From NCBI GenBank assembly GCA_018110825.1, contig JAGBCL010000031.1:98846-162845 (forward strand): a DNA stretch of 64,000 nucleotides, read 5' to 3'. Under the pieces are notes generated by a model. It saw only the letters and a program-made list of their open reading frames with translations, searched no databases and was not told the DNA's origin. This document shows positions 1 through 64,000 of the stretch, one piece after another; position 1 is the first letter of the stretch, and every line of letters begins with the position of its first letter. A program made the position numbers and the translations under genes. The stretch comes from Oscillospiraceae bacterium (GTDB lineage: Bacteria > Bacillota > Clostridia > Oscillospirales > Ruminococcaceae).

Positions 1-192
1 CGTGGACAGCTGATATAGTCAAAGCATACTCCGTTATTTTTTGTGCAGAGCAGCCATAGTACTCTCCCGAAGCTAATGCCTCGGGGGTTTAATTAAAGGA
101 GAGGTTATATGAAAATTGAGTTGTAATCTTGTTTTTGACTATGGCTTTATTATACATGGCTATTGTGTTGGAATTATGAAAAAATGAAAAAA
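1..192. other. Left-edge stretch, no firm gene
   Basis: I see no gene I can support here. One plus-strand reading frame is open from the window edge to a TAG at 57-59, so it could be the last 18 codons of a gene outside the window. It is followed by a GC-rich hairpin (CCCGA at about 67-71 pairing with TCGGG at about 80-84) and a T run, which fits a rho-independent terminator. A good ribosome binding site at about 99-105 precedes only a five-codon ORF, so no protein is called. Confidence 0.3.
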
Positions 193-240
193 GGCAGATA
201 AAAGAAAAATCTCAAATTTGTAACAAATGTTACAATCTGC
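193..240 (-). terminator. Terminator of the ADH-SDR-GH9 operon
   Basis: Read on the minus strand, GCAGAT (235-240) pairs with ATCTGC (194-199) and is followed by CTTTTTTC. A second perfect hairpin, TTGTAACA/TGTTACAA (218-235), lies inside the loop. It sits directly after the GH9 stop codon. Confidence 0.6.
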
Positions 241-1842
241 TTAATTCAATAAAAATGCTATAGTGAATACTGCAGGGGAATTCCAGTAAATTGTGATTTC
301 GTTCAATGAATAGAATTCCTCGCGGTCAACATATGACTTCATCGGAGGTGTACCTGCAGGGATATAATCTCTTGCGGTTGGTTCAACGGGATTCTGATTC
401 GGTCCGCCGATTACCATGCCTGGGATACATTCTTCGATGCCGTCAGTTGCTGTTGGACGGAGATGAGGATAGTTACAGCGGTAATAGCCGTTACCCGTAA
501 CATAGCTTATTCCAAGAGCATTCACACCCATAAGCACGTCAAGTTGTTTCTGTGCGTACTCGGTATAATCTTTTTTGCCGAAGGTTGTGGCAATTGCAAA
601 GACCATACCGTGCTTCATAAGATTCATATTACTTCCCCAGCCGAAGTGGTTGAGGTTCATTGCCGCATTGTAGCCGTTCTTGTCAGCAAGATACGCAAGC
701 CACTCAGCTTCGGAGGTATAAGCATTTCTGAAGATTTCCAGCAAGTCCTTTTCACAGCTTTCACGTCCACAGGTAAGATATGCAAGTGTACCCAATCCGC
801 CAACTGAAGCGTAACCAAGCTGTGTAAGCTGAATTTCCAGCTCAAGCAGTTGCTTCATTTTATCGTGATAAGTCTCATTTCCCGTTGCCGCAAAAAGTTC
901 TGCATAAGCCCAGAAACGGTTGTCCTCATCACGCCATTCACCGTAAGCACCCGTTGTACATTCTTTCGGGTTGTCAAAAAGGAATTCAGGATTTGCGTCA
1001 AGCCACTCTGCTGACTTTTCAGCCGCCGCAAGAAGCTTGTCTGCAAATTTGCTGTCGTATTTTTTGTACACACGATAAGCAAGTGCAAAAACTGCCGCCG
1101 TGTCGGCTGTTGCCATAGATGAAACCGGGAGAACGTAAAGCTGTCCATTATCGTCCTCAGGCATTACAAAAGCCGCATGTCCCTTTGTGGTAAGCTTGTG
1201 GTAAACTCCACCGTCAGCTCTCTGCATTTTCATAATCCATTCCAGTTCATATCGGCACTCGGAAAGCATATCGGGAGTACCGTTTCCGCTTTCGGGGATG
1301 TTGAGGTTCTGCTTATCAAAAGATTTCGGATACAGCACATAACCATACAGAATATGTGCAAGTGCAACCGCACCTGCTGTAACATATCTGCCGTAGTCAC
1401 CTGCATCGTGCCAGCCGCCGCTTGCTTCAAGCTCAACGGGATTGTCTTTCCAGAGGACAGCATTTGTGTGGTGACATTTATCGTGCTTATACACGCCCGC
1501 GTGCTTTTCGTCAAGTCCACAGCCACAACGCAGGAAATAATATGCTTTTGAAACATCATCAAAAAGCTTATCGTAAGGCTTTCCATTGACTTCAAAGGCC
1601 TCGGAAGTTTCTCCGCTGTCAGTTCGGAGGGTAAACTTACCCTCGGAAGCAAACTCGGAAAAATCCGCTGTGAACACGTCGTCACCAGAATATTCATCGT
1701 TGCCGAAATGCTTCACGCTGCCCGAAAAAACAGTTGCACCGCTTTCATCAATAATATCAAATTTTTTAGCAGGGTTAACCAGCACGGCACGCTTTGTGCC
1801 GTCTGTGATATACCCCGACTGATTGATGTAAATTGTCGCCAT
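241..1842 (-). CDS. Glycoside hydrolase family 9 (intracellular cellodextrinase/endoglucanase type)
   Basis: Hydrolyses beta-1,4-glucans with inversion. Residues 1-85 look like the Ig-like CelD_N domain that precedes many GH9 catalytic modules; the (alpha/alpha)6 barrel fills the rest. GGWHDAGDYGRY at 142-153 carries the catalytic-base aspartates (D146/D149), and NE at 514-515 in the C-terminal signature supplies the general acid E515. There is no signal peptide, dockerin or carbohydrate-binding module, so it should act in the cytoplasm on imported cellodextrins rather than on cellulose. It is last in a three-gene operon, 12 bases after the SDR gene. Family is certain; the exact substrate (cellobiose units, glucan or mixed-linkage oligomers) is not. 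Confidence 0.93.
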   Translation of the reverse strand: MATIYINQSGYITDGTKRAVLVNPAKKFDIIDESGATVFSGSVKHFGNDEYSGDDVFTADFSEFASEGKFTLRTDSGETSEAFEVNGKPYDKLFDDVSKAYYFLRCGCGLDEKHAGVYKHDKCHHTNAVLWKDNPVELEASGGWHDAGDYGRYVTAGAVALAHILYGYVLYPKSFDKQNLNIPESGNGTPDMLSECRYELEWIMKMQRADGGVYHKLTTKGHAAFVMPEDDNGQLYVLPVSSMATADTAAVFALAYRVYKKYDSKFADKLLAAAEKSAEWLDANPEFLFDNPKECTTGAYGEWRDEDNRFWAYAELFAATGNETYHDKMKQLLELEIQLTQLGYASVGGLGTLAYLTCGRESCEKDLLEIFRNAYTSEAEWLAYLADKNGYNAAMNLNHFGWGSNMNLMKHGMVFAIATTFGKKDYTEYAQKQLDVLMGVNALGISYVTGNGYYRCNYPHLRPTATDGIEECIPGMVIGGPNQNPVEPTARDYIPAGTPPMKSYVDREEFYSLNEITIYWNSPAVFTIAFLLN

Positions 1843-1854
1843 AACTACACCGCC

Positions 1855-2607
1855 TTATTTTCCGTATGGGCTGTCAAACTCCGCTTCTGCCTTCTTTACA
1901 GCGTCCTCCAGGGTCATACCTGTGAAGAAAGGCGCATTGAGATATCTGCCTGATTTCTTGTCGTCAATGAATGCACCCACAACAATGCCAGGGATTGCAC
2001 TTTCAGGAGCGTTTGGTGCGTGTGGTCCGCCCAGGTCAGTTCTGCACCAGCCCGGGTCGGTGAGGTTGATGCAAACGTCTGTACCCTCAACAGTTGAGCC
2101 GAGGTCGATTGTGATTTTATCAAGTGCAGCCTTACTTGCGGAGTAGCCTGCCTGCTGTGGTTCAAGGCGGATACCGCTTGTTGTGTTGAGGATTCTGCCG
2201 AAGCCGTTTGCAATCATCTTAGGCATAAAGTGGTAACAGATCATTGCCGGAGCAATTGTATTGATTTTAAAGCTTTCTGTGTAGTCGGAAACAGGTGTCT
2301 TGAAATACTCATTTCTGTAAGCAATCTGCAAACCTGCGTTGTTCAGCACGATATCAACGGTCATACCGAGAGCGTCGATTTCAGCCAGCATCTTTTCAAC
2401 AGCGTCGAGGTCAGAAAGCTCAGACGCAACAGCGTAAGCTTCAACACCGAGAGCCTTTACTTCAGCAAGCACCTTGTCGCAGTTTTCGATTTTTCTGCTG
2501 TGGAGGATAAGGTTACAGCCCTGTTCAGCCATAAACTTTGCTGTGAGGTAGCCGATACCTCTGCTTGCGCCTGTGATAAGCGCCCATCTGCTTTTTACAT
2601 TCACCAT
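1855..2607 (-). CDS. Short-chain dehydrogenase/reductase
   Basis: NAD(P)-dependent oxidoreductase of the classical SDR type, 250 residues. The cofactor motif TGASRGIG is at 12-19, NNAG at 89-92, catalytic Ser at about 144 and YSASK at 155-159. The length is standard and the Rossmann fold is complete. It lies between an iron-type alcohol dehydrogenase (22-base gap) and the GH9 gene (12-base gap), all on the minus strand, so the three are probably one transcript. Substrate cannot be told from sequence; annotation as a 3-oxoacyl-ACP reductase would be overcalling. The start is ATG, with a GGAGA-type ribosome binding site upstream. Confidence 0.9.
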   Translation of the reverse strand: MVNVKSRWALITGASRGIGYLTAKFMAEQGCNLILHSRKIENCDKVLAEVKALGVEAYAVASELSDLDAVEKMLAEIDALGMTVDIVLNNAGLQIAYRNEYFKTPVSDYTESFKINTIAPAMICYHFMPKMIANGFGRILNTTSGIRLEPQQAGYSASKAALDKITIDLGSTVEGTDVCINLTDPGWCRTDLGGPHAPNAPESAIPGIVVGAFIDDKKSGRYLNAPFFTGMTLEDAVKKAEAEFDSPYGK

Positions 2608-2629
2608 AACATCTCTTCTCCTTCAGTTA

Positions 2630-3811
2630 TTATAATGTTGCGTGTGCCGCAATTTTAAGAATTTCAGTAATATCAGCTGCAGAAAGACGTACAAAGCCCC
2701 AGGTCTGTCCGTCGCCTACGCCGTGCTTTTCAACGAGTGTAGGAATGTCCTCTTCCTTTGCACCAAGCTCGGTAAAATTGATTGGCATACCGATTTCGTG
2801 GAGGAACTTTCTGAATGCCTTTATACCCTGCTTTGCAGTTTCCTCAGGCTTTTCAAAGTTCATTTCGCAACCCCAGATTCTTGTTGCCATCTGAGCAAAA
2901 CGCATAACATCGTGGTGCATAACAAATTCCATCCACGCAGGCATTACAACCGCAAGACCTGCACCGTGAGCAACGTCGTAAAGACCCGACAGCTCGTGCT
3001 CGATGCCGTGGCTGTTCCAGTCCTGACTTCTGCCTACGCCGATAATATCGTTGTGAGCAACAGTTCCTGCCCACATAATGTTTGCTCTTGCCTCATAATT
3101 ATTCGGGTCAGCTATAACTCTCGGAGTTTCCTTAATCATTGTAAGGAGCACCGCTTCGCAAAGTCTGTCGGTGATTTCGACTTCCTTTGTGTTTGTGAAG
3201 TAACGCTCGAAAACGTGCGCCATAATATCAGTTGCACCGCATCCTGTCTGATATGCAGGAAGTGTGCATGTCAGCTCAGGGTTGAGTACGGAAAATTTCG
3301 GACGAAGCATATCGGAAGCCGCATCACGTTTTAACATTCCCTCTTCCTTTGTAACAACTGTTGCACCTGAGCCTTCGCTTCCTGCCGCAGCAATTGTAAG
3401 CACTGTGCCAATAGGGAGAACCTTCTTGATTTCAGCCTTTCTTGAATAGAAGTCCCAGAAATCGCCGTCGTATGGAACACCCATTGCGATACCTTTTGCA
3501 CTATCGATACATGAGCCGCCACCAACGGAAAGGATGAAGTCAACATTTTCCTTGCGGCAAAGCTCGATTCCCTCGTAAATTTTTGTATCACGTGGGTTAG
3601 GCTGTACACCGCCAAGCTCGCAGTATGCGATGCCCTCTGCATCAAGAGACTTCTTCACACGGTCAAGAAGTCCCGACTTTACAGCTGAGCCTCCACCGTA
3701 GTGAATGAGCACCTTGCTTCCGCCGTACTTCTTGACGTATTTGCCGCATTCGTTTTCAGTGCCTTTACCGAAAACAAACTCGGTAGGGCTGTAGAATGTA
3801 AAATTATCCAT
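2630..3811 (-). CDS. Iron-containing alcohol dehydrogenase (butanol dehydrogenase-like)
   Basis: NAD(P)H-dependent group III alcohol dehydrogenase of 393 residues, most like the YqhD/BdhA branch that reduces aldehydes to alcohols in fermentation. GGGSCIDSAK at 97-106 is the nucleotide-binding motif. The metal ligands fit a Asp in GATDIMAH and the following His, plus two His in HGIEHELSGLYDVAHGAG. It is first in the ADH-SDR-GH9 operon, preceded by AAAAGGAGG nine bases before the ATG. The neighbouring terminator leaves little room for a promoter, so part of its expression could come from read-through of the transporter gene upstream. Physiological aldehyde unknown. Confidence 0.92.
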   Translation of the reverse strand: MDNFTFYSPTEFVFGKGTENECGKYVKKYGGSKVLIHYGGGSAVKSGLLDRVKKSLDAEGIAYCELGGVQPNPRDTKIYEGIELCRKENVDFILSVGGGSCIDSAKGIAMGVPYDGDFWDFYSRKAEIKKVLPIGTVLTIAAAGSEGSGATVVTKEEGMLKRDAASDMLRPKFSVLNPELTCTLPAYQTGCGATDIMAHVFERYFTNTKEVEITDRLCEAVLLTMIKETPRVIADPNNYEARANIMWAGTVAHNDIIGVGRSQDWNSHGIEHELSGLYDVAHGAGLAVVMPAWMEFVMHHDVMRFAQMATRIWGCEMNFEKPEETAKQGIKAFRKFLHEIGMPINFTELGAKEEDIPTLVEKHGVGDGQTWGFVRLSAADITEILKIAAHATL

Positions 3812-3844
3812 AACAATTTTGCCTCCTTTTGGTAAATTTAAGTT

Positions 3845-3890
3845 ATAAAAACAGCACCGTTCCTGACATTATTATGTTGGGACGGTGCTG
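3845..3890 (-). terminator. Terminator of the Na/phosphate symporter gene
   Basis: CAGCACCGTCC/GGAACGGTGCTG forms a strong stem (3852-3890) and, read on the minus strand, runs into TTTTTATAA. It separates the symporter gene from the ADH operon. Confidence 0.85.
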
Positions 3891-3899
3891 AAAGAGCCA

Positions 3900-5708
3900 T
3901 TACTGAAGGCTGTACTTTGCCATATATTCCTTTGTAAGATTGTTGAAAGCCTCGTCACCGCCTGCGTGCTGAGTCTGAATATACTCATGACGATTGAGGA
4001 CGGTAGGCTTTTTCTGTGTACCGAGGACGTAAACCGCAACGTTGGAACAGTGGTCGGAGATACGTTCGAGGTTGATGAGTGTATCAAGGAAGTTGATGCC
4101 TGTTTCAACAACGCACTTGCCTTCCTTAAGACGCTCGATATGACGAGCCTTGAGGGTTTCATTGAGGTAGTCAACGGTTTCTTCAAGCGGCTCAATTTTG
4201 ATAGCGAGCGCAGTATCGTTGTTCTTTACAGTTTCAACTGCCATTCTGATAATTTCCTGAACGGCGTCAGAAATTATGCCCAATTCCTTGAGGGCACTAT
4301 CGGAAAATTCAATGTTCATATCGTGGAGCTTGTCAGCAATTTCGATAAGGTTCATTGCGTAGTCACCGATACGCTCAAATTCGGATGTAAGGTGGAGAAG
4401 CTCTGTTACACGACGGTTTTCATAATCGGTAAGCTCACACTCGGTAATCTTTACAAGGTACGCATTGAGACGGTCCTCCATAATGTCCAGTGCTTCTTCA
4501 TTATCTTTAAGATGTGCAGACTCGGTATCGCTGTATTCGTCCTTATTGAACAGTTTTCTCATACCGATGAAGTTCTGATGCGCCATACGTCCCATATCAA
4601 TTACAGAATTGCTTGCCTGCTGGATAGCAAGTGCAGGGGACTTGAGAAGACGGTCGTCGAGAGTGTTGAACACGATTTCCTTTTCTTCGCTGTCAATGCC
4701 TTCCTTGATTTCCTTATCACGGATTGTTGCGCAAGCAAGCTTTTCAATAAGCCCTGCAAACGGGAGAAGGACGAGTGTTACAACAACATTGAACAATGTA
4801 TGGAAGTTGGCGATACCACCCATATCGATAGGGTCGTCCCAGAATGAGAAACCGATAAGTGCTTTTACGGAGTAGAAGAACACAAGGAACAGAACAGTAC
4901 CGATTACGTTGAAGTAAAGGTGAACCATTGCGGCACGCTTTGCGTTCTTTGATGTACCAACTGCAGAGATGATTGAAGTTACGCAGGTACCGATATTCTG
5001 ACCCATAATAATCGGGAATGCAGATGAGAATTTGAGGATACCAGTTGCGGAAATAGCCTGGAGGATACCGACAGAAGCTGAGGAGCTCTGGAGAAGAGCT
5101 GTTACAACCGCACCTGCAATGATACCGAGGATTGGGTTGGAGAGAGTTGCGAAAAGTGTTCTGAACGCTTCAAGCTCGGAAAGCGGCTTTACAGCAGAAG
5201 TCATTGAGAGCATACCTGTAAAGAGGATACCAAGACCAACCAGGGATTCACCTACATTCTTCTTTGTATCGTTCTTGCAGAGCATATAAATAAGCAGACC
5301 TGCAATGGCAATCATCGGAGCAAGATATGTTGGAGTAAGAAGGCTCATTACAAGTCCCACGTTCTCGTTGTTTTCGAGGTCACCAAGACGAAGAATCTGG
5401 CCTGTGATTGTTGTACCTATATTGGCACCCATAATTACACCGATAGCAGAACGTAGTTTGAGGATACCCGCGTTAACCATACCAACAACGATAACAGTTG
5501 TTGCACCTGAACTCTGGATTGCCGCTGTAACAAAGGCACCCAGCATTACGCTTTTGAATATATTGCTTGTGAGTCCGGAAAGAACCTTTTCCATCTTTCC
5601 GCTTGAAATCTTTTCGAGGCCGCGGCTGAGCATTACCATACCGTAGATGAACAGTGCTACACCGCCGAATGCTTTGATTGCAATAAGAATAATTTCGGAA
5701 GCTGTCAT
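3900..5708 (-). CDS. Na/Pi cotransporter family protein with PhoU-like domain
   Basis: Membrane symporter of the NptA/PNaS family, expected to take up phosphate with sodium. The first 330 or so residues hold two inverted repeats, each with the family's QSS signature (QSSGATT and QSSSASV) between hydrophobic helices. The last 250 residues are a soluble helical PhoU-like region. At 602 residues it matches the bacterial family. The ATG has AAAAGGAG nine bases upstream. It is monocistronic: divergent from recJ and closed by its own terminator. PhoU fusions are thought to tie uptake to phosphate status, but no Pho box was identified here. Confidence 0.9.
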   Translation of the reverse strand: MTASEIILIAIKAFGGVALFIYGMVMLSRGLEKISSGKMEKVLSGLTSNIFKSVMLGAFVTAAIQSSGATTVIVVGMVNAGILKLRSAIGVIMGANIGTTITGQILRLGDLENNENVGLVMSLLTPTYLAPMIAIAGLLIYMLCKNDTKKNVGESLVGLGILFTGMLSMTSAVKPLSELEAFRTLFATLSNPILGIIAGAVVTALLQSSSASVGILQAISATGILKFSSAFPIIMGQNIGTCVTSIISAVGTSKNAKRAAMVHLYFNVIGTVLFLVFFYSVKALIGFSFWDDPIDMGGIANFHTLFNVVVTLVLLPFAGLIEKLACATIRDKEIKEGIDSEEKEIVFNTLDDRLLKSPALAIQQASNSVIDMGRMAHQNFIGMRKLFNKDEYSDTESAHLKDNEEALDIMEDRLNAYLVKITECELTDYENRRVTELLHLTSEFERIGDYAMNLIEIADKLHDMNIEFSDSALKELGIISDAVQEIIRMAVETVKNNDTALAIKIEPLEETVDYLNETLKARHIERLKEGKCVVETGINFLDTLINLERISDHCSNVAVYVLGTQKKPTVLNRHEYIQTQHAGGDEAFNNLTKEYMAKYSLQ

Positions 5709-5949
5709 ATTTTCAATCTCCTTTTATAAAGCCTTGACGGAAACCTTCCGCCTGATATGTTTTCCATTTTTCACATACACATTCATTATAACAACAAGCA
5801 AAAAACAATAAAAGTACAATTTATGACAAGAATATTTTTCTCACTTTTACACAAATCCAGCAAAGGTACAGCAAAGAATTTTTGACATCTGTTACAAAAA
5901 TGGGCGAAAATAAATTTTATCCAGTGCTTAAAATTGTTCGCCATATATC

Positions 5950-5979
5950 TTGATTATTACAGCATAAATATGGTATAAT
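5950..5979 (+). promoter_or_regulatory. Sigma-A type promoter of the recJ run
   Basis: TTGATT at 5950-5955 and TATAAT at 5974-5979 are separated by 18 bases. It lies 95 bases before the recJ start, leaving a leader of about 85 bases. Confidence 0.65.
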
Positions 5980-6012
5980 AAAGGATAATATTTATTTTTG
6001 ATACTGAAAGGA

Positions 6013-6064
6013 ACCGCCATATTTCTTCGGATGTACGGAACGTTTGCACATTACGTAAGGCGGT
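6013..6064 (+). promoter_or_regulatory. Structured leader before recJ
   Basis: ACCGCC (6013-6018) pairs with GGCGGT (6059-6064), enclosing a 40-base loop with a smaller ACGT/ACGT stem. The closing stem ends just before the AGGA ribosome binding site and six Ts that precede the ATG, so folding could affect translation or termination. It does not match a riboswitch class I know. Confidence 0.4.
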
Positions 6065-6074
6065 AGGATTTTTT

Positions 6075-8105
6075 ATGAAAAAATGGAGCATTGGCAAGCC
6101 TGATTTTCAGGCTGTTGATATACTTTCGAAGCAAGGCGGACTCTCTGTAATTTGTGCAGGTGTACTTGCTTCAAGAAACATTGATACAATGGAAAAGGCG
6201 GCTGCTTTTTTTAATCAAAACAGTGATGAGGAAATCTTGTCTGACCCGTTTCTTATCCGTGATATGCAGGAGGCGGCAGATGCACTTCTTGCGGCAATTG
6301 ACGAGGGCAAACGTATCTGTGTTTACGGCGACTATGACTGCGACGGAATTACTGCAACGGCTGTTCTTTACTCATATATTGAATGTATGGGCGGCAATGT
6401 GGAATACTACATAAATCAGCGAAGTGAGGGATACGGTCTTTGTGCTGATGCGGTAAGACGTCTTGCAGAAAATGGAGTTGAAATGATTGTTACCGTGGAC
6501 AACGGTATTTCTGCAATTGAAGAAGCAAAACTTGTTGCTGAACTTGGCATGGAGCTTATCATCACTGACCATCACCAGCCCGGAGAGGAGCTTCCTGAAG
6601 CAATTGCTGTTGTTGACCCGCACCGCAGTGATGATTTGTCACCGTTCAAAGACTTGTGCGGCTGCGGAGTTGCACTGAAGCTTATTGCGGCAATGGATGG
6701 CGGCGATTACAGTTCGGCAATGGAGCAATTCTCCGACCTTGCGGCAATTGCTACAATCGCAGATATTGTCCCGCTTAAAGGTGAAAACCGTGAAATTGTC
6801 CGACAGGGATTGCATTACCTTGAAAATACGGAAAATGTAGGTCTGCAGGCTCTAATGAATGTGTCCGGTGTTAAAGTTCCGGTTTCTTCAACAAATGCCG
6901 CTTTTTCAATTGCACCGAGAATAAACGCTTCAGGGCGTTTCGGTTCCGCAAGCGAAGCTGTTGACTTGCTTCTCTGTGAGGACCCTGAGGAAGCTGAAAC
7001 AATGGCAAACCGCCTTAATCAGCTTAACAGTGAACGCCGCAAAACCGAAGCTGACATTATGGAAGAAATCAAGGAAGCTATCCTTGCAAAGCCTGAAATG
7101 CTCTGCAAGCGTGTGCTGTTCCTTTATGGAGAGGGCTGGCATCACGGCGTTATCGGAATTGTTGCCGCAAAGCTTGTTGAACGCTTCGGCAAGCCTGTTT
7201 TTATTCTTTCGGATGACGGCGATTACGCAAGAGGTTCGGCACGTTCCATTGAGGGTTTCTCAATTCATAAGGCACTTACTGCTTGCGCTGATGTGCTGAC
7301 AAAATTCGGCGGACACAGCGGTGCAGGCGGATTTTCACTGATGAAATCCGATATTGATAATTTTGACAATGCTTTGCAGAAATATGCGGCTGAAAACTTT
7401 TCTGCAATGCCCGTGCTTACGCTTCATGCCGATAAGCTTATCACGCCGCAGGAGCTTTCCGTTGAAAGTGTTTCATCACTTTCGATACTTGAACCCTGCG
7501 GTGAGGGCAACCCGCAGCCTCTTTTTGCAATGCTCTCGGTAAGGCTTCTTGATGTTGCGGCATTATCAGGCGGTGCACATACAAAACTGAAGCTTACATA
7601 CGGAAACAGCGGTGTTTACGGGCTTATGTTCGGAACAAAAACCGCAGAGTTTCCTTATAAAGCAGGGGATATGCTGGATATTCTTGCATACCCTGAAATA
7701 AATACTTTCGCAGGGAATACTTCTGTAAATATCAGAATTGCCGACCTGCGTAAAAGCGGTATTCAGCAGCAGAAATTTTTTGCTGCCAAAGACGCTTATG
7801 AAAAATACAAACGTGGAGAGGGTGCGGAAAAGGCACTTATCCCAAGAATTGTTCCTGACAGAAATGACCTCGCTGTAATCTACAGGGCAGTAACAGAAAA
7901 GAACGTTTTCTTTGACGCTGTTTACAGCACGGTGCAATCCGATGCTATCAATTACTGCAAGTTCCGTCTTGCACTTGATATTTTTGAGGAACTGGGATTG
8001 TTTGCTGTTGACCGCTACTGTGAAACGGTAAGCCGTATTCCGACCGACAAAAAGGTTGACCTTGACAGCTCTGTACTCCTCAGTGAGTTGAAAAATCTGC
8101 TTTAA
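6075..8105 (+). CDS. recJ: Single-stranded-DNA-specific exonuclease RecJ
   Basis: 5'-3' exonuclease on single-stranded DNA, acting in RecF-pathway recombination and base-excision repair. DHH-superfamily metal motifs are intact: YGDYDCDG (84-91), VDNGISA (141-147) and TDHH (164-167), followed by the DHHA1 motif GGHSGAGGF near 411-419. An OB-like region and a C-terminal extension bring it to 676 residues, in the range of Clostridial RecJ and longer than the E. coli enzyme. It opens a long plus-strand run and is followed 23 bases later by relA/spoT, the common order in Firmicutes, where an apt gene sometimes intervenes; none is present here. Confidence 0.95.
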   Translation: MKKWSIGKPDFQAVDILSKQGGLSVICAGVLASRNIDTMEKAAAFFNQNSDEEILSDPFLIRDMQEAADALLAAIDEGKRICVYGDYDCDGITATAVLYSYIECMGGNVEYYINQRSEGYGLCADAVRRLAENGVEMIVTVDNGISAIEEAKLVAELGMELIITDHHQPGEELPEAIAVVDPHRSDDLSPFKDLCGCGVALKLIAAMDGGDYSSAMEQFSDLAAIATIADIVPLKGENREIVRQGLHYLENTENVGLQALMNVSGVKVPVSSTNAAFSIAPRINASGRFGSASEAVDLLLCEDPEEAETMANRLNQLNSERRKTEADIMEEIKEAILAKPEMLCKRVLFLYGEGWHHGVIGIVAAKLVERFGKPVFILSDDGDYARGSARSIEGFSIHKALTACADVLTKFGGHSGAGGFSLMKSDIDNFDNALQKYAAENFSAMPVLTLHADKLITPQELSVESVSSLSILEPCGEGNPQPLFAMLSVRLLDVAALSGGAHTKLKLTYGNSGVYGLMFGTKTAEFPYKAGDMLDILAYPEINTFAGNTSVNIRIADLRKSGIQQQKFFAAKDAYEKYKRGEGAEKALIPRIVPDRNDLAVIYRAVTEKNVFFDAVYSTVQSDAINYCKFRLALDIFEELGLFAVDRYCETVSRIPTDKKVDLDSSVLLSELKNLL

Positions 8106-8128
8106 TCCTATAAAAAGGGGAAATTGTT

Positions 8129-10324
8129 ATGCGACTGAAAGCTGAAACTGTATGCACAATTGACGCACTTATCCAGAAAATTCTGGACGATGACAAGCAG
8201 TATGACCTGAGTAAAATTATTTCCGCATATGAATTTGCCGCAAAGGCACACGCAAATCAGGTGCGTTCATCGGGCGAGCCTTATATCACTCACCCGTTGG
8301 CTGTGTCCTTTATCCTGCTTGAGCTCGGTATGGACACGGATACAATCTGTGCGGCGATGCTTCACGATGTTGTGGAAGATACTGATACCACTCTCGAAGA
8401 GGTAAAGAAACTTTTCGGGCAGGACGTTGCTATGCTTGTTGACGGTGTAACAAAGCTGGGTAAGATTCCGCTGTTCACAAAGGAAGAGCAGCAGGCAGAA
8501 AATGTGCGTAAAATTCTTCTTGCAATGTCGCAGGATATACGTGTTATCCTTATCAAGCTCTGCGACCGTCTGCACAATATGCGTACCCTGCATTTCAGAC
8601 CTGCTCACAAGCAGAGAGCAACTGCACTTGAAACAATGAATATCTATGCTCCGATTGCGCACAGACTTGGTGTACGTACAATCAAGGAGGAAATCGAGGA
8701 TATCTCATTCCGCTATCTTGACCCCTATGCGTATAATGAAATCGAGCAGCTGCTGAAAATAAAGAATGACGAACGTGAAAGCTTCATTGATTCAATCAAA
8801 AGGCAGATTACAGAACGCTTTGCAGAGGCAAACTTTACCCGTCCCCCACAGGTTGACGGACGTGTAAAATCCATTTACGGCATTTATAAGAAAGCCTTTA
8901 TGCAGGGCAAAAGCATGGACGAAATCTATGACAAGTACGCAGTAAGAATTATCGTTGACAGCGTAATAGAGTGCTATAATTCGCTGGGTATCATCCACGA
9001 TATGTTCCGTCCTATCCCTAACCGCTTCAAGGACTACATCGCTACACCAAAATCAAATATGTACCAGTCACTGCATACAACCGTTATCGGCAGAGAGGGT
9101 ATTCCTTTCGAGGTGCAAATCAGAACATGGGATATGCACCACACCGCTGAATACGGTATCGCTGCACACTGGAAATACAAAGAGGGCATCAAGGGCAAAG
9201 ATAAGCTTGAAAGCCGCCTTGCGTGGATAAGACAGATTATTGAAGCACAGCAGGAAACAGACGACGTTGAGGAAATTGTCCGAACAATCAAGAGTGACCT
9301 TGCACCTGAGGAAACATTTGCATTCACACCAAAGGGAGACATCATCAGCCTCCCTAACGGCGCAAACATCATTGACTTTGCCTACGCTATCCATACACAG
9401 GTCGGCAACAAGATGAAGGGTGCAAAGGTTGACGGTAAGCTTGTTTCCCTTGACTATCAGCTTTCAACAGGTGAAATCGTTGAGATTATCACATCAAAAG
9501 ACCCCGACCACGGTCCTAACCGTGCGTGGCTTGATATATGCAAGACCAACGAAGCTAAATCCAAAATCCGTTCCTGGTTCAAGAAGGAACGCCGTGACGA
9601 GAATATTATCAAGGGCAGGGAAGAGCTTGAAAAGGAATTCAAGCGCAACTATATCCGTGTTCCCGATGAGGAACTGGAGAAATTCCTTGCTGACGATATG
9701 AAGCGTCACCACTGCAACACCCTTGACGACTTCTATGCAGCAATCGGCTACGGCGGTGTAATCCTCTCACGTATGATGCAGCGTATGAAGGACAAATATG
9801 CCAAGCTGTACGCTCATCACGAACAGGAAGTCAAGGCATTTACTCCTAAGAAAAGCTCTACGGGTATTGTTGTTGACGGCGAGGAAAACGTACTGGTCAA
9901 ATATTCTCAGTGCTGCAACCCGCTCCCCGGCGACGATATTATCGGCTTTATCACAAGAGGCCATGGTGTTTCCGTGCACAAGAAAGACTGTGAAAACTAC
10001 CTCAACGCAATCAAGTCGGGCAACGAGCCTGAACGCTGGATTGAAGTTACCTGGGCAGAAAATTCCATCAACAACAGCACGCCTATCTACAAGGTTACGC
10101 TGGACATTGTTGCAAGCGAGAATATTCTCATTCTTGCGGAAATTTCCAAAACCCTTGCAGAGCTTCATGTCCCTGTTTCCGAGCTTTCCGTAAGAGAGCT
10201 GAAAAATGGAAACAGCAGTATTGTTGTTACAATCAACACCGCTGGCGTTTCACAGCTCAACAACATTATTACAAGAATAAAGAAGCTGCCGAGTGTTATC
10301 CACGTCGACAGAACAGGAAAATAA
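8129..10324 (+). CDS. relA: Bifunctional (p)ppGpp synthetase/hydrolase (Rel)
   Basis: Makes and degrades (p)ppGpp in the stringent response. Domain order is the full-length Rel layout: HD hydrolase (about 30-180, with HD at 79-80 and ED at 83-84), nucleotidyl synthetase (about 235-345, RVKSIYGIYKK), TGS (about 395-455, FAFTPKGDIISLPNGA), a helical and Cys-containing zinc-finger-like region (QCCNPLPGDDI) and a C-terminal ACT domain. At 731 residues it is complete, and both active sites look intact, so it is a bifunctional Rel rather than a pure RelA. GGGGAAATT precedes the ATG. It is followed four bases later by the metallo-hydrolase gene. Confidence 0.96.
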   Translation: MRLKAETVCTIDALIQKILDDDKQYDLSKIISAYEFAAKAHANQVRSSGEPYITHPLAVSFILLELGMDTDTICAAMLHDVVEDTDTTLEEVKKLFGQDVAMLVDGVTKLGKIPLFTKEEQQAENVRKILLAMSQDIRVILIKLCDRLHNMRTLHFRPAHKQRATALETMNIYAPIAHRLGVRTIKEEIEDISFRYLDPYAYNEIEQLLKIKNDERESFIDSIKRQITERFAEANFTRPPQVDGRVKSIYGIYKKAFMQGKSMDEIYDKYAVRIIVDSVIECYNSLGIIHDMFRPIPNRFKDYIATPKSNMYQSLHTTVIGREGIPFEVQIRTWDMHHTAEYGIAAHWKYKEGIKGKDKLESRLAWIRQIIEAQQETDDVEEIVRTIKSDLAPEETFAFTPKGDIISLPNGANIIDFAYAIHTQVGNKMKGAKVDGKLVSLDYQLSTGEIVEIITSKDPDHGPNRAWLDICKTNEAKSKIRSWFKKERRDENIIKGREELEKEFKRNYIRVPDEELEKFLADDMKRHHCNTLDDFYAAIGYGGVILSRMMQRMKDKYAKLYAHHEQEVKAFTPKKSSTGIVVDGEENVLVKYSQCCNPLPGDDIIGFITRGHGVSVHKKDCENYLNAIKSGNEPERWIEVTWAENSINNSTPIYKVTLDIVASENILILAEISKTLAELHVPVSELSVRELKNGNSSIVVTINTAGVSQLNNIITRIKKLPSVIHVDRTGK

Positions 10325-10328
10325 AATT

Positions 10329-10979
10329 ATGAAGATTATTAAACTAAAGCCGCAGGGAATGTTTGCGGTAAACAGCTATCTCGTTGTTTCGGAAAAGAAC
10401 AACGCTGTACTTATTGATGCGCCTGAGGGTGCGGAAGGCATACTTGCTGAAATTGAAAAGCAGGGTGTGAAGCTGAACAAAATCCTGCTTACACACGGTC
10501 ACTGCGACCACATTGAGTCGGTTGCGGAAATTGCTGAAAAGACAGGTGCAGAGGTGTTTATCCACACCAATGACGCACCAAAGCTCACAGACTCTTATCT
10601 CAATCTTTCCGAGTATTTTTCTATGTATATGGACGAGGTTACCCATTACAACCACGGCATCTGCGTTGACGACGGGGACACCATTATCGAAGACGAACTG
10701 CTGTTCACAGTGTTCCACACTCCCGGTCATTCAAGCGGAAGCGTCTGCTACATTCTTGACGACGTGATTTTCAGCGGTGACACACTTTTCCGTGACTCAA
10801 TCGGAAGAACGGATATGCCTGACGGCGACCCTATCAAGCTTTTTGCATCGCTCAAGACTCTTGAGCAGTTCGAGGGAAGATTTGACGATTACCGTCTGCT
10901 TGCGGGTCACGGCCCTGAAAGCACCCTTAATCGTGAAAAGCTGCACAACCCATATCTCCGTGGAAATATGTTTGAATAA
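10329..10979 (+). CDS. MBL-fold metallo-hydrolase (glyoxalase II-like, YcbL type)
   Basis: Metallo-beta-lactamase-fold hydrolase of 216 residues. Metal ligands are THGHCDH at 55-61, HTPGHSSG, the bridging aspartate in SGDTLFRDSIGR and the late GHGPES histidine. This set matches the small glyoxalase-II-like YcbL branch, which commonly sits after relA in Firmicutes. I chose the ATG at 10329, just after the relA stop, because an upstream in-frame codon would put the first 12 residues inside relA. The true substrate of this branch is not settled; a thioester hydrolase role is possible. Confidence 0.9.
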   Translation: MKIIKLKPQGMFAVNSYLVVSEKNNAVLIDAPEGAEGILAEIEKQGVKLNKILLTHGHCDHIESVAEIAEKTGAEVFIHTNDAPKLTDSYLNLSEYFSMYMDEVTHYNHGICVDDGDTIIEDELLFTVFHTPGHSSGSVCYILDDVIFSGDTLFRDSIGRTDMPDGDPIKLFASLKTLEQFEGRFDDYRLLAGHGPESTLNREKLHNPYLRGNMFE

Positions 10980-11006
10980 AATGCTATTTTAAAAGGAAAT
11001 TTTCAG

Positions 11007-12470
11007 ATGACTATATGTTTTATCGGCAACAGCTTCAAGTACGAAATTGAAGCTGTTATGAAGCTTTTTCTTCCCCTTGTAACATTTGATTTTCTCTTTG
11101 AGGAAACAGTTGACGAGGGCGACGTGTGCATTGTAAACCGTACCGAAAATGAAAACGGCCGCACACTTTCCGTAAAGGTCAGACTTGACGGTAAGGAAGA
11201 AAGAGAAGTTGTCACCGCAGAGGGCGGATTCTCCGACAAAGAGGACGAAGCTGAACTTTGCAGAATGTTATACCGAATTATGCAAAGGCTTACGGGAATT
11301 ACTCCTGCCTGGGGATGTCTTACGGGAATCCGTCCCGTCAAAAAGGTGAACAAGCTTCTTGATGAGGGCCTTGGCAAGGACGAGATTTTTAACGTCCTGA
11401 AAAAGCAGTATTACGTTTCTGACGAAAAGCTGGAACTAGCCTACAAGACCGCTTGCGCGCAGGTTGAACCACTTAAAGCACTGGACAAGCGTTCTTATTC
11501 GCTTTATATTTCGGTACCATTCTGTCCGTCACGTTGCAGCTATTGCTCTTTCGTAAGCCACTCAATCGAAACTCCAAACGCAAAGAAGCTTCTTCCGCAA
11601 TATGTTGGAAAGCTTTGCGAGGAAATTGAACTGACGGCGAAAATTGCCCGTGAACTTGATTTGCGACTTGATACAATCTACATCGGAGGCGGCACTCCCA
11701 CATCATTTTCCGCTGAACAGCTTGAAGCTGTTATGGGTGCGGTGCAAAAAAACTTTGACATTTCAAAAATACGTGAATATACTGTAGAAGCAGGACGTTC
11801 CGATACAATTACCGCAAAAAAGCTTGAGGTAATCCGTGATTTTGGTGCAACGAGAATTTCCGTCAACCCTCAGACAATGAACGACGACGTGCTGAAGGCA
11901 ATCGGCAGACGGCACAGCGCCGAGGACGTTGTTGAGGCGTACAGAATGGCGAGAAAGCTTGGTTTCACCAACATCAATATGGATACAATCGCAGGTTTGC
12001 CTACGGATACTCCCGAGGGCTTTAAGCATACTATCGAAACACTTTGCGACCTTGACCCCGAAAGTATTACCATTCACACCCTGACGGTTAAGCGTTCTTC
12101 AAACCTGTTTATGCAGGAGGAAAGAAGCGTTGACAGCCGTATCGGCGAAATGGTAAGCTACGGACAGAAAAAACTGCTTGAAACAGGGTATCTCCCCTAC
12201 TACCTTTATCGGCAGAAGAATACAGTTGACAACCTTGAAAACGTTGGCTTTGCGAAGGAAGGCTACGAGTGCCTTTACAACATCTACATAATGGAAGAAG
12301 TGCAGACTATTCTTGCTGTGGGTGCGGCAGGCTCGACAAAGCTTGTGAACAACGCAACAGGCAAAATCGAAAGGCTGTTCAACTACAAATTCCCTTATGA
12401 GTACATTTCAAGATATGACAAAATGATTTTAAAGAAGGACTGCATTTCTGAGTTCTTCAATAATATTTAG
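11007..12470 (+). CDS. hemZ: Radical SAM coproporphyrinogen dehydrogenase HemZ
   Basis: Oxygen-independent coproporphyrinogen III oxidase-like radical SAM protein. The Firmicute HemZ N-terminal domain (about 1-160, including the GCLTGIRPVKK segment) precedes the SAM domain, whose iron-sulfur motif CPSRCSYC lies near 173-180. IGGGTPTS and the later SVNPQTM segment fit the SAM-binding core, and the HemN-type C-terminus is present. At 487 residues it has the HemZ length. No other heme gene is nearby, and many anaerobes with HemZ lack a full heme pathway, so the in vivo role is uncertain. AAAAGGAAA lies nine bases before the ATG. Confidence 0.93.
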   Translation: MTICFIGNSFKYEIEAVMKLFLPLVTFDFLFEETVDEGDVCIVNRTENENGRTLSVKVRLDGKEEREVVTAEGGFSDKEDEAELCRMLYRIMQRLTGITPAWGCLTGIRPVKKVNKLLDEGLGKDEIFNVLKKQYYVSDEKLELAYKTACAQVEPLKALDKRSYSLYISVPFCPSRCSYCSFVSHSIETPNAKKLLPQYVGKLCEEIELTAKIARELDLRLDTIYIGGGTPTSFSAEQLEAVMGAVQKNFDISKIREYTVEAGRSDTITAKKLEVIRDFGATRISVNPQTMNDDVLKAIGRRHSAEDVVEAYRMARKLGFTNINMDTIAGLPTDTPEGFKHTIETLCDLDPESITIHTLTVKRSSNLFMQEERSVDSRIGEMVSYGQKKLLETGYLPYYLYRQKNTVDNLENVGFAKEGYECLYNIYIMEEVQTILAVGAAGSTKLVNNATGKIERLFNYKFPYEYISRYDKMILKKDCISEFFNNI

Positions 12471-12483
12471 GAGGATTTTTATT

Positions 12484-12834
12484 ATGGAATTCAATTTTGA
12501 CAGCATCGTTGCAGGTGCAAAGGACCTTTTCGACAAAGCTTCCACAAAAGCAGGCGAGGCAATTGACTATTCAAAGGTACAGATTGACAGAAGTCAGCTT
12601 CGTGTAAAGCTCAAGGAAAAGTATACTGAGCTTGGCAAGGCTTACTACGCTGAAAAAATGACAGGCACAGACCGTTCTTATGCCATGGATAAGCTTGTTG
12701 ATGAAATTACTGAAATAAAGTTCAAGCTTGAAGAATCAGAGCCTAAGAAGGTCAAGAAATGTCCTCAGTGCGGTGCTGAATGTGCAAAGGATATCGCTTT
12801 CTGCGGCAAGTGCGGAGCAAAGCTTGACGTATGA
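12484..12834 (+). CDS. Zinc-ribbon domain protein
   Basis: Small soluble protein of 116 residues. Residues 1-85 are charged and probably helical (amphipathic, Lys/Glu rich). The C-terminus is a zinc ribbon, CPQCGAEC followed by CGKCGAKL, at about 92-113. This layout resembles small Clostridial zinc-ribbon proteins of unknown function. It is 13 bases after hemZ and overlaps the RlmD start by four bases (ATGA), so it is translated with them. GGAGG precedes the ATG. No specific function is assigned. Confidence 0.8.
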   Translation: MEFNFDSIVAGAKDLFDKASTKAGEAIDYSKVQIDRSQLRVKLKEKYTELGKAYYAEKMTGTDRSYAMDKLVDEITEIKFKLEESEPKKVKKCPQCGAECAKDIAFCGKCGAKLDV

Positions 12835-14195
12835 TAAAGAAGAATGATTTCCGCACGCTTGAAATAACTGGAATGACCGCCGAGGGAAACGGCGTCGGAA
12901 GAACCGAGGACGGTATGGCGGTATTCGTACCGCTTACCGCTGTCGGTGACGTTATTTCCTGCAAGATTGTCAAGGTTGCGAAAAGCTACTGCTACGGCAT
13001 TATCGACAAGCTTATCACTCCATCTTCCGACCGTACAGAGAGCAATTGTCCCGTATCGGCAAAGTGCGGTGGCTGTACGTTCCGTCACATTTCCTATGAG
13101 GCGGAGCTTTCGGTAAAGGACAAGCTTGTCCGTGACGCTTTTGAGCGTTTGGGCGGCTTCAGGGATATTCCCTTTGAGGAAATCTGCGGCGGCGAAACCG
13201 AGTTTTACCGCAACAAGGCACAGTACCCCGTTGCGGAGCAGGACGGCAAGGCTGTCTGCGGCTTCTACTCAAAGAGAAGCCACCGTGTTGTTCCGTATTG
13301 CGGCTGTACGCTTCAGCCAGAAATATTCGGCAAGCTTGCACAATTTTGCCTTGACTATGTGAATGAGAAGAAAATTCCTGCTTATAATGAGGAAACGGGA
13401 AACGGCGTGCTCCGTCACATCTATATCAGACGTGGCTTTCACAGCGGAGAGATTATGCTCTGCTTTGTTGTAAAGAACGATAAATACAAGGCTCAGTTTG
13501 CCGAACTTGGCGCACTTGCGGCGGAAAAATTTGACGGCATAAAGAGCGTTGTTATGAACATAAATCCGAAAAACACCAACGTAATTATGGGCGACAGAAA
13601 TATTACTCTCTGGGGCAATGACGAGATTTGTGACGTGCTCTGCGGCAAGAAGATTACCCTTTCGCCGATGTCCTTCTATCAGGTGAACACGGCTCAGGCT
13701 GAGAAGCTTTACCGCTGCGGTATGGACTACGCTGAGCTTACAGGCGGTGAAACTGTACTGGACTTGTACTGCGGTGCGGGTACGATTGGCTTGTCTTTTT
13801 CGGACAAAGCTGGCAAAATCATCGGCTGTGAGATTATCCCCGAGGCTGTTGAAAATGCGAAGCATAACGCCGAAGCGAACGGTGTTACAAATGCTGAATT
13901 CTACTGTGGTGACGCGGGAAAGCTTGCTGAAAAGCTTGCAAATGAGAACATCAGACCTGACGTTGTGGTTATTGACCCGCCAAGAAAGGGCTGTGACGAG
14001 CTTACTCTTGACAGCATTGTGCGTATGGCTCCGAAACGTATTGTAATGATTTCCTGCAACCCCGCTACTGCGGCAAGAGATGCGAAGTATCTTGCGGAAA
14101 AGGGTTATGCTCCGAGAAAGGTACGTGCCTTTGATTTGTTCCCGAGGACAAGTCATGTGGAGTGTGTGTGTAAATTTGAAAAGGAGCACCTATGA
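12831..14195 (+). CDS. rlmD: 23S rRNA (uracil-5-)-methyltransferase, RlmD/RumA family
   Basis: SAM-dependent RNA m5U methyltransferase. Order: TRAM RNA-binding domain (about 5-60), iron-sulfur cysteine cluster (CPVSAKCGGC then a later Cys), central domain, and a C-terminal Rossmann methylase with LDLYCGAGTIGL, DPPRKGCD and SCNPAT, whose cysteine is the nucleophile. Length of 454 fits the family. In Firmicutes several paralogues (RlmCD, RlmD, TrmA-like) share this build, so the exact uridine is inferred only at family level. The ATG overlaps the stop of the zinc-ribbon gene, and its own stop overlaps the next start (ATGA), showing translational coupling. Confidence 0.92.
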   Translation: MIKKNDFRTLEITGMTAEGNGVGRTEDGMAVFVPLTAVGDVISCKIVKVAKSYCYGIIDKLITPSSDRTESNCPVSAKCGGCTFRHISYEAELSVKDKLVRDAFERLGGFRDIPFEEICGGETEFYRNKAQYPVAEQDGKAVCGFYSKRSHRVVPYCGCTLQPEIFGKLAQFCLDYVNEKKIPAYNEETGNGVLRHIYIRRGFHSGEIMLCFVVKNDKYKAQFAELGALAAEKFDGIKSVVMNINPKNTNVIMGDRNITLWGNDEICDVLCGKKITLSPMSFYQVNTAQAEKLYRCGMDYAELTGGETVLDLYCGAGTIGLSFSDKAGKIIGCEIIPEAVENAKHNAEANGVTNAEFYCGDAGKLAEKLANENIRPDVVVIDPPRKGCDELTLDSIVRMAPKRIVMISCNPATAARDAKYLAEKGYAPRKVRAFDLFPRTSHVECVCKFEKEHL

Positions 14196-14731
14196 TAATT
14201 CTCGTTGATATGGACGACACAATCGAAAACCTGACGGAAGCGTGGATAAACTACGCAAACAAGCGGTTTCACACGGCTGTCAATGCGGCTGATATTACGA
14301 CGTGGGACCCGTCAGAAGCTTTCCCCTCCGTTTCCCACGAGGAAATGTACGCGCTCTTACTTGAGGACGAGCTGTACGAAACGGTTGAGCCCTTTGAGGG
14401 AGCGGTGCACTACTTACAGAAGCTGATTTCTGATGGACACGAGGTTTTCATTGTTACAAACTCCCCCTATCAGGTGATGAAAGCGAAGATGGAAAAGGTG
14501 CTGTTCAGACACTTCCCTTTCATTGACTGGAAGCACGTTATCATCACGGGCAACAAGACACTTATCAAGGGCGATGTGCTGATTGATGACGGCGTACATA
14601 ACCTGCAGGGTGGCGATTACGCAAAGCTGCTTTTCACCGCACCACACAACCGAAGTTTTGACGCTGAGGGAAATGGTATGATAAGGGTGAATTGCTGGGA
14701 AGAAGTCTACAAAGCTGTAATGGAAATCTGA
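14192..14731 (+). CDS. HAD-family 5'(3')-deoxyribonucleotidase
   Basis: Haloacid-dehalogenase phosphatase of the NT5C group, which removes phosphate from (deoxy)nucleoside monophosphates. DMDDTIE at 6-12 is motif I with the nucleophile and acid/base aspartates. VTNSP is motif II, a lysine in GNKTLIKGD is motif III, and DDG is motif IV. At 179 residues it matches bacterial members. It overlaps the preceding methylase by four bases and probably belongs to the same transcript, with the next gene starting 38 bases later. Confidence 0.85.
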   Translation: MIILVDMDDTIENLTEAWINYANKRFHTAVNAADITTWDPSEAFPSVSHEEMYALLLEDELYETVEPFEGAVHYLQKLISDGHEVFIVTNSPYQVMKAKMEKVLFRHFPFIDWKHVIITGNKTLIKGDVLIDDGVHNLQGGDYAKLLFTAPHNRSFDAEGNGMIRVNCWEEVYKAVMEI

Positions 14732-14769
14732 TTACATTTATTTGGGCACAAACAGGATGGAGGATTACA

Positions 14770-15291
14770 ATGAATAAAAGCTTGCTCAGGAAAATTCTTT
14801 TGGTAATTGTATCTGCACTTGATTGGTTCTTTTCTGTGGGATATATGAGGGAAATGTATCTCACTTTGTCAAAGGAAAATCTGATTGAATATGCCGACGA
14901 GGCAATTGTTGACGGTGCTGATATTTCGCCGTTTGTAAATCTCAGTGTTGCAGCAACAAACGGTTTCGTTTCATTCATTATGCTTATCGGATATGTGTTT
15001 ATTACAACCATATTCATTGCATTTTTTGCATTAATACTCCGTGCAGCAACAATCAGAAAAAAAGATGTTGTTGAGCATTCGGAAATTAAATTCACAAAGT
15101 GGTTCATCATAATTTCCTCAGCAGCGGCTTTTATCGTCTCTATCCTTGTTTCGAACGTAAGATTTATCGTATATGCGGCAGCACTTTGCTGGCAGCAGCC
15201 AGTGTTTATGCTGATGATTTACTATTTACCATTGCGAAATCGCTTTAAAAATGGACGTGAAGAAGTTTCTCCCGATAACAGCAACAACTAA
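14770..15291 (+). CDS. Membrane protein of unknown function
   Basis: Unrecognised 173-residue protein with about four hydrophobic segments: roughly 8-24, 55-85 (long, probably one helix with a flexible end), 108-127 and 130-152. The C-terminus is hydrophilic. The start at 14770 is chosen because GGATGGAGGA lies seven bases upstream; an earlier in-frame codon would overlap the nucleotidase gene. It sits between the nucleotidase and the TPR lipoprotein with an 18-base gap to the latter. No motif suggests transport or enzymatic function. Confidence 0.7.
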   Translation: MNKSLLRKILLVIVSALDWFFSVGYMREMYLTLSKENLIEYADEAIVDGADISPFVNLSVAATNGFVSFIMLIGYVFITTIFIAFFALILRAATIRKKDVVEHSEIKFTKWFIIISSAAAFIVSILVSNVRFIVYAAALCWQQPVFMLMIYYLPLRNRFKNGREEVSPDNSNN

Positions 15292-15309
15292 AAGAAAGGA
15301 CTGTATTCT

Positions 15310-15954
15310 ATGAAACTGCGAAAGCTTGCGGCTGTGCTTGCGATTGCATCGGCACTTGTTTTTACCGCTTGTGAGGGAACTCCTACCGGGGACAAGTCTG
15401 CCCGAAACGGCGACAGCTTATACAAGGAACAGAAATACACTGAGGCGCTTGAAAGCTATTTTGAGGCTCAGGAAAAGGGGCTTAATGCATACCGAGAGGA
15501 AAAGCTTTATGCAGGAATAGCAAACTGCTACTGCAAGCTTGGCGAATACAAAAGTTGCATAGAATACTACAATAAGATTCTTGAAATTGAACCTGTAAAC
15601 TTTGAAGCGTGGGTAAATCTTGGTGTTTCATACAGAAAAACGGGTGACCGTGACAAAGCTATGGAAAGCTACAAAAAAGCATTGGAATACGACCCTGAGA
15701 GCAATGCATCCGTTCCGCTTTACACAAGTCTTGGCTCGATTTACATTGAACTTGACAAGCCAATGTCAGCGATAAAATATCTTGAAAAGGCACGGGAATT
15801 CTGTCCCGAAAAGGCTGATGTCCACGCATATCTTGCAATTGCCTACAAGATGGCATTTGAGCCTGCAAAATCGGCAGAGGCACTTGAAAAGGCAAAGGCT
15901 TTGGGATACCCGAAGATTGACGCAATTCAGGAACAATTGAATAAACTGAACTAA
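15310..15954 (+). CDS. TPR-repeat lipoprotein
   Basis: Secreted lipoprotein of 214 residues. The signal peptide ends in a lipobox (VFTAC, Cys at 21). The mature part is made of about five tetratricopeptide repeats, with the usual pattern seen in KLGEYKSCIEYYNKILEIEP and KTGDRDKAMESYKKALEYDP. These are protein-protein interaction scaffolds, probably on the outer face of the membrane. Partner unknown. It is the last gene of the plus-strand run and is closed by a terminator shared with the convergent surface-protein gene. Confidence 0.88.
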   Translation: MKLRKLAAVLAIASALVFTACEGTPTGDKSARNGDSLYKEQKYTEALESYFEAQEKGLNAYREEKLYAGIANCYCKLGEYKSCIEYYNKILEIEPVNFEAWVNLGVSYRKTGDRDKAMESYKKALEYDPESNASVPLYTSLGSIYIELDKPMSAIKYLEKAREFCPEKADVHAYLAIAYKMAFEPAKSAEALEKAKALGYPKIDAIQEQLNKLN

Positions 15955-15961
15955 AAAAAAC

Positions 15962-15991
15962 AAGCCTTGCGGAAATATTTCCGCAAGGCTT
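15962..15991. terminator. Bidirectional terminator
   Basis: AAGCCTTGCGGAAA pairs with TTTCCGCAAGGCTT. It has A8 upstream and a T-rich run (TAATTTTTA) downstream, so it can stop transcription from both converging genes. Confidence 0.9.
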
Positions 15992-15996
15992 AATTT

Positions 15997-18396
15997 TTAC
16001 TGTTTGTTTTTCTTTCGTGCGATAATGATAGCCGAAACTGGAAGAACCAGACCTACAAAGCTGATTACTGCAGCATACGGATTTGCACCATCATCAATGA
16101 GAACCTCAACCTCTTCCACAGTTGTTCCTGACTCTGATGAAACATCTTCAGGAGGGAAAACCGGAGTCACAACCGGTCTTGGTGTTGGATTTGGTGTTGG
16201 GTTTGGCGCAGGATTTGGTGTTGGATTCGGTGTTGGATTCGGTGTCGGGTTGGGCACTGGAGTTATTGTTGCGTTCTTTGTGTACTCAGCAGTAGCCACA
16301 TCACTGTCTGTCATACCTATCTTGATTGCGAATGCCTTGACTGTCTTGCTGTCTGTGAGTGTAATTGTGCCTGTGTACTTTGTGCCTGCAGCTGTTGGTG
16401 TTGTTCCGTCTGTTGTGTAGTAAATATCAGCATCTGCTGTAGCACAGGTAATTGTTACTTCAAGCGTATCATCAAAGCTTGTGCCACTTGCAGGAGTAAT
16501 AACAGGTGTTTCGACCTGCGCAACCTGATTGGTTGTCCACTTAGCATAAATTGTTACGTCGCTTGTAATCTTATCGTTTGTAAAATTCCACGCAGTTGAC
16601 AATGCGGAATCCTTGTACCAACCTCCAAAGTTTACGTTCGGGTCGGTAGGTTCAGTTGGTTCCTTGACAGCAAAGCCGTCTGCAACCTTCTTTTCAAAGT
16701 CCTCACCGCCGTAGTCGTTTGTTTCAAAGGTTACGGTGTGTACAGGGGCAACTATTACATACTGTGCTATATCATAACCTGCGTCATCAGCATCAGCAAT
16801 CTCAATCAGCTGTCCGTCTTCATCAACATAGTATCTGTCTGTGCCGAGAAAATCTGTTGTTTTGCCATCTGCGGTCTGATTTTCTATGCCTTGTGCAAAG
16901 CTTCCTCCGTTGAGAGTGACATATTTTGTTGCAGTGTTTTCCTGTCCGATTAAAAGACCACATGAACATTCACAGTTATTGATTATAATGCGGGAGCCAT
17001 ATGCACAATTTATATTTTTGAATGTACCGCCGTCAATCTGAGTATAGTTAGCATAAACCTCACCATTGAATGTGCCGCCCTTGATAATGTTAGTATAACC
17101 ACCGCTTGAGCTGAAATGGCACGCACCGTTAAAAGTACCTGCATATACCGTAAGCTCATTGGCTGCATCGTTTGATGTGGTAATTGCATTTGCTCCACCT
17201 GTAATAGTCGGGCCGTTGCCGTTTTCTTCTCCTACTATAAGACTTGCACCGTTAACTACATAAACAGCTTGACCGCTTCCCTGTATCTGATTGTCACTGG
17301 CACTTGTAATTGTACCTGTACCGATTATTGATGCGTCACTGTTTCCGCGGAAGATAAGTGTACCGGTACCTAAATCAAGAGTATGTCCGTCGAGATTAAG
17401 TATCAGATCATCAGTTACCTGTATATACAGCACATCTGAACAATCAACATCGGCTCTGAGAGTTATAGTTCCGCCGCCGTTGTCATTGATATCATCCACA
17501 GCTTCTGCAAAATCATCTGTGTAATCAGTTGAGCCGCCATAAGTATATTTGATTGTAGCAATTGTATGACAAGCCGTACATTCTCCATCATCAAAATTAT
17601 GTGGAGCAGTTTCACCGTAAGACGCACCACAGAAGTTGCATACAGCCTGAGTCGTACAGGTTGCAGGGTCTTTTTCAATATGATGATTTTCTACGCAGCT
17701 TACCGTAGCATTTGAGAAATCACCGCCATTGACAGTGCCTCTGTTAGTGACTCCGCCGTTAAAATCACCGCCGTTAATAGTTCCGTTATTATTGACCGAG
17801 CCATTAAAAATACCATTTGAAATAATATTATAATTAGTAACGGTGCCTCCAAAAGTACCGTTTGAAATAATTCCTTTGTTATCAACGGTGCTTGTTGAGG
17901 AAAAAATCGTAGAAACATTCGTTATAGTGGCACCCGAATTATTTTTTACAGTACCGTTAAATGTGCCTCCCGATATTGTAGCACCGTTATTATTGGTCAC
18001 AGTACCATTAAAAGTACCTCCGCTGATTGTGGTATAGCTGTAAACAGCACCTTCAAAAGTACCGCCTGTTATTTTGCTTGAACCGTCATTATACACAGTA
18101 CCGCTGAATGTACCACCTTCAATAGTACCATTATTATTCACTGTTGCAGTAAATGTGCCGTTTGTTACGGTAAGCTCATATCCGCTTAATATTGTTAAAG
18201 TGCTTCCATTATAGTTCCAGCCAGTACCACTGCTTGAAACAGTATAATCAAAACTTGTAACATCAAGTGTTGTCGCTATCGCACTTGCGGTAATACTCAT
18301 ATCAAGCTTGCTGAACGGCACACCTGTCATAAACAGAAGTGCCACCGCCATAGACGTAATGGCGGACAGGACTTTCTTAAGAAATTTGTTTTCCAT
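15997..18396 (-). CDS. Repetitive cell-surface protein
   Basis: Predicted wall- or membrane-attached protein of 799 residues. A signal peptide (about 1-38) is followed by about ten imperfect repeats built around GGTFNGTV and NNNGTI (to about 235), which suggest a beta-helix. Next comes a Cys-paired stretch (CNFCGASYG, CTAC), more beta-rich sequence, a Listeria-Bacteroides (InlB-type) repeat ending in YAKW, a CHB_HEX_C/FN3-like domain with YYTTDGTTPT, a PNPTPNP linker, and a C-terminal hydrophobic helix followed by RKKNKQ. There is no LPXTG; the sequence before the helix reads ANPYA, so sortase attachment is doubtful. The start at 18396 has AAGGAGG eight bases upstream; an earlier in-frame codon lacks one. 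Confidence 0.85.
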   Translation of the reverse strand: MENKFLKKVLSAITSMAVALLFMTGVPFSKLDMSITASAIATTLDVTSFDYTVSSSGTGWNYNGSTLTILSGYELTVTNGTFTATVNNNGTIEGGTFSGTVYNDGSSKITGGTFEGAVYSYTTISGGTFNGTVTNNNGATISGGTFNGTVKNNSGATITNVSTIFSSTSTVDNKGIISNGTFGGTVTNYNIISNGIFNGSVNNNGTINGGDFNGGVTNRGTVNGGDFSNATVSCVENHHIEKDPATCTTQAVCNFCGASYGETAPHNFDDGECTACHTIATIKYTYGGSTDYTDDFAEAVDDINDNGGGTITLRADVDCSDVLYIQVTDDLILNLDGHTLDLGTGTLIFRGNSDASIIGTGTITSASDNQIQGSGQAVYVVNGASLIVGEENGNGPTITGGANAITTSNDAANELTVYAGTFNGACHFSSSGGYTNIIKGGTFNGEVYANYTQIDGGTFKNINCAYGSRIIINNCECSCGLLIGQENTATKYVTLNGGSFAQGIENQTADGKTTDFLGTDRYYVDEDGQLIEIADADDAGYDIAQYVIVAPVHTVTFETNDYGGEDFEKKVADGFAVKEPTEPTDPNVNFGGWYKDSALSTAWNFTNDKITSDVTIYAKWTTNQVAQVETPVITPASGTSFDDTLEVTITCATADADIYYTTDGTTPTAAGTKYTGTITLTDSKTVKAFAIKIGMTDSDVATAEYTKNATITPVPNPTPNPTPNPTPNPAPNPTPNPTPRPVVTPVFPPEDVSSESGTTVEEVEVLIDDGANPYAAVISFVGLVLPVSAIIIARKKNKQ
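16171..16260 (-). repeat. Pro-Asn-Pro-Thr linker repeat
   Basis: A tandem array of near-identical 12-base units (GGTGTTGGATTC-like on the plus strand) encodes the PNPTPNP linker of the surface protein. Such tracts change length easily by slippage. Confidence 0.85.
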
Positions 18397-18466
18397 AAGT
18401 TCCTCCTTGTTGTTTTTCAATATAATATCATAGGCTTGTCCAGCCACTTAAAAGGAAATTTTTAAA

Positions 18467-18509
18467 TCCAATTATAGAAAATTATACCATATAATTGGAT
18501 AGTTTTCAA
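18467..18509 (-). promoter_or_regulatory. Promoter of the surface-protein gene with overlapping palindrome
   Basis: On the minus strand TTGAAA (18504-18509) and TATAAT (18481-18486) are 17 bases apart. A perfect 10-base inverted repeat, TCCAATTATA...TATAATTGGA (18467-18476 and 18490-18499), brackets the -10 box and could bind a repressor. Confidence 0.65.
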
Positions 18510-18592
18510 TATTTTTTTAATTATTCGGCAACAAAAATATTTATATAAATCTTACCTTTAAAGTTGGATAATCTGCACAAGCAAACAAAAAC

Positions 18593-18616
18593 GGGAAACG
18601 ATATTAACCGTTTCCC
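18593..18616 (-). terminator. Terminator of glyS
   Basis: GGGAAACG pairs with CGTTTCCC. On the minus strand it continues into GTTTTTGTTTG, 12 bases after the glyS stop. Confidence 0.8.
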
Positions 18617-18627
18617 ATATGCTTTTA

Positions 18628-20001
18628 TTAATATTCAAGCTTCTTGTTGAGGTAAGCAACAAGGTCTTCAATCTTAACTCTTTCCTGTTCCATTGTATCT
18701 CTGTCACGAACTGTTACACAACCGTCCTTTTCAAGTGTATCAAAGTCATATGTGATACAGAAAGGTGTACCGATTTCGTCCTGACGGCGGTAACGCTTAC
18801 CAATCTGACCAGCTTCGTCGTAATCAACACTGAAGTGTTTGGAGAGCATTGTGTAAACTTCCATAGCCTGATCCTTGAGCTTCTTTGTAAGAGGAAGAAC
18901 AGCAGCCTTGATTGGTGCAAGTGCAGGGTGGAGGTGCATTACTGTACGAACGTCGCCCTCACCGATTTCTTCTTCGTCGTAAGCTTCGCATACGATTGCG
19001 AGGAAGAGTCTTTCTACGCCGAGAGAAGGCTCGATAACGTATGGTACGTACTTCTCGTTTGTTTCAGGGTCAAAGTATTCAAGGGACTTACCGCTTGTCT
19101 TGATGTGCTGAGTAAGGTCGTAGTCTGTTCTGTCAGCAACGCCCCAGAGTTCGCCCCAGCCGAATGGGAAGAGGTACTCGAAGTCAGTTGTTGCCTTGGA
19201 GTAGAAGCAGAGTTCCTCAGGGGAGTGGTCACGGAGGCGGAGGTGTTCTTCGTCAATGCCAAGACCGAGAAGGAAGTCACGGCAGTAGCCTCTCCAGTAC
19301 TGGAACCATTCAAGGTCAGTGCCTGGCTTACAGAAGAATTCAAGCTCCATCTGCTCGAACTCACGTACACGGAAGATAAAGTTACCAGGAGTGATTTCGT
19401 TACGGAAGGACTTACCAACCTGTGCAACACCAAAAGGAACCTTCTTACGTGTTGTTCTCTGGATATTTGCAAAGTTTACGAAGATACCCTGTGCAGTTTC
19501 AGGACGGAGATAAAGCTCAGCCTTGGAGTCCTCAGTTACACCCTGGAATGTCTTGAACATAAGGTTGAACTGACGGATAGAAGTAAAGTTCTTCTTACCA
19601 CAGTGTGGGCACTTGATATCGTTGTTTTCGATGAATTCGCTCATCTGCTCGTTTGTCCAGCCAGTTGGGTTTGTGCCTGTCTGTGTTTCGATAAGCTGGT
19701 CAGCACGGTGACGAGTCTTACACTCACGGCAGTCCATAAGAGGGTCAGAGAAGCCGCCGAGGTGACCTGAAGCAACCCAAGTCTGTGGGTTCATAAGGAT
19801 TGCACTGTCAAGACCAACGTTGTAAGGACATTCCTGAACGAACTTCTTTAGCCAAGCGTTCTTTATGTTGTTCTTGAGGAGCACGCCGAGAGGGCCGTAG
19901 TCCCATGTGTTAGCCAAACCGCCGTAAATTTCGGAGCCTGGGTAAACATAACCTCTGCCCTTACAAAGGGCAACAATTTTGTCCATAGTTTTTTCTGCCA
20001 T
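18628..20001 (-). CDS. glyS: Glycyl-tRNA synthetase
   Basis: Class IIa aminoacyl-tRNA synthetase of the single-chain (eukaryote/archaea/Firmicute) type, which charges tRNA-Gly. Early residues show the family signature [17 protein letters not shown] zinc-binding insertion with CRECKTRHR and CPHCGKKN lies at about 90-170. Motif 2 is FRNEITP and motif 3 is GVERLFLA. The anticodon-binding domain follows (PIKAAVLPL to the C-terminus). At 457 residues it is full length. The ATG at 20001 is chosen over upstream codons because GGAGGT lies seven bases before it. It is 23 bases downstream of the isomerase-like gene. Confidence 0.96.
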
Positions 20002-20024
20002 TTCAAAGACCTCCATACCTATTT

Positions 20025-20816
20025 TCAATAATCAAATTTATCTAAGTAATTCTGCATTTCCACGCAGTTTTCCGCCAGTTCGGCAACCTTGCCGAAGCCG
20101 TTTCTGTAAAGTTCAAGGATAACGCTTCCGTCGTATCCTTGTTCTTTAAGTGCGGTAAAGAATGTTTTATTATCGTATTCCCCAAAGTCGAATTTGAGGC
20201 AATCGCCCGCTTTCCCGCAATCGGAAAAATGAACATGTTTAATATTTTTGCCGAGTGCCTTGACCATTTCCGTCGGGTCATTTCCTGCACGGTGAGCTTG
20301 TTTCAAGTCAAGTACAAAAGAAGCTTTTTCACCAAGTGAATTTTTCATTTTCACAAGAAAATCAAGGCTTCCTCCAGTACAGCGTGAAACATTTTCCTGA
20401 ACAACGCATACACCGAAGCTTTCAGCTGTTTCCTGAAGCTTTATGTAGCGTTCAAAATACACAGCGTCATCACAGATGTTCTGATTTTTGTTGCCGTGCA
20501 GAACGAAATATTTTGCACCAAAGTCGTTCATATACTCAAAGAAACGCTTGTAGTAATCAAGCATATCTGCGACTCTGCGTTCATAAGCCGTGAACAGCAT
20601 CATTGGTTCAATTCCGCAGGTGAACGGATGCACCGAAACCACGTCAATGCCGTATTCTTTCTGTATCGCAAGCATTTCCTCCTTATACGGGTCGGAAAGC
20701 TCACAATGGGAATTAACGAAAATTTCTGTGGTTTTTACACCTGTTTCAGCAAGTGAAAGAAAAGCTTTTTCCAGTACCATCGGGTACAGGCAAGCTGTTG
20801 AAACTCCCGCTTTCAC
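20025..20816 (-). CDS. Sugar phosphate isomerase/epimerase family protein
   Basis: TIM-barrel protein of the AP-endonuclease-2/xylose-isomerase-like superfamily, 263 residues. The metal-ligand positions fit [19 protein letters not shown] and KHVHFSDC, with a final Glu in [10 protein letters not shown]. These proteins act as isomerases, epimerases or dehydratases on small sugars and cyclitols; the substrate is not evident. The start is GTG with GAGGAG nine bases upstream. It lies between secF and glyS on the same strand; a hairpin separates it from secF. A second member of this superfamily is fused to an acyl-CoA synthetase near 38 kb. Confidence 0.85.
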
Positions 20817-20845
20817 TGAAAATCACTCCTCAAAATGCAACGACA

Positions 20846-20869
20846 GCAGAACGGAAAACTCCGTTCTGC
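20846..20869 (-). terminator. Hairpin after secF
   Basis: GCAGAACGGA pairs with TCCGTTCTGC with a four-base loop. The minus-strand continuation is only weakly T-rich, so this may be a partial terminator between secF and the isomerase gene. Confidence 0.5.
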
Positions 20870-20889
20870 CGTATTGCTATTGAATTTTT

Positions 20890-21846
20890 TTAAGCGTGTC
20901 TGCGCTTCTTGCCATAACTTTTCTTCTTTGATTTGAATTTTTCGGAAAGCATATGCCAAAGTGGGCAGATGAAGCAAATTGAAGAATAAGAACCGCAGAG
21001 CATACCAATCATCATTGGGAAGGAGAAGGAGAAAATGGAGTTTACTCCATAAATTGCTGCCACAATTGTTACAACGAGCATTGCCATAATTGTAGTAAGT
21101 GATGTGTTGATGGAACGTGTAAGAGACTGGTTGATACTGAGGTTTACAATTTCAGCACGTGTCTTTGTCTTTCTGTAGAGAATTTCATTTTCACGTACAC
21201 GGTCATAAATAACAATTGTATCGTTGATTGAGTAACCGAGAATTGTAAGGATAACCGCCATAAAGTTAGCGTCGATAGGCATACCGCAGATTACAAATGT
21301 ACCGTAAACGATGATACAGTCGTGAATAAGTGCGAGAATTCCGCAGAAACCTGCAAGCCAACCACCGATATTCTTGAATCGGATAGCAATATATACAATA
21401 AGAACGATAAAGGAAAGGAGTACCGCAACGATACATTTCAGGAAGAATTCCTTACCTGAGGATGGTGATACGTCAGAAGATTCCAACAGTTCAAGAGTGT
21501 TTGCGGAATACTTTTCAGTAAGTGCATTTGTAAGTTCAATCTGCTTATCTGAGGAAAGACCCTCATTTGAGATAAGTGAAAGCTGAATATTTTTTCTTCC
21601 TGATGTGAAGTCCTCACCGATTGTTGAGGTTACACCAAGACCGCCGAGAGCGTCAACAGCTGTCTTTTCAAAATCAGCCTGGTCAATTTCACCGTCATAG
21701 AGGAAAGTGAGAATTGTACCGCCCTTGAACTGAATGTCAAGGTTTACTCCGAATACGAAGGTTGAGAGAATTGATATGGATACAAGTATCGCAGAAATGA
21801 TGAAGTAAATCTTCTTGTTCTTGATAAAATCGAAATTAAACTTCAC
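20890..21846 (-). CDS. secF: Protein translocase subunit SecF
   Basis: Membrane partner of SecD that uses the proton/sodium gradient to help the Sec channel release exported proteins. It has one N-terminal helix, an extracellular domain, then five helices; the SecF signature GYSINDTIVIYDRVRE is complete. Length is 318 residues. The GTG at 21846 is preferred: GGAGGAGG lies nine bases upstream, while the in-frame GTG at 21855 falls inside that site. The gene overlaps the end of secD by 11 bases. Confidence 0.94.
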   Translation of the reverse strand: MKFNFDFIKNKKIYFIISAILVSISILSTFVFGVNLDIQFKGGTILTFLYDGEIDQADFEKTAVDALGGLGVTSTIGEDFTSGRKNIQLSLISNEGLSSDKQIELTNALTEKYSANTLELLESSDVSPSSGKEFFLKCIVAVLLSFIVLIVYIAIRFKNIGGWLAGFCGILALIHDCIIVYGTFVICGMPIDANFMAVILTILGYSINDTIVIYDRVRENEILYRKTKTRAEIVNLSINQSLTRSINTSLTTIMAMLVVTIVAAIYGVNSIFSFSFPMMIGMLCGSYSSICFICPLWHMLSEKFKSKKKSYGKKRRHA

Positions 21847-23251
21847 GCTTCGCACCTCCTCCGTAAAGCTTTGGATTTTTGAAAATCTTGAATTTTGAAA
21901 GTGCTGAAAGCATCATTCTTGAGCAGAATACACCAAAGAAAAGGTTGAGGGCAACACCTGTCAGCAATGTGAAGCCGAAGGAGTAGATTGTACCTGCTGT
22001 GGATGGACCAAACATGAAGAATGCAAAATGGAGCATCTTGGAGAAAATGCTGTCAGGTGTACCGAATGCACCCATAAGGATGATAGCAACAAGAATCATT
22101 GTCACGTTACCGTCAAGAATAGCGGAGAATGCACGCTTGAAGCCTGAGTCAATAGCACCGTAAAGTGTCTTGCCGTTGTTAAGTTCTTCCTTGATACGTT
22201 CGGAAGTAATAACGTTTGCGTCAACACCCATACCTACTGCAAGGATGATACCTGCAATACCGGGAATTGTGAGGATTGAACCTGCAACGAATTCAAAGTA
22301 ACCGGAGATAAACGCAAGTGTACCTGCAACCTGACCAAAAAGGGAGATTACAGCAACAGCACCGGGGAGACGGTATGTGATAATCATAAATACGGCAATA
22401 AATGCAAAAGCAATTACACCTGCGAGAACCATAGCTTCAAGAGCACCTGCACCAAGGCTTGGAGAGATTGTGGAGAAGCTTGAAGTCACAAGCTTGAATG
22501 GGAGTGCACCAGAGTTAATCTTGTCAGCAAGAGCCTTAGCTTCTTTGCCGTCAAATTTACCTGTAATCTGTGCTTTGCCGTCTGTAATAGCTGTCTGTAC
22601 AGTAGGGTAGGAGAAGCAGGTTTCGTCCATCCAGATAGAAATAACGCCCTGTGTTTCAGCAAGTCTTGTTGTAGCCTCGCCGAACTTCTTTGCACCCTCA
22701 TCTGTAAGTTCAAGGCTTACCAGCCAGTTCATTTCACCGTTTTCGCTCTGTGTATAAGCAGCATAAGCTTCCTTTACATCAGCACCTACGAGGATAACAT
22801 TTTCAGCAGTAACGCCAACCCAGTTGCCGAGCTCATCAGTTTCGTAACCTTCACGGAAAGTAAGCTGAGCTGTTTCACCAAGTTCCTTTACAGCAGCCTC
22901 AGGGTCGAAGTTCTTTTCGCCCTCTTTCCAAGGAAAACGAACAATGATACGGTCATTGTTGTAGTCAATATAGCTTTCGTAGTCAGTGATACCGAGAGTA
23001 ATCATACGCTGAACGATAACTTCCTTTGCAGCGTCAAGCTGAGCCTCGGTAGCATCAACGTCCTCAGGAGATGTAAACGTTACGTCAACACCGCCCTTGA
23101 TGTCGATACCGAAACGGATATTGTCGATACCCTTGATGTAAACTGTTTCCATATCACCGTAATATGTCTTGACACCGAAAAATACAGTAGCCGCAAAAGC
23201 GAGTATCAAAGCAAAAACGATAAAGAAAACAGGCTTTTTAATCTTTGCCAC
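21836..23251 (-). CDS. secD: Protein translocase subunit SecD
   Basis: Larger subunit of the SecDF accessory complex at the membrane. The N-terminal helix (about 5-27) is followed by a large periplasm-facing domain with FGIDIKGGVDVTF and the P1-head region, then five C-terminal helices including the SecD/F signature VGMGVDANVITSERIKEE. Length is 471 residues from a GTG at 23251, supported by AAAGGATGG seven bases upstream; an ATG 36 bases earlier lacks a ribosome binding site. It is transcribed with secF, which overlaps it. Confidence 0.95.
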   Translation of the reverse strand: MAKIKKPVFFIVFALILAFAATVFFGVKTYYGDMETVYIKGIDNIRFGIDIKGGVDVTFTSPEDVDATEAQLDAAKEVIVQRMITLGITDYESYIDYNNDRIIVRFPWKEGEKNFDPEAAVKELGETAQLTFREGYETDELGNWVGVTAENVILVGADVKEAYAAYTQSENGEMNWLVSLELTDEGAKKFGEATTRLAETQGVISIWMDETCFSYPTVQTAITDGKAQITGKFDGKEAKALADKINSGALPFKLVTSSFSTISPSLGAGALEAMVLAGVIAFAFIAVFMIITYRLPGAVAVISLFGQVAGTLAFISGYFEFVAGSILTIPGIAGIILAVGMGVDANVITSERIKEELNNGKTLYGAIDSGFKRAFSAILDGNVTMILVAIILMGAFGTPDSIFSKMLHFAFFMFGPSTAGTIYSFGFTLLTGVALNLFFGVFCSRMMLSALSKFKIFKNPKLYGGGAKREV

Positions 23252-23300
23252 GATTAAACCATCCTTTCTCGTTGTTTTTACAAACACAAATTATCGTTTA

Positions 23301-23329
23301 ATTATAACATTTATTTCGACAACTGTCAA
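23301..23329 (-). promoter_or_regulatory. Sigma-A promoter of secDF
   Basis: On the minus strand TTGACA (23324-23329) and TATAAT (23301-23306) are spaced by exactly 17 bases, a full consensus match. Confidence 0.85.
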
Positions 23330-23338
23330 TAGTTTAAC

Positions 23339-24022
23339 TTACTTAACAAGCTTAATTTTGTCCATTGAAGCGAAATTTCTGTTAGTGTAGTAGCCGTCAT
23401 CAGTTACCTCTCGGACAATTTCCACGAAATCGGGCATTTCAACTGACGTACTTTCTTCAGGAAGCTCTGCCTCCATAATTCCGAAGCCGCTTTCAACAGT
23501 ATTTTCGAACACATCAAGTTCAAATACAAGTGTACCGACAGGAATAATATGTCTGCGTTTCTTTATTACATTTAATATAGTATGTTTCTGTAATTCAGCG
23601 TACTCCGCTTCGGTAATTTCCCGTTCATTTTCGATTCGGGACATGCTGCTGCCGGTGCGTGCTTTTTCGGTGTAGATGAACTTGTCATCCCATCGGCGTA
23701 TGCGTCCCTGAAAACCGTTTGCGGGTTCAAGATAAGCCTGCTCGATATAATGCGATTCATACTTGTCAAGACCATCCGGAATTTTTACCAGCCAGCGTCT
23801 TTCAATTTCAAGAAAAATCAGCTTTCCGCCACGTTTGTTAATCATCTCATTGCTGTAAAAATCGTTCTCTGTAATTTCAGCAATAACCTCAAAACCGAAA
23901 GTTTCACCATTGCTTTCAAGAATTGCAGCATTTTTCTCATTTTTGTAAATCTTTATGCGGTAACCCTTGCCGTCGCCAAGGTCATAAGGATATTTTATCA
24001 GAAACTTTCTTGTGTAAGCCAT
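23339..24022 (-). CDS. CYTH-domain protein with N-terminal extension
   Basis: CYTH phosphatase-like protein of 227 residues. The tunnel-fold signature ExExK is seen as EIERRWLVK near 74. Alternating basic and acidic strands follow: RIRRWD, EKARTG, ENEREI, KKRRHI, FELDVF and EAELP. CYTH proteins hydrolyse inorganic triphosphate or organic triphosphates such as thiamine triphosphate. The first 70 residues are extra relative to a minimal CYTH protein and resemble a short beta-rich domain with MAYTRKFLIKYPYDL at its start. The ATG has GAGGAGGTTG upstream. Confidence 0.8.
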   Translation of the reverse strand: MAYTRKFLIKYPYDLGDGKGYRIKIYKNEKNAAILESNGETFGFEVIAEITENDFYSNEMINKRGGKLIFLEIERRWLVKIPDGLDKYESHYIEQAYLEPANGFQGRIRRWDDKFIYTEKARTGSSMSRIENEREITEAEYAELQKHTILNVIKKRRHIIPVGTLVFELDVFENTVESGFGIMEAELPEESTSVEMPDFVEIVREVTDDGYYTNRNFASMDKIKLVK

Positions 24023-24084
24023 TGCGGCAACCTCCTCAGACAGTAAAATGGGGTACGTTTCAGTACCCTTTATATTTCAGCTAA

Positions 24085-24113
24085 ATTATAGCATATAACG
24101 TTATTATTTGCAA
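24085..24113 (-). promoter_or_regulatory. Promoter of the CYTH gene
   Basis: On the minus strand TTGCAA (24108-24113) and TATAAT (24085-24090) have 17 bases between them. A GGGTAC/GTACCC hairpin (24052-24069) follows in the leader. Confidence 0.7.
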
Positions 24114-24228
24114 CATCAGTATAAATTAATTGTCCTTGATGAAAGCCAAAGAGTCAATTTTGTATAAAATCGCACACAAACGTTCGATAAGTTTGTGCAG
24201 AAAATCGAACAAAATTTTCAAAAAAGCC

Positions 24229-24290
24229 TTGACAAATGAGAACAGGTGTTCTATAATATAAAACAGAACAAACGTGCAGAACAAATGTGC
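24229..24290 (+). promoter_or_regulatory. Promoter with LexA-type operator array
   Basis: TTGACA (24229-24234) and TATAAT (24252-24257) are 17 bases apart. The spacer contains GAACAGGTGTTC (24240-24251), a perfect match to the Gram-positive SOS core GAAC-N4-GTTC. Two further sites, GAACAAACGTGC (24266-24277) and GAACAAATGTGC (24279-24290), each differ from the core by one base. All three starts fall on multiples of 13 bases. Repression by LexA is a strong inference; LexA itself is not in the window. Confidence 0.75.
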
Positions 24291-24332
24291 AATAGCGCAG
24301 AGAAAAAAAGATGCGCCGAAAGGATTTTAATT

Positions 24333-24590
24333 ATGACAACTTCCAATGCAAGAAAACTTACCACTGAAAAGAATATCACAATGACAAGCCGTGTTGTAAG
24401 AAAAAATAACCTTATGATGCAGAAGCTGATAGGTGTAATAATGCTTGTGCTTGTGGCCGTATCTTTTGTAATCGGCGGATATTTTGTTGCATCGGCTGTA
24501 ATTGCACCGTTTGCATTTGTAGCGGTTTTTTCAAAGGAAAAAGTGCTTGATTTCGGTATTTTTTCAAATAATGTAAGATATTATAAATAA
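24333..24590 (+). CDS. Small membrane protein, probable SOS-induced
   Basis: Unrecognised 85-residue protein. Residues 1-30 are basic and hydrophilic; residues 31-67 form one long or two short membrane helices with Gly near the middle; a short polar tail follows and ends in NNVRYYK. The ATG at 24333 has GAAAGGA eight bases upstream and lies about 70 bases downstream of the LexA-type promoter. In many Firmicutes small membrane proteins under LexA control (for example YneA in Bacillus) block cell division during DNA damage. This one lacks a LysM domain, so a division-inhibitor role is only a hypothesis. Confidence 0.7.
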   Translation: MTTSNARKLTTEKNITMTSRVVRKNNLMMQKLIGVIMLVLVAVSFVIGGYFVASAVIAPFAFVAVFSKEKVLDFGIFSNNVRYYK

Positions 24591-24623
24591 TGTGTCGGAT
24601 TTCTTGTTGCATAAAAAATATTT

Positions 24624-24652
24624 TTGAGTTATAATTGAAATATGAAAAATTT
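24624..24652 (+). promoter_or_regulatory. Promoter of the lipoprotein/VanY pair
   Basis: Within 24610-24650, TTGCAT and TATAAT are separated by 17 bases (AAAAAATATTTTTGAGT). It precedes the lipoprotein start by about 55 bases. Coordinates are approximate to a few bases. Confidence 0.5.
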
Positions 24653-24700
24653 CACCCCCTTAAATTGTATTTATTATGAATACGGTATGGGAGGAATTAT

Positions 24701-25594
24701 ATGAAAAAACATTTTTTATTGACGGCAATTTCCACGGTGCTTATCCTGACTGCCTGTGGAAACAATCAAAATAGTACAGCCGAAACATCAGCAGCAACAT
24801 TTGTGCAAACCTCAGAAACAACATTTAACAGCATTACCGAAATGACAGTCCCCGCATTTGTGCCTGAATGGGAGGAAACGGAGGTTACAACTCCTGCCTA
24901 TGTACCTGAGGAAGCACCGCAGACAACCGCTTATGTTGAGTCAACTTCATTGATGACGGAAGCTGTTTTTTCGGAAACTACTATCCAGATAACTGAATTT
25001 ACCACCGCAGTTCATACAGAGGAGATTACAACCTTTGAGGAAGCAGAGGATTTTTTCTTTGAAGCATATGTTTATGATGTTGAAGAAAATGCTGTCCTTG
25101 TGGGAATGAAGGGCGATACATTTATTGGACCCGACGGTACAGATGTCTATATTTTCGGCAAGTATGACGTTGAAAAGGGCGATACTGTCGAGATAGTTTT
25201 TACCGAGGAAGTCGGAATTGACGATTTTTATCCCCTCGAAATCAGGGAACAATTTATCGTAAGTCTTGAAAAAGCTGAGTATGCACAGGACTATGATTTG
25301 CCGTATGACAGCGGGGAGTACGATATACCTGAGGTTGAACTTGCTGGAAACGAGCATGTTGCTTACATAACAGATACTTCTGAGAACAAGAACGGCGGAT
25401 ATTCACTTATTGTTGAGGCCTATGACATTGCGGGATATTATTCTCCCGTATTGATTTCACTTTACAGTGAAATTGAATTTTCCGTCGGGGATTGGGTAAA
25501 GATTGAATTTATGCCTGAAACCTGCTTTATGGAAACATCTCCTTTGCAGGTCGCAAAACAGGATGTTGTTGGAATTGAACTGATTGATTATTGA
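24701..25594 (+). CDS. Thr/Glu-rich lipoprotein of unknown function
   Basis: 297-residue lipoprotein: signal peptide with lipobox LTAC (Cys at 19). Then comes a low-complexity Thr/Glu/Ser stretch to about 115 that probably acts as a wall-spanning spacer. The second half repeats a beta-rich unit (VYDVEENAVLVGMKG and VEAYDIAGYYSPVLISL, each followed by a GDTVEI/GDWVKI segment), resembling two small beta-barrel folds in tandem. Function unknown. GGGAGG precedes the ATG. It ends 22 bases before the VanY-type gene, which has the same lipobox-plus-spacer design, so they may act together at the cell wall. Confidence 0.75.
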   Translation: MKKHFLLTAISTVLILTACGNNQNSTAETSAATFVQTSETTFNSITEMTVPAFVPEWEETEVTTPAYVPEEAPQTTAYVESTSLMTEAVFSETTIQITEFTTAVHTEEITTFEEAEDFFFEAYVYDVEENAVLVGMKGDTFIGPDGTDVYIFGKYDVEKGDTVEIVFTEEVGIDDFYPLEIREQFIVSLEKAEYAQDYDLPYDSGEYDIPEVELAGNEHVAYITDTSENKNGGYSLIVEAYDIAGYYSPVLISLYSEIEFSVGDWVKIEFMPETCFMETSPLQVAKQDVVGIELIDY

Positions 25595-25616
25595 TTGCCG
25601 TCAGGAAAGGCAAGGA

Positions 25617-26633
25617 ATGAAAAAATATATTACTGTTCTGCTTGCATTGTTTATCTTTGCAGGCTGTGAAAAAATAATTGATGAACCTGCTTTGGCAACT
25701 CTTCCGCCAGAGTCTATCACGCAGGCGGAAGTTCTTACACAGACAGAGAATACCGTCCCTGAAATTATTACCGAGCTTACGGATGAAACAACTGAGAATT
25801 CTGAAACTGAAGCTGCAGTTGAAGTCGGCGGAGATGTTGAAAATCCCACGGAAGCAATTGACGTCGAAAGCATTTCTCTTAGTTTCTATGAAGTAACCTT
25901 GCAGGTCGGCCAAAGTAAAATGCCGCTTGTGACTATGTTTCCCGAAAATGCAAGCGACAAAAGTGAAATTTGGACAACAAGCGATGAAACAGTTGCAAGC
26001 GTTGACTGGCTTGGAAATATCAAAGCTTTATCCGAGGGTAATTGCGTGGTTACGGTTACATCGGCACAGAATACTGACGTGTCCGCAAATGTTTTGGTTA
26101 CCGTAGTTGCGGGACCCCAGCTTACATATATTGACGGAATTCTGATTGCAAACAAAACTTATGCCCTTCCTTCCGATTATGCTCCGGGAGTTAACGCTGA
26201 GGCGGAAGCTGCATTCTATGAAATGCAGGCTGATGCTTCAGATTTGGGGCTTAACTTGTATATTTCGTCCGGATATAGAAGTTATGATTATCAGGCAGGA
26301 CTTTATCAGCGTTATGTTGACCGAAGCGGCAAAGCGGAGGCTGACAGATATTCTGCACGACCGGGACATTCCGAGCACCAGACGGGACTTGCTTTTGACC
26401 TGAACACAATAAGTGACGAGTTCAAGGATACCAATGAGGGAAAATGGGTTGCGGAAAACTGCCATAAGTACGGCTTCATAATTCGTTATCCTGAGGATAA
26501 GGAAAGCGTGACGGGTTACATGTATGAGCCGTGGCATATACGTTATCTTGGTGTAGATACAGCAACTGCCGTTTATGAAAGCGGTCTGTGCCTTGAGGAA
26601 TACCTTGGAATTACTTCGGAATATGATGAATAA
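25617..26633 (+). CDS. VanY-type D-alanyl-D-alanine carboxypeptidase lipoprotein
   Basis: Peptidoglycan D,D-carboxypeptidase (M15B) that trims the terminal D-Ala. It has a lipobox (FAGC, Cys at 17), a Thr/Glu-rich spacer to about 80, a bacterial Ig-like (Big_2) domain at about 85-165, and the catalytic domain. The zinc motifs are SARPGHSEHQTGLAFDL, which carries SxHxxGxAxD, and EPWHIRYLG, which carries ExxH. Length is 338 residues. The ATG at 25617 is chosen over upstream in-frame codons because AAGGAAAGGCAAGG lies just upstream and it begins a proper signal peptide. No vanS/vanR or vanH/A/X genes are nearby, so vancomycin resistance should not be inferred. Confidence 0.9.
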   Translation: MKKYITVLLALFIFAGCEKIIDEPALATLPPESITQAEVLTQTENTVPEIITELTDETTENSETEAAVEVGGDVENPTEAIDVESISLSFYEVTLQVGQSKMPLVTMFPENASDKSEIWTTSDETVASVDWLGNIKALSEGNCVVTVTSAQNTDVSANVLVTVVAGPQLTYIDGILIANKTYALPSDYAPGVNAEAEAAFYEMQADASDLGLNLYISSGYRSYDYQAGLYQRYVDRSGKAEADRYSARPGHSEHQTGLAFDLNTISDEFKDTNEGKWVAENCHKYGFIIRYPEDKESVTGYMYEPWHIRYLGVDTATAVYESGLCLEEYLGITSEYDE

Positions 26634-26636
26634 TAA

Positions 26637-26669
26637 AAGGCTGTGAAGAAATCAGTTCTTCACAGCCTT
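26637..26669 (+). terminator. Terminator of the VanY-type gene
   Basis: AAGGCTGTGAAGAA pairs with TTCTTCACAGCCTT and is followed by GTTTTTG. Confidence 0.9.
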
Positions 26670-26696
26670 GTTTTTGTTTCATACAGTAAAGCAGAA

Positions 26697-26727
26697 AAAA
26701 CACGGTACCGTAACGATACCGTGTTTT
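26697..26727 (-). terminator. Terminator of the glycogen operon
   Basis: AAAACACGGTA pairs with TACCGTGTTTT; the minus-strand continuation is TTTTTTCTGC. It lies six bases after the glgA stop. Confidence 0.85.
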
Positions 26728-26732
26728 GAATT

Positions 26733-28154
26733 TTAGTTATTGCCTGCAAGCTCTCTGTACAGACCCATATAAAGCTCAGCGGAAACATCCCAGCTGTAAT
26801 CATTCTTCATAGCTGCAACAACAAGCTTTTTCCATTCAGCAGAGTTGTCATAGTATTCCTTAGCACGACGAACAGCGTCAAGCATATCGTGTGCATTGTA
26901 GGTCTTGAATGTGAAACCGTTGCCGTTTTCGCCTCCTGCATCGCGGATACTGTCACGGAGACCGCCTGTTTCACGGACAATCGGAATTGTACCGTAACGG
27001 AGGGAAATCATCTGTGCAAGTCCGCAAGGCTCGCTCTGTGAAGGCATAAGGAACATATCCGCAGAGGAGTAAATTCTTCTTGCAAGGTCAGGCAGGAATC
27101 CGATTGTAGCGCTTACCTTGTCAGGATAACGCCAAGCCATTTCCTTGAAGAAATCTTCATAAATCTTTTCGCCTGAGCCGAGGATAGCAAACTTGCAGCC
27201 CATGTTTACCATATCCTCAAAAACGTACTTGATAAGGTCAATACCCTTATGGGATACAAAACGAGTGATGATACCGATAACAGGCTCGTTACCTTCCTGG
27301 AGATGGAGCTCTTCGAGGAGTGCCTTTTTACACTCAGCCTTACCCTTGAGGTTCTTTGTGGAGAAGTTCTTCACAAGGAGAGGGTCCTTTTCAGGGTCGA
27401 ATGTGTCAACATCAATACCGTTGAGGAAGCCGCAAAGCTTATACTGCTTATTGTTGAGGGCTCTGTCAAGACCGTGGGAGTACCATGGGTCAAGAATTTC
27501 CCAAGCGTAGCTTGGAGAAACTGTTGTAATCTTGTCAGCAGTTTCAAAAGCTCCCTTCATAAGGTTTACACAGCCATCATATTCGAGAAGCTTTGTGTGG
27601 TACATAGGAATACCGAGAACCTCGTTGAGAACCTCCATACCGTACTTGCCCTGATACTGGATGTTGTGGATAGTGAAAACAGTCTTGATGTTATCATAGC
27701 CGTACTGATACTTGTAGAATACGTTGTAGTAAACAGGAACAAGTGCGGTCTGCCAGTCATTACAGTTGATGATATCAGGCTTCCAGCCGATATATTTCAG
27801 CATTTCCATAACAGCTCTTGAGAGGAAAACAAATCTTTCGCAGTCATCATAGAAGCCGTAAAGGCCATCTCTGCCGAAGTAGTATTCGTTGTCGAGAAGG
27901 TAATATGTAACGCCGTTAATCTCGCCCTTGAACACGCCGCAATATTGCTTTCTCCAGCCTACGTCAACAGTAAAGTTTGTGATGAATTCAAGTCCTGCAC
28001 GGAGTTCAGGCTTGCAGCTCTTGTAAAGAGGGAGAACAACACGGCAATCCTGACCAGCCTTGTTGAGCGCACGGGGAAGTGAACCGGCAACGTCAGCAAG
28101 TCCGCCTGATGCAGCGTAAGGAACAGCTTCAGAAGCAGCATATAAAATATTCAT
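26733..28154 (-). CDS. glgA: Glycogen synthase
   Basis: ADP-glucose-dependent GT5 glycosyltransferase that extends glycogen chains. The N-terminus has the family's substrate-binding form SEAVPYAASGGLADV (KxGGL-like motif with Ser/Gly in place of Lys), followed by GT-B domains. The C-terminal domain shows the SEPCGLAQ motif with the two conserved acidic residues and STAD/SSADMFLMPS. At 473 residues it is full length. It is the last gene of glgB-glgC-glgD-glgA; a hairpin separates it from glgD, which may lower or stabilise this part of the message. AAGGAAA precedes the ATG. Confidence 0.93.
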   Translation of the reverse strand: MNILYAASEAVPYAASGGLADVAGSLPRALNKAGQDCRVVLPLYKSCKPELRAGLEFITNFTVDVGWRKQYCGVFKGEINGVTYYLLDNEYYFGRDGLYGFYDDCERFVFLSRAVMEMLKYIGWKPDIINCNDWQTALVPVYYNVFYKYQYGYDNIKTVFTIHNIQYQGKYGMEVLNEVLGIPMYHTKLLEYDGCVNLMKGAFETADKITTVSPSYAWEILDPWYSHGLDRALNNKQYKLCGFLNGIDVDTFDPEKDPLLVKNFSTKNLKGKAECKKALLEELHLQEGNEPVIGIITRFVSHKGIDLIKYVFEDMVNMGCKFAILGSGEKIYEDFFKEMAWRYPDKVSATIGFLPDLARRIYSSADMFLMPSQSEPCGLAQMISLRYGTIPIVRETGGLRDSIRDAGGENGNGFTFKTYNAHDMLDAVRRAKEYYDNSAEWKKLVVAAMKNDYSWDVSAELYMGLYRELAGNN

Positions 28155-28189
28155 ATTGCAAAATTTCCTTTCGATAATATTTATACTTT

Positions 28190-28218
28190 ATGGGTACCGC
28201 GCGTTACACGGTACCCAT
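28190..28218 (-). other. Hairpin between glgD and glgA
   Basis: ATGGGTACC pairs with GGTACCCAT across an 11-base loop. There is no T run on the minus strand, so it is more likely an RNA processing or stability element than a terminator. Confidence 0.5.
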
Positions 28219-28225
28219 TGATATT

Positions 28226-29350
28226 TTAGATAACAGCGCCCTTGCCGATATACAGTGGGTAATTCTGAGAACCTGTAAGCATACGCATATCGCTGATAGT
28301 AACGTTCTTATCAGTGATAACAGCATTGATGTCGCACTTGCTGCCGATAACGGTATCCTGCATAAGGATAGCGTTCTTTACAACAGCACCCTTGCCAACC
28401 TTTACGCCGCGGAAGAGTACGCAGTTTTCAACTGTACCCTCGATGATACAACCGTCACCGATAAGGGAGTTCTTAACGCTTGCGCCGATACCGAACTTAA
28501 CAGGAGGGTTGTCGCGAACCTTTGTATTGATAGGTCTGTTTTCAGGGAACAGCTTGTTTCTGTTTTCAAGATTGAGAAGGTCAAGGTTAGCCTTGTAGAA
28601 GGTTTCCATTGAAGTAATCTTGCTGAAGTAGCCTGTGTGCTCGTAACCCATAATCTTGTATTCACGTGTTCTGCCCTGAAGGATAGCCTGTTCAAAGCTG
28701 TAAAGGCTCTTGGAAGCTGCCTCGAGAACGATGTTCTTGAGGAATTCCTTGGAAAGAACGAACATATTAAGGGAGATGTTTGCAGCACCGCTGATATGTG
28801 GAGCAAGAAGAACATCAACAATTCTGCCTTCCTCATTGAAGCTGAAAACAGTAGCATGCTGAGCCTGCTCGGAGTTGATTACATCTTTGGCATAAACGGA
28901 AGTAATATCAGCGCCTGTAGCAATGTGCTGGTCAATAACCTTGGAGAAGTCGATGTTTGTAACAACATCACAGTCGGAAAGCACTACATAGTCAGCGTTG
29001 GAATAGTTGATGAAATTGAACACGCCGTAGAGTGCTTCGAGTCTGCCTCTGTAGATACCGCTCTGAACGTGGCTGAACGGAGGGAGAAGGTGAAGACCAC
29101 CGATTTTTCTTGCCATATCCCAGTCACGGCCGCTGCCGAGGTGGTCGAGCAGGGACTGGTAGTTGGACTTTGTAACAACACCCACTTCATCGATTCCGCT
29201 GTTTACCATATTGGAAAGAGGGAAGTCGATAAGACGGTAGCGTCCGCCGAAAAGCACGGAGCCCATAGTTCTTTCCTTGGTAAGATCAGGAATTGTGCCG
29301 TCGTGCATATTTGAAAAAATCAAACCTAAAACATTTCTGTTATTGCTCAT
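28226..29350 (-). CDS. glgD: Glucose-1-phosphate adenylyltransferase regulatory subunit GlgD
   Basis: Companion of GlgC; in Firmicutes the GlgC/GlgD hetero-oligomer makes ADP-glucose. The nucleotidyltransferase domain is present but the GGxG pyrophosphorylase loop is replaced (residues near 20-35 read DLTKERTMGSVLFGGRYR), the usual GlgD sign of reduced catalysis. A left-handed beta-helix with hexapeptide repeats (VKNSLIGDGCIIEG and GKGAVVKNAILMQ) ends the protein. Length 374. AGGAGG lies nine bases upstream of the ATG. It is 27 bases after glgC. Confidence 0.92.
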   Translation of the reverse strand: MSNNRNVLGLIFSNMHDGTIPDLTKERTMGSVLFGGRYRLIDFPLSNMVNSGIDEVGVVTKSNYQSLLDHLGSGRDWDMARKIGGLHLLPPFSHVQSGIYRGRLEALYGVFNFINYSNADYVVLSDCDVVTNIDFSKVIDQHIATGADITSVYAKDVINSEQAQHATVFSFNEEGRIVDVLLAPHISGAANISLNMFVLSKEFLKNIVLEAASKSLYSFEQAILQGRTREYKIMGYEHTGYFSKITSMETFYKANLDLLNLENRNKLFPENRPINTKVRDNPPVKFGIGASVKNSLIGDGCIIEGTVENCVLFRGVKVGKGAVVKNAILMQDTVIGSKCDINAVITDKNVTISDMRMLTGSQNYPLYIGKGAVI

Positions 29351-29377
29351 AATTCAGTTCCTCCTAACTTAAAACGG

Positions 29378-30583
29378 TTATATATTTTCCGAAATAATCT
29401 GCTTCGGAAGAACCTTTGCATTTTCGGATATAGTAATGTTGTGACCTACGACTGCAATGCCCCAGTCATCTCTGTTTTCAACTTCCTCAGGACGTGTACC
29501 AATCTGTGCGTTTTCGCATACTACGCAGTTTTCACCAACGATTGCATACTCAACAACAGCACCGGACTTGATAACGGAGCCTGGCATAATGATGGAATCA
29601 GTAACTGTTGCACCCTTTTCAATTGTAACGCCCTCGTAGATTACGGAGAAGTCAACTGTACCGTCAACAACACAGCCGTCTGTAACCATAGAGTTTTCGA
29701 TAACAGCGTCAGGACCTATGTACTGTGGAGGCATGATAGGGTTCTTGGAATACATCTTCCACTCAGGGTCATAAAGGTCGATAGGAATGTTTGGATTGAG
29801 AAGGTCCATGTTAGCTTCCCAGAGGGAATCAAGTGTACCAACGTCCTTCCAGTAGCCTTCGAACATGTAAGCAACCATCTTTTCATTAGCCTTGAGCATA
29901 TTAGGGATAATTGCCTTACCGAAGTCCTTGTCTTCATCAGGATTGTTCTCGTTGTCAATAAGGTACTGACGGAGCTGCTTCCAGCTGAAGATGTAGATAC
30001 CCATTGAAGCGAATGTGGAACGAGGATTCTTTGGCTTTTCCTCGAAGTCGATGATGTTGTTGTCATCGTCTGTGATCATGATACCAAAACGGGAAGCTTC
30101 CTCAAGAGGAACGTCCTGAACAGCAATTGTAGCAACAGCGCCCTTTTCCTTGTGGAACTGAAGCATCTTGTTGTAGTCCATCTTGTAGATGTGGTCACCT
30201 GAAAGCATTACAACGTAATCAGGGTCATATCTGTCAATGAAAGCGATGTTCTGGTAGATAGCGTTTGCAGTACCCTTGTACCATTCAGCGCCGAGAGCTG
30301 TCTGGTAAGGTGGGAGGCAGTGTGCACCGCCGTTGAGCTTGTCAAGGTCCCAAGGCTGGCCGTTGCCGATGTAGTCGTGAAGTGCGAGAGGCTGATACTG
30401 TGTAAGTACACCTACAGTATCAATACCTGAGTTTACGCAGTTGGAAAGAGGGAAGTCGATGATTCTGTACTTGCCGCCGTATGGAACAGCAGGCTTAGCC
30501 ATATCGTGTGTGAGAGCGTACAGACGGCTTCCCTGACCGCCTGCAAGCAGCATTGCAACGCATTCTTTCTTTGTTTTATACAT
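29378..30583 (-). CDS. glgC: Glucose-1-phosphate adenylyltransferase
   Basis: Makes ADP-glucose from ATP and glucose-1-phosphate, the committed step of glycogen synthesis. [13 protein letters not shown] near 12-24 is the intact pyrophosphorylase loop, and GTANAIYQN and GDHIYKMDY are the sugar-phosphate and metal sites. The C-terminus forms a beta-helix with hexapeptide repeats. Length 401 from the ATG at 30583, which lies eight bases after AGGAGG; the in-frame ATG two codons earlier is too close to it. It is 26 bases downstream of glgB and followed by glgD. Confidence 0.93.
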
Positions 30584-30609
30584 TCTCATATCCTCCTATA
30601 TTTATGGGA

Positions 30610-32757
30610 TTATTTATCAGTTTTGGTTTCCGTCTTTTTCTTTGACGGAGATTTTGCAGCAGGTTTTTTAGCTGCAGTGGATTTTGCACCCTTCGCCTCC
30701 TTTGCAGCACCTGTGGACTTGCTGCCCTTGGAAGCTGTCTTGGAAGAAGTCTTTGCAGAGGTCTTGGAAGCAGTTTTCTTGGATGCAGCCTTGGTGGTTG
30801 TCTTCTTATCAGCAGACGCATTTGCGTCAGGCTTTGCCTTTGGAGCACGCTTTTTCTTAGGTGTGCACTTGAAGTACATTACGCTCATAGGCGGAATGTC
30901 AATAACGATGGACTGCTCATAGCCGTGCATTGAGTAATCTTCAGCCTTTACCTTGCCGTTCTTGACAACACCTGTACCGCCGTACTTTTCGTCATCTGTA
31001 CAGAGAATCTGCTCGTAGGTTCCCTCATAAGGAACACCTATGCGGTAGTTATCCCTGCCGACAGGAACGAAGTTACAAACAGCAATGATTTCGTTTCCGC
31101 TTCTGTCGATACGGCGGAAGGAAATGATACTCTGCATATAGTCGTCGTGACAAATCCAGGAGAAGCCTTCCCAGGATTCATCATTTTCCCACAGCGGTGA
31201 ACTTGCAAGATAGAGCTTGTTTAGGTCACGGTTGAAATCGAGTGTCTTGCGATGTGTTTCGTAATCGAGAAGCAGCCAGTCAAGACCCTGCTTGTAGTTC
31301 CATTCAATAACCTGAGCGAATTCAGTACCCATGAAGTTGAGCTTCTTGCCCGGGTGAGCAAACATATACGCAAGGAATGCACGGAGGGAAGCAAATTTTT
31401 CTTCCATACTTCTGCCGCTCATCTTGTTGAACAGCGAAGCCTTTCCGTGAACAACCTCATCATGAGAAATCGGAAGAATATAGTTTTCGCTGAAGCTGTA
31501 GAAGAAGGAGAAAGTAAGCTTGCCGTGGTTGTTTGCACGGAAGATAGGGTCCATCTTCATATAGTCCAGCATATCGTTCATCCAGCCCATGTTCCACTTG
31601 AAGTTGAAGCCAAGTCCGCCAACGTCGGCAGGCTTTGTAACAAGCGGCCATGCAGTAGATTCTTCAGCAATCATAAGGATGTTGCCGCAGCGTCCGAAAA
31701 CAGCAGTATTGAGCTTGCGGAGGAATTCAATAGCCTCGTAGTTCTCGTTGCCGCCGTCCTTGTTAGGACGCCATTCGCGGCGGTCATAGTCAAGATAGAG
31801 CATTGAAGCAACAGCGTCAACTCTCAGACCGTCGATGTGGTATTTTTCAAGCCAGTAAACAGCGTTGGAAATCAGGAAGGACTGAACCTCAGGTCTGCCG
31901 AAGTCGAATACTCTTGTACCCCAGGAAGCGTGTTCCTTCTTGAGCGGGTCAGTGTATTCATAGAGGCAGTCGCCGTCGAATTCGAAAAGGCCTGCAGCAT
32001 CCTTAGGGAAGTGAGCAGGTACCCAGTCAAGGATTACACCGATACCAGCCTGATGGAACATATCCACCATCTTCATCATGTCCTCAGGAGTACCGTAACG
32101 GGAAGTCGGTGCATAATAACCGATTACCTGATAACCCCATGAACCGTCGAAAGGATATTCAGCAAGGGGCATAAGCTCAATGTGAGTGTACCCCAGATCC
32201 TGAAGATACGGAATCATCTCCTCAGCAAACTTAACGTAGCTGAAAGGCTCGCCGTTTTCGTATGTACGCCAGGAACCGAGGTGAGCCTCGTAGATATTCA
32301 TAGCGCTCTGGTAAATGTTCTTGGAATCCCTGTCCTTGAACCACTTTGCGTCATTCCACTTGTAACCGTTGATATCAAAATATTTTGTAGCAGTGTTAGG
32401 ACGTGTTTCCATATGTGTACCATACGGGTCAGACTTCATAACAACGCTTCTGTGTGAAGTTTCGATACTATACTTATAAGTAAAATACTGTTCAACATCA
32501 GTAAGGAAAATTTCCCATACAGACGGATCAGCAAGCTGTTCCATAGGGTTACGGTTTCTGTCCCAGTCATTGAAGTCGCCTACAAGTGAAACCGATTTCG
32601 CATGTGGTGCCCACACACGGAAGAACACACCGTCCTTGCCGTCTTTTTTACCCTTGTGTGCACCGAAAAATTCGTATGCAACATAGTTTGTTCCCTCATG
32701 GAAGACATGGAGCGGAAACTCGTAGCCTTCAGGGAATTTTCTGTCATTGTTCGCCAT
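30610..32757 (-). CDS. glgB: 1,4-alpha-glucan branching enzyme with Lys/Ala-rich tail
   Basis: Introduces alpha-1,6 branches into glycogen. An N-terminal CBM48-like domain (about 25-120) precedes the GH13 barrel with [18 protein letters not shown] (nucleophile Asp), a MIAEEST (Glu) and a late SHDEVVHG (Asp). The all-beta C-terminal domain ends near 640. The remaining 75 residues are almost only Lys, Ala, Ser, Thr and Gly, beginning after [13 protein letters not shown], and look like a histone H1 or RNA-binding tail; typical GlgB proteins stop before it. It opens the glgBCDA operon. AAAGGAG lies eight bases before the ATG. Confidence 0.93.
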
Positions 32758-32834
32758 ATCAAAATGCTCCTTTAATCAATGGGGTATACATCAAACAGAC
32801 GCATTTCACCCATAGTATACTTTACTATGTTTAT

Positions 32835-32863
32835 ATTTTAACAGATTATGTATCATATTGCAA
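32835..32863 (-). promoter_or_regulatory. Promoter of the glycogen operon
   Basis: On the minus strand TTGCAA (32858-32863) and TAAAAT (32835-32840) are 17 bases apart. A short CATAGTA/TACTATG hairpin follows in the leader (about 32812-32830). The rest of the glgB-spoIIE gap holds nothing else I recognise apart from the spoIIE terminator. Confidence 0.6.
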
Positions 32864-32943
32864 GCCTTTTAGTAAAATTTTATAATCTTAACGTAAAACA
32901 TAAATCGTTTTTGTGCAAAATTTACACAAAAACTTGGCATTAA

Positions 32944-32975
32944 AACTCCTAATAATTAACAAATTATTAGGAGTT
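32944..32975 (-). terminator. Terminator of spoIIE
   Basis: AACTCCTAATAATT pairs perfectly with AATTATTAGGAGTT around a four-base loop. On the minus strand it is followed by TTAATG, so the T run is short. Confidence 0.6.
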
Positions 32976-33041
32976 GGAAAAACTGTAATAATTATACAAT
33001 TTTAAGTGCAATTTTCATTTCGTATTTGTACAAATGAAACA

Positions 33042-35327
33042 TTATATTTTGTGCAGTTTGACTACGTATACAGTCTTGTCGTCCTTGTGAGAATAATTTT
33101 CTGATTTTGAAATATCAGCAAACCCGATAATTTTTTCTGCGCAATCCTGAGGCGAAACACCTGTGCTAAGCATAAGTTCACGTATCCTCGGAAAGCACTC
33201 TTCGTTTATTCCATCAGTAATCATAACAATTTCATCACCGTCAGAAAGCTGAATGCCGCGTTTTGAAATTTCCACAGAGCTGACTATTCCGACAGGAGTT
33301 GACCAGCTTTCCACAGTTTTCACTGTACCGTTTGTCTTTATGAATGTCTGTGCTGCACCAAGCTTTATGATTTCAGCCTTACCGCTGAAAAGGTTAAGTT
33401 TCACAAGGTCAACCGTTGCAAAGCTTTCATCAGCTGATTTGGTCAGAAGAAGCAGGTTGATAAGTCTCACAGCAGCATTTATTCCAAGTCCCGCACGGAT
33501 AATCTTAGACATAAGAGAAACCGTCATGCAGCTTTCCACAGCCGCACGGACGCCGCTTCCCATACCGTCTGAAATCAACAGATAAATATTTCCGAAGCCG
33601 TCACGGAAGAATGTATTTGAATCACCGCTTGTTGCTTCCCGTCCGTTTACCGCCGCATGTCCGATTTCTGCCTCAAAAACAGTCTGCTCGCTGAAGCAAA
33701 GCTTTGTCGTTGAGCCGAAGGAAATCACTTCGGGAATAGCAAGTTCACAATCACATATTTTACCGAAATGTTCGGTAATTTTTTCAAGACGTGAATTGAA
33801 CAATCCCTCGTAGAAACATTCAATGTAAATTCGTCCGTCTTTATCTGAAAAAACTGCCGCAGAGAATTTTTTTACGCCATAGTCGGAAAGTGCCTCATTT
33901 ACATATCTGGAAAGCCGCTCATCACAGCAGGGAAATTGTTCTGAGTCACTACTGAAAAAATTAAGCATATCTTCCGTGCCCGAAAGCTGTTCAAGGGTTA
34001 TCTCACGCATACACCCGGTTACATTTCCCGATTGCTTTTCGAGAACCGAAAGACGGTGGAATTCATTGAAAGCTTCTGTTATCATGTTTTTCTGCGGACA
34101 AAGTTCAAGTTCCTTGCACAGTTCCTTCTCAGTAACATATCCTTTCTTTTTAAGTATTTCCTCAGCAGGTTCAAGATAGTTGAGTATACGCTGTTCCTCA
34201 CCATTACCGCAGAAAGCATTGTTCCTGCATAAAGCACAAATCTTTCCGCAGACCTCATAGGCAATGTTGCTGTTGGTTTCCTTTTTTTCAAAGATATCCG
34301 CGGCCTTTGAAAAGCAGGATTTTACATCTGAAACAGCAGATGAAGCAAAACGCAGACGGTTTCCGTATTGTTTTACTGCAGCGGAGGGTGAAGAAAATTC
34401 CGCCGTAAGAGGTTTTCGCAGAAGATTTTCAGGAACAATACAGAACAGTGCCGCCGCAATTGTCATATCAGGGATAAGCCTGAGCGTGTCCGCAGGCATT
34501 CCGTAAACAAGGGAGCAGGCAAAGGCTGTGCCGACGAAGACCGCAGCGGAAAATAATTTTCCCTTTTTTGAAGCAATTCCAAGAGCAAGTCCGGAGCAAA
34601 CCGTTATCGCAGATGTAGATGACATAAGATGCGATGCCGTGCCAAATGAAAAAGCGGAAATCGCACTTGCCGCACCGCCTCCTGCAATGCCATATCTGTA
34701 TGCAACAGCAGCCGTAATAAGCAGCCCGATAACCCTGCCCCCATTGACCGCACCAAGATTTATTCCGCAAAGCATGCAAATTGACAAAGCGTACACAACA
34801 GCATATGGAAGAGTGCTTTCGCAGGTTATTCCAAAGCCTTTCTGTGCAAGCGAAAAGGAACGGGCACCGAAGTAAGCGGCAGCACCGCAAATTGCCCCAC
34901 GGAAAATAATTGCCGCAATCAGCCCCGGTGTTATGTCGTAAAAGAAAGCCGCAATCAGTCCGCAGATTATGTATCCGAAAAAGGAAAGTGCGGAAACACC
35001 TTTTGAAGAAAGCTTTCCGCCAAGCAGTGCAGTCATTGCACTTTTTGCAAGAATTACAGCAGGCATGGAAATTATTTCGGTGACATGTTCCGTAAATTCA
35101 CCTGAAACAAAAAGCTTTGTCATTGTTCCTGCAAATGCGGCAGTCCCGCAGAAAGGGGACGTAACACCAGCAATTGCCGTGCATAAAGGTATGCCGTTTC
35201 CCAGAGGGGTTCCTGCCGCAAGAAAACCTGCTCCTGCAGCAGCGAGCAGCTTTACCACCCCGGGAAGTTCTTTCCGTATTGTTGCCGTGTTTTCATTTTC
35301 AGTTCTGACAATTTCCTTTAATTTCAT
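33042..35327 (-). CDS. spoIIE: Stage II sporulation protein E
   Basis: Sporulation phosphatase that dephosphorylates SpoIIAA to activate sigma-F in the forespore and helps polar septum formation with FtsZ. The first 300 or so residues hold about ten membrane helices; a Cys-bearing central region (CGKICALCRNNAFCGNG) follows. The C-terminal PP2C domain includes SDGMGSG, the Ser/Thr-phosphatase metal site, and DGDEIVMITDGINEE. The length of 761 residues is near that of Bacillus SpoIIE. It is monocistronic. The promoter region contains a Spo0A-type box, described separately. Presence of spoIIE argues that the lineage retains sporulation machinery, although one gene does not prove it sporulates. 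Confidence 0.94.
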   Translation of the reverse strand: MKLKEIVRTENENTATIRKELPGVVKLLAAAGAGFLAAGTPLGNGIPLCTAIAGVTSPFCGTAAFAGTMTKLFVSGEFTEHVTEIISMPAVILAKSAMTALLGGKLSSKGVSALSFFGYIICGLIAAFFYDITPGLIAAIIFRGAICGAAAYFGARSFSLAQKGFGITCESTLPYAVVYALSICMLCGINLGAVNGGRVIGLLITAAVAYRYGIAGGGAASAISAFSFGTASHLMSSTSAITVCSGLALGIASKKGKLFSAAVFVGTAFACSLVYGMPADTLRLIPDMTIAAALFCIVPENLLRKPLTAEFSSPSAAVKQYGNRLRFASSAVSDVKSCFSKAADIFEKKETNSNIAYEVCGKICALCRNNAFCGNGEEQRILNYLEPAEEILKKKGYVTEKELCKELELCPQKNMITEAFNEFHRLSVLEKQSGNVTGCMREITLEQLSGTEDMLNFFSSDSEQFPCCDERLSRYVNEALSDYGVKKFSAAVFSDKDGRIYIECFYEGLFNSRLEKITEHFGKICDCELAIPEVISFGSTTKLCFSEQTVFEAEIGHAAVNGREATSGDSNTFFRDGFGNIYLLISDGMGSGVRAAVESCMTVSLMSKIIRAGLGINAAVRLINLLLLTKSADESFATVDLVKLNLFSGKAEIIKLGAAQTFIKTNGTVKTVESWSTPVGIVSSVEISKRGIQLSDGDEIVMITDGINEECFPRIRELMLSTGVSPQDCAEKIIGFADISKSENYSHKDDKTVYVVKLHKI

Positions 35328-35374
35328 AATTAAACATCCTTCCGCTCCGAATACAGGAATTGTTATTCAGTGTA

Positions 35375-35408
35375 ATTATACCTTAGCGTAAATAAAAAAA
35401 TTGTCGAA
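35375..35408 (-). promoter_or_regulatory. spoIIE promoter with Spo0A box
   Basis: On the minus strand TATAAT is at 35375-35380. Twenty-one bases upstream is TCGACA (35402-35407), which lies within TTCGACA, the reverse complement of the Spo0A box TGTCGAA (35402-35408). A 21-base spacer with 0A boxes at the -35 is the arrangement known for Bacillus subtilis spoIIE. Confidence 0.65.
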
Positions 35409-35426
35409 AAGGAAGAACGCATATAG

Positions 35427-35455
35427 TTGCAGTGTCGGAAAAGCTGTGTTATAAT
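35427..35455 (+). promoter_or_regulatory. Promoter of the peptidase-like gene
   Basis: TTGCAG (35427-35432) and TATAAT (35450-35455) are 17 bases apart. It is divergent from the spoIIE promoter. Confidence 0.7.
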
Positions 35456-35478
35456 ATTTGCGGAAGGGAGGAAGAGGA

Positions 35479-36063
35479 ATGAAGCTTGATTACATAAAGG
35501 TAATTGATGAAAACGGCGGAGTAATGCACGGCGGAAACCAAAGCCATTTCACAAAAAACATCAATCGCAGCGGCTGTGGAATGATTGCCGCATGTGATAT
35601 GCTTTTGTACCTGCAGAACAGCAAAAATTTGCCGCTCAGCGAGTACAACCGATTTGTAGCAGAAAAAAGCAAAAGCTATTTTTATAAAATGCATTTTAAT
35701 CTTGTAGGAATTTCCGCAAGCCGCATTATAAAATTCCTTAGTAAACAAGGGCATCGTTTCTGCTTTATTCCGTGGTACAAGTTAAAGGGTGATTTGTTGG
35801 AAAAGAAGATAAAGAAGTCCATTGAAAACAACATTCCCGTAATTGTCCGTATCGGCCTGAACAGAAATCGGCTTCCATATAAATTGAGTAATACTGCCAG
35901 CGGAAGAATTACACAAGGCAAAATGTCATGGCATTATATAACCGTAATCGGTATTGAAAACAGTACACTGCATTTTTCTTCATGGGGCAGAGCAGGTGAA
36001 ATGGAACTTTCCGATTTGCAGCAGCATATAGGTTTTATGGGCGGCATCATCTGTACAGAGTGA
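35479..36063 (+). CDS. Putative C39/papain-like cysteine peptidase
   Basis: Protein of 194 residues that looks like a papain-fold C39-type peptidase. NRSGCGMIAACDML near 30-43 would supply the catalytic Cys, WHYITVIGIE near 152-161 the His, and the following FSSWG region the Asn/Asp-type position. It has no signal peptide or membrane helix, unlike many C39 proteins, so it may act inside the cell. The ATG at 35479 is chosen because GGGAGGAAGAGG lies just upstream. It is divergent from spoIIE, but there is no proof of a sporulation role. Substrate unknown; family assignment is from motif spacing only. Confidence 0.6.
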   Translation: MKLDYIKVIDENGGVMHGGNQSHFTKNINRSGCGMIAACDMLLYLQNSKNLPLSEYNRFVAEKSKSYFYKMHFNLVGISASRIIKFLSKQGHRFCFIPWYKLKGDLLEKKIKKSIENNIPVIVRIGLNRNRLPYKLSNTASGRITQGKMSWHYITVIGIENSTLHFSSWGRAGEMELSDLQQHIGFMGGIICTE

Positions 36064-36075
36064 AAATACAACAAA

Positions 36076-36105
36076 AAACGCTTCCGAAACTAATCGGAAG
36101 CGTTT
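36076..36105. terminator. Bidirectional terminator
   Basis: AAACGCTTCCGA pairs with TCGGAAGCGTTT, with A-rich sequence before and GCTTTTATT after. It separates two convergent genes. Confidence 0.85.
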
Positions 36106-36112
36106 GCTTTTA

Positions 36113-38635
36113 TTATGCTGTAACAATCTTGCTTGCGTCGTGGAGGTCGAGATAATCAACAGCCCACTCACGCATCTTGTACTTGAGAATTTTGCCTGCC
36201 GCATTCATCGGGAAGCCCTCAACGAAAGCGATATATCTCGGTACCTTGTGCTTAGCAAGTCTTTCAAGAGCGTACTGCTTCATTTCCTCAACAGTAGCCT
36301 CCTCACCAGGCTTGAGAACAATACAAGCCATAATTTCCTCACCGTAGGCCTTGTCAGGAACACCGATAACCTGGACGTCCTTTACCTTAGGATTTGTGTA
36401 GAAGAATTCTTCGATTTCCTTAGGGTAAATGTTTTCACCGCCGCGGATAATCATATCCTTGATACGGCCTGTAATCTTGAAGTAACCCTCAGGTGTACGT
36501 CTTGCAAGGTCGCCTGAATGGAGCCAGCCTTCCTCGTCGATAGCCGCAGCAGTAGCCTCAGGCATCTTATAGTAGCCCTTCATGATGTTGTAGCCTCTTG
36601 CGCAGAATTCGCCGTCCATGTTGTCGCCAAGCTCCTCGCCTGTTTCAGGGTCAACAATCTTGCACTCTACGCCGAAGATTGGTCCGCCGACAGTGTTAAC
36701 TCTTGTTTCAATGCTGTCAGTTGTCTTGGACATTGTAGTAGCAGGGGAAGCCTCTGTCTGACCGTAAGTGATACAGATTTCAGGCATATGCATCTTTTCG
36801 ATAACTTCCTGCATAGTCTTGATAGGACAAGGTGAACCAGCCATAATACCTGTTCTCATATTGGAGAAATCAGTCTTGTCGAAGTCCTCGTGACCGAGCA
36901 TAGCGATAAACATTGTCGGTACACCGTGGAAAGCGGTAATCTTTTCTTTGTTGATACAAGCAAGACCCTTTCTTGGGGAGAAAGCAGGGATAGGTGACAT
37001 TGTTACACCGTGGGTAACGCTTGCAGTCATAGCAAGTACCATACCGAAGCAGTGGAACATAGGCACCTGAATCATCATTCTGTCGTTTGTGGAAAGGTCC
37101 ATACAGTCGCCGATAGCCTTACCGTTGTTTACAACGTTATAGTGAGTGAGCATTACGCCCTTAGGGAAGCCTGTTGTACCTGATGTATACTGCATATTTA
37201 CAACGTCGTGCTTGTCAATCTTAGCACGCATTGCGTCAATCTTTTCATCGGAAACATTGTCAGCAAGAGCCATAGCTTCATCCCATGTGAAGCAGCCGTC
37301 CTGCTTGGAATCTGTTGTAATAATATTCTTGAGGAAAGGCAATCTCTTGGAATTAAGCTCACCGGGTTTGCAGGTCTGAAGCTCAGGGCAGAGTTCCTTC
37401 ATAATTCCAACATAGTCAGAATCCTTGTAGCCGTCAACCATAACAAGTGTATGTGTGTCAGACTGGTGAAGCAGATATTCAGCCTCGTGAATCTTGTAAG
37501 CTGTGTTAACCGTAACAAGAACAGCACCGATTGTTGTACAAGCCCAGAAAGTAATGTACCACGCAGGTACGTTTGTTGCCCAGATAGCAACGTGGTCGCC
37601 CTTCTTTACGCCCATAGCAACAAGTGCCTTGGCAAAGCGTCTTACATCATCACGGAATTCAGGGTAGGTTCTTGTGTAGTCTAGCTCAGTGTATCTGAAA
37701 GCGTACTGGTTAGGGAATTCCTCACAGATTCTGTCCAGTACGTCAGGGAATGTCTCGTCAATGATTGTTTCCTTTGGCCATGGGTAGTAGCCTGTGCCGC
37801 GGGAGTCAATCTGAAGCTTGTGCTTCTTTGCACGGAGATATGGCTTCATATATTTAGCAAACTGCGGGAACACGATACCTGCAGCATACAAATCTCTCGA
37901 CCATCTCTTAACCCATTCAAGGGAAACGTAGCCGTCATATTCAATCTTCTGAAGTGCCGCAAGCATTTCAGCAATAGGAAGGTCACCCTCGCCCATCATC
38001 TTGTATACAAGCTTGCCATCCTCCATAACGGAGTCCTTCACGTGAATGTACTTGATGTAATCTCCGAGATTTTCAACTGTCTGCTGACCTGTTTCGCCAA
38101 CATAGCGAGCAGGGTGATGCATATCCCAGAGAGCCGCGATATTCTTGTGAGCAACAGCATCGAGAACTTTTCTCAGACGTGCTGTGTCAGCGTAAACGCC
38201 GTTTGTTTCAACAAGAAGTGTAACGTTGTTTTTTTCAGCAATCGGAGCAACTTCCTTGAGGAATGCAATGATTGCTTCATCGTCAACCTCGTCAACAGGA
38301 GCAGGCTCAAGGTCTGCAAGAATTCTGATATATGGTGTGCCCAGCTTGTTTGCAAGCTCAGCGTACTGAGTGATATCCTCAACAGTTTCGTCGTGCTTGT
38401 CCGCAAACTTCAGGCACGCACCGCTGGAAAGACAGGGAATTTCAAGTCCCAGCTTATTCAGCTTTGTAATTGTAGCGTCAATATTTGCAGCAGTAAAAGG
38501 CTTTGCTCTTACAGTGGAAATTTCGTTGCCAAGGCCTCTTACCTCGATACCGTGGAAGCCAAGGTCTTTAGCCATAGTATATATGTCAACCCAAGAATAG
38601 TCAGGACATGCAAGTGTAGAAAAGCTGATTTTCAT
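36113..38635 (-). CDS. Fusion: sugar isomerase-like domain + acyl-CoA synthetase (AMP-binding)
   Basis: 840-residue two-domain protein. Residues 1-275 form a xylose-isomerase-like TIM barrel with LVETNGVY, WDMHHPAR and HVKDS at metal-ligand positions. After a basic linker (about 275-290), residues 300-835 form an adenylate-forming enzyme: YTSGTTGFPKG near 482-492, YGQTEASP, the GDLARRTPEGYFKITGR hinge region and PMNAAGKILKY with the catalytic lysine. The second half resembles fatty-acyl or medium-chain acyl-CoA ligases. Both halves look complete and in one frame with no stop or ribosome binding site between them. The ATG has GGAGG nine bases upstream. Product and substrate unknown; the fusion suggests the isomerised sugar or its derivative is the ligase substrate. 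Confidence 0.85.
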   Translation of the reverse strand: MKISFSTLACPDYSWVDIYTMAKDLGFHGIEVRGLGNEISTVRAKPFTAANIDATITKLNKLGLEIPCLSSGACLKFADKHDETVEDITQYAELANKLGTPYIRILADLEPAPVDEVDDEAIIAFLKEVAPIAEKNNVTLLVETNGVYADTARLRKVLDAVAHKNIAALWDMHHPARYVGETGQQTVENLGDYIKYIHVKDSVMEDGKLVYKMMGEGDLPIAEMLAALQKIEYDGYVSLEWVKRWSRDLYAAGIVFPQFAKYMKPYLRAKKHKLQIDSRGTGYYPWPKETIIDETFPDVLDRICEEFPNQYAFRYTELDYTRTYPEFRDDVRRFAKALVAMGVKKGDHVAIWATNVPAWYITFWACTTIGAVLVTVNTAYKIHEAEYLLHQSDTHTLVMVDGYKDSDYVGIMKELCPELQTCKPGELNSKRLPFLKNIITTDSKQDGCFTWDEAMALADNVSDEKIDAMRAKIDKHDVVNMQYTSGTTGFPKGVMLTHYNVVNNGKAIGDCMDLSTNDRMMIQVPMFHCFGMVLAMTASVTHGVTMSPIPAFSPRKGLACINKEKITAFHGVPTMFIAMLGHEDFDKTDFSNMRTGIMAGSPCPIKTMQEVIEKMHMPEICITYGQTEASPATTMSKTTDSIETRVNTVGGPIFGVECKIVDPETGEELGDNMDGEFCARGYNIMKGYYKMPEATAAAIDEEGWLHSGDLARRTPEGYFKITGRIKDMIIRGGENIYPKEIEEFFYTNPKVKDVQVIGVPDKAYGEEIMACIVLKPGEEATVEEMKQYALERLAKHKVPRYIAFVEGFPMNAAGKILKYKMREWAVDYLDLHDASKIVTA

Positions 38636-38673
38636 TTGATTTCCTCCATTTTCAAATTATGCAATACAAATTA

Positions 38674-38702
38674 ATGATACCATATTTTTTTGTTAAAATC
38701 AA
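38674..38702 (-). promoter_or_regulatory. Promoter of the isomerase/ligase fusion gene
   Basis: On the minus strand TTGATT (38697-38702) and TATCAT (38674-38679) are 17 bases apart. Confidence 0.6.
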
Positions 38703-38757
38703 GCCTTTTGGCATAACTATATTTCATATTTCACCATAATTTCAAGGCATAACGAAA

Positions 38758-38785
38758 ACCGTGAGTATCCGAAGATACCCACGGT
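38758..38785 (-). terminator. Terminator of the arabinose/GH operon
   Basis: ACCGTGGGTATC pairs with GATACTCACGGT around a UUCG tetraloop on the minus strand, followed by TTTTCGTT. Confidence 0.85.
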
Positions 38786-38790
38786 CAGAA

Positions 38791-40050
38791 TTATTTGAGC
38801 AGAAATGCCTTTGCGCCGTGGATGTTAAGCTTTACTGAAACAGCCTTGTCAGCAGCAACCGTTTCACCGCTCCACAATTCAGTTGCAGTCACAGCATCAT
38901 AAATTTCCACATCAGCCAGCGGAATTTCAACCTTGCTTGCCTTGTCACCCGTGTTGAATACAGCAATATACTGTCCGCCATCGGAGCAAGCCGCCGTCCA
39001 GAGAATATGCTCAACGCCGTCAATTTCTTTCTTCCATACCTGATGGGAGTGACGTGCATTGCTGTGCATAGCAAGAATCCCTTCGTTTGTCAGCAGGCTC
39101 ATCGTAAACTCGTCAAAGCCTGTCATTTCGCCGCCAATCATAAGCGGTGAACGGAAAATGCTCCAGAGAGTCATCATCGTAATCTGCTCGTCCTCAGTAA
39201 ACTTGGTGCGGATTGACTTGTCGTAATCCTGAAGAAGCGGGCCAATCGGCAGCATATCCGCATCAGGCCAGTGTCCCGCACCTGTGTGGATACTCCACTT
39301 TTCAGCACGCTCAAACATAGCGTAAAGAAGCTCCCACTTGTCCCAGAAATCGTCTGTAATACGCCACATATTTGAAATCTGCTTGTAAAGCTCAGCCTTT
39401 TCAAGAAGTGCAGGTCCCGGAGAAAGACTCAGCACCATATCACGTCCGCAGCTGTGAAGTGCCTCGCTGAGCATAACAAGCTCAGCTTCTTCGTGCGGAA
39501 GTTCACGGCAGATGTCATCGCACTTGATGAAGTCCACACCCCAGCTTGCGTAAAGCTCAAAAATGCTGTCATAGTAAGCACGTCCGCCCTCAGTTTCAGC
39601 GTTTACGCCGTACATATCAGGGTTCCACGCACAGATACTTGAAGAACGTGCGACATCCTTTGCTGTCTTGTCTGTGCCCTTGATTTTCAAATTCTTGTGA
39701 ACAGCGTGACGGGGAATACCTCTCATAATGTGAATACCAAACTTAAGTCCGAGAGAGTGAACGTACTCCGCAAGGGGAGCAAAGCCTTTTCCGTCAGCAG
39801 CAGACGGGAAACGGTTTACCGCAGGAATAAGACGGGAATATTCGTCCATACAAAGCTCACCAAACGGCTCATATTCGTGGCAAGTCGCATTCGGCGCACT
39901 CCACTGAATATCAACAACAACGTACTCCCATCCGTACTGTTTCAGGTGCTTCGCCATAAATTCAGCGTTCTTTCTAACAGTTGCTTCATCAACAGCTGCG
40001 CCATAGCAATCCCAGCTGTTCCAACCCATAGGTGCAGTCAATGCCTTCAT
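38791..40050 (-). CDS. Glycoside hydrolase family 27 (alpha-galactosidase or beta-L-arabinopyranosidase)
   Basis: Retaining clan-D glycosidase of 419 residues. MGWNSWDCYG near 8-17 is the family signature; the nucleophile is D178 in DFIKCDD and the acid/base is D234 in RITDD. The C-terminal beta domain is complete. No signal peptide, so it works on imported oligosaccharides. GH27 covers alpha-galactosidases and beta-L-arabinopyranosidases; the neighbours (ribulokinase, ribulose-5-phosphate epimerase, GH43) make an arabinose-linked substrate plausible, but the sequence alone does not decide. It is last in the operon, five bases after the GH43 gene. Confidence 0.88.
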   Translation of the reverse strand: MKALTAPMGWNSWDCYGAAVDEATVRKNAEFMAKHLKQYGWEYVVVDIQWSAPNATCHEYEPFGELCMDEYSRLIPAVNRFPSAADGKGFAPLAEYVHSLGLKFGIHIMRGIPRHAVHKNLKIKGTDKTAKDVARSSSICAWNPDMYGVNAETEGGRAYYDSIFELYASWGVDFIKCDDICRELPHEEAELVMLSEALHSCGRDMVLSLSPGPALLEKAELYKQISNMWRITDDFWDKWELLYAMFERAEKWSIHTGAGHWPDADMLPIGPLLQDYDKSIRTKFTEDEQITMMTLWSIFRSPLMIGGEMTGFDEFTMSLLTNEGILAMHSNARHSHQVWKKEIDGVEHILWTAACSDGGQYIAVFNTGDKASKVEIPLADVEIYDAVTATELWSGETVAADKAVSVKLNIHGAKAFLLK

Positions 40051-40055
40051 AGTAA

Positions 40056-41543
40056 TTACTCCTTATTCTCAAAATAGTCAATGTTAAGCTTTGTAAATTC
40101 AGCTACGTTGTTTCCCACAGCGTAAAGTCCCATTACAACTCCCGTAAATCCGCCCGAAACCTCACTTGAAAGGTACTTCGTGCTGCCGTATCCAAGCCCT
40201 GTTTCCTTGCCGTTTTCGCTGACAAAAAACTTGTAGCCGTAATTGTCAGCACGTACAATCAGCCTTGCCTTGTTGCAAGAAAGCGAAAGCGTACTCTGAA
40301 CGTGCTTGATGTCGCCGATATTCAGCTTCAACACAGCCTCAAAACCGTCACCGTTTTTACGGATTGCAACCTCGTAATGCTCGCTTTCGCTCATATACAT
40401 CGTCACGCCAGCCTCGCCCTTGTCAGCAGTTACATCAACAGCAAAATCCATATTGAAATCACGCTGTCTTATGCCGAGGAAGGTCGGTGTATCAGTCATA
40501 TCAAGGGTAATATCCGTGCCGTGAAGCACAGCCTTGTCCTCGGAAAGCTCGTAATTTTCAAGTACGGGGTGACGGAGATAAATCCAGTCAAGATTCCACT
40601 TTGTATTTTCGAAAGTGTAATTCTTCTTCTCAACCTGCTCAAAATCGCCCTTGATTTCGTACTCCCAATCTGTAATACCGTTTGTACCAGCCGTAAACCA
40701 GCCGTCTTCTCCGAACTTCACAGGTGTCAGGAAAACCTCCCGTCCAAGGTGATGATAAGGCTGCCAGATATGTATCTGACGGAAACCGAGAGAAAGAATG
40801 AACCAGTCACCGTTTGTATGCTGAATAAGGTCGCCGTGACCGATACCCTGAATGATAAAAGGCGCTTTATTCCTGTTTGTCAGTACGGGGTTGTTCGGGT
40901 AGTTCACAAACGGTCCCCAGGGACTATCAGAACGTGCATAAGTAATCATATGACCGTACTCAGTGCCGCCCTCAGCAGCCATAAGGTAATAGCCGCCGTT
41001 AATCTTGTACAAGTGCGGACTTTCAAGATAACGTCCGCCAGAGCCCTGCCATATACACTTGCTTCGGGACAGCTTTTCCCCAGTTTCAATGTTGATTTCG
41101 CACTGTACAACACCGCCCACGCCGTCATCGTCAGCACCATTGCTCATAAAGTAAACCTTGCCCTCATCAAACAGCAGTGACGGGTCAATACCGCCCTGGT
41201 CAACGAAAATCGGCTCCGACCATTCGCCGTAGATATCGTCGGTGTAAACGTAGAAATTCTGATGTGTCGTATCATTTGTGGTAACCATATAGAAGCGTCC
41301 GTCGTGGTAACGGATTGTTGGTGCAAACACACCGCCCGAGCTGTTGATTTTCTCCAGCATAACCTGAGTCTTGCGTGTTAAAACGTGACCAATCTGCTTC
41401 CAGTTCACAAGGTCGTCACTCTCAAAAAGCGGCACACCGGGGAAATACTGAAACGAACTGCAAACAAGATAGAATTTCCCGTTTGCAAAGCATACGCTCG
41501 GGTCAGGGTAAAATCCCTTAACAATAGGGTTAGTGTACTTCAT
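40056..41543 (-). CDS. Glycoside hydrolase family 43 (beta-xylosidase/alpha-L-arabinofuranosidase)
   Basis: Inverting five-bladed beta-propeller enzyme. FYPDPS at 11-16 carries the base D14, GGIDPSLLFDEG the pKa-tuning Asp, and ESPHLYK the general acid Glu. A C-terminal beta-sandwich of the GH43_C2 type (about 320-490) follows. No signal peptide: intracellular, acting on xylo- or arabino-oligomers. The length is 495 from the ATG at 41543, chosen because GAAAGGA lies nine bases upstream and the motif then sits at the expected depth; the longer frame overlaps the transporter gene. It lies four bases after the MFS gene. Confidence 0.9.
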   Translation of the reverse strand: MKYTNPIVKGFYPDPSVCFANGKFYLVCSSFQYFPGVPLFESDDLVNWKQIGHVLTRKTQVMLEKINSSGGVFAPTIRYHDGRFYMVTTNDTTHQNFYVYTDDIYGEWSEPIFVDQGGIDPSLLFDEGKVYFMSNGADDDGVGGVVQCEINIETGEKLSRSKCIWQGSGGRYLESPHLYKINGGYYLMAAEGGTEYGHMITYARSDSPWGPFVNYPNNPVLTNRNKAPFIIQGIGHGDLIQHTNGDWFILSLGFRQIHIWQPYHHLGREVFLTPVKFGEDGWFTAGTNGITDWEYEIKGDFEQVEKKNYTFENTKWNLDWIYLRHPVLENYELSEDKAVLHGTDITLDMTDTPTFLGIRQRDFNMDFAVDVTADKGEAGVTMYMSESEHYEVAIRKNGDGFEAVLKLNIGDIKHVQSTLSLSCNKARLIVRADNYGYKFFVSENGKETGLGYGSTKYLSSEVSGGFTGVVMGLYAVGNNVAEFTKLNIDYFENKE

Positions 41544-41547
41544 ATAA

Positions 41548-42714
41548 TCAATTCCTTTCCGAAACCTTTTTGTTGAGCATTTCTGAGCATACAACCATCA
41601 GCACCGCAAAAACCGCCATATAAAACGGATACAGACCGATGTTTATTTTTTCGGCAATTACACCGAAAAGCGGCGGCATGAAAGTTGTTCCAACGTAAGC
41701 ACTTGCCATCTGTATACCGATAATCGCCTGAGAATTTTCCTTGCCGAAGTTTGTGGGTGTAGCGTGAATAACCGACGGATAAATCGGTGCACAGCCAATT
41801 CCCACCACAATCAGACCAACAAGTGCAACTCCATTGATTTTCACAGGAAGCATAATCATCACAAGTCCAGCCGCTATAACTGCAAGACCAATCCGTATCA
41901 AATTTTTGTCCCCGATTTTGTCAGCAACAAAGCCGCAGACAAAACGTCCCACAGTTATTCCGATGTAAAACAGCGAAGCAAACCTCGCCGCAGTTTCAGC
42001 GTCCGTGCCCTTATATTCAACAAGATAACTGCTCGCCCAAATTCCAGCCGTAGCTTCAAGTGCACAGTAGCCGAAAAACATCACCAGCACCAGCGGCACG
42101 CCTTTTATTTTCAGCGAGCCGATAATGCCTTTTGACTTGACTTCCTCGCCATTTTCATTTTCAGCAATACGCTTTTTCCACATTGGCAGACTTGCAAAAA
42201 GCACAGCCGTAAGTACAATCTGTATAACTGAAATTATCCTGTAACCGTTGTTCCAGCCTGCACCAGAAGTCAGTGCGTAGGACATAATATACGGCCCAGT
42301 CGCCGCACCAACTCCCCAGAAACAATGAAGCCAGCTCATATGCCGTGAAGCGTAATGAAGCGCAACGTAATTATTCAGTGCCGCATCAACCGCACCTGCT
42401 CCCAGTCCGTAAGGGATTGCCCAGAAACACAGCGGCAAAAAGCTTTCTGTAACGGAAAATCCAAACAGTGCAACCGCTGTCATTGCCACGCTTATCGCCG
42501 TAACAAGCCCCGCACCAAGCTTTCTCGTCAGCCAGTCGGAAGTAAGCCCCGAAATTATAGTGCAGCCCGCAATAATCATCGTCACAATTCCCACATAGGA
42601 AAGGGGCACACCCAATTCGCCGTGCATAACAGGCCATGCCGACCCCGTAATCGAGTCAGGCAAACCAAGGCTGATAAATGCAATGTAAATTATAACTATC
42701 AAGAATGAAAACAT
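41548..42714 (-). CDS. MFS transporter
   Basis: Major facilitator of 388 residues with about twelve membrane helices, hydrophobic almost throughout. The start shows LPDSITGSAWPVMH, a segment common in FucP-like and related sugar/drug MFS proteins. Its place between araD and two intracellular glycosidases suggests uptake of arabino- or xylo-oligosaccharides or a monomer, but substrate cannot be read from the sequence. It starts 60 bases after araD with two hairpins in the gap. TGGTGAGT precedes the ATG, a weak ribosome binding site. Confidence 0.82.
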   Translation of the reverse strand: MFSFLIVIIYIAFISLGLPDSITGSAWPVMHGELGVPLSYVGIVTMIIAGCTIISGLTSDWLTRKLGAGLVTAISVAMTAVALFGFSVTESFLPLCFWAIPYGLGAGAVDAALNNYVALHYASRHMSWLHCFWGVGAATGPYIMSYALTSGAGWNNGYRIISVIQIVLTAVLFASLPMWKKRIAENENGEEVKSKGIIGSLKIKGVPLVLVMFFGYCALEATAGIWASSYLVEYKGTDAETAARFASLFYIGITVGRFVCGFVADKIGDKNLIRIGLAVIAAGLVMIMLPVKINGVALVGLIVVGIGCAPIYPSVIHATPTNFGKENSQAIIGIQMASAYVGTTFMPPLFGVIAEKINIGLYPFYMAVFAVLMVVCSEMLNKKVSERN

Positions 42715-42731
42715 ATTTACTCACCATCTAA

Positions 42732-42780
42732 AAGTTTTGTGCTATGCACAAAACTTGGAACTGAAATTTTAATTTCAGTT
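42732..42780 (-). other. Paired hairpins between araD and the MFS gene
   Basis: Two perfect stems lie in tandem: AAGTTTTGTGC/GCACAAAACTT (42732-42756) and AACTGAAATT/AATTTCAGTT (42759-42780). They overlap the araD stop and could stop or protect part of the message so that araB-araD are made in excess over the downstream genes. Confidence 0.6.
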
Positions 42781-43467
42781 TTGACCATAATATGCATTAG
42801 CACCGTGCTTGCGGAGATAATGCTTGTCAAGCAGCTCCTGCTGCATACGTCCGGCCGCAGGGTTAATACCCAAAGCGTGATAATTCATAAACGCAATTTC
42901 TTCAAGCACAACCGCATTGTGCACCGCATTCATAGCGTCCGTGCCCCAGGCAAAAGGTCCGTGACTCTTTACCAGTACCGCAGGAATATCCATCGGGTCA
43001 AGTCCCTTGAAAGCCTCAATGATAACCGTGCCAGTTTCCTTTTCGTATTCGCCTGCAATCTCCTCAGGTGACATTGCTCTAGTGCAAGGAATTTCACCAT
43101 AAAAGTAGTCCGCCTGAGTCGTGCCCATCGGAACAATTCCCGCACCTGCCTGTGCAAATGAAGTTGCCCAACGGCTGTGAGTGTGAACAATTCCGCCAAC
43201 GTTTTCAAACGCACGGTAAAGTTCAAGATGGGTAGGCGTGTCACTTGACGGCTTGTACTTGCCTTCGATAGTCTTACCCGTAGCAAGTTCAACCACAACC
43301 ATATCCTCAGCAGTCATTCCGTCATATTCTACACCCGACGGCTTGATGACAACCATGCCGCTTTCACGGTCAATTGCCGAAACGTTGCCCCATGTAAATG
43401 TAACAAGATTATACTTTGGAAGCAGAAGATTAGCCTTCAGCACTTCCTGTTTTAAATTTTCAAGCAT
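42775..43467 (-). CDS. araD: L-ribulose-5-phosphate 4-epimerase
   Basis: Converts L-ribulose-5-phosphate to D-xylulose-5-phosphate, linking arabinose to the pentose phosphate pathway. Class II aldolase fold of 230 residues; zinc ligands are the two His in VHTHSR and the later His in YHALG, with the usual acidic residue in SSDTPTH region. GNVSAIDR and IKPSGV match the AraD/SgbE/UlaF group. It overlaps the ribulokinase gene by eight bases. Together with the kinase it supports L-arabinose (or L-ribulose/L-xylulose) catabolism. Confidence 0.92.
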
Positions 43468-45040
43468 TTACAGCACCTAACTTTCTTTCTGCGGCAAGTC
43501 CATCACTGTACCGCTTCATATATTCCGCAAATCCTTCCGCACCCTTTTCATCAGGAGCAACAGTATGCTTTTCCATATCCGCAAAAACGCTTTCATCAAG
43601 CCAGTCAGCCAGTGATTTTCCATTTCCGCAAATCATGTAAGCTGCAAGCAGAGCCATACCCCATGCACCGCCTTCGCCTGCGGTTTCCATAACCGAAACT
43701 GAAGTGTTAAGAGCGTCAGCAAGGAATTGCTGAGCAACACCTTTAACCTTGAATAGACCGCCGTGACCGGTAAATTGTTTTGCCCTGACTTGTTCCTTTT
43801 CAAAAAGAATATCCATTCCTGATTTCAGTGCCGCCATTGAAGCGTAAATTTCCGCACGGAAGAAATTAGCAAGATTCATCCTGCTGTCAGGCATACGGAA
43901 ATACATAGGTCTGCCGTTTTCAACAGCAGTAACAGGCTCTCCCGAAAGGTAGTTATAAGCCGCAATTCCTCCGCAGTCGGGTGCACCGTTTAAAGCGTTT
44001 CTGTACAGTGTTTCGTAAAGCGAGGATTTGTCAATGGAATTTCCCGTAAGTTCAGCAAATTCTCCGAACATCTTTACCCATGCGTCCAGCTCGGAGCAAC
44101 AATTGTTGCAGTGAACCATTGCAACGGGAGCACCGTCAGGAGTTGTAACCATATCAAGCTCAGGGTAAACACCATTTATGTCCTTTTCGAGTACCAGCAT
44201 TGAGAAGATAGAAGTACCTGCTGAAACATTGCCTGTTGCAGGACGAACAGCATTTGCCGCAGCCATGCCTGTACCTGCGTCACCTTCAGGAGGGCAAAGA
44301 GGTATACCTGCTTTAAAAGTGCCAGTCGGGTCAAGAAATTTCGCACCGTTTTCGGTCAGCGTGCCGCAGATTTCACCTGCATTCGCAACAGCAGGGAACA
44401 CTTCTGAAATATTGCATGCGAATCCCTTTTCCACAAGTCTGCTTTCATACTTGCTCAGCAGGTTCTTGTCATAATCAGTACCCTTTACAGGGAAGATACC
44501 CGAAGCCTCGCCCACACCAACAACACGTTTTCCCGTGAGCAGGTAATGAATATACCCTGCAAGTGTAGTAACGTGCACAATCTGCTTAACGTGTTCTTCA
44601 CCGTTAAGTACAGCCTGATAAAGGTGAGCTGAAGTCCATCTCTGAGGAATATTGAAATTCAGAAGTTCAGTAAGTTCTGAAGCCGCCTGCTCAGTAATTG
44701 TGTTTCGCCATGTCCTGAACGGAACAAGCAGTCTGTCCTCCGCATCAAAAGCCATATAACCGTGCATCATTGCAGAAATACCCATGCCGCCTACGGTTTC
44801 AAGTTTTGTACCGTAACGGCTTTCAAAGTCAGCAGCAAGTGCCGCAAAACACTTCTGTACACCGTTATGTATATCATCGAGAGAATAAGTCCAGATACCA
44901 TTTTCAAGACGGTTTTCCCATTCGTGAGCGCCTTGTGCAGCAGGGAAGAATTTTTCATCAATAAGTACAGCTTTTATTCGTGTTGAACCAAGTTCAATTC
45001 CGAGAAAGGTCTTGCTTGTATCAATAATCAAATCTATCAT
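43460..45040 (-). CDS. araB: FGGY-family carbohydrate kinase, probable ribulokinase
   Basis: Phosphorylates a ketopentose, most likely L-ribulose. The first FGGY motif is [13 protein letters not shown] near 14-26, the central catalytic Asp is in the GDAGTGMA segment and the C-terminal FGGY half contains [12 protein letters not shown]. It belongs to the Clostridial branch that differs from E. coli AraB but is found with araD. Length 526 from ATG at 45040. That codon directly touches GGAG, so the in-frame TTG nine bases farther on (45031) could be the true start. No araA isomerase is present in the window. Confidence 0.85.
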
Positions 45041-45063
45041 CTCCAAAGCAAAATATTGCTTAA

Positions 45064-45092
45064 ATTATACACCTATCAAATCATAAATTCAA
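45064..45092 (-). promoter_or_regulatory. Promoter of the araB operon
   Basis: On the minus strand TTGAAT (45087-45092) and TATAAT (45064-45069) are 17 bases apart. Confidence 0.7.
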
Positions 45093-45175
45093 TAGTATAT
45101 TATGTCTTATAACTGACTTTTTGTGCAAAAAGGATCGACGGTGCATTTTCGGTACGTTTTTTGTTTGCACAGTAA

Positions 45176-45205
45176 AAAATCCGCCGGATTGCTCCGACGG
45201 ATTTT
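45176..45205 (-). terminator. Terminator of ilvE
   Basis: AAAATCCGTCGG pairs with CCGGCGGATTTT on the minus strand with one G-T pair, followed by TTTACTG. It is 14 bases after the ilvE stop. Confidence 0.75.
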
Positions 45206-45218
45206 GTTATTTACTGAA

Positions 45219-46313
45219 TTACTTCTTGCAGCAGCAACATTCGCCAACTGGAACAGTCCAGCCGAACTTATCCTCAACCTTGCCCCACTGGATACCTGTG
45301 AGAGTATCGTAAAGCTTCTGGGAAATCTCGCCGATTTCACCGTTGTTGAGAACCATAACCTTGTCGCCGTACTTGAGTTCGCCGACAGGAGAGATAACAG
45401 CAGCTGTACCTGTACCGAAAGCTTCGTCAAACTTGCCTTCTTCGTAAGCCTTAACAAGCTCATTGATTTCGATGTCACGCTCTGTAACCTTGTAGCCCAT
45501 GGACTTGAGAAGTTCAATACAGGACTTTCTTGTGATGCCACCGAGGATAGAACCTCTGTCGAGGCTTGGTGTGATAACTTCGCCGTCAACTACGAAGAAT
45601 ACATTCATAGCGCCAACTTCGTCAATGTACTTTCTGTGTACGCCGTCAAGCCAGAGAACCTGAGCGTAGCCCTGCTTTTCAGCTTCTTCCTGAGCCTTGA
45701 GGGATACAGCGTAGTTAGCAGCAGCCTTTGTGAAGCCTGTACCGCCTGTTACTGCACGAACATACTTCTCTTCAACGTAAATCTTAACAGGTGCAAGGCC
45801 GTTTGCGTAGTATGCACCAACAGGGGAAAGAATGATAGCGAAGATGAGGTGCTTTGCAGGGTGAACGCCAACCATTGGGTCAACTGCAAAGATATATGGA
45901 CGGATGTAGAGGGATGTGCCTTCAGCTGTAGGAATCCAATCCTCGTCAACCTTTACGAGAGTCTTGATAGCTTCAACAGCGAAAGCTTCGTCAATCTGTG
46001 GGATACAAAGTCGGTCGTTGGAGAGGTTGAGTCTTGCCATGTTCTGTTCAGGACGGAAAAGCTGAATCTTGCCGTCAGCAGTTCTGTAAGCCTTGAGGCC
46101 TTCGAAGTCAGCCTGACCGTAGTGGAGACACATGGAAGCAGGGTCCATAGGAATTGGTCCGTAAGGAACGATTCTAGCATCGTGCCAGCCCTGACCCTCA
46201 TCATAATTCATAAGGAACATGTGGTCTGTAAAAATCTTACCGAAACCAAGCTTTGTTTCATCAGCAGGCTTAGCCTTCGGAGTTGTAGTTCTTGTTACTT
46301 TTATTTCCAGCAT
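45219..46313 (-). CDS. ilvE: Branched-chain amino acid aminotransferase
   Basis: PLP-dependent fold-type IV aminotransferase that interconverts Leu, Ile and Val with their keto acids. The PLP lysine is in LDGVHRKYIDEVGAMN near 200. Length of 364 and the N-terminal ~45 residues fit the large BCAT2-like bacterial form. It is monocistronic. Upstream it has a good sigma-A promoter and a sequence resembling a CodY box, which fits the known control of this pathway in Firmicutes. AAAGGAAG lies before the ATG. Confidence 0.95.
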   Translation of the reverse strand: MLEIKVTRTTTPKAKPADETKLGFGKIFTDHMFLMNYDEGQGWHDARIVPYGPIPMDPASMCLHYGQADFEGLKAYRTADGKIQLFRPEQNMARLNLSNDRLCIPQIDEAFAVEAIKTLVKVDEDWIPTAEGTSLYIRPYIFAVDPMVGVHPAKHLIFAIILSPVGAYYANGLAPVKIYVEEKYVRAVTGGTGFTKAAANYAVSLKAQEEAEKQGYAQVLWLDGVHRKYIDEVGAMNVFFVVDGEVITPSLDRGSILGGITRKSCIELLKSMGYKVTERDIEINELVKAYEEGKFDEAFGTGTAAVISPVGELKYGDKVMVLNNGEIGEISQKLYDTLTGIQWGKVEDKFGWTVPVGECCCCKK

Positions 46314-46351
46314 TTAGAAAACTTCCTTTCTGTTTTATAAAATACAAATCA

Positions 46352-46380
46352 ATTATACCACACATCTCACCGCAATTCAA
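46352..46380 (-). promoter_or_regulatory. Promoter of ilvE
   Basis: On the minus strand TTGAAT (46375-46380) and TATAAT (46352-46357) are 17 bases apart. Confidence 0.7.
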
Positions 46381-46426
46381 GTAGCAAAGGAAATTATTTT
46401 TGCAGATTTGCAACTATTTGCATCTC

Positions 46427-46441
46427 AACTTGCAGAAAATG
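46427..46441 (-). promoter_or_regulatory. Possible CodY box upstream of ilvE
   Basis: The minus-strand 15-mer CATTTTCTGCAAGTT matches the CodY consensus AATTTTCWGAAAATT at 12 of 15 positions. It lies in a stretch with several TGCAA elements just upstream of the promoter. CodY is not in this window, so binding is unproven. Confidence 0.35.
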
Positions 46442-46584
46442 CACATTGCTTGTAACCCAAACATTTTGCAAACTAATCAAATGAAGTAAAAGTTTATCCT
46501 TAAAACTGCTAATATTGCACTTTACCTTTCCGCCAAAATGTGTTATAATAAATTAAATATGATTTAATAAAGGCGGGACAGATT

Positions 46585-47286
46585 TTGATTTGTATAACTG
46601 GCGATATGCACGGCGATTACAGCCGTTTTAATGATAAGAAAATCAAGAAGCTGAAAAAGGGCGATTTTCTCATAGTCTGCGGCGACTTCGGGTTTGTGTG
46701 GGACGGCTCCAAACGTGAAAAACGCATACTGAAAAAAATCGGCAAGAAGCGCTTCTACACCCTGTTTGTTGAGGGGTGTCACGAAAACTACAAGCTGCTT
46801 GATGAGTACCCCGAGGAAGAATTCTGCGGCGGCAAGGTAAGCGTGATTTCAGGACGTCTTATGCGAATGAAACGAGGCAATATGTTTGATTTGCAGGGCA
46901 ACAAGTTCTTCGCTTTCGGCGGCGGTCAGACAAAGGAAATCGACATCCGCCGTGAGTCAAACACATGGTTTGAGCAGGAATTGCCGAGTGCCGCAGAACT
47001 GAGACACAGCATAAACGTACTTGGAGAACACGATAAGGAGGCCGACTATATAATCACCCATGAACCTCCTGCTACGGTGAAGGAATTCCTCGACTTTGAG
47101 GTGCGGCAGATAAGCCATATGCATACCTTCTTTGACGCAATCAAAAACGAGGTAAAGTTCACAAAATGGTTCTTCGGCAAGGCACACAAGAACAAGGTTA
47201 TCCCTCCGAAATATCACTGCCTTTTCGACGAGGTGGTGCAGATTGAAAGCAAGCTTCCCAAGAAAAAGAGGTTCGGAAAGAAATAA
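46585..47286 (+). CDS. Calcineurin-like metallophosphoesterase
   Basis: 233-residue metallophosphoesterase. Motifs in order: GDMHGD near 6-11, CGDFGFVW, GCHENY and a late THEPP. The third motif has Cys where the family normally has Asn (GNHE), and the final GxH is GKAHKN. The changed residues may alter metal use or activity. The last 12 residues are very basic (KKKRFGKK). The start is TTG, with GGCGGG-type sequence seven bases upstream and a promoter about 25 bases before that. Substrate unknown; phosphodiester or nucleotide hydrolysis are the likely options. Confidence 0.82.
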   Translation: MICITGDMHGDYSRFNDKKIKKLKKGDFLIVCGDFGFVWDGSKREKRILKKIGKKRFYTLFVEGCHENYKLLDEYPEEEFCGGKVSVISGRLMRMKRGNMFDLQGNKFFAFGGGQTKEIDIRRESNTWFEQELPSAAELRHSINVLGEHDKEADYIITHEPPATVKEFLDFEVRQISHMHTFFDAIKNEVKFTKWFFGKAHKNKVIPPKYHCLFDEVVQIESKLPKKKRFGKK

Positions 47287-47303
47287 ATGACGAGGTGATG
47301 GAA

Positions 47304-47690
47304 ATGAAAACAGAAAAAAAGACAATCATCGCACGTATCTGTTCGGTAGTAATCAATATGATTTTCGCAGTTGCAGGCTTCTTCGGTACGCTTTTCGGCT
47401 TGCTGTTTATGTCGCCGTATCCGCTGTTCAGTTGGGGCGGTTATGATGAGCTGAATGTCTACGCAGCGGACTTTTTCGCAGGTGTGGCTTTGCTTGTCGT
47501 GTCAATTGTTGTACCCGCTGTAGCAAATCTGCTGTTGCACCGTTTCTGGTACAGCAAATGGGGTCTGTCAAAGAAGTGGATTTACATTCCTATGGCAATT
47601 ATCACCGTCGGTTTGCTGGGATTTGCCGCTTATGGCATGATTGTTGACAGATATATTGACGGCTGGCTTGAGGCAACGTGGCACTGGTAA
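47304..47690 (+). CDS. Small membrane protein, unknown function
   Basis: 128 residues with about three membrane helices at roughly 12-37, 52-75 and 89-113, a basic N-terminus and a WHW ending. No family recognised. The ATG at 47304 lies six bases after GAGGTG; earlier in-frame codons overlap that site. It is 17 bases downstream of the phosphoesterase gene, so the two may be co-transcribed. A 71-base gap with a weak inverted repeat separates it from the tautomerase gene. Confidence 0.65.
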   Translation: MKTEKKTIIARICSVVINMIFAVAGFFGTLFGLLFMSPYPLFSWGGYDELNVYAADFFAGVALLVVSIVVPAVANLLLHRFWYSKWGLSKKWIYIPMAIITVGLLGFAAYGMIVDRYIDGWLEATWHW

Positions 47691-47761
47691 ATTAAATGGA
47701 AAGGTGACAATTCCCAATTCCACTTTTCACATTTCAAATTAATTATAAAGGAGAGGTTTTT

Positions 47762-47998
47762 ATGCCGCATATTTCAGTAAAAATGTTAAAGGGACGTACA
47801 GAGGAGCAGAAGAAGGCTGCCGCTGAAAAGCTTACAGCAGCACTCTGCGAGGCACTCGGCTGCGGTGACTCACACGTTACCGTAACAGTTGAGGATTTCA
47901 CAGCTGAGGAATGGCAGGACGTTTTCGCTTCCGACATTTCAGGCAAGTCCGACAAGCTTTACAAGAAGCCGAATTACGACCCCAAGAACTTACTGTAA
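47762..47998 (+). CDS. 4-oxalocrotonate tautomerase family protein
   Basis: 78-residue tautomerase-superfamily protein. Pro2, exposed after removal of the initiator Met (MPHISVKML), would be the catalytic base. A beta-alpha-beta unit follows; the C-terminus has a charged, Lys/Tyr-rich tail. Such small proteins act as hexamers or dimers on keto-enol substrates; the physiological substrate here is unknown. AAAGGAGAGG lies upstream of the ATG. Confidence 0.8.
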   Translation: MPHISVKMLKGRTEEQKKAAAEKLTAALCEALGCGDSHVTVTVEDFTAEEWQDVFASDISGKSDKLYKKPNYDPKNLL

Positions 47999-48004
47999 AA
48001 TTAC

Positions 48005-48060
48005 GACCGCTTCGGGCGGTCACAGGTTGCCCCGATAATTTGGGGTAAGCTCTGATTACC
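48005..48060 (+). other. Overlapping alternative hairpins before the glycosylase gene
   Basis: GACCGC/GCGGTC (48005-48021) forms a strong stem. CCCC/GGGG (48030-48045) and GGGTAA/TTACCC (48043-48061) share bases and cannot form together. A purine-rich GAAAAAGAGG site follows. It may be an attenuator or an RNA processing site between the tautomerase and glycosylase genes. Confidence 0.35.
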
Positions 48061-48079
48061 CGAAAAAGAGGTTTTATAT

Positions 48080-48880
48080 ATGGAATACATAAAACAGGGC
48101 AAGGATATCCTGCTGAAAACCGCAGATTTCGACCTTGACCAGACTCTCGACTGCGGACAGGCTTTCCGTTGGGAGAAAATCAGCGACAACGCTTATCACG
48201 GCTTTGTGCTGAACACGCCGCTGACCATTTCGCAGGAAAAGGACTACTTCCGACTTGCCGATACAAGCGAGGAAACCTTTCTGAATGTGTGGGTGCCGTA
48301 CCTCGATTTGGACACGGACTACACCGCCATAAAAGAACAGTTTTCACAGGAGGGAACCCTTGCAAAAGCCTGTGAGTATGCGGGGGGAATTCGTCTTCTC
48401 CGTCAGGACAGCTGGGAGGCGCTTTGTTCGTTTATAATTTCACAGAACAACAACATTCCCCGTATCAAGGGCATAATCGGACGGCTGTGCGAAATGTACG
48501 GCGGCTTCCCAAGCTTTGAGCAGATGAAGGGTGTAACCGTTGACGATTTGGCACCGCTTCGTTCGGGTTTCCGTGCAAAGTATATCGTTGACTGCGTGGA
48601 CAAGCTGAACAATGGCGAAATCCTGCTTGACGAGGTGAAGAAGCTGACCGCACCTGACGCAAAAAAGGTGCTTATGACCATAAAGGGCGTTGGACCAAAG
48701 GTTGCGGATTGTGCTATGCTGTACGGTATGTACAAGATTGAGTGCGTGCCGATGGACGTGTGGATGAAGCGTGTTATGGAGCGTTTCTATCCCGACGGCT
48801 TCCCCGATTTTGTTTTGCAGTATGCGGGGATTGCTCAGCAGTATTTGTTTCATTATATACGGACTAATGAGGAAGTTTAA
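48080..48880 (+). CDS. 8-oxoguanine DNA glycosylase/AP lyase (OGG1-like)
   Basis: Removes oxidised guanine from DNA and nicks the abasic site. An N-terminal domain (LDCGQAFRW near 24-32) is followed by the helix-hairpin-helix base-excision domain with FIISQNNNIPRIKG, the GVGPKVADCAML hairpin containing the catalytic Lys, and PMDVWMKRVME with the catalytic Asp. At 266 residues it is the size of Clostridial OGG2/OGG1-like enzymes. The ATG has AAGAGG upstream. It follows the tautomerase gene on the same strand with possible attenuating hairpins between. Confidence 0.93.
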   Translation: MEYIKQGKDILLKTADFDLDQTLDCGQAFRWEKISDNAYHGFVLNTPLTISQEKDYFRLADTSEETFLNVWVPYLDLDTDYTAIKEQFSQEGTLAKACEYAGGIRLLRQDSWEALCSFIISQNNNIPRIKGIIGRLCEMYGGFPSFEQMKGVTVDDLAPLRSGFRAKYIVDCVDKLNNGEILLDEVKKLTAPDAKKVLMTIKGVGPKVADCAMLYGMYKIECVPMDVWMKRVMERFYPDGFPDFVLQYAGIAQQYLFHYIRTNEEV

Positions 48881-48903
48881 ATACAGTAGAAAGGATTTTT
48901 ATT

Positions 48904-49587
48904 ATGCGTGAAAGTATCTTAACAATTCCAATAAGCGAAATTCTTGAGCCGAAAGAGGGCTGTCCCATATGCCGAATGAGGGATATGCTGGAGCAGAGAA
49001 CGGTTGAGTACATAATGGGTGCAGCAATGATGGAGCCTGACGTGCGTATTGAAACAAACCGTGCAGGGTTCTGTCACGTTCATTTCCAGCAGATGCTCAA
49101 GCAGAAGAACCGTCTTTCCCTTGCCCTTATGTTGCAGACTCATCTCGAAGAAGTTGACCGCCAGCTTTTCTCCCGCAAGAAGCTGTTTGAACCGAAAAAC
49201 GCACGCAAGGCGAAGCTTTCCGAAATCAACGAAACCTGCTTCGTGTGTGAAAAGGTTGAGTGGGGTATGGAAAGACTTATGCGCACATTCTTTGAAATGT
49301 TCTCACAGGCTGATTTCCGCCAGCTTCTTTCCGAGCAGGAATTCGTCTGCCTGCACCACTACGATTTGCTGTTGTCGCTTGCTCCCGTGTACTTGCAGAA
49401 GGGCGAGCTTGACAGCTTTAACAAAATGGTGGGCGGTCTTACTGAAAAGTATATCAACGTGCTTTATGAGGATGTGTCCCACTATTGCAGTATGTACGAT
49501 TACCGCAATACCGGCAAGGACGCGGACTGGGGTAACTCCCGTGACAGCATTGAGCGTGCGATAAAGTTTCTTGTTTCGAGGAATTGA
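48904..49587 (+). CDS. Cys/His-motif protein, possibly DUF6062 family
   Basis: 227-residue soluble protein of unknown function. Two Cys/His pairs are spaced along the chain: CPIC with CHVH at about 20-59, and CFVC with CLHH at about 113-157. Each half has the same order, which suggests an internal duplication and metal binding. The rest is mostly helical. It matches my memory of the DUF6062 group found in Clostridia, but this was not checked. AGAAAGGA precedes the ATG by nine bases; it lies 23 bases after the glycosylase gene. Confidence 0.65.
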   Translation: MRESILTIPISEILEPKEGCPICRMRDMLEQRTVEYIMGAAMMEPDVRIETNRAGFCHVHFQQMLKQKNRLSLALMLQTHLEEVDRQLFSRKKLFEPKNARKAKLSEINETCFVCEKVEWGMERLMRTFFEMFSQADFRQLLSEQEFVCLHHYDLLLSLAPVYLQKGELDSFNKMVGGLTEKYINVLYEDVSHYCSMYDYRNTGKDADWGNSRDSIERAIKFLVSRN

Positions 49588-49591
49588 CAGC

Positions 49592-49627
49592 AAACAGCAC
49601 CTCTGAGTAATTTCAGAGGTGCTGTTT
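49592..49627. terminator. Bidirectional terminator (plus-strand run / eno)
   Basis: AAACAGCACCTCTGA pairs with TCAGAGGTGCTGTTT, with T's following on the plus strand and eno ending one base later on the minus strand. Confidence 0.9.
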
Positions 49628-50887
<1,260 letters not shown>

Positions 50888-51005
50888 TTATTACCATTCC
50901 TTTCGTGGTTTTGTGATTAGTTTGCACGGAAAGAAACGTTTTTATACGTTGACTTGGCTGTTAAGGTATGATAAACTTTATACATAACTATTTTAGGAGG
51001 ACATT

Positions 51006-51293
51006 ATGAGCAATTTGGCATTTTATATATATCCGTTGCCTTATGGAACAAACTACACAGCCAATGATTTATCCGTACAAGACAAGGTTGTTGAATTATT
51101 TAATTATTGTCAGATACTTGAAGGATATATTTCAAGGGAAGGCTGGGATTTTCTGATTTCGCACTATGGCTTGGACAAGCTGTTTCAGATTGATAAAGCA
51201 AGCGGCTGGAGTGATTGCGAAAGCGTCAAAGAATACAGCAAATGGGTTGAATATCAAAAGGAGTTGTCTGCAAATGAAACAGATACCATATAA
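51006..51293 (+). CDS. Hypothetical protein (95 aa)
   Basis: Unrecognised 95-residue acidic, Tyr-rich soluble protein without a signal peptide, helix-forming in its central part. Its AGGAGG ribosome binding site is excellent (five bases before the ATG), so translation is likely. Its last 20 bases overlap the start of the YdbC-like gene, whose ribosome binding site lies inside it, so the two are translationally coupled. No function assigned. Confidence 0.65.
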   Translation: MSNLAFYIYPLPYGTNYTANDLSVQDKVVELFNYCQILEGYISREGWDFLISHYGLDKLFQIDKASGWSDCESVKEYSKWVEYQKELSANETDTI

Positions 51294-51497
51294 AATTATA
51301 AAGCATCTTGGCGAGCTTGCCGCCCAGAATAACGGTTTTACAAAGGAGCTTAATCTTATCAGTTGGAATAACCGTGAACCCGTATACGATATAAGAACCT
51401 GGAACGAAGACACACGGAATTTGGCAAGGGTGTGACTCTGACAATGCGTGAAGCAAAAGAATTGCTGTTAATATTAAATAAGGAAAATATCACTTGA
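51274..51497 (+). pseudogene. YdbC/PC4-like transcriptional coactivator gene with frameshift
   Basis: The ATG at 51274 begins a protein like Bacillus YdbC, a single-stranded-DNA-binding PC4 homologue: KHLGELA, FTKELNLISWNN and YDIRTWNED are in frame. The frame then breaks near 51411 and stops at 51435. In another frame the text continues without interruption as FGKGVTLTMREAKELL to a TGA at 51495-51497, exactly the family's normal ending. Restoring one base (GAC-CAC for GACAC) would give a full 74-residue protein. It is either a real pseudogene or a sequence error. AAAAGGAG lies before the ATG. Confidence 0.8.
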
Positions 51498-51550
51498 TTA
51501 TTCCAAAACAATATGGTAAAATAATAATATCTTTTTTGGGAGGAGATACC

Positions 51551-52741
51551 GTGAAAATTAAAAAAATCATTTCACTTATCAGCGCTGCCGCAATGTCTGC
51601 AATGCTTCTCACAGCCTGTGGAAACAGCGGTACAGCTGAAGAAACAACTGTTACGGAGGAACACGATATGACTGTTGAAACAACTTACACCGCAAGTGCG
51701 GAAAACGTAAAGCACCTTGGACGTACATATTTCAGCGAGGACAAGCTTTACTGTGCACTTTCAGGCTCGGGTGCTGAATTCAGCTTCAACGGAACAAAGT
51801 GCGTTATCAAAATCAAGGGTGACACAACAAGTATGGGCGGTATTGCACAGGCTGACAATCAGGCAAGAGTTGCAATTTACGTAAACGGTGAGCGTGTCAT
51901 TGACGATATGGTTGACCAGTTCAATGAGGAATACACAGTATTCGAAAGCACAGCAGCTGAGGACGTTACTGTGTCGGTAGTTAAGCTTTCCGAATCACCA
52001 ATGTCCACTATCGCTATCGAGGAAATCAAGGTTACAGGTACAGTTATCCAGCCAACAGCTGACAAGGACCTGCTTATCGAATTCATCGGCGACTCCATCA
52101 CCTGCGGCTACGGCTCTGATGACCCTGTGAAGGAAAACCACTTCTCCACAAAGACTGAGGACGTAACAAAGGCATACGCTTACAAGACCGCTCAGGCTCT
52201 CGGTGCTGACTACAGTATGGTTTCCTTCAGCGGCTACGGCATTATTTCAGGCTACTCTACAAACGACAAGCCTGTTACTGCACAGACTGTTCCTCAGTTC
52301 TACACAAAGCTTGGCTTCAGCTGGAACACCAACGGCAATTTCAAGCCTGACAATGTAGAGTGGGATTTCAGCAAGCGTCAGCCTGACGTTATTGTAATCA
52401 ACCTTGGCACAAATGACGACAGCTACACAAAGACTGAAAAAGACCGTCAGCAGGCTTACGCTGATGAATATGTGAACTTCCTCAAGACTATCCGTGAAAA
52501 GAACCCTGACGCAAAGATTGTCTGCACTCTCGGTGTAATGGGCGACAGACTTTTCGAATACGTTCAGCTTGCTGCTGATACATACAAGGCTGAAACAGGT
52601 GACAACAACGTTTATACAATGAAGTTCGACGTTCAGAGTCCTGATGACGGCTACTCCGCTGACTGGCACCCTTCCATCACAACACATGACAAGGCTGCTG
52701 CAAAGCTTACAGCTGAACTCAAGACTATTCTTGGTATATAA
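51551..52741 (+). CDS. CE2-type acetyl esterase lipoprotein (SGNH hydrolase)
   Basis: Extracellular lipoprotein esterase of 396 residues. A GTG start at 51551 (GGGAGGAG seven bases upstream) opens a signal peptide ending in LTAC. A jelly-roll domain (about 45-170) precedes an SGNH catalytic domain: GDSI near 180 with the Ser nucleophile, GYG, NLGTND and DWHP near 372 with the Asp-His pair. This two-domain order is that of carbohydrate esterase family 2, which removes acetyl from xylan and other plant glycans. A terminator follows. The bases around it show frameshifts in both neighbours, but this gene is intact. Confidence 0.85.
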   Translation: MKIKKIISLISAAAMSAMLLTACGNSGTAEETTVTEEHDMTVETTYTASAENVKHLGRTYFSEDKLYCALSGSGAEFSFNGTKCVIKIKGDTTSMGGIAQADNQARVAIYVNGERVIDDMVDQFNEEYTVFESTAAEDVTVSVVKLSESPMSTIAIEEIKVTGTVIQPTADKDLLIEFIGDSITCGYGSDDPVKENHFSTKTEDVTKAYAYKTAQALGADYSMVSFSGYGIISGYSTNDKPVTAQTVPQFYTKLGFSWNTNGNFKPDNVEWDFSKRQPDVIVINLGTNDDSYTKTEKDRQQAYADEYVNFLKTIREKNPDAKIVCTLGVMGDRLFEYVQLAADTYKAETGDNNVYTMKFDVQSPDDGYSADWHPSITTHDKAAAKLTAELKTILGI

Positions 52742-52746
52742 AAACA

Positions 52747-52773
52747 AATCCGCTTGCTTTCCGCAGGCGGATT
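52747..52773 (+). terminator. Terminator of the CE2-type gene
   Basis: AATCCGCTTGC pairs with GCAGGCGGATT (one G-T pair), followed by ATTTTAC. Confidence 0.75.
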
Positions 52774-52814
52774 ATTTTACAGATACATGCATACGCTTAA
52801 AGCGGAGGTGAGCT

Positions 52815-53470
52815 ATGAAAAATATTTTTGCCCATAGAGGTCTTGCAAACAAAAGCTTTCCTGAAAATTCACTCAGTGCTTTCAATGAAGCTGTTTTCCT
52901 CAGGCAAGGAATAGAACTTGATGTGCGTATCACAAAAGACAGAATACCTGTTGTGTTTCACGACAAGACGCTTAAAAGAATGTGCGGCGACAAACGCCGT
53001 GTTTCAGCATGTACATACGATGAATTAAGCACACTATATCTGCTCGGCACGGAAGAAAAAATTCCGACCCTTGAAGAGGTGCTTGAACTTGTGAAAGGCA
53101 AAGTCCCTCTGCTGATTGAAGCAAAACTGCCGAAACGTTTCCCGTGGCATCATCGGCTTGAACGGGCAATGCTTCCCTTGCTGAAGAAATATAAGGGTGA
53201 ATATCGGCTGCAGTCATTCAATCGCTACAGTATTGCTATATGAAGCGTAAGCTTCCGAAGATAAAATGCGGCATACTTTCAGGAACGAACTACGCCGAAC
53301 CTGATGGCTTTGATTTTATCAGCTACCGCCACAAGGGACTTACCGAAAAGAAAATGACTGAACTAAAAGAACAGTACAGCGAGGTTTTCCTGTGGACCAA
53401 CAAACAGATGTCGGAAGCTGAACTGAAAAAGCTTGCTGCAAAATTCCACCCCGACGGGATAATAAATTAA
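52815..53470 (+). pseudogene. Glycerophosphodiester phosphodiesterase gene with frameshift
   Basis: GDPD enzymes cleave glycerophosphodiesters to glycerol-3-phosphate and an alcohol. Residues 1-140 show AHRG, PENS, ELDV and VVFHD, the metal and catalytic residues, so the start is right. The frame ends at 53241-53243, and a second ORF from 53240 (MKRKLPKIKCG) to 53470 supplies the missing C-terminal strands, ending in HPDGIIN. One base inserted near 53234 (ATT-CGC for ATTGC) would join them into about 218 residues. Two ORFs without a second ribosome binding site fit frameshift rather than two genes. GGAGGTGAG precedes the ATG. Confidence 0.8.
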
Positions 53471-53495
53471 CGGCATCGGAATACCCGATGCCGTT
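53469..53495. terminator. Terminator between GDPD and fruK
   Basis: AACGGCATCGG pairs with CCGATGCCGTT, followed by TTATTATAA on the plus strand; the minus strand continues into fruK's stop region, so it may serve both genes. Confidence 0.85.
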
Positions 53496-53498
53496 TTA

Positions 53499-54398
53499 TT
53501 ATAACTGTTCAAGCAATTTTCTGATTTCCTCACCCGTTGCAAGGCCCTCAGAAAAAGTTGTTGCACCGCCGCAGGCTGTACCGAGTTTAAGTGCGTAATC
53601 ATAACCGCCCTGCTCAATTCCCGCAATAAAACCTGCAACCATTGAGTCACCTGCTCCCACGGAATTCTTCACAGTACCCTTGCATACTCCGCTGACGTGA
53701 AGCTTATCGTCCTCATCAACAAGCAATGCACCCTTTTCCGCCATTGAAACAAGCACATTCTGTGCACCCATTTCCTTCAGCTTTCTTGCGTACTCCGCAA
53801 TCTGCTCATTGGTTTCAAGGGTTACGTCAAAAAGCTCGGCAAGCTCGAAATTGTTAGGCTTGACAAGGAAAGGTCTGTACTTCAGCACACGGAGAAGCAG
53901 TTCCCCAGTTGCGTCAACAACCGTGCGGACATTTCTTCCGTTAAGGTGTTCAAGAATACGCTCGTAAATATCCTTAGGCAGACTGTTCGGAATACTTCCT
54001 GCAAGGACGATTGTGTCACCCTCTTTGAGCGCATCAAGCTTTGTAAAAAGCTCAGCGATAGCCTTATCGCTGATGTCGGGGCCCTGACCGTTAAGTTCTG
54101 TTTCCTCAGCAGATTTTATCTTTACATTAATTCGTGAAAATCCGCTTTCAAGGTGCACGAAATCCGTGTCAATGCCCATATCCGCAACACCGCTTTCGAT
54201 TGCCGCACCTGTAAATCCTGCAACAAAACCAAGTGCCTTTGATTTTATTCCCAGTTCTTTCAGCACAATTGACACGTTTATGCCCTTTCCGCCGAAATAG
54301 ATTTCTTCCTTGCTGCTTCGGTTTGTCGCACCCGTTTTCATTTCGCCTGTGTGCACAACATAGTCAACAGCAGGATTGAAGGTTACTGTATATATCAT
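53499..54398 (-). CDS. fruK: 1-phosphofructokinase
   Basis: PfkB-family sugar kinase that phosphorylates fructose-1-phosphate to fructose-1,6-bisphosphate. Motifs: TFNPAVDY at the N-terminus, GGKGINV near 33-39, and the C-terminal VGAGDSMVAG with the catalytic Asp. Length of 299 is typical. The start at 54398 (AAGGAG ten bases upstream) is chosen because the longer frame carries 34 residues with no family match. No fruA transporter or fruR regulator is adjacent, so fructose import must be encoded elsewhere; tagatose-6-phosphate kinase is the main alternative call. Confidence 0.88.
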   Translation of the reverse strand: MIYTVTFNPAVDYVVHTGEMKTGATNRSSKEEIYFGGKGINVSIVLKELGIKSKALGFVAGFTGAAIESGVADMGIDTDFVHLESGFSRINVKIKSAEETELNGQGPDISDKAIAELFTKLDALKEGDTIVLAGSIPNSLPKDIYERILEHLNGRNVRTVVDATGELLLRVLKYRPFLVKPNNFELAELFDVTLETNEQIAEYARKLKEMGAQNVLVSMAEKGALLVDEDDKLHVSGVCKGTVKNSVGAGDSMVAGFIAGIEQGGYDYALKLGTACGGATTFSEGLATGEEIRKLLEQL

Positions 54399-54432
54399 CT
54401 GAAATGCTCCTTTGAATGATTTAACCTTACTG

Positions 54433-54461
54433 ATTTTACCACATAAATAAGTGCACGTCAA
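54433..54461 (-). promoter_or_regulatory. Promoter of fruK
   Basis: On the minus strand TTGACG (54456-54461) and TAAAAT (54433-54438) are 17 bases apart. The -35 box is back-to-back with that of the divergent gene, forming GTCAA-TAG-TTGAC. Confidence 0.7.
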
Positions 54462-54464
54462 TAG

Positions 54465-54493
54465 TTGACACTGGGTTGACCTTGTGGTATAAT
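54465..54493 (+). promoter_or_regulatory. Promoter of the preQ1-riboswitch transcript
   Basis: TTGACA (54465-54470) and TATAAT (54488-54493) are exactly 17 bases apart. Confidence 0.85.
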
Positions 54494-54500
54494 ACTTCAC

Positions 54501-54538
54501 AGACAGTTCGTGACCATCCTGTCTATAAACAAAACTAC
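54501..54538 (+). ncRNA. preQ1-I riboswitch aptamer
   Basis: Stem GACAG/CTGTC encloses a loop with the class I pattern (TTCGTGACCAT), followed by an A-rich tail TATAAACAAAACTA that can dock in the loop. It closely parallels the B. subtilis queC aptamer and precedes a queuosine-precursor transporter, as expected for this class. Confidence 0.85.
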
Positions 54539-54585
54539 GGGCAACAAAATATTCAGTTGTAATGCAATCTGCGTTACGGCTTACG

Positions 54586-54622
54586 CCCTTTTGTATTTGT
54601 TCGGTACAAAGGGTTTTTATTT
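54586..54622 (+). terminator. Riboswitch expression-platform terminator
   Basis: CCCTTTTGTA pairs with TACAAAGGG (one bulged T) and is followed by TTTTTATTTT. GGGC just after the aptamer can pair with GCCC in this stem, giving the antiterminator. Bound preQ1 should favour termination. Confidence 0.75.
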
Positions 54623-54644
54623 TGCTGCGGAAAAGAGGCTAACT

Positions 54645-55346
54645 ATGAACGAACTTTTACTCATCGGGTCGGTAATACTGACCTATGGTGCTGTATTGCT
54701 TGCATACCGCTTATTCGGAAAAATCGGTATGTATACTATGACAGCAATTGCCACAATTCTCGCAAACATTGAGGTGCTTATGCTTGTGGACGGCTTCGGA
54801 ATGGAGCAGACGCTGGGCAACGTTATGTTTGCATCAACCTATCTCATTACCGACATTCTAAGTGAAAACGAAAGCAAGGAATCTGCAAACCGTGCGGTAG
54901 CACTGGGAATTATGACATCAGCAATGATGTTCATTTTTACTCAGTACTGGCAGCTGTATTCCCCTGCGGAAAGTGACTGGGCAATGCCGCACATCAGAGC
55001 GATTTTCTCTACAACTCCACGTCTGCTGTTGGGAAGCTTCCTCGGTTACGCCGTGTCACAGCGAATTGACGTATGGCTTTACCATCGTATATGGAAAGCA
55101 ACAACAGAAAAAAGCGGCGACAGCAAGCGTTTTCTGTGGCTGAGAAACAACGGCTCAACTATGCTTTCCCAGATTATAAACACCGTGCTTTTCACGCTGA
55201 TTGCTTTTGCAGGCATTTATGACAACAGCACTCTTATTTCCATTATGATTTCAAGCTACGTTGTCTATATCTTCACAAGCCTTGCTGATACCCCTGCGGT
55301 ATACCTTGCACGAATTATGAAGCAGAAAAATAAAATTCCCCAGTAA
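54645..55346 (+). CDS. Queuosine precursor transporter (VUT/YhhQ family)
   Basis: Membrane protein of 233 residues with about six helices that imports a queuosine precursor (preQ1/preQ0 or queuine). It belongs to the VUT family: TYLITDILSE and the later SLADTPAVYLARI match its conserved segments. The ATG at 54645 has AAGAGG seven bases upstream; upstream in-frame codons lie inside the riboswitch and terminator. The preQ1-I riboswitch directly upstream gives strong support for the ligand. It is monocistronic. Confidence 0.9.
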   Translation: MNELLLIGSVILTYGAVLLAYRLFGKIGMYTMTAIATILANIEVLMLVDGFGMEQTLGNVMFASTYLITDILSENESKESANRAVALGIMTSAMMFIFTQYWQLYSPAESDWAMPHIRAIFSTTPRLLLGSFLGYAVSQRIDVWLYHRIWKATTEKSGDSKRFLWLRNNGSTMLSQIINTVLFTLIAFAGIYDNSTLISIMISSYVVYIFTSLADTPAVYLARIMKQKNKIPQ

Positions 55347-55350
55347 AACA

Positions 55351-55380
55351 AAACTCACGATACGTCAGTACCGTGAGTTT
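55351..55380. terminator. Bidirectional terminator
   Basis: AAACTCACG pairs with CGTGAGTTT, with TAC/GTA extending the inner stem; T-rich on the plus side. It separates the transporter from convergent coaX. Confidence 0.8.
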
Positions 55381-55393
55381 TTTGTATTGTATC

Positions 55394-56158
55394 TTATTCG
55401 TGATTTCTGTTGTAAATCTGCATAAGTCCTTTAAGCATTATGTCATCATCAATAATCATTTCATTTTTGCAAAGCGGCACGATAACTCCCGCAAGCCCGC
55501 CTGTCGCAATTACAGTACACTCGCCCATTTCGTCCTTGATACGGTCAATAATTCCGTCAAGTGCACCTGCGTTTCCGTAAAGAATACCGTTTCTGATACA
55601 GTCGATTGTATTTCGTCCGATAACCTTTTTCGGTGCTTCAAGGGCAACCTTAGGAAGCTGTGCAGTACGGCTTACCAGTGCATCATGGGAAATTCCCACA
55701 CCCGGCATAATCATACCGCCGAGGTAATTTCTGTTCTTGTCGATTACAGAAACCGTTGTAGCCGTACCCATATCAATTACAATCTGCGGAAGCGGATATT
55801 CGTTGATTGTTGCAACAGCCGCTACAACAAGGTCACTTCCAAGCTGTGCAGGGTTATCAATAAGGATATTCAGACCCGTTTTGAGTCCCGGACCGATTAC
55901 AAGTGCATCCTTACCCATAACCTTTTCAATTGCACTATGCACTGTTGATGTTACCGACGGAACAACGGACGAAATAATTGCACCGTCAATATCTTCCTTT
56001 GCGATGCCATAGAATTCAAGAATACTCTTGAAGCTGATAGCATATTCGAGGACGGTTGCGTCAGGTTTTGTGGAAACACGTTCCACAAAAATTATCTTAT
56101 TGTCACGGCAGCAGCCGATTACTATATTTGTATTTCCAATGTCAACTGCAAATACCAT
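55394..56158 (-). CDS. coaX: Type III pantothenate kinase
   Basis: Phosphorylates pantothenate, the first step of coenzyme A synthesis; the CoaX type is not inhibited by CoA and needs a monovalent cation. ASKHA-fold motifs: DIGNTNIVIG near 6-15, GLKTGLNI, and DMGTATT. Length 254. It is 12 bases after the ECF S-component gene on the same strand, forming an import-plus-kinase pair. A usable ribosome binding site (AAGGAAGGAT-like) lies in the gap. Confidence 0.94.
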   Translation of the reverse strand: MVFAVDIGNTNIVIGCCRDNKIIFVERVSTKPDATVLEYAISFKSILEFYGIAKEDIDGAIISSVVPSVTSTVHSAIEKVMGKDALVIGPGLKTGLNILIDNPAQLGSDLVVAAVATINEYPLPQIVIDMGTATTVSVIDKNRNYLGGMIMPGVGISHDALVSRTAQLPKVALEAPKKVIGRNTIDCIRNGILYGNAGALDGIIDRIKDEMGECTVIATGGLAGVIVPLCKNEMIIDDDIMLKGLMQIYNRNHE

Positions 56159-56170
56159 AATATCCTTCCT

Positions 56171-56752
56171 TTATGCCTGCGGTTCTGCTTTCGGTGCAGG
56201 CTTTTTTACTATATTCAATATTCTAAGAATAGCAGGGTCAAGCACAATATTAATTCCTACCTCAATGAGGAAATTAACACCGATAAATGTAATGAAAATA
56301 AGTGATGTTACTGTACCGCCGTCACTTACCATTTCCTGAAGACCCTTATACATAAATACATAGCAGCCAAGAGCAAACACACCTGAATTTACAATAGGGC
56401 ACACCAAAGAAGCTGCTATTACAGCTACCCATCTGTTCTTATTTTCCAGCATCTTGTAGACAAAGCCTGCTGCAACACCTGCCAGTGTACCTTTAAGTAT
56501 ACAGGTTATTACGGTTCCCACAGCGTTTATTCCCAGGAAAAGCGCTGCATCACCAAGCGTAATCAATCCGAAAACAAATCCCAGCCACGCACCTGCCTTG
56601 ATTCCATACAGCGCCGCACCGACTACTATTGGAATAAGCACCAGCGTAATGCTGAATTGCCCGATGTGGATTCCCGAAGCCATTGTCTGAAGAACAATGA
56701 CGATAGCGGTAAGGATACCTGTCCCTACCAGAGTCCTTGTTTTTGTGTTCAT
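56171..56752 (-). CDS. ECF transporter S-component, probable pantothenate (PanT)
   Basis: Substrate-binding membrane subunit of an energy-coupling-factor vitamin transporter, 193 residues with about six helices. Its place directly before coaX makes pantothenate the best guess, but the ECF S-components for other vitamins look similar in length and topology. The ATG at 56752 is chosen because AAGGAGG lies nine bases upstream; the longer frame adds 40 residues including a non-family hydrophilic segment. The shared ECF ATPase/T-component genes are not in this window. Confidence 0.82.
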   Translation of the reverse strand: MNTKTRTLVGTGILTAIVIVLQTMASGIHIGQFSITLVLIPIVVGAALYGIKAGAWLGFVFGLITLGDAALFLGINAVGTVITCILKGTLAGVAAGFVYKMLENKNRWVAVIAASLVCPIVNSGVFALGCYVFMYKGLQEMVSDGGTVTSLIFITFIGVNFLIEVGINIVLDPAILRILNIVKKPAPKAEPQA

Positions 56753-56890
56753 ATTAAATTCCTCCTTGTTATTATTCCCGAAAGGGATACAATACACTTG
56801 CATTATAGCATATTTTTTTTGACTTGTATATATTTTCAGAAAAAAATTCACAAACGGATTTACACTTGTCAAAAAAACTGCAAAAAAGTA

Positions 56891-56919
56891 TTGACAAAAT
56901 CTGTTTGCGGTGATATACT
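56891..56919 (+). promoter_or_regulatory. Promoter of the trpB T-box transcript
   Basis: TTGACA (56891-56896) and TATACT (56914-56919) are 17 bases apart. Confidence 0.8.
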
Positions 56920-56941
56920 AATACAAATGAATATTTAAACC

Positions 56942-57223
56942 GTTGATGCGGAGATAAAGGCAATTATGACTTCACAGAGAGCCTGCGGTGCTGGGATGCA
57001 GGTAAGAAACAGCTTGTCAAATGGACCGCGGAGGGCGCTGTCAAAGGTATGGTTTTTTGTGCTGTGCTTAGTATTCAGCGACGTCAGACACACGTCAGCT
57101 GTCGGGGATATGTTGGTATCCTGAAAAGTGCGCAGATTACTGCGAAGCAAGGTGGCACCGCGGATTACAGTGATTGTTATTCGTCCTTGACAGAATCGGG
57201 AAGTTCTGTCGGGGGCTTTTTTA
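56942..57223 (+). ncRNA. Tryptophan T-box riboswitch
   Basis: Stem I carries the AGAGAG and GGGATGCAGG distal-loop features and a specifier TGG at 57022-57024 followed by A, the Trp codon. The antiterminator T-box sequence AAGGTGGCACCGCGG is at 57149-57163, and a terminator (CCTTGACAGAA/TTCTGTCGGGG, 57185-57214) ends in CTTTTTTA. Uncharged tRNA-Trp should stabilise antitermination and switch on trpB. Confidence 0.93.
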
Positions 57224-57261
57224 TTTCCTGACACTACTTATACACAGTTAGGAGAATGATT

Positions 57262-57303
57262 ATGATACTTCTTACAAAACGATGGCGTGGCCTGCATAAC
57301 TGA
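57262..57303 (+). CDS. Leader peptide with one Trp codon
   Basis: A 13-codon ORF between the T-box terminator and trpB: it encodes MILLTKRWRGLHN. TAGGAGAATG gives a good ribosome binding site seven bases before the ATG. A Trp codon in a translated leader suggests a second, ribosome-based sensor of tryptophan, but no clear attenuator hairpin follows. It may instead be a relic of a longer gene. Confidence 0.45.
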   Translation: MILLTKRWRGLHN

Positions 57304-57352
57304 TATGTATACTTTGAAATTACTATAAATTATTATATTGGAGGAAATTATT

Positions 57353-58573
57353 ATGATTCACAACGGCATTGATTTTGATACCTATTTTAACAATTATCCT
57401 GACAAGAATGGTTACTTCGGCAAGTACGGCGGCGTTTACATTGAAGATAAGCTGAAGGATGCTATGGCTGAAATCACAGAAGCTTACTTCTCTATCTGTC
57501 AGTCCAGAAAGTTCATCGCTGAGCTCCGCAGAATCCGTAAGGAATTCCAGGGCAGACCAACTCCTGTTTCCCACCTCGAAAGACTTTCCGACGCTCTCGG
57601 CGGCAAGGTTCAGCTCTACGCTAAGCGTGAGGACCTTAACCACTCAGGTGCTCACAAGCTCAACCACTGTATGGGTGAAGCTCTCCTTGCAAAGTACATG
57701 GGCAAGAAGAAGATTATCGCTGAAACAGGTGCAGGCCAGCACGGTGTTGCTCTTGCAACTGCTGCTGCATACTTCGGTCTTGAATGTGACATCTACATGG
57801 GCTCTGTTGATATCAAGAAGCAGGCTCCTAACGTTGCAAGAATGAAAATTCTCGGTGCAAACGTTGTTGAAGTTACACACGGCTTAAAGACACTTAAAGA
57901 AGCTGTTGACGCTGCTTTTGAAGCGTACAGCAAGGAATACAATGATGCTATCTACTGCATCGGCTCCGTTCTCGGTCCTCACCCATTCCCTATGATGGTA
58001 CGTGACTTCCAGAGCGTTGTTGGTATCGAAGCAAGAGAACAGTTCCTCGATATGACAGGTCACCTTCCAAATGCAATCGTTGCTTGCGTAGGCGGCGGCT
58101 CAAATGCGGCTGGTCTTTTCTCAGGCTTCCTCAATGACCCTGTTGATATTTACGGAATTGAACCTCTCGGCAGAGGCGAAAAGCTCGGCGACCACGCTGC
58201 AAGCCTCAAGTACGGTACAGAAGGCATTATGCACGGCTTCAACAGCATTATGCTCAAGGACGAAAACGGTGAGCCTGCTCCTGTTTACTCCGTTGCAAGT
58301 GGTCTTGACTATCCTTCAAGCGGTCCTGAACACGCTTTCCTCCAGGAAATCGGCAGAGTCAAGTATGACGTAATCAACGACGAGGAAACAATCGACGCAT
58401 TCTTCAAGCTTTCCCGTCTTGAAGGTATCATTCCTGCAATCGAAAGCTCCCACGCTGTTGCTTTTGGCATGAAGCTTGCAAAGACTATGGACCACGGTTC
58501 AATCCTCATCAACCTCTCTGGTCGTGGCGACAAGGATATGGACTACATCATCGAAAACTACGGCATTAGATAA
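57353..58573 (+). CDS. trpB: Tryptophan synthase beta chain
   Basis: PLP enzyme that joins indole and serine to make tryptophan. The PLP lysine is K102 in HSGAHKLN (Ser in place of the usual Thr), the catalytic Glu is E124 in ETGAGQHG, and GGGSNA binds the PLP phosphate. It is 406 residues, the TrpB1 length. The ATG at 57353 has GGAGG nine bases upstream. No trpA or other trp gene is adjacent, so it may work on free indole or with a distant TrpA. It is under the Trp T-box and ends before a terminator. Confidence 0.94.
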
Positions 58574-58661
58574 TTATATGTCAATCTCCCCGATACGAAA
58601 GGTGGACAGTGATAAAGAAGTATTCACAAACACCATATAAAATTTAATACAGCGGATTATG

Positions 58662-58697
58662 AAAGCACGGTAGCATCTTATGATGAGCCGTGCTTTT
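58662..58697 (+). terminator. Terminator of trpB
   Basis: AAAGCACGG pairs with CCGTGCTTT, followed by TGATATG. It lies about 90 bases after the trpB stop; the intervening sequence shows no ORF. Confidence 0.75.
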
Positions 58698-58727
58698 GAT
58701 ATGTTCAAATAAAATTTTCCTAACCCC

Positions 58728-58767
58728 TTGACAATGTATACATCGGGTGATATAATTGTATACATCG
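58728..58767 (+). promoter_or_regulatory. Promoter with twin operators of the GntR/ABC operon
   Basis: TTGACA (58728-58733) and TATAAT (58751-58756) are 17 bases apart. Palindromes TGTATACA with flanking ATCG occur at 58735-58742 (in the spacer) and 58757-58764 (just after the -10), 22 bases or about two DNA turns apart, a typical repressor layout. Autoregulation by the GntR protein is inferred. Confidence 0.8.
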
Positions 58768-58842
58768 AGGTTATACAATTATAGCTTTTGAGTAGTTCGA
58801 AATGCTCATTATGCTATTAAACCCCAAAGGAGTGCACACCGA

Positions 58843-59217
58843 ATGAATATTAATATCAGCAATGCGTCTGGTGAGCCTATCTATCTTCAGATAGTAAGCC
58901 AGATCAAGACGCTGATTCTTGAGGGTAAGCTGAAGGAGGGGGACGCCCTTCCTTCAATGCGAAACCTTGCAACAGAGCTTAGAATCAGCTTTATGACAAC
59001 AAAACGTGCCTACGAGGAGCTTGAACGTGACGGATTTATTGAATCCTACACGGGCAGGGGCAGCTTTGTCAAGACACAGAATATGGAGCTTTACCGTGAG
59101 GAACAGATTAAAGCAATCGAGTCCTTGCTGTCTGAGGCAGGCGACAAGGCAAGAAAATGCGGTATCACGATGGCTGAGCTTCATGATTTACTTGACCTTG
59201 TAAACGAAGGAGAATAG
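58843..59217 (+). CDS. GntR-family regulator, YtrA subfamily
   Basis: 124-residue repressor-type regulator. The winged helix-turn-helix DNA-binding domain fills about 10-80 (PIYLQIVSQIKTLI, LPSMRNLATELRIS and a wing with GRGSFVK). The short C-terminal part is helical and lacks a large effector domain, which is the YtrA mark. In YtrA operons the regulator controls an ABC transporter, and here an ATPase and two permeases follow. AAAGGAG precedes the ATG. Two matching operators lie at its own promoter. Confidence 0.9.
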   Translation: MNINISNASGEPIYLQIVSQIKTLILEGKLKEGDALPSMRNLATELRISFMTTKRAYEELERDGFIESYTGRGSFVKTQNMELYREEQIKAIESLLSEAGDKARKCGITMAELHDLLDLVNEGE

Positions 59218-59219
59218 TT

Positions 59220-60098
59220 ATGAGTGAATATGAAAATGCCATAGAAATTAAGGGCATTACAAAAAAATATGATGGCTTCACACTTGACAACGTAAGCTTT
59301 GACGTACCGAAAGGCAGCATTATGGGTTTTATCGGACAGAACGGTGCAGGTAAGTCCACAACTATCCGCAGCCTGCTGAATATTATCCCAGTTGACAACG
59401 GTGAAATCAAGATTCTTGGTCTTGACCATATCAAGGATGAAAAGGAAATCAAGGAGCGTATCGCTGTTGTTTTCGATGAACTTCCTTTCCATGATGTTTT
59501 CAACGCAAAGGATATGTCACGCATTTTCGAGGGTATTTATCCGAAGTGGAACAGAAACGAATATGTGCGTTATCTTGACCGTTTCCAGCTTCCGAGGAAG
59601 AAAAAAATCGGTGAGTTTTCAAAGGGTATGAAAATGAAATTGCAGATTGCCTGTGCATTATCCCATGAGGCAGAGCTGCTTGTTATGGATGAGCCTACAT
59701 CAGGTCTTGACCCTGTTGTCCGTGACGAAATTCTACGCTTTTTTATGGAGTATCTTGAGGATGGTGAACGCAGTATCCTCATGTCCTCCCACATCACAAG
59801 CGACCTTGAAAAGATTGCAGACAGTATCACATACATTGACAGAGGTAAAATCCTGCTCAGCGGATACAAGGACGAAATCCTTGAAAGCCACGGCGTTATC
59901 AAGTGCAGTAAAGAACAGCTTGCTGAAATTGACCCTGCCGATATTGTAAGTGCAAGAGTAAACGCTTTTGGTGCAGAGGTTATGATTTCCGACCGTGAAA
60001 AGGCTTCGTACAAGTACAGCGGTTTAATGCTTGACCCCACAAGCCTTGAAGAAATTATGCTCTACTATGTAAACCGTGATAAAAAGGAGTGGCAGTGA
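59220..60098 (+). CDS. ABC transporter ATP-binding protein
   Basis: ATPase subunit of the GntR-linked exporter, 292 residues. Walker A GQNGAGKST near 40-48, Q-loop, signature FSKGMKMKLQIA, Walker B LLVMDEPTSGLDP and a switch His (SSHIT) are intact. A C-terminal extension of about 60 residues follows, as in YtrB/BcrA-type drug and peptide exporters. It begins two bases after the regulator stop and its TGA overlaps the permease ATG. Confidence 0.93.
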   Translation: MSEYENAIEIKGITKKYDGFTLDNVSFDVPKGSIMGFIGQNGAGKSTTIRSLLNIIPVDNGEIKILGLDHIKDEKEIKERIAVVFDELPFHDVFNAKDMSRIFEGIYPKWNRNEYVRYLDRFQLPRKKKIGEFSKGMKMKLQIACALSHEAELLVMDEPTSGLDPVVRDEILRFFMEYLEDGERSILMSSHITSDLEKIADSITYIDRGKILLSGYKDEILESHGVIKCSKEQLAEIDPADIVSARVNAFGAEVMISDREKASYKYSGLMLDPTSLEEIMLYYVNRDKKEWQ

Positions 60099-60865
60099 TG
60101 AAAAAATATAGCTCCCTCATTTTCCGTGAACTTAAACTGGGCAGAAAAGCATATATCGGCAGCTTTGTCCTTATTATCGTATTTGCATTGCTTATGTTGC
60201 TTTCAATGTTTGTTTCGGGCGGTCAGTATGTCAAGAACGGCGAAAGTATGGACGTTTACGCAATCTGTCTTTCATATATGTTTGCGGCACTTACCGCAGG
60301 CTGTATTGCAGGCGACAACAGTGTTCTTAAATCAGATATGGCTTCTGGCTGGAGAACATATTCATTTGCCCTGCCTGTAACGGCACTTGAAAAAACTACT
60401 GCAAAATATATTGTAAAGCTTGCCGCAATAATTATCGGCGCTGTCCTTACGTTTATTGGTTCAGCTTTAATTCACACGGTCGGCGGAAGCAATATGCCCT
60501 CTGCGGTAATGTTCTGCTACTTCATCTGCCTTGACCTGTTCCTTATAATTGATATTGTGTATCAGGCTATCGTTCTTCGTGCAAATGATATGAAATCCCT
60601 TAAAAAACTCGGCACGATTGCGAGCGGTATCGGTGCTGTCATTCTGCTGGCACTTGAATTTATACCATCGGGAGTTTCCGAATCAGAGCTTGAAACATTT
60701 ATGACAGAGGTTGAAACGGCGTCCTCTCCCGTAATACTGAACAAATATATCGGCTTTGTTACAATTCCCGATACAGCAGGAATTATCGGAATTGTACTTA
60801 CTGTTGTAATTTTTATTGCAGGCTTTGTTGTAACACTTAAAAATCATAAAAGGAGAGAAGTATAA
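60098..60865 (+). CDS. ABC-2 type permease (first)
   Basis: Membrane subunit, 255 residues, with about six helices (for example 20-45, 65-85, 105-130, 150-170, 175-195, 225-248). The start at 60098 overlaps the ATPase stop and has AAAGGAG eight bases upstream; an earlier in-frame GTG lies in that site. Substrate unknown. Confidence 0.82.
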   Translation: MKKYSSLIFRELKLGRKAYIGSFVLIIVFALLMLLSMFVSGGQYVKNGESMDVYAICLSYMFAALTAGCIAGDNSVLKSDMASGWRTYSFALPVTALEKTTAKYIVKLAAIIIGAVLTFIGSALIHTVGGSNMPSAVMFCYFICLDLFLIIDIVYQAIVLRANDMKSLKKLGTIASGIGAVILLALEFIPSGVSESELETFMTEVETASSPVILNKYIGFVTIPDTAGIIGIVLTVVIFIAGFVVTLKNHKRREV

Positions 60866-61599
60866 TGACGGGTTATCTTTACAAGGAATTAAAACAGAAC
60901 CGTCTGTATATTTTGCTTACAGCAATTCTTGTTCCCGTAATGATTTTTCTCCCTTTGGCGGTAGTAATGGCAGAAGAAAAAACTATGGCAAAGGAATCGT
61001 TTTTATCCTTTGCAAATAGTGGTATGGCTTTGAGAATACTGTTTGCACTGGTGGGATTTGTTGCCGCATATATAATCCAGACTCTTACTCTCAAAGGCGA
61101 TGACAAAAAAATGTGGGGATATTTCGTCGCTTCAAATCCCAAGGGAATAAACGGCTTTGTGGTTACAAAATATCTTTTTATAGCGGCGATGTGTCTGTTC
61201 TTTTTTGTACTTGGCATAGGCTTTGACCTTGCGTTTACATTTATAACAAATTATATCGGCGGAATTTCCGTACCGCTAATGACAGAAGCACTTTTCGCAA
61301 TGATGTTTCTTATGCTGCTTTTCAATGCTGTTGAAATTCCGTTTACGATTCGTTTCGGCGAAAAACGAGGAAGTCTTATCAAGACCATAATCGGAATCGG
61401 CATAGTAATAATCGCTCTTCTTGCGTTTTTCATAAATCCCACAGGAGTTTCTGATGTTGTAAATGATTTTCTGTTCAACGGAAAAATACCGTCCCTTATG
61501 AAATGGATTTTGCCCGTTGGCTCGGTGATTGCATATGTTATTTCCTGTGCAGTTTCTTGTAAGCTTTATATGAAAGGTGCAATAAACAGCTATAAATAA
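60865..61599 (+). CDS. ABC-2 type permease (second)
   Basis: Second membrane subunit, 244 residues, about six helices, unlike the first permease in sequence. Its ATG overlaps the previous stop (TAATG). AGGAGAGAAG lies upstream. The two permeases probably pair to form the channel of one exporter, giving a YtrA-type GntR-ATPase-permease-permease operon, a layout linked to responses to cell-wall-active antimicrobials. Substrate unknown. Confidence 0.82.
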   Translation: MTGYLYKELKQNRLYILLTAILVPVMIFLPLAVVMAEEKTMAKESFLSFANSGMALRILFALVGFVAAYIIQTLTLKGDDKKMWGYFVASNPKGINGFVVTKYLFIAAMCLFFFVLGIGFDLAFTFITNYIGGISVPLMTEALFAMMFLMLLFNAVEIPFTIRFGEKRGSLIKTIIGIGIVIIALLAFFINPTGVSDVVNDFLFNGKIPSLMKWILPVGSVIAYVISCAVSCKLYMKGAINSYK

Positions 61600-61629
61600 A
61601 TTTGTTGAGTTGAAAGAACGAGGTTTGAT

Positions 61630-61818
61630 ATGATAAAAACAGAGTGGATTATATGTCCGACCTGCGGCGGTAAGACCCGCAATCAGATACGGGAGGATAC
61701 GATTTTAAAAAACTATCCTCTCTACTGCCCTAAATGCAAACACGAGTATTTAATCGAAGTAAAAAATTTAAAAGTTACAGTTATCAATGAGCCAGACACA
61801 AAGATGCAGAGCCGATGA
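61630..61818 (+). CDS. Cysteine-rich KTR domain protein
   Basis: 62-residue zinc-ribbon-like protein. CPTCGGKTR near 9-17 with CPKC near 33-36 and the KTR motif define the Cys-rich KTR group, small proteins often carried by conjugative elements of the Tn916 type. Its presence here may be a trace of lateral transfer, though no integrase or relaxase is nearby. GAACGAGGTTTG lies before the ATG. The 3' terminator overlaps its last codons. Confidence 0.8.
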   Translation: MIKTEWIICPTCGGKTRNQIREDTILKNYPLYCPKCKHEYLIEVKNLKVTVINEPDTKMQSR

Positions 61819-61848
61819 ATGTGGTTAAAAACGCAATTCGTCGGCTCT
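61808..61848 (+). terminator. Terminator of the ABC/KTR unit
   Basis: AGAGCCGA pairs with TCGGCTCT, followed by TTTGTTG. It overlaps the KTR stop codon. Confidence 0.75.
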
Positions 61849-61892
61849 TTTGTTGTCTTATTCAGAATTTAAAGTTTTAGGAGACATTTTTT

Positions 61893-63749
61893 ATGAAGAA
61901 AATATTATCAGCAATACTTTCAGCCGTAACAGCATTTTCTATGCTTTGCACACCTGTTTCAGCTGCTGAAAATACAACCCCGTCAGGTATCGGATTTGCA
62001 GATATCGGCACAGAAATTGAAGCATTTGCTGCTGAAAATGAAGGAAACTACGCTTCATTTGCAACAGCCGTATTCAGCGGCGATGAGGTTCTTTACAGCA
62101 ATCATTTCGGCTACATTGACCGTGAAAATCAGGTTGCCGCAGACGAAAATTCTGTCTACGAATGGGGCAGTATTTCCAAAATGTTTGTATGGGTAAGCGT
62201 TATGCAGCTTTACGAACAGGGTAAAATCGACCTTAACGCAGATATTCAGACCTACTTACCTGAGGGCTTTCTCAAAAAGCTTAAATATGACGAACCCATC
62301 ACAATGCTGAACCTTATGAACCACAATGCAGGCTGGCAGGAAACATCATCTGAACTTGAGGTTGCTGACGAGGCGGATTTAATTTCGCTTGAAGAAGCGC
62401 TCAGAGAAACTGAGCCTGCACAGGTTTTCAAACCGGGCGAAATTACCGCATATTCCAACTGGGATGCGGCGCTTGCAGGCTACATAGTAGAACGTGTCAG
62501 CGGTATGGATTACGCAGAATATCTCCATAAAAATGTCCTTGAACCGCTTGGCATGGAGCAGACCGCTGTATCTGCTGATTACCGTGACAATGAGTGGGTG
62601 CGTGAACAGCGTGAAAAGGTAAAGGCTTACATTATAATGAACTATCCCGAAGCAGGACTGATTATGGACGAGGAGTTAGGTACAGCTATGAGCTTTATCT
62701 CGCTTTATCCTGTAGGCTCTGTAACAGGTACACTTTCTGACATAACAAAATTTGCACAGGCTTTTGTAAGTGATGATTGCCCTCTCTTTGAAAAGCAGGA
62801 AACTCTTGATTTAATGCTTTCTGCAAGCGATTTTTACGGTGACAGCGATATTCCGAAAAATTGCCACGGTCTTTGGGTTACTGAATATGCCGTAACCACA
62901 ATGGGACACGGCGGCAATGTAAACGCTGGTTCTGCAAATCTTGTTTTTGATAAGAAATCAAAGACAGGCGTTGTTATTCTCACAAATCAGCAGAGTGAAG
63001 CTATATTAAACTACGGAATTCCCGAACTGATTTTCGGTTCTTTTGAAAACAACCCGATTTATACTAATGCCAAGATTAACGAACGTACCGACATCAGCGG
63101 TGATTATGTAGATAGCAGAGGTTTTTTTGACGGTGTAACTAAAATTTCCTCTTGTCTTGGTTATCTGCCTTTAGCACAAGGTGAAAATCAGGATTCTTAT
63201 ACACAGGGGGATATTCCTGCACTTACACGAATTTCCGATAATCTCTATATGATTGACGGCTCTACAGATTTTCTCTATCAGACTGAAACTTCCGACGGAA
63301 AAATTATACTTGAATATTCCTCGATGACTTATATTAAGAGCGATATTGTTGCAGCAGAATTTATTGCTGTGATAATCTTTGCGGTAATTGCAGTTGTAAC
63401 ACTTGTGCTGCTTATCATTAAGGGCATAAAGAAGCTTGCGAAAAAATACAGGGCTATTCCTGCAGGTAAGTGGGTCCTCGCAGGTCAGCTTGCAAGACTT
63501 GCAGTAGGAATTGTGCTTGTTCTTCTTATTACGGCAATGGTGTCCAAGGCGATGCTTGTCATTATGTGTATTGCTGCAGGAGCGAGTGCAATCGTATGTC
63601 TTGTTTCCGCAGTATTCACCGCAAAGGCGCTTTTTACAGAAAAGGAAATGAAAAAGTTTGTACGTGTCAGATATACACTTTCTGTACTTTGCAATCTGTT
63701 TACTACAGGGTTTGTTGTGTATTTTGAACTGTTTAATTTCTGGACTTAA
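61893..63749 (+). CDS. Serine hydrolase (class C beta-lactamase fold) with C-terminal membrane domain
   Basis: 618-residue exported protein. A signal peptide (cleavage near 25) is followed by a penicillin-binding-protein/class C fold: SISK at 93-96 gives the SxxK nucleophile, YSN near 190 gives the YxN motif, and HGGN near 338 is the third motif. Residues 480-615 contain about four membrane helices, so it stays anchored. Such proteins act on D-amino-acid peptides or antibiotics; neighbouring exporter genes suggest a role in antimicrobial resistance. AGGAGA precedes the ATG. A terminator follows. Confidence 0.87.
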   Translation: MKKILSAILSAVTAFSMLCTPVSAAENTTPSGIGFADIGTEIEAFAAENEGNYASFATAVFSGDEVLYSNHFGYIDRENQVAADENSVYEWGSISKMFVWVSVMQLYEQGKIDLNADIQTYLPEGFLKKLKYDEPITMLNLMNHNAGWQETSSELEVADEADLISLEEALRETEPAQVFKPGEITAYSNWDAALAGYIVERVSGMDYAEYLHKNVLEPLGMEQTAVSADYRDNEWVREQREKVKAYIIMNYPEAGLIMDEELGTAMSFISLYPVGSVTGTLSDITKFAQAFVSDDCPLFEKQETLDLMLSASDFYGDSDIPKNCHGLWVTEYAVTTMGHGGNVNAGSANLVFDKKSKTGVVILTNQQSEAILNYGIPELIFGSFENNPIYTNAKINERTDISGDYVDSRGFFDGVTKISSCLGYLPLAQGENQDSYTQGDIPALTRISDNLYMIDGSTDFLYQTETSDGKIILEYSSMTYIKSDIVAAEFIAVIIFAVIAVVTLVLLIIKGIKKLAKKYRAIPAGKWVLAGQLARLAVGIVLVLLITAMVSKAMLVIMCIAAGASAIVCLVSAVFTAKALFTEKEMKKFVRVRYTLSVLCNLFTTGFVVYFELFNFWT

Positions 63750-63764
63750 TAAAAAAGAAAAATG

Positions 63765-63840
63765 CCTGTTTTCGCAGCAAATTAAGCTTTTTCATGGATG
63801 CTACGATAAGTAGCGTCCTTTTTTAACCCATGTAAACAGG
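63765..63840 (+). terminator. Terminator inside nested inverted repeats
   Basis: GATGCTAC (63797-63804) pairs with GTAGCGTC (63810-63817) and is followed by CTTTTTT. Around it CATGG/CCATG (63793-63797 and 63828-63832) and CCTGTTT/AAACAGG (63765-63771 and 63834-63840) form outer arms. Confidence 0.65.
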
Positions 63841-63911
63841 TGTTGGTGGTTGATACCCTTGAAAATAACTATAATGAAATCATCAAATCAATCAAATTCG
63901 GAGGTATAACG

Positions 63912-64000
63912 ATGTCAGCTATGAAAGAAGTTTTAATTTCAGCAAAGAATCTCAAAAAGGAATTCCGCACAGGTGAAACAAGTCAGACTATTTTTGAAAA
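63912..64000 (+). CDS. ABC transporter ATP-binding protein, N-terminal fragment
   Basis: Start of a gene cut by the right window edge, 29 codons visible. The sequence reads like the N-terminus of an ABC ATPase: a first strand (VLISAKNLKKEF) followed by GETSQTIFE, typical of LolD/MacB/SalX-type exporter ATPases before Walker A. CGGAGG lies seven bases before the ATG. Walker motifs are beyond the window, so the call rests on the N-terminal pattern. Confidence 0.7.
   Translation, partial: MSAMKEVLISAKNLKKEFRTGETSQTIFE

Follow-up and report, generated by a model that had tools for sequence, protein, structure and literature searches.

Division arrest in published SOS regulons is brought about by small membrane proteins that are specific to their lineages, as set out in the parts of two reports drawn on here (PMC13396833, PMC6851548). 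The SOS division inhibitor YneA of B. subtilis is controlled by LexA, acts on the divisome through its membrane segment and binds FtsW; the proposal that such proteins share this target draws in part on low-confidence models (PMC13396833, in part). SosA of S. aureus, also under LexA control, is a 77-residue protein without a LysM domain that spans the membrane once, has an essential extracellular C-terminus and is encoded beside lexA (PMC6851548, in part). DinQ of E. coli is a LexA-controlled toxic membrane peptide of 27 residues with a single span; its gene carries two LexA operators and is subject to control by an antisense RNA (PMC3567139, in part). The LexA motif itself is GAAC-N4-GTTC in B. 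subtilis and GAAC-N4-GTTT or GTTC in C. difficile (PMC4234289, in part).

The locus analysed here belongs to a known kind, the LexA-controlled small membrane protein, and what is new is its predicted topology together with an operator array that differs from those described. It resembles yneA in encoding a small membrane protein that is, by sequence comparison, under LexA control; YneA, however, crosses the membrane once and carries a LysM domain on the outside, whereas two spans and no LysM domain are predicted here. The lack of LysM is shared with SosA, from which the protein differs in that its C-terminus is predicted to lie inside. With dinQ the locus shares probable LexA control and multiple LexA-type sites, but no antisense RNA was found in the searches of the locus given below. 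Genes of the YneA/SosA type adjoin lexA, whereas in this genome lexA lies on contig C87 and the gene of interest on C18, and no YneA-type gene was found beside lexA in the locus examined (L006).

The window, that is the whole stretch of 64,000 nucleotides analysed, comes from an assembly of 124 contigs totalling 3.1 Mb, with a completeness of 96%. On its plus strand, a -35 box TTGACA (24229–24234) and a -10 box TATAAT (24252–24257) match the sigma-70 consensus at all 12 bases and stand 17 bp apart, so that the promoter TTGACA-N17-TATAAT spans 24229–24257. The first-pass annotation had placed a perfect GAAC-N4-GTTC between these boxes and one-mismatch copies at starts 24266 and 24279, and all three are present on the plus strand: site 1, GAACAGGTGTTC, lies inside the spacer at 24240–24251; site 2, GAACAAACGTGC, at 24266–24277, near the expected transcription start; and site 3, GAACAAATGTGC, at 24279–24290, 13 bp after site 2. 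The spacings of 26 and 13 bp place these three sites on a 13-base grid, as had been claimed. The description as a three-site array is right for these three and too small for the whole, as two further sites also score with the matrix described below: an upstream LexA-like site, GAACAAAATTTT, at 24207–24218 on the plus strand (10.4 bits), and a weak LexA-like site on the minus strand at 24174–24185 (ACACAAACGTTC on the plus strand, GAACGTTTGTGT on the minus; 8.8 bits), a counterpart of which is found at -66/-67 in three related loci (L008–L010). The array precedes a plus-strand open reading frame of 85 codons (24333–24590, ATG at 24333, stop at 24588–24590), hereafter the hairpin gene, and a putative ribosome-binding site, AAAGGA, can be read at 24319–24324, 8 nt 5' of the ATG; similar AAAGGA or AGGA motifs occur in the relatives. 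The leader also contains a short stem, GCGCA/TGCGC, at 24294–24317 just 5' of the ribosome-binding site; the stem recurs in L008 and L009. Downstream (24701–26633) lie a lipoprotein-like gene and a gene for a VanY-type carboxypeptidase with a Big_2 domain, and one or both have look-alikes downstream in L058–L060.

Single boxes with at most one mismatch are no commoner in the window than chance predicts (24 observed against 26.0 expected), and therefore only clustering and conservation carry weight. Triplets of the observed density did not occur in 60 first-order Markov windows. For scoring, a 12-bp matrix was trained on 32 boxes that related genomes carry at recA, at Y-family polymerase genes and at radical-SAM repair genes, without any box of the hairpin gene; its possible maximum is 19.9 bits. 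As the training boxes had been spotted by likeness to GAAC-N4-GTTC (at most one mismatch) or, for 12 of the 32, by a promoter pattern, the matrix is independent of the hairpin gene but not of the motif. Among 63,989 positions, site 3 ranks first (14.2 bits), site 2 third (11.5 bits), the upstream site at 24207 fourth, site 1 sixth and the weak site at 24174 tenth; a counter-point is that site 1, at 9.4 of the possible 19.9 bits, is the weakest of the three in this genome. When the 12 promoter-pattern boxes were removed, sites 3, 2 and 1 ranked 1, 11 and 16, and a matrix made from the recA boxes alone ranked them 3, 8 and 7. Of the 13 window positions at 8.5 bits or more, five fall within 117 bp. 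Over 200 second-order simulated windows the mean number of such positions was 18.9, against 13 in the real window, and no simulated window held more than three scored sites per 130 bp, a count reached in 2 of the 200. An RNA element made up of sites 2 and 3 was considered and rejected, the leader folding no better than shuffled sequences (z -0.86); taken with the palindromic halves, which are kept while the centres vary, this favours DNA operators.

Homologues were collected by protein and not by promoter. A protein search of 61 genomes returned one in 17 of the 21 genomes of the same genus. A profile search of 396 genomes of the family matched 13 (six of the same genus, four of a second genus, one of a third and two that were dropped), and a broader profile raised the second genus to five of six genomes. 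Across 391 genomes of the class, where a limited number of candidates per genome was scored, the broader profile matched only the source genome and one further candidate that was dropped. The total is 23 homologues (17, 5 and 1 in the three genera). The first-pass annotation had proposed looking for LexA sites ahead of such homologues, and every one of the 23 carries the promoter with its operator array: TTGACA-N17-TATAAT is preserved throughout, its spacer holding site 1 (with no more than one mismatch in 21 and with two in the other 2), a site follows at +24 to +27 in all 23, the 13-bp spacing is kept in 22, and a scored site lies between -23 and -35 in 20. The independent matrix finds three to six LexA-like sites in each promoter, four in 15 of the 23, with the usual places near -32, 0, +26 and +39. 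Protein identity drops to 23–28% in the other two genera, and the array is still kept there. The neighbouring genes differ among 14 relatives, the closest ones excepted, and the promoter and hairpin gene therefore form a unit. All 14 of these loci are from metagenome-assembled genomes labelled Oscillospiraceae, Clostridia or Ruminococcus, and eight carry the source labels goat, deer or 'Lapin'.

The genomes of the same genus in which no homologue was found are G005, G012 and G020, which are 55–78% complete, and G013, and in the second genus it is G167. As G013 and G167 are near complete (96% and 98%), the hairpin gene is dispensable. Several candidates were set aside as homologues: L024 (E 5e-4), which is part of a 1528-residue open frame with no boxed promoter; L082 and L083, in frames of 444 and 174 residues, both without boxes; and L091, in a frame of 517 residues. 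A second match in G381 (L089, E 1.4e-5) was likewise left out, having no promoter with a box. It has a two-helix appearance like that of the hairpin protein, of which it may be a distant paralogue, and had no match among phage or plasmid records.

Both LexA and RecA are present in the source genome, in which a single LexA-type DNA-binding domain was found; the protein that carries it matches TIGR00498 at 184.7 bits (cut-off 110.95). In all nine genomes of the genus that were examined, recA has a box just 3' of its -10 element, which reads GAAAAAATGTTC in seven genomes, GAATAAATGTTC in one and GAAAGAATGTTC in one (one hit of the recA search, L049, was left out at 27 bits because its sequence is not RecA). 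The presence of the same type of box at recA in nine of nine genomes makes LexA very probably the regulator. Of the 27 perfect GAAC-N4-GTTC sites in the source genome, 15 were inspected; 11 are inside open frames, and the four outside them include the array and a site in the promoter spacer of a radical-SAM gene (L039, 136–1452). Over its first 80 residues the product of this gene scores 127.4 bits against TIGR03916, which describes a radical-SAM protein with a putative part in DNA modification/repair (a fragment score, below the whole-protein cut-off), and boxed promoters of this family occur in the source genome and in another genus (L132, identified by a 110-residue fragment matching TIGR03916). 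Homologues without LexA sites, and a LexA of this species that recognises a different motif, had been named as grounds for refutation; neither refuted the reading, given the arrays at all 23 homologues and the motif at recA in nine of nine genus genomes and, elsewhere in the family, at Y-family polymerase genes, a recA and a radical-SAM gene.

A promoter with a LexA-like box in its spacer was matched in 88 of the 396 family genomes, and in none of the control counts listed. Seventy loci behind this pattern were examined (L092–L161), 30 picked automatically and 40 chosen with preference for exact matches and GAAC. SOS-type genes occupy 12 of them, namely ten Y-family polymerases (eight confirmed by Pfam; L143 and L144 named by likeness), one recA, also confirmed by Pfam, and one radical-SAM gene. 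Many of the other loci lead to genes that have no known link to SOS, and a box is missing altogether from some, so the pattern also catches ordinary promoters. Within one genome, G065, a polymerase gene (L140) and a hairpin gene (L077) both lie behind boxed promoters. The nearest match in layout is found at polymerase IV-type genes of the same family (L141–L144), which have three boxes with at most one mismatch around the promoter, one of them in the spacer as here; the box spacings there are 23 and 25–27 bp, against 26 and 13 bp at the hairpin gene. Box pairs exactly 13 bp apart were absent from 142 other loci (366,863 bases), many of which are not SOS genes.

The survey brought several other gene groups to light. 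Open frames of 40–61 residues stand behind promoters with LexA-like boxes at L103, L104, L123, L125, L127, L135, L145 and L146; their products are apparently soluble and partly alike, and L135 is in G013, the 96%-complete genus genome named above in which no hairpin gene was found. Genes that resemble, by eye, sigma-factor region 4 or helix-turn-helix proteins follow LexA-box promoters in several genera (L120, L128–L131, L136, L137 and L149). In G201, a gene that looks by eye like a serine recombinase occurs at three near-identical places (L111, L158, L159) with promoters reading TTGACA-GAAC-N4-GTGC-TATAAT, perhaps a case of SOS control of a mobile element. G370 has 16 promoters of the spacer-box pattern, eight per strand (e.g. 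L117, L151–L156), with unrelated genes downstream; most of those examined carry TGTGCTATAAT, and the pattern there may reflect another regulator or promoter style.

LexA is commonly autoregulated. No GAAC-N4-GTTC box was observed in the 300 bp upstream of lexA in nine of nine genomes (L006, 1495–2070, and L050–L057). Upstream of the preceding gene, which resembles murC, site scores peak at 7.3 bits in the source genome and at 8.3 to 11.0 bits in four others, and these top sites are AT-rich and not alike, with no clear conserved box in the five genomes (L192–L196). LexA may lack control of itself in these genomes.

Overall, the arrays in 23 of 23 homologues, the ranks given by the independent matrix, the recA boxes and the single canonical LexA all count for LexA control, and we consider it highly likely, as far as comparison of sequences can tell, that the hairpin gene is under LexA. 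The missing box ahead of lexA and the low score of site 1 speak against it. The gene would, under LexA, very probably be a DNA-damage response gene. The array and the recA boxes support the LexA half of the first-pass interpretation; the likeness to YneA that it also drew is a functional analogy at best, the predicted topology being different.

The hairpin protein is small and very hydrophobic, and its reading frame is under purifying selection, as judged from dN/dS ratios of 0.11–0.27 across ten pairs (one with saturated dS), so that the protein is constrained. AlphaFold2 modelling with 22 sequences predicts two helices, at residues 28–47 (codons 24414–24473) and 51–66 (codons 24483–24530), with pLDDT of about 80–88 in the helices and 69.6 overall; with 17 sequences the same helices are predicted at an overall pLDDT of 61.6. 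Net charge is positive N-terminal to the helices in 22 of 22 sequences, and over the final 12 residues of that part in 21 of 22; the loop has no net charge or a negative one in 21 of 22, and the segment that follows helix 2 has a charge of at least zero in 21 of 22. From this charge pattern both ends should lie inside, and the protein is predicted to form a membrane hairpin with both ends cytoplasmic. Twelve residues are invariant in the 17 members of the genus: M1, I15, L27, Q30, G34, P59, A61, A64, F66, S67, K70 and F77. The protein had been described as having no LysM domain and belonging to no known family, and the searches agree: no Pfam family, LysM included, reached its curated cut-off, NCBIfam gave nothing better than E 0.016, matches in PHROGs (best E 0.046) and in PADLOC (best E 0.012) were all weak, and among PDB chains none matched with an E value of 1 or below. 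The Pfam match to Podoplanin (best E 0.00027), with 20.4 bits for the hairpin protein itself, falls short of the cut-off of 30 and was taken as chance.

The following sequence of events is proposed. LexA bound to the spacer, start-site and flanking sites would hold a perfect promoter shut, the extra sites lowering the leak of a promoter that needs no help. On DNA damage, RecA would trigger self-cleavage of LexA and the sites would empty; the freed promoter would then give a burst of a short message carrying the hairpin gene alone, and we infer in this way that the gene is induced by DNA damage. In the membrane the product would form a hairpin of two helices whose ends both face the cytoplasm. 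It would bind a larger membrane protein, which most likely belongs to the cell-wall or division machinery, and act as a checkpoint effector, holding back division or growth until the damage has been repaired. The whole statement, that of a LexA-locked SOS gene encoding a hairpin checkpoint effector which delays division or growth, is given a probability of roughly 0.45. The protein is most likely a lineage-specific SOS membrane effector, and its role in arrest, put forward by analogy, is held at slightly under even odds. Arrest is the best single guess given that LexA-run small membrane proteins inhibit division elsewhere and that no YneA-like short LysM gene was recognised in nine genomes of the genus, in which all 33 LysM matches fall in open frames of at least 236 residues (a very divergent one could be missed). 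The lack of a match to any catalytic family in Pfam or NCBIfam also counts for this role. Counted against it are the absence of an extracellular part, which YneA and SosA need, and the dispensability of the gene, with no hit in G013 and G167.

The strong promoter under several operators and the small, very hydrophobic product would also suit an SOS-induced membrane toxin of the TisB/DinQ kind, in which ion-leaking hairpins lower the membrane potential and bring on dormancy, and heavy repression would protect growing cells from it. TisB is a single-span peptide with an antisense RNA. DinQ, the LexA-controlled precedent with two operators, has a single span and an antisense RNA likewise (PMC3567139, in part), whereas two helices are predicted here. 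Promoter-like sites on the minus strand in 24000–24720 were absent from the leader and from the region downstream of it, the only ones being upstream of the leader at 24157–24129 and 24113–24085, and no Rfam family was detected in 23900–24900; an antisense RNA could be encoded elsewhere. The conserved residues in the N-terminal part and in the tail after helix 2 are, moreover, more than a pore would need, and the toxin reading is judged unlikely. Those same conserved cytoplasmic ends on a predicted hairpin, with no enzyme family match, could instead point to a small regulatory subunit that tunes a transporter, protease or other membrane enzyme during SOS while growth continues. The variable neighbours mean that its partner would be encoded elsewhere, no particular partner is indicated, and such heavy repression would in our judgement be unusual for a harmless subunit; we regard this role as somewhat doubtful.

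It is highly improbable that the protein belongs, as a holin-like pore for SOS-triggered release from the cell, to a domesticated phage or a bacteriocin module. Its size and predicted topology, with two spans and both ends inside, resemble those of two-span holins, but no relative was confirmed among 32 pattern stretches on viral contigs, the window protein had no match among phage records, the neighbours vary in the 14 relatives and no lysis genes were recognised by eye among the open reading frames listed. A phage or plasmid origin was rejected on the lack of a phage match for the window protein, of a phage or plasmid match for L089 and of a confirmed viral contig. Control by a different repressor with a LexA-like motif, in which case the gene would answer a signal other than DNA damage, is very unlikely. 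The lack of a box near lexA would fit this, as would the right halves of sites 2 and 3, which read GTGC or GTAC in most relatives, and a mismatch in the left half of the recA box; the recA, polymerase and radical-SAM boxes nevertheless share the palindrome, often at the same place in the promoter, and the genome yielded only one LexA-type domain. The checkpoint effector under LexA control remains our preferred reading.

In the first two of its three parts, a COG-based survey of SOS regulons in the gut from 2014 mentions no protein of this kind (PMC3998124). Searches of the open-access literature returned no paper on LexA regulons in Ruminococcaceae or Oscillospiraceae, on LexA and small membrane proteins in Ruminococcus, or on two-span SOS division inhibitors. 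We tentatively raise the possibility, to which we give less than even odds, that the protein stands for a class of SOS effector not described before, consisting of a membrane hairpin alone with no extracytoplasmic domain, that would act within the membrane to halt division or growth, replace YneA in a branch of gut Oscillospiraceae and lie locked behind a conserved array of several LexA sites, among them a tandem operator pair at 13-bp spacing. To our knowledge, little is known of how division stops after DNA damage in Clostridia outside a few models. With its heavy and conserved LexA control, simple predicted shape and few invariant residues, the hairpin gene offers a direct test case, and the conserved 13-bp operator pair provides a natural system in which to see how a pair of LexA dimers is accommodated on sites that nearly touch.
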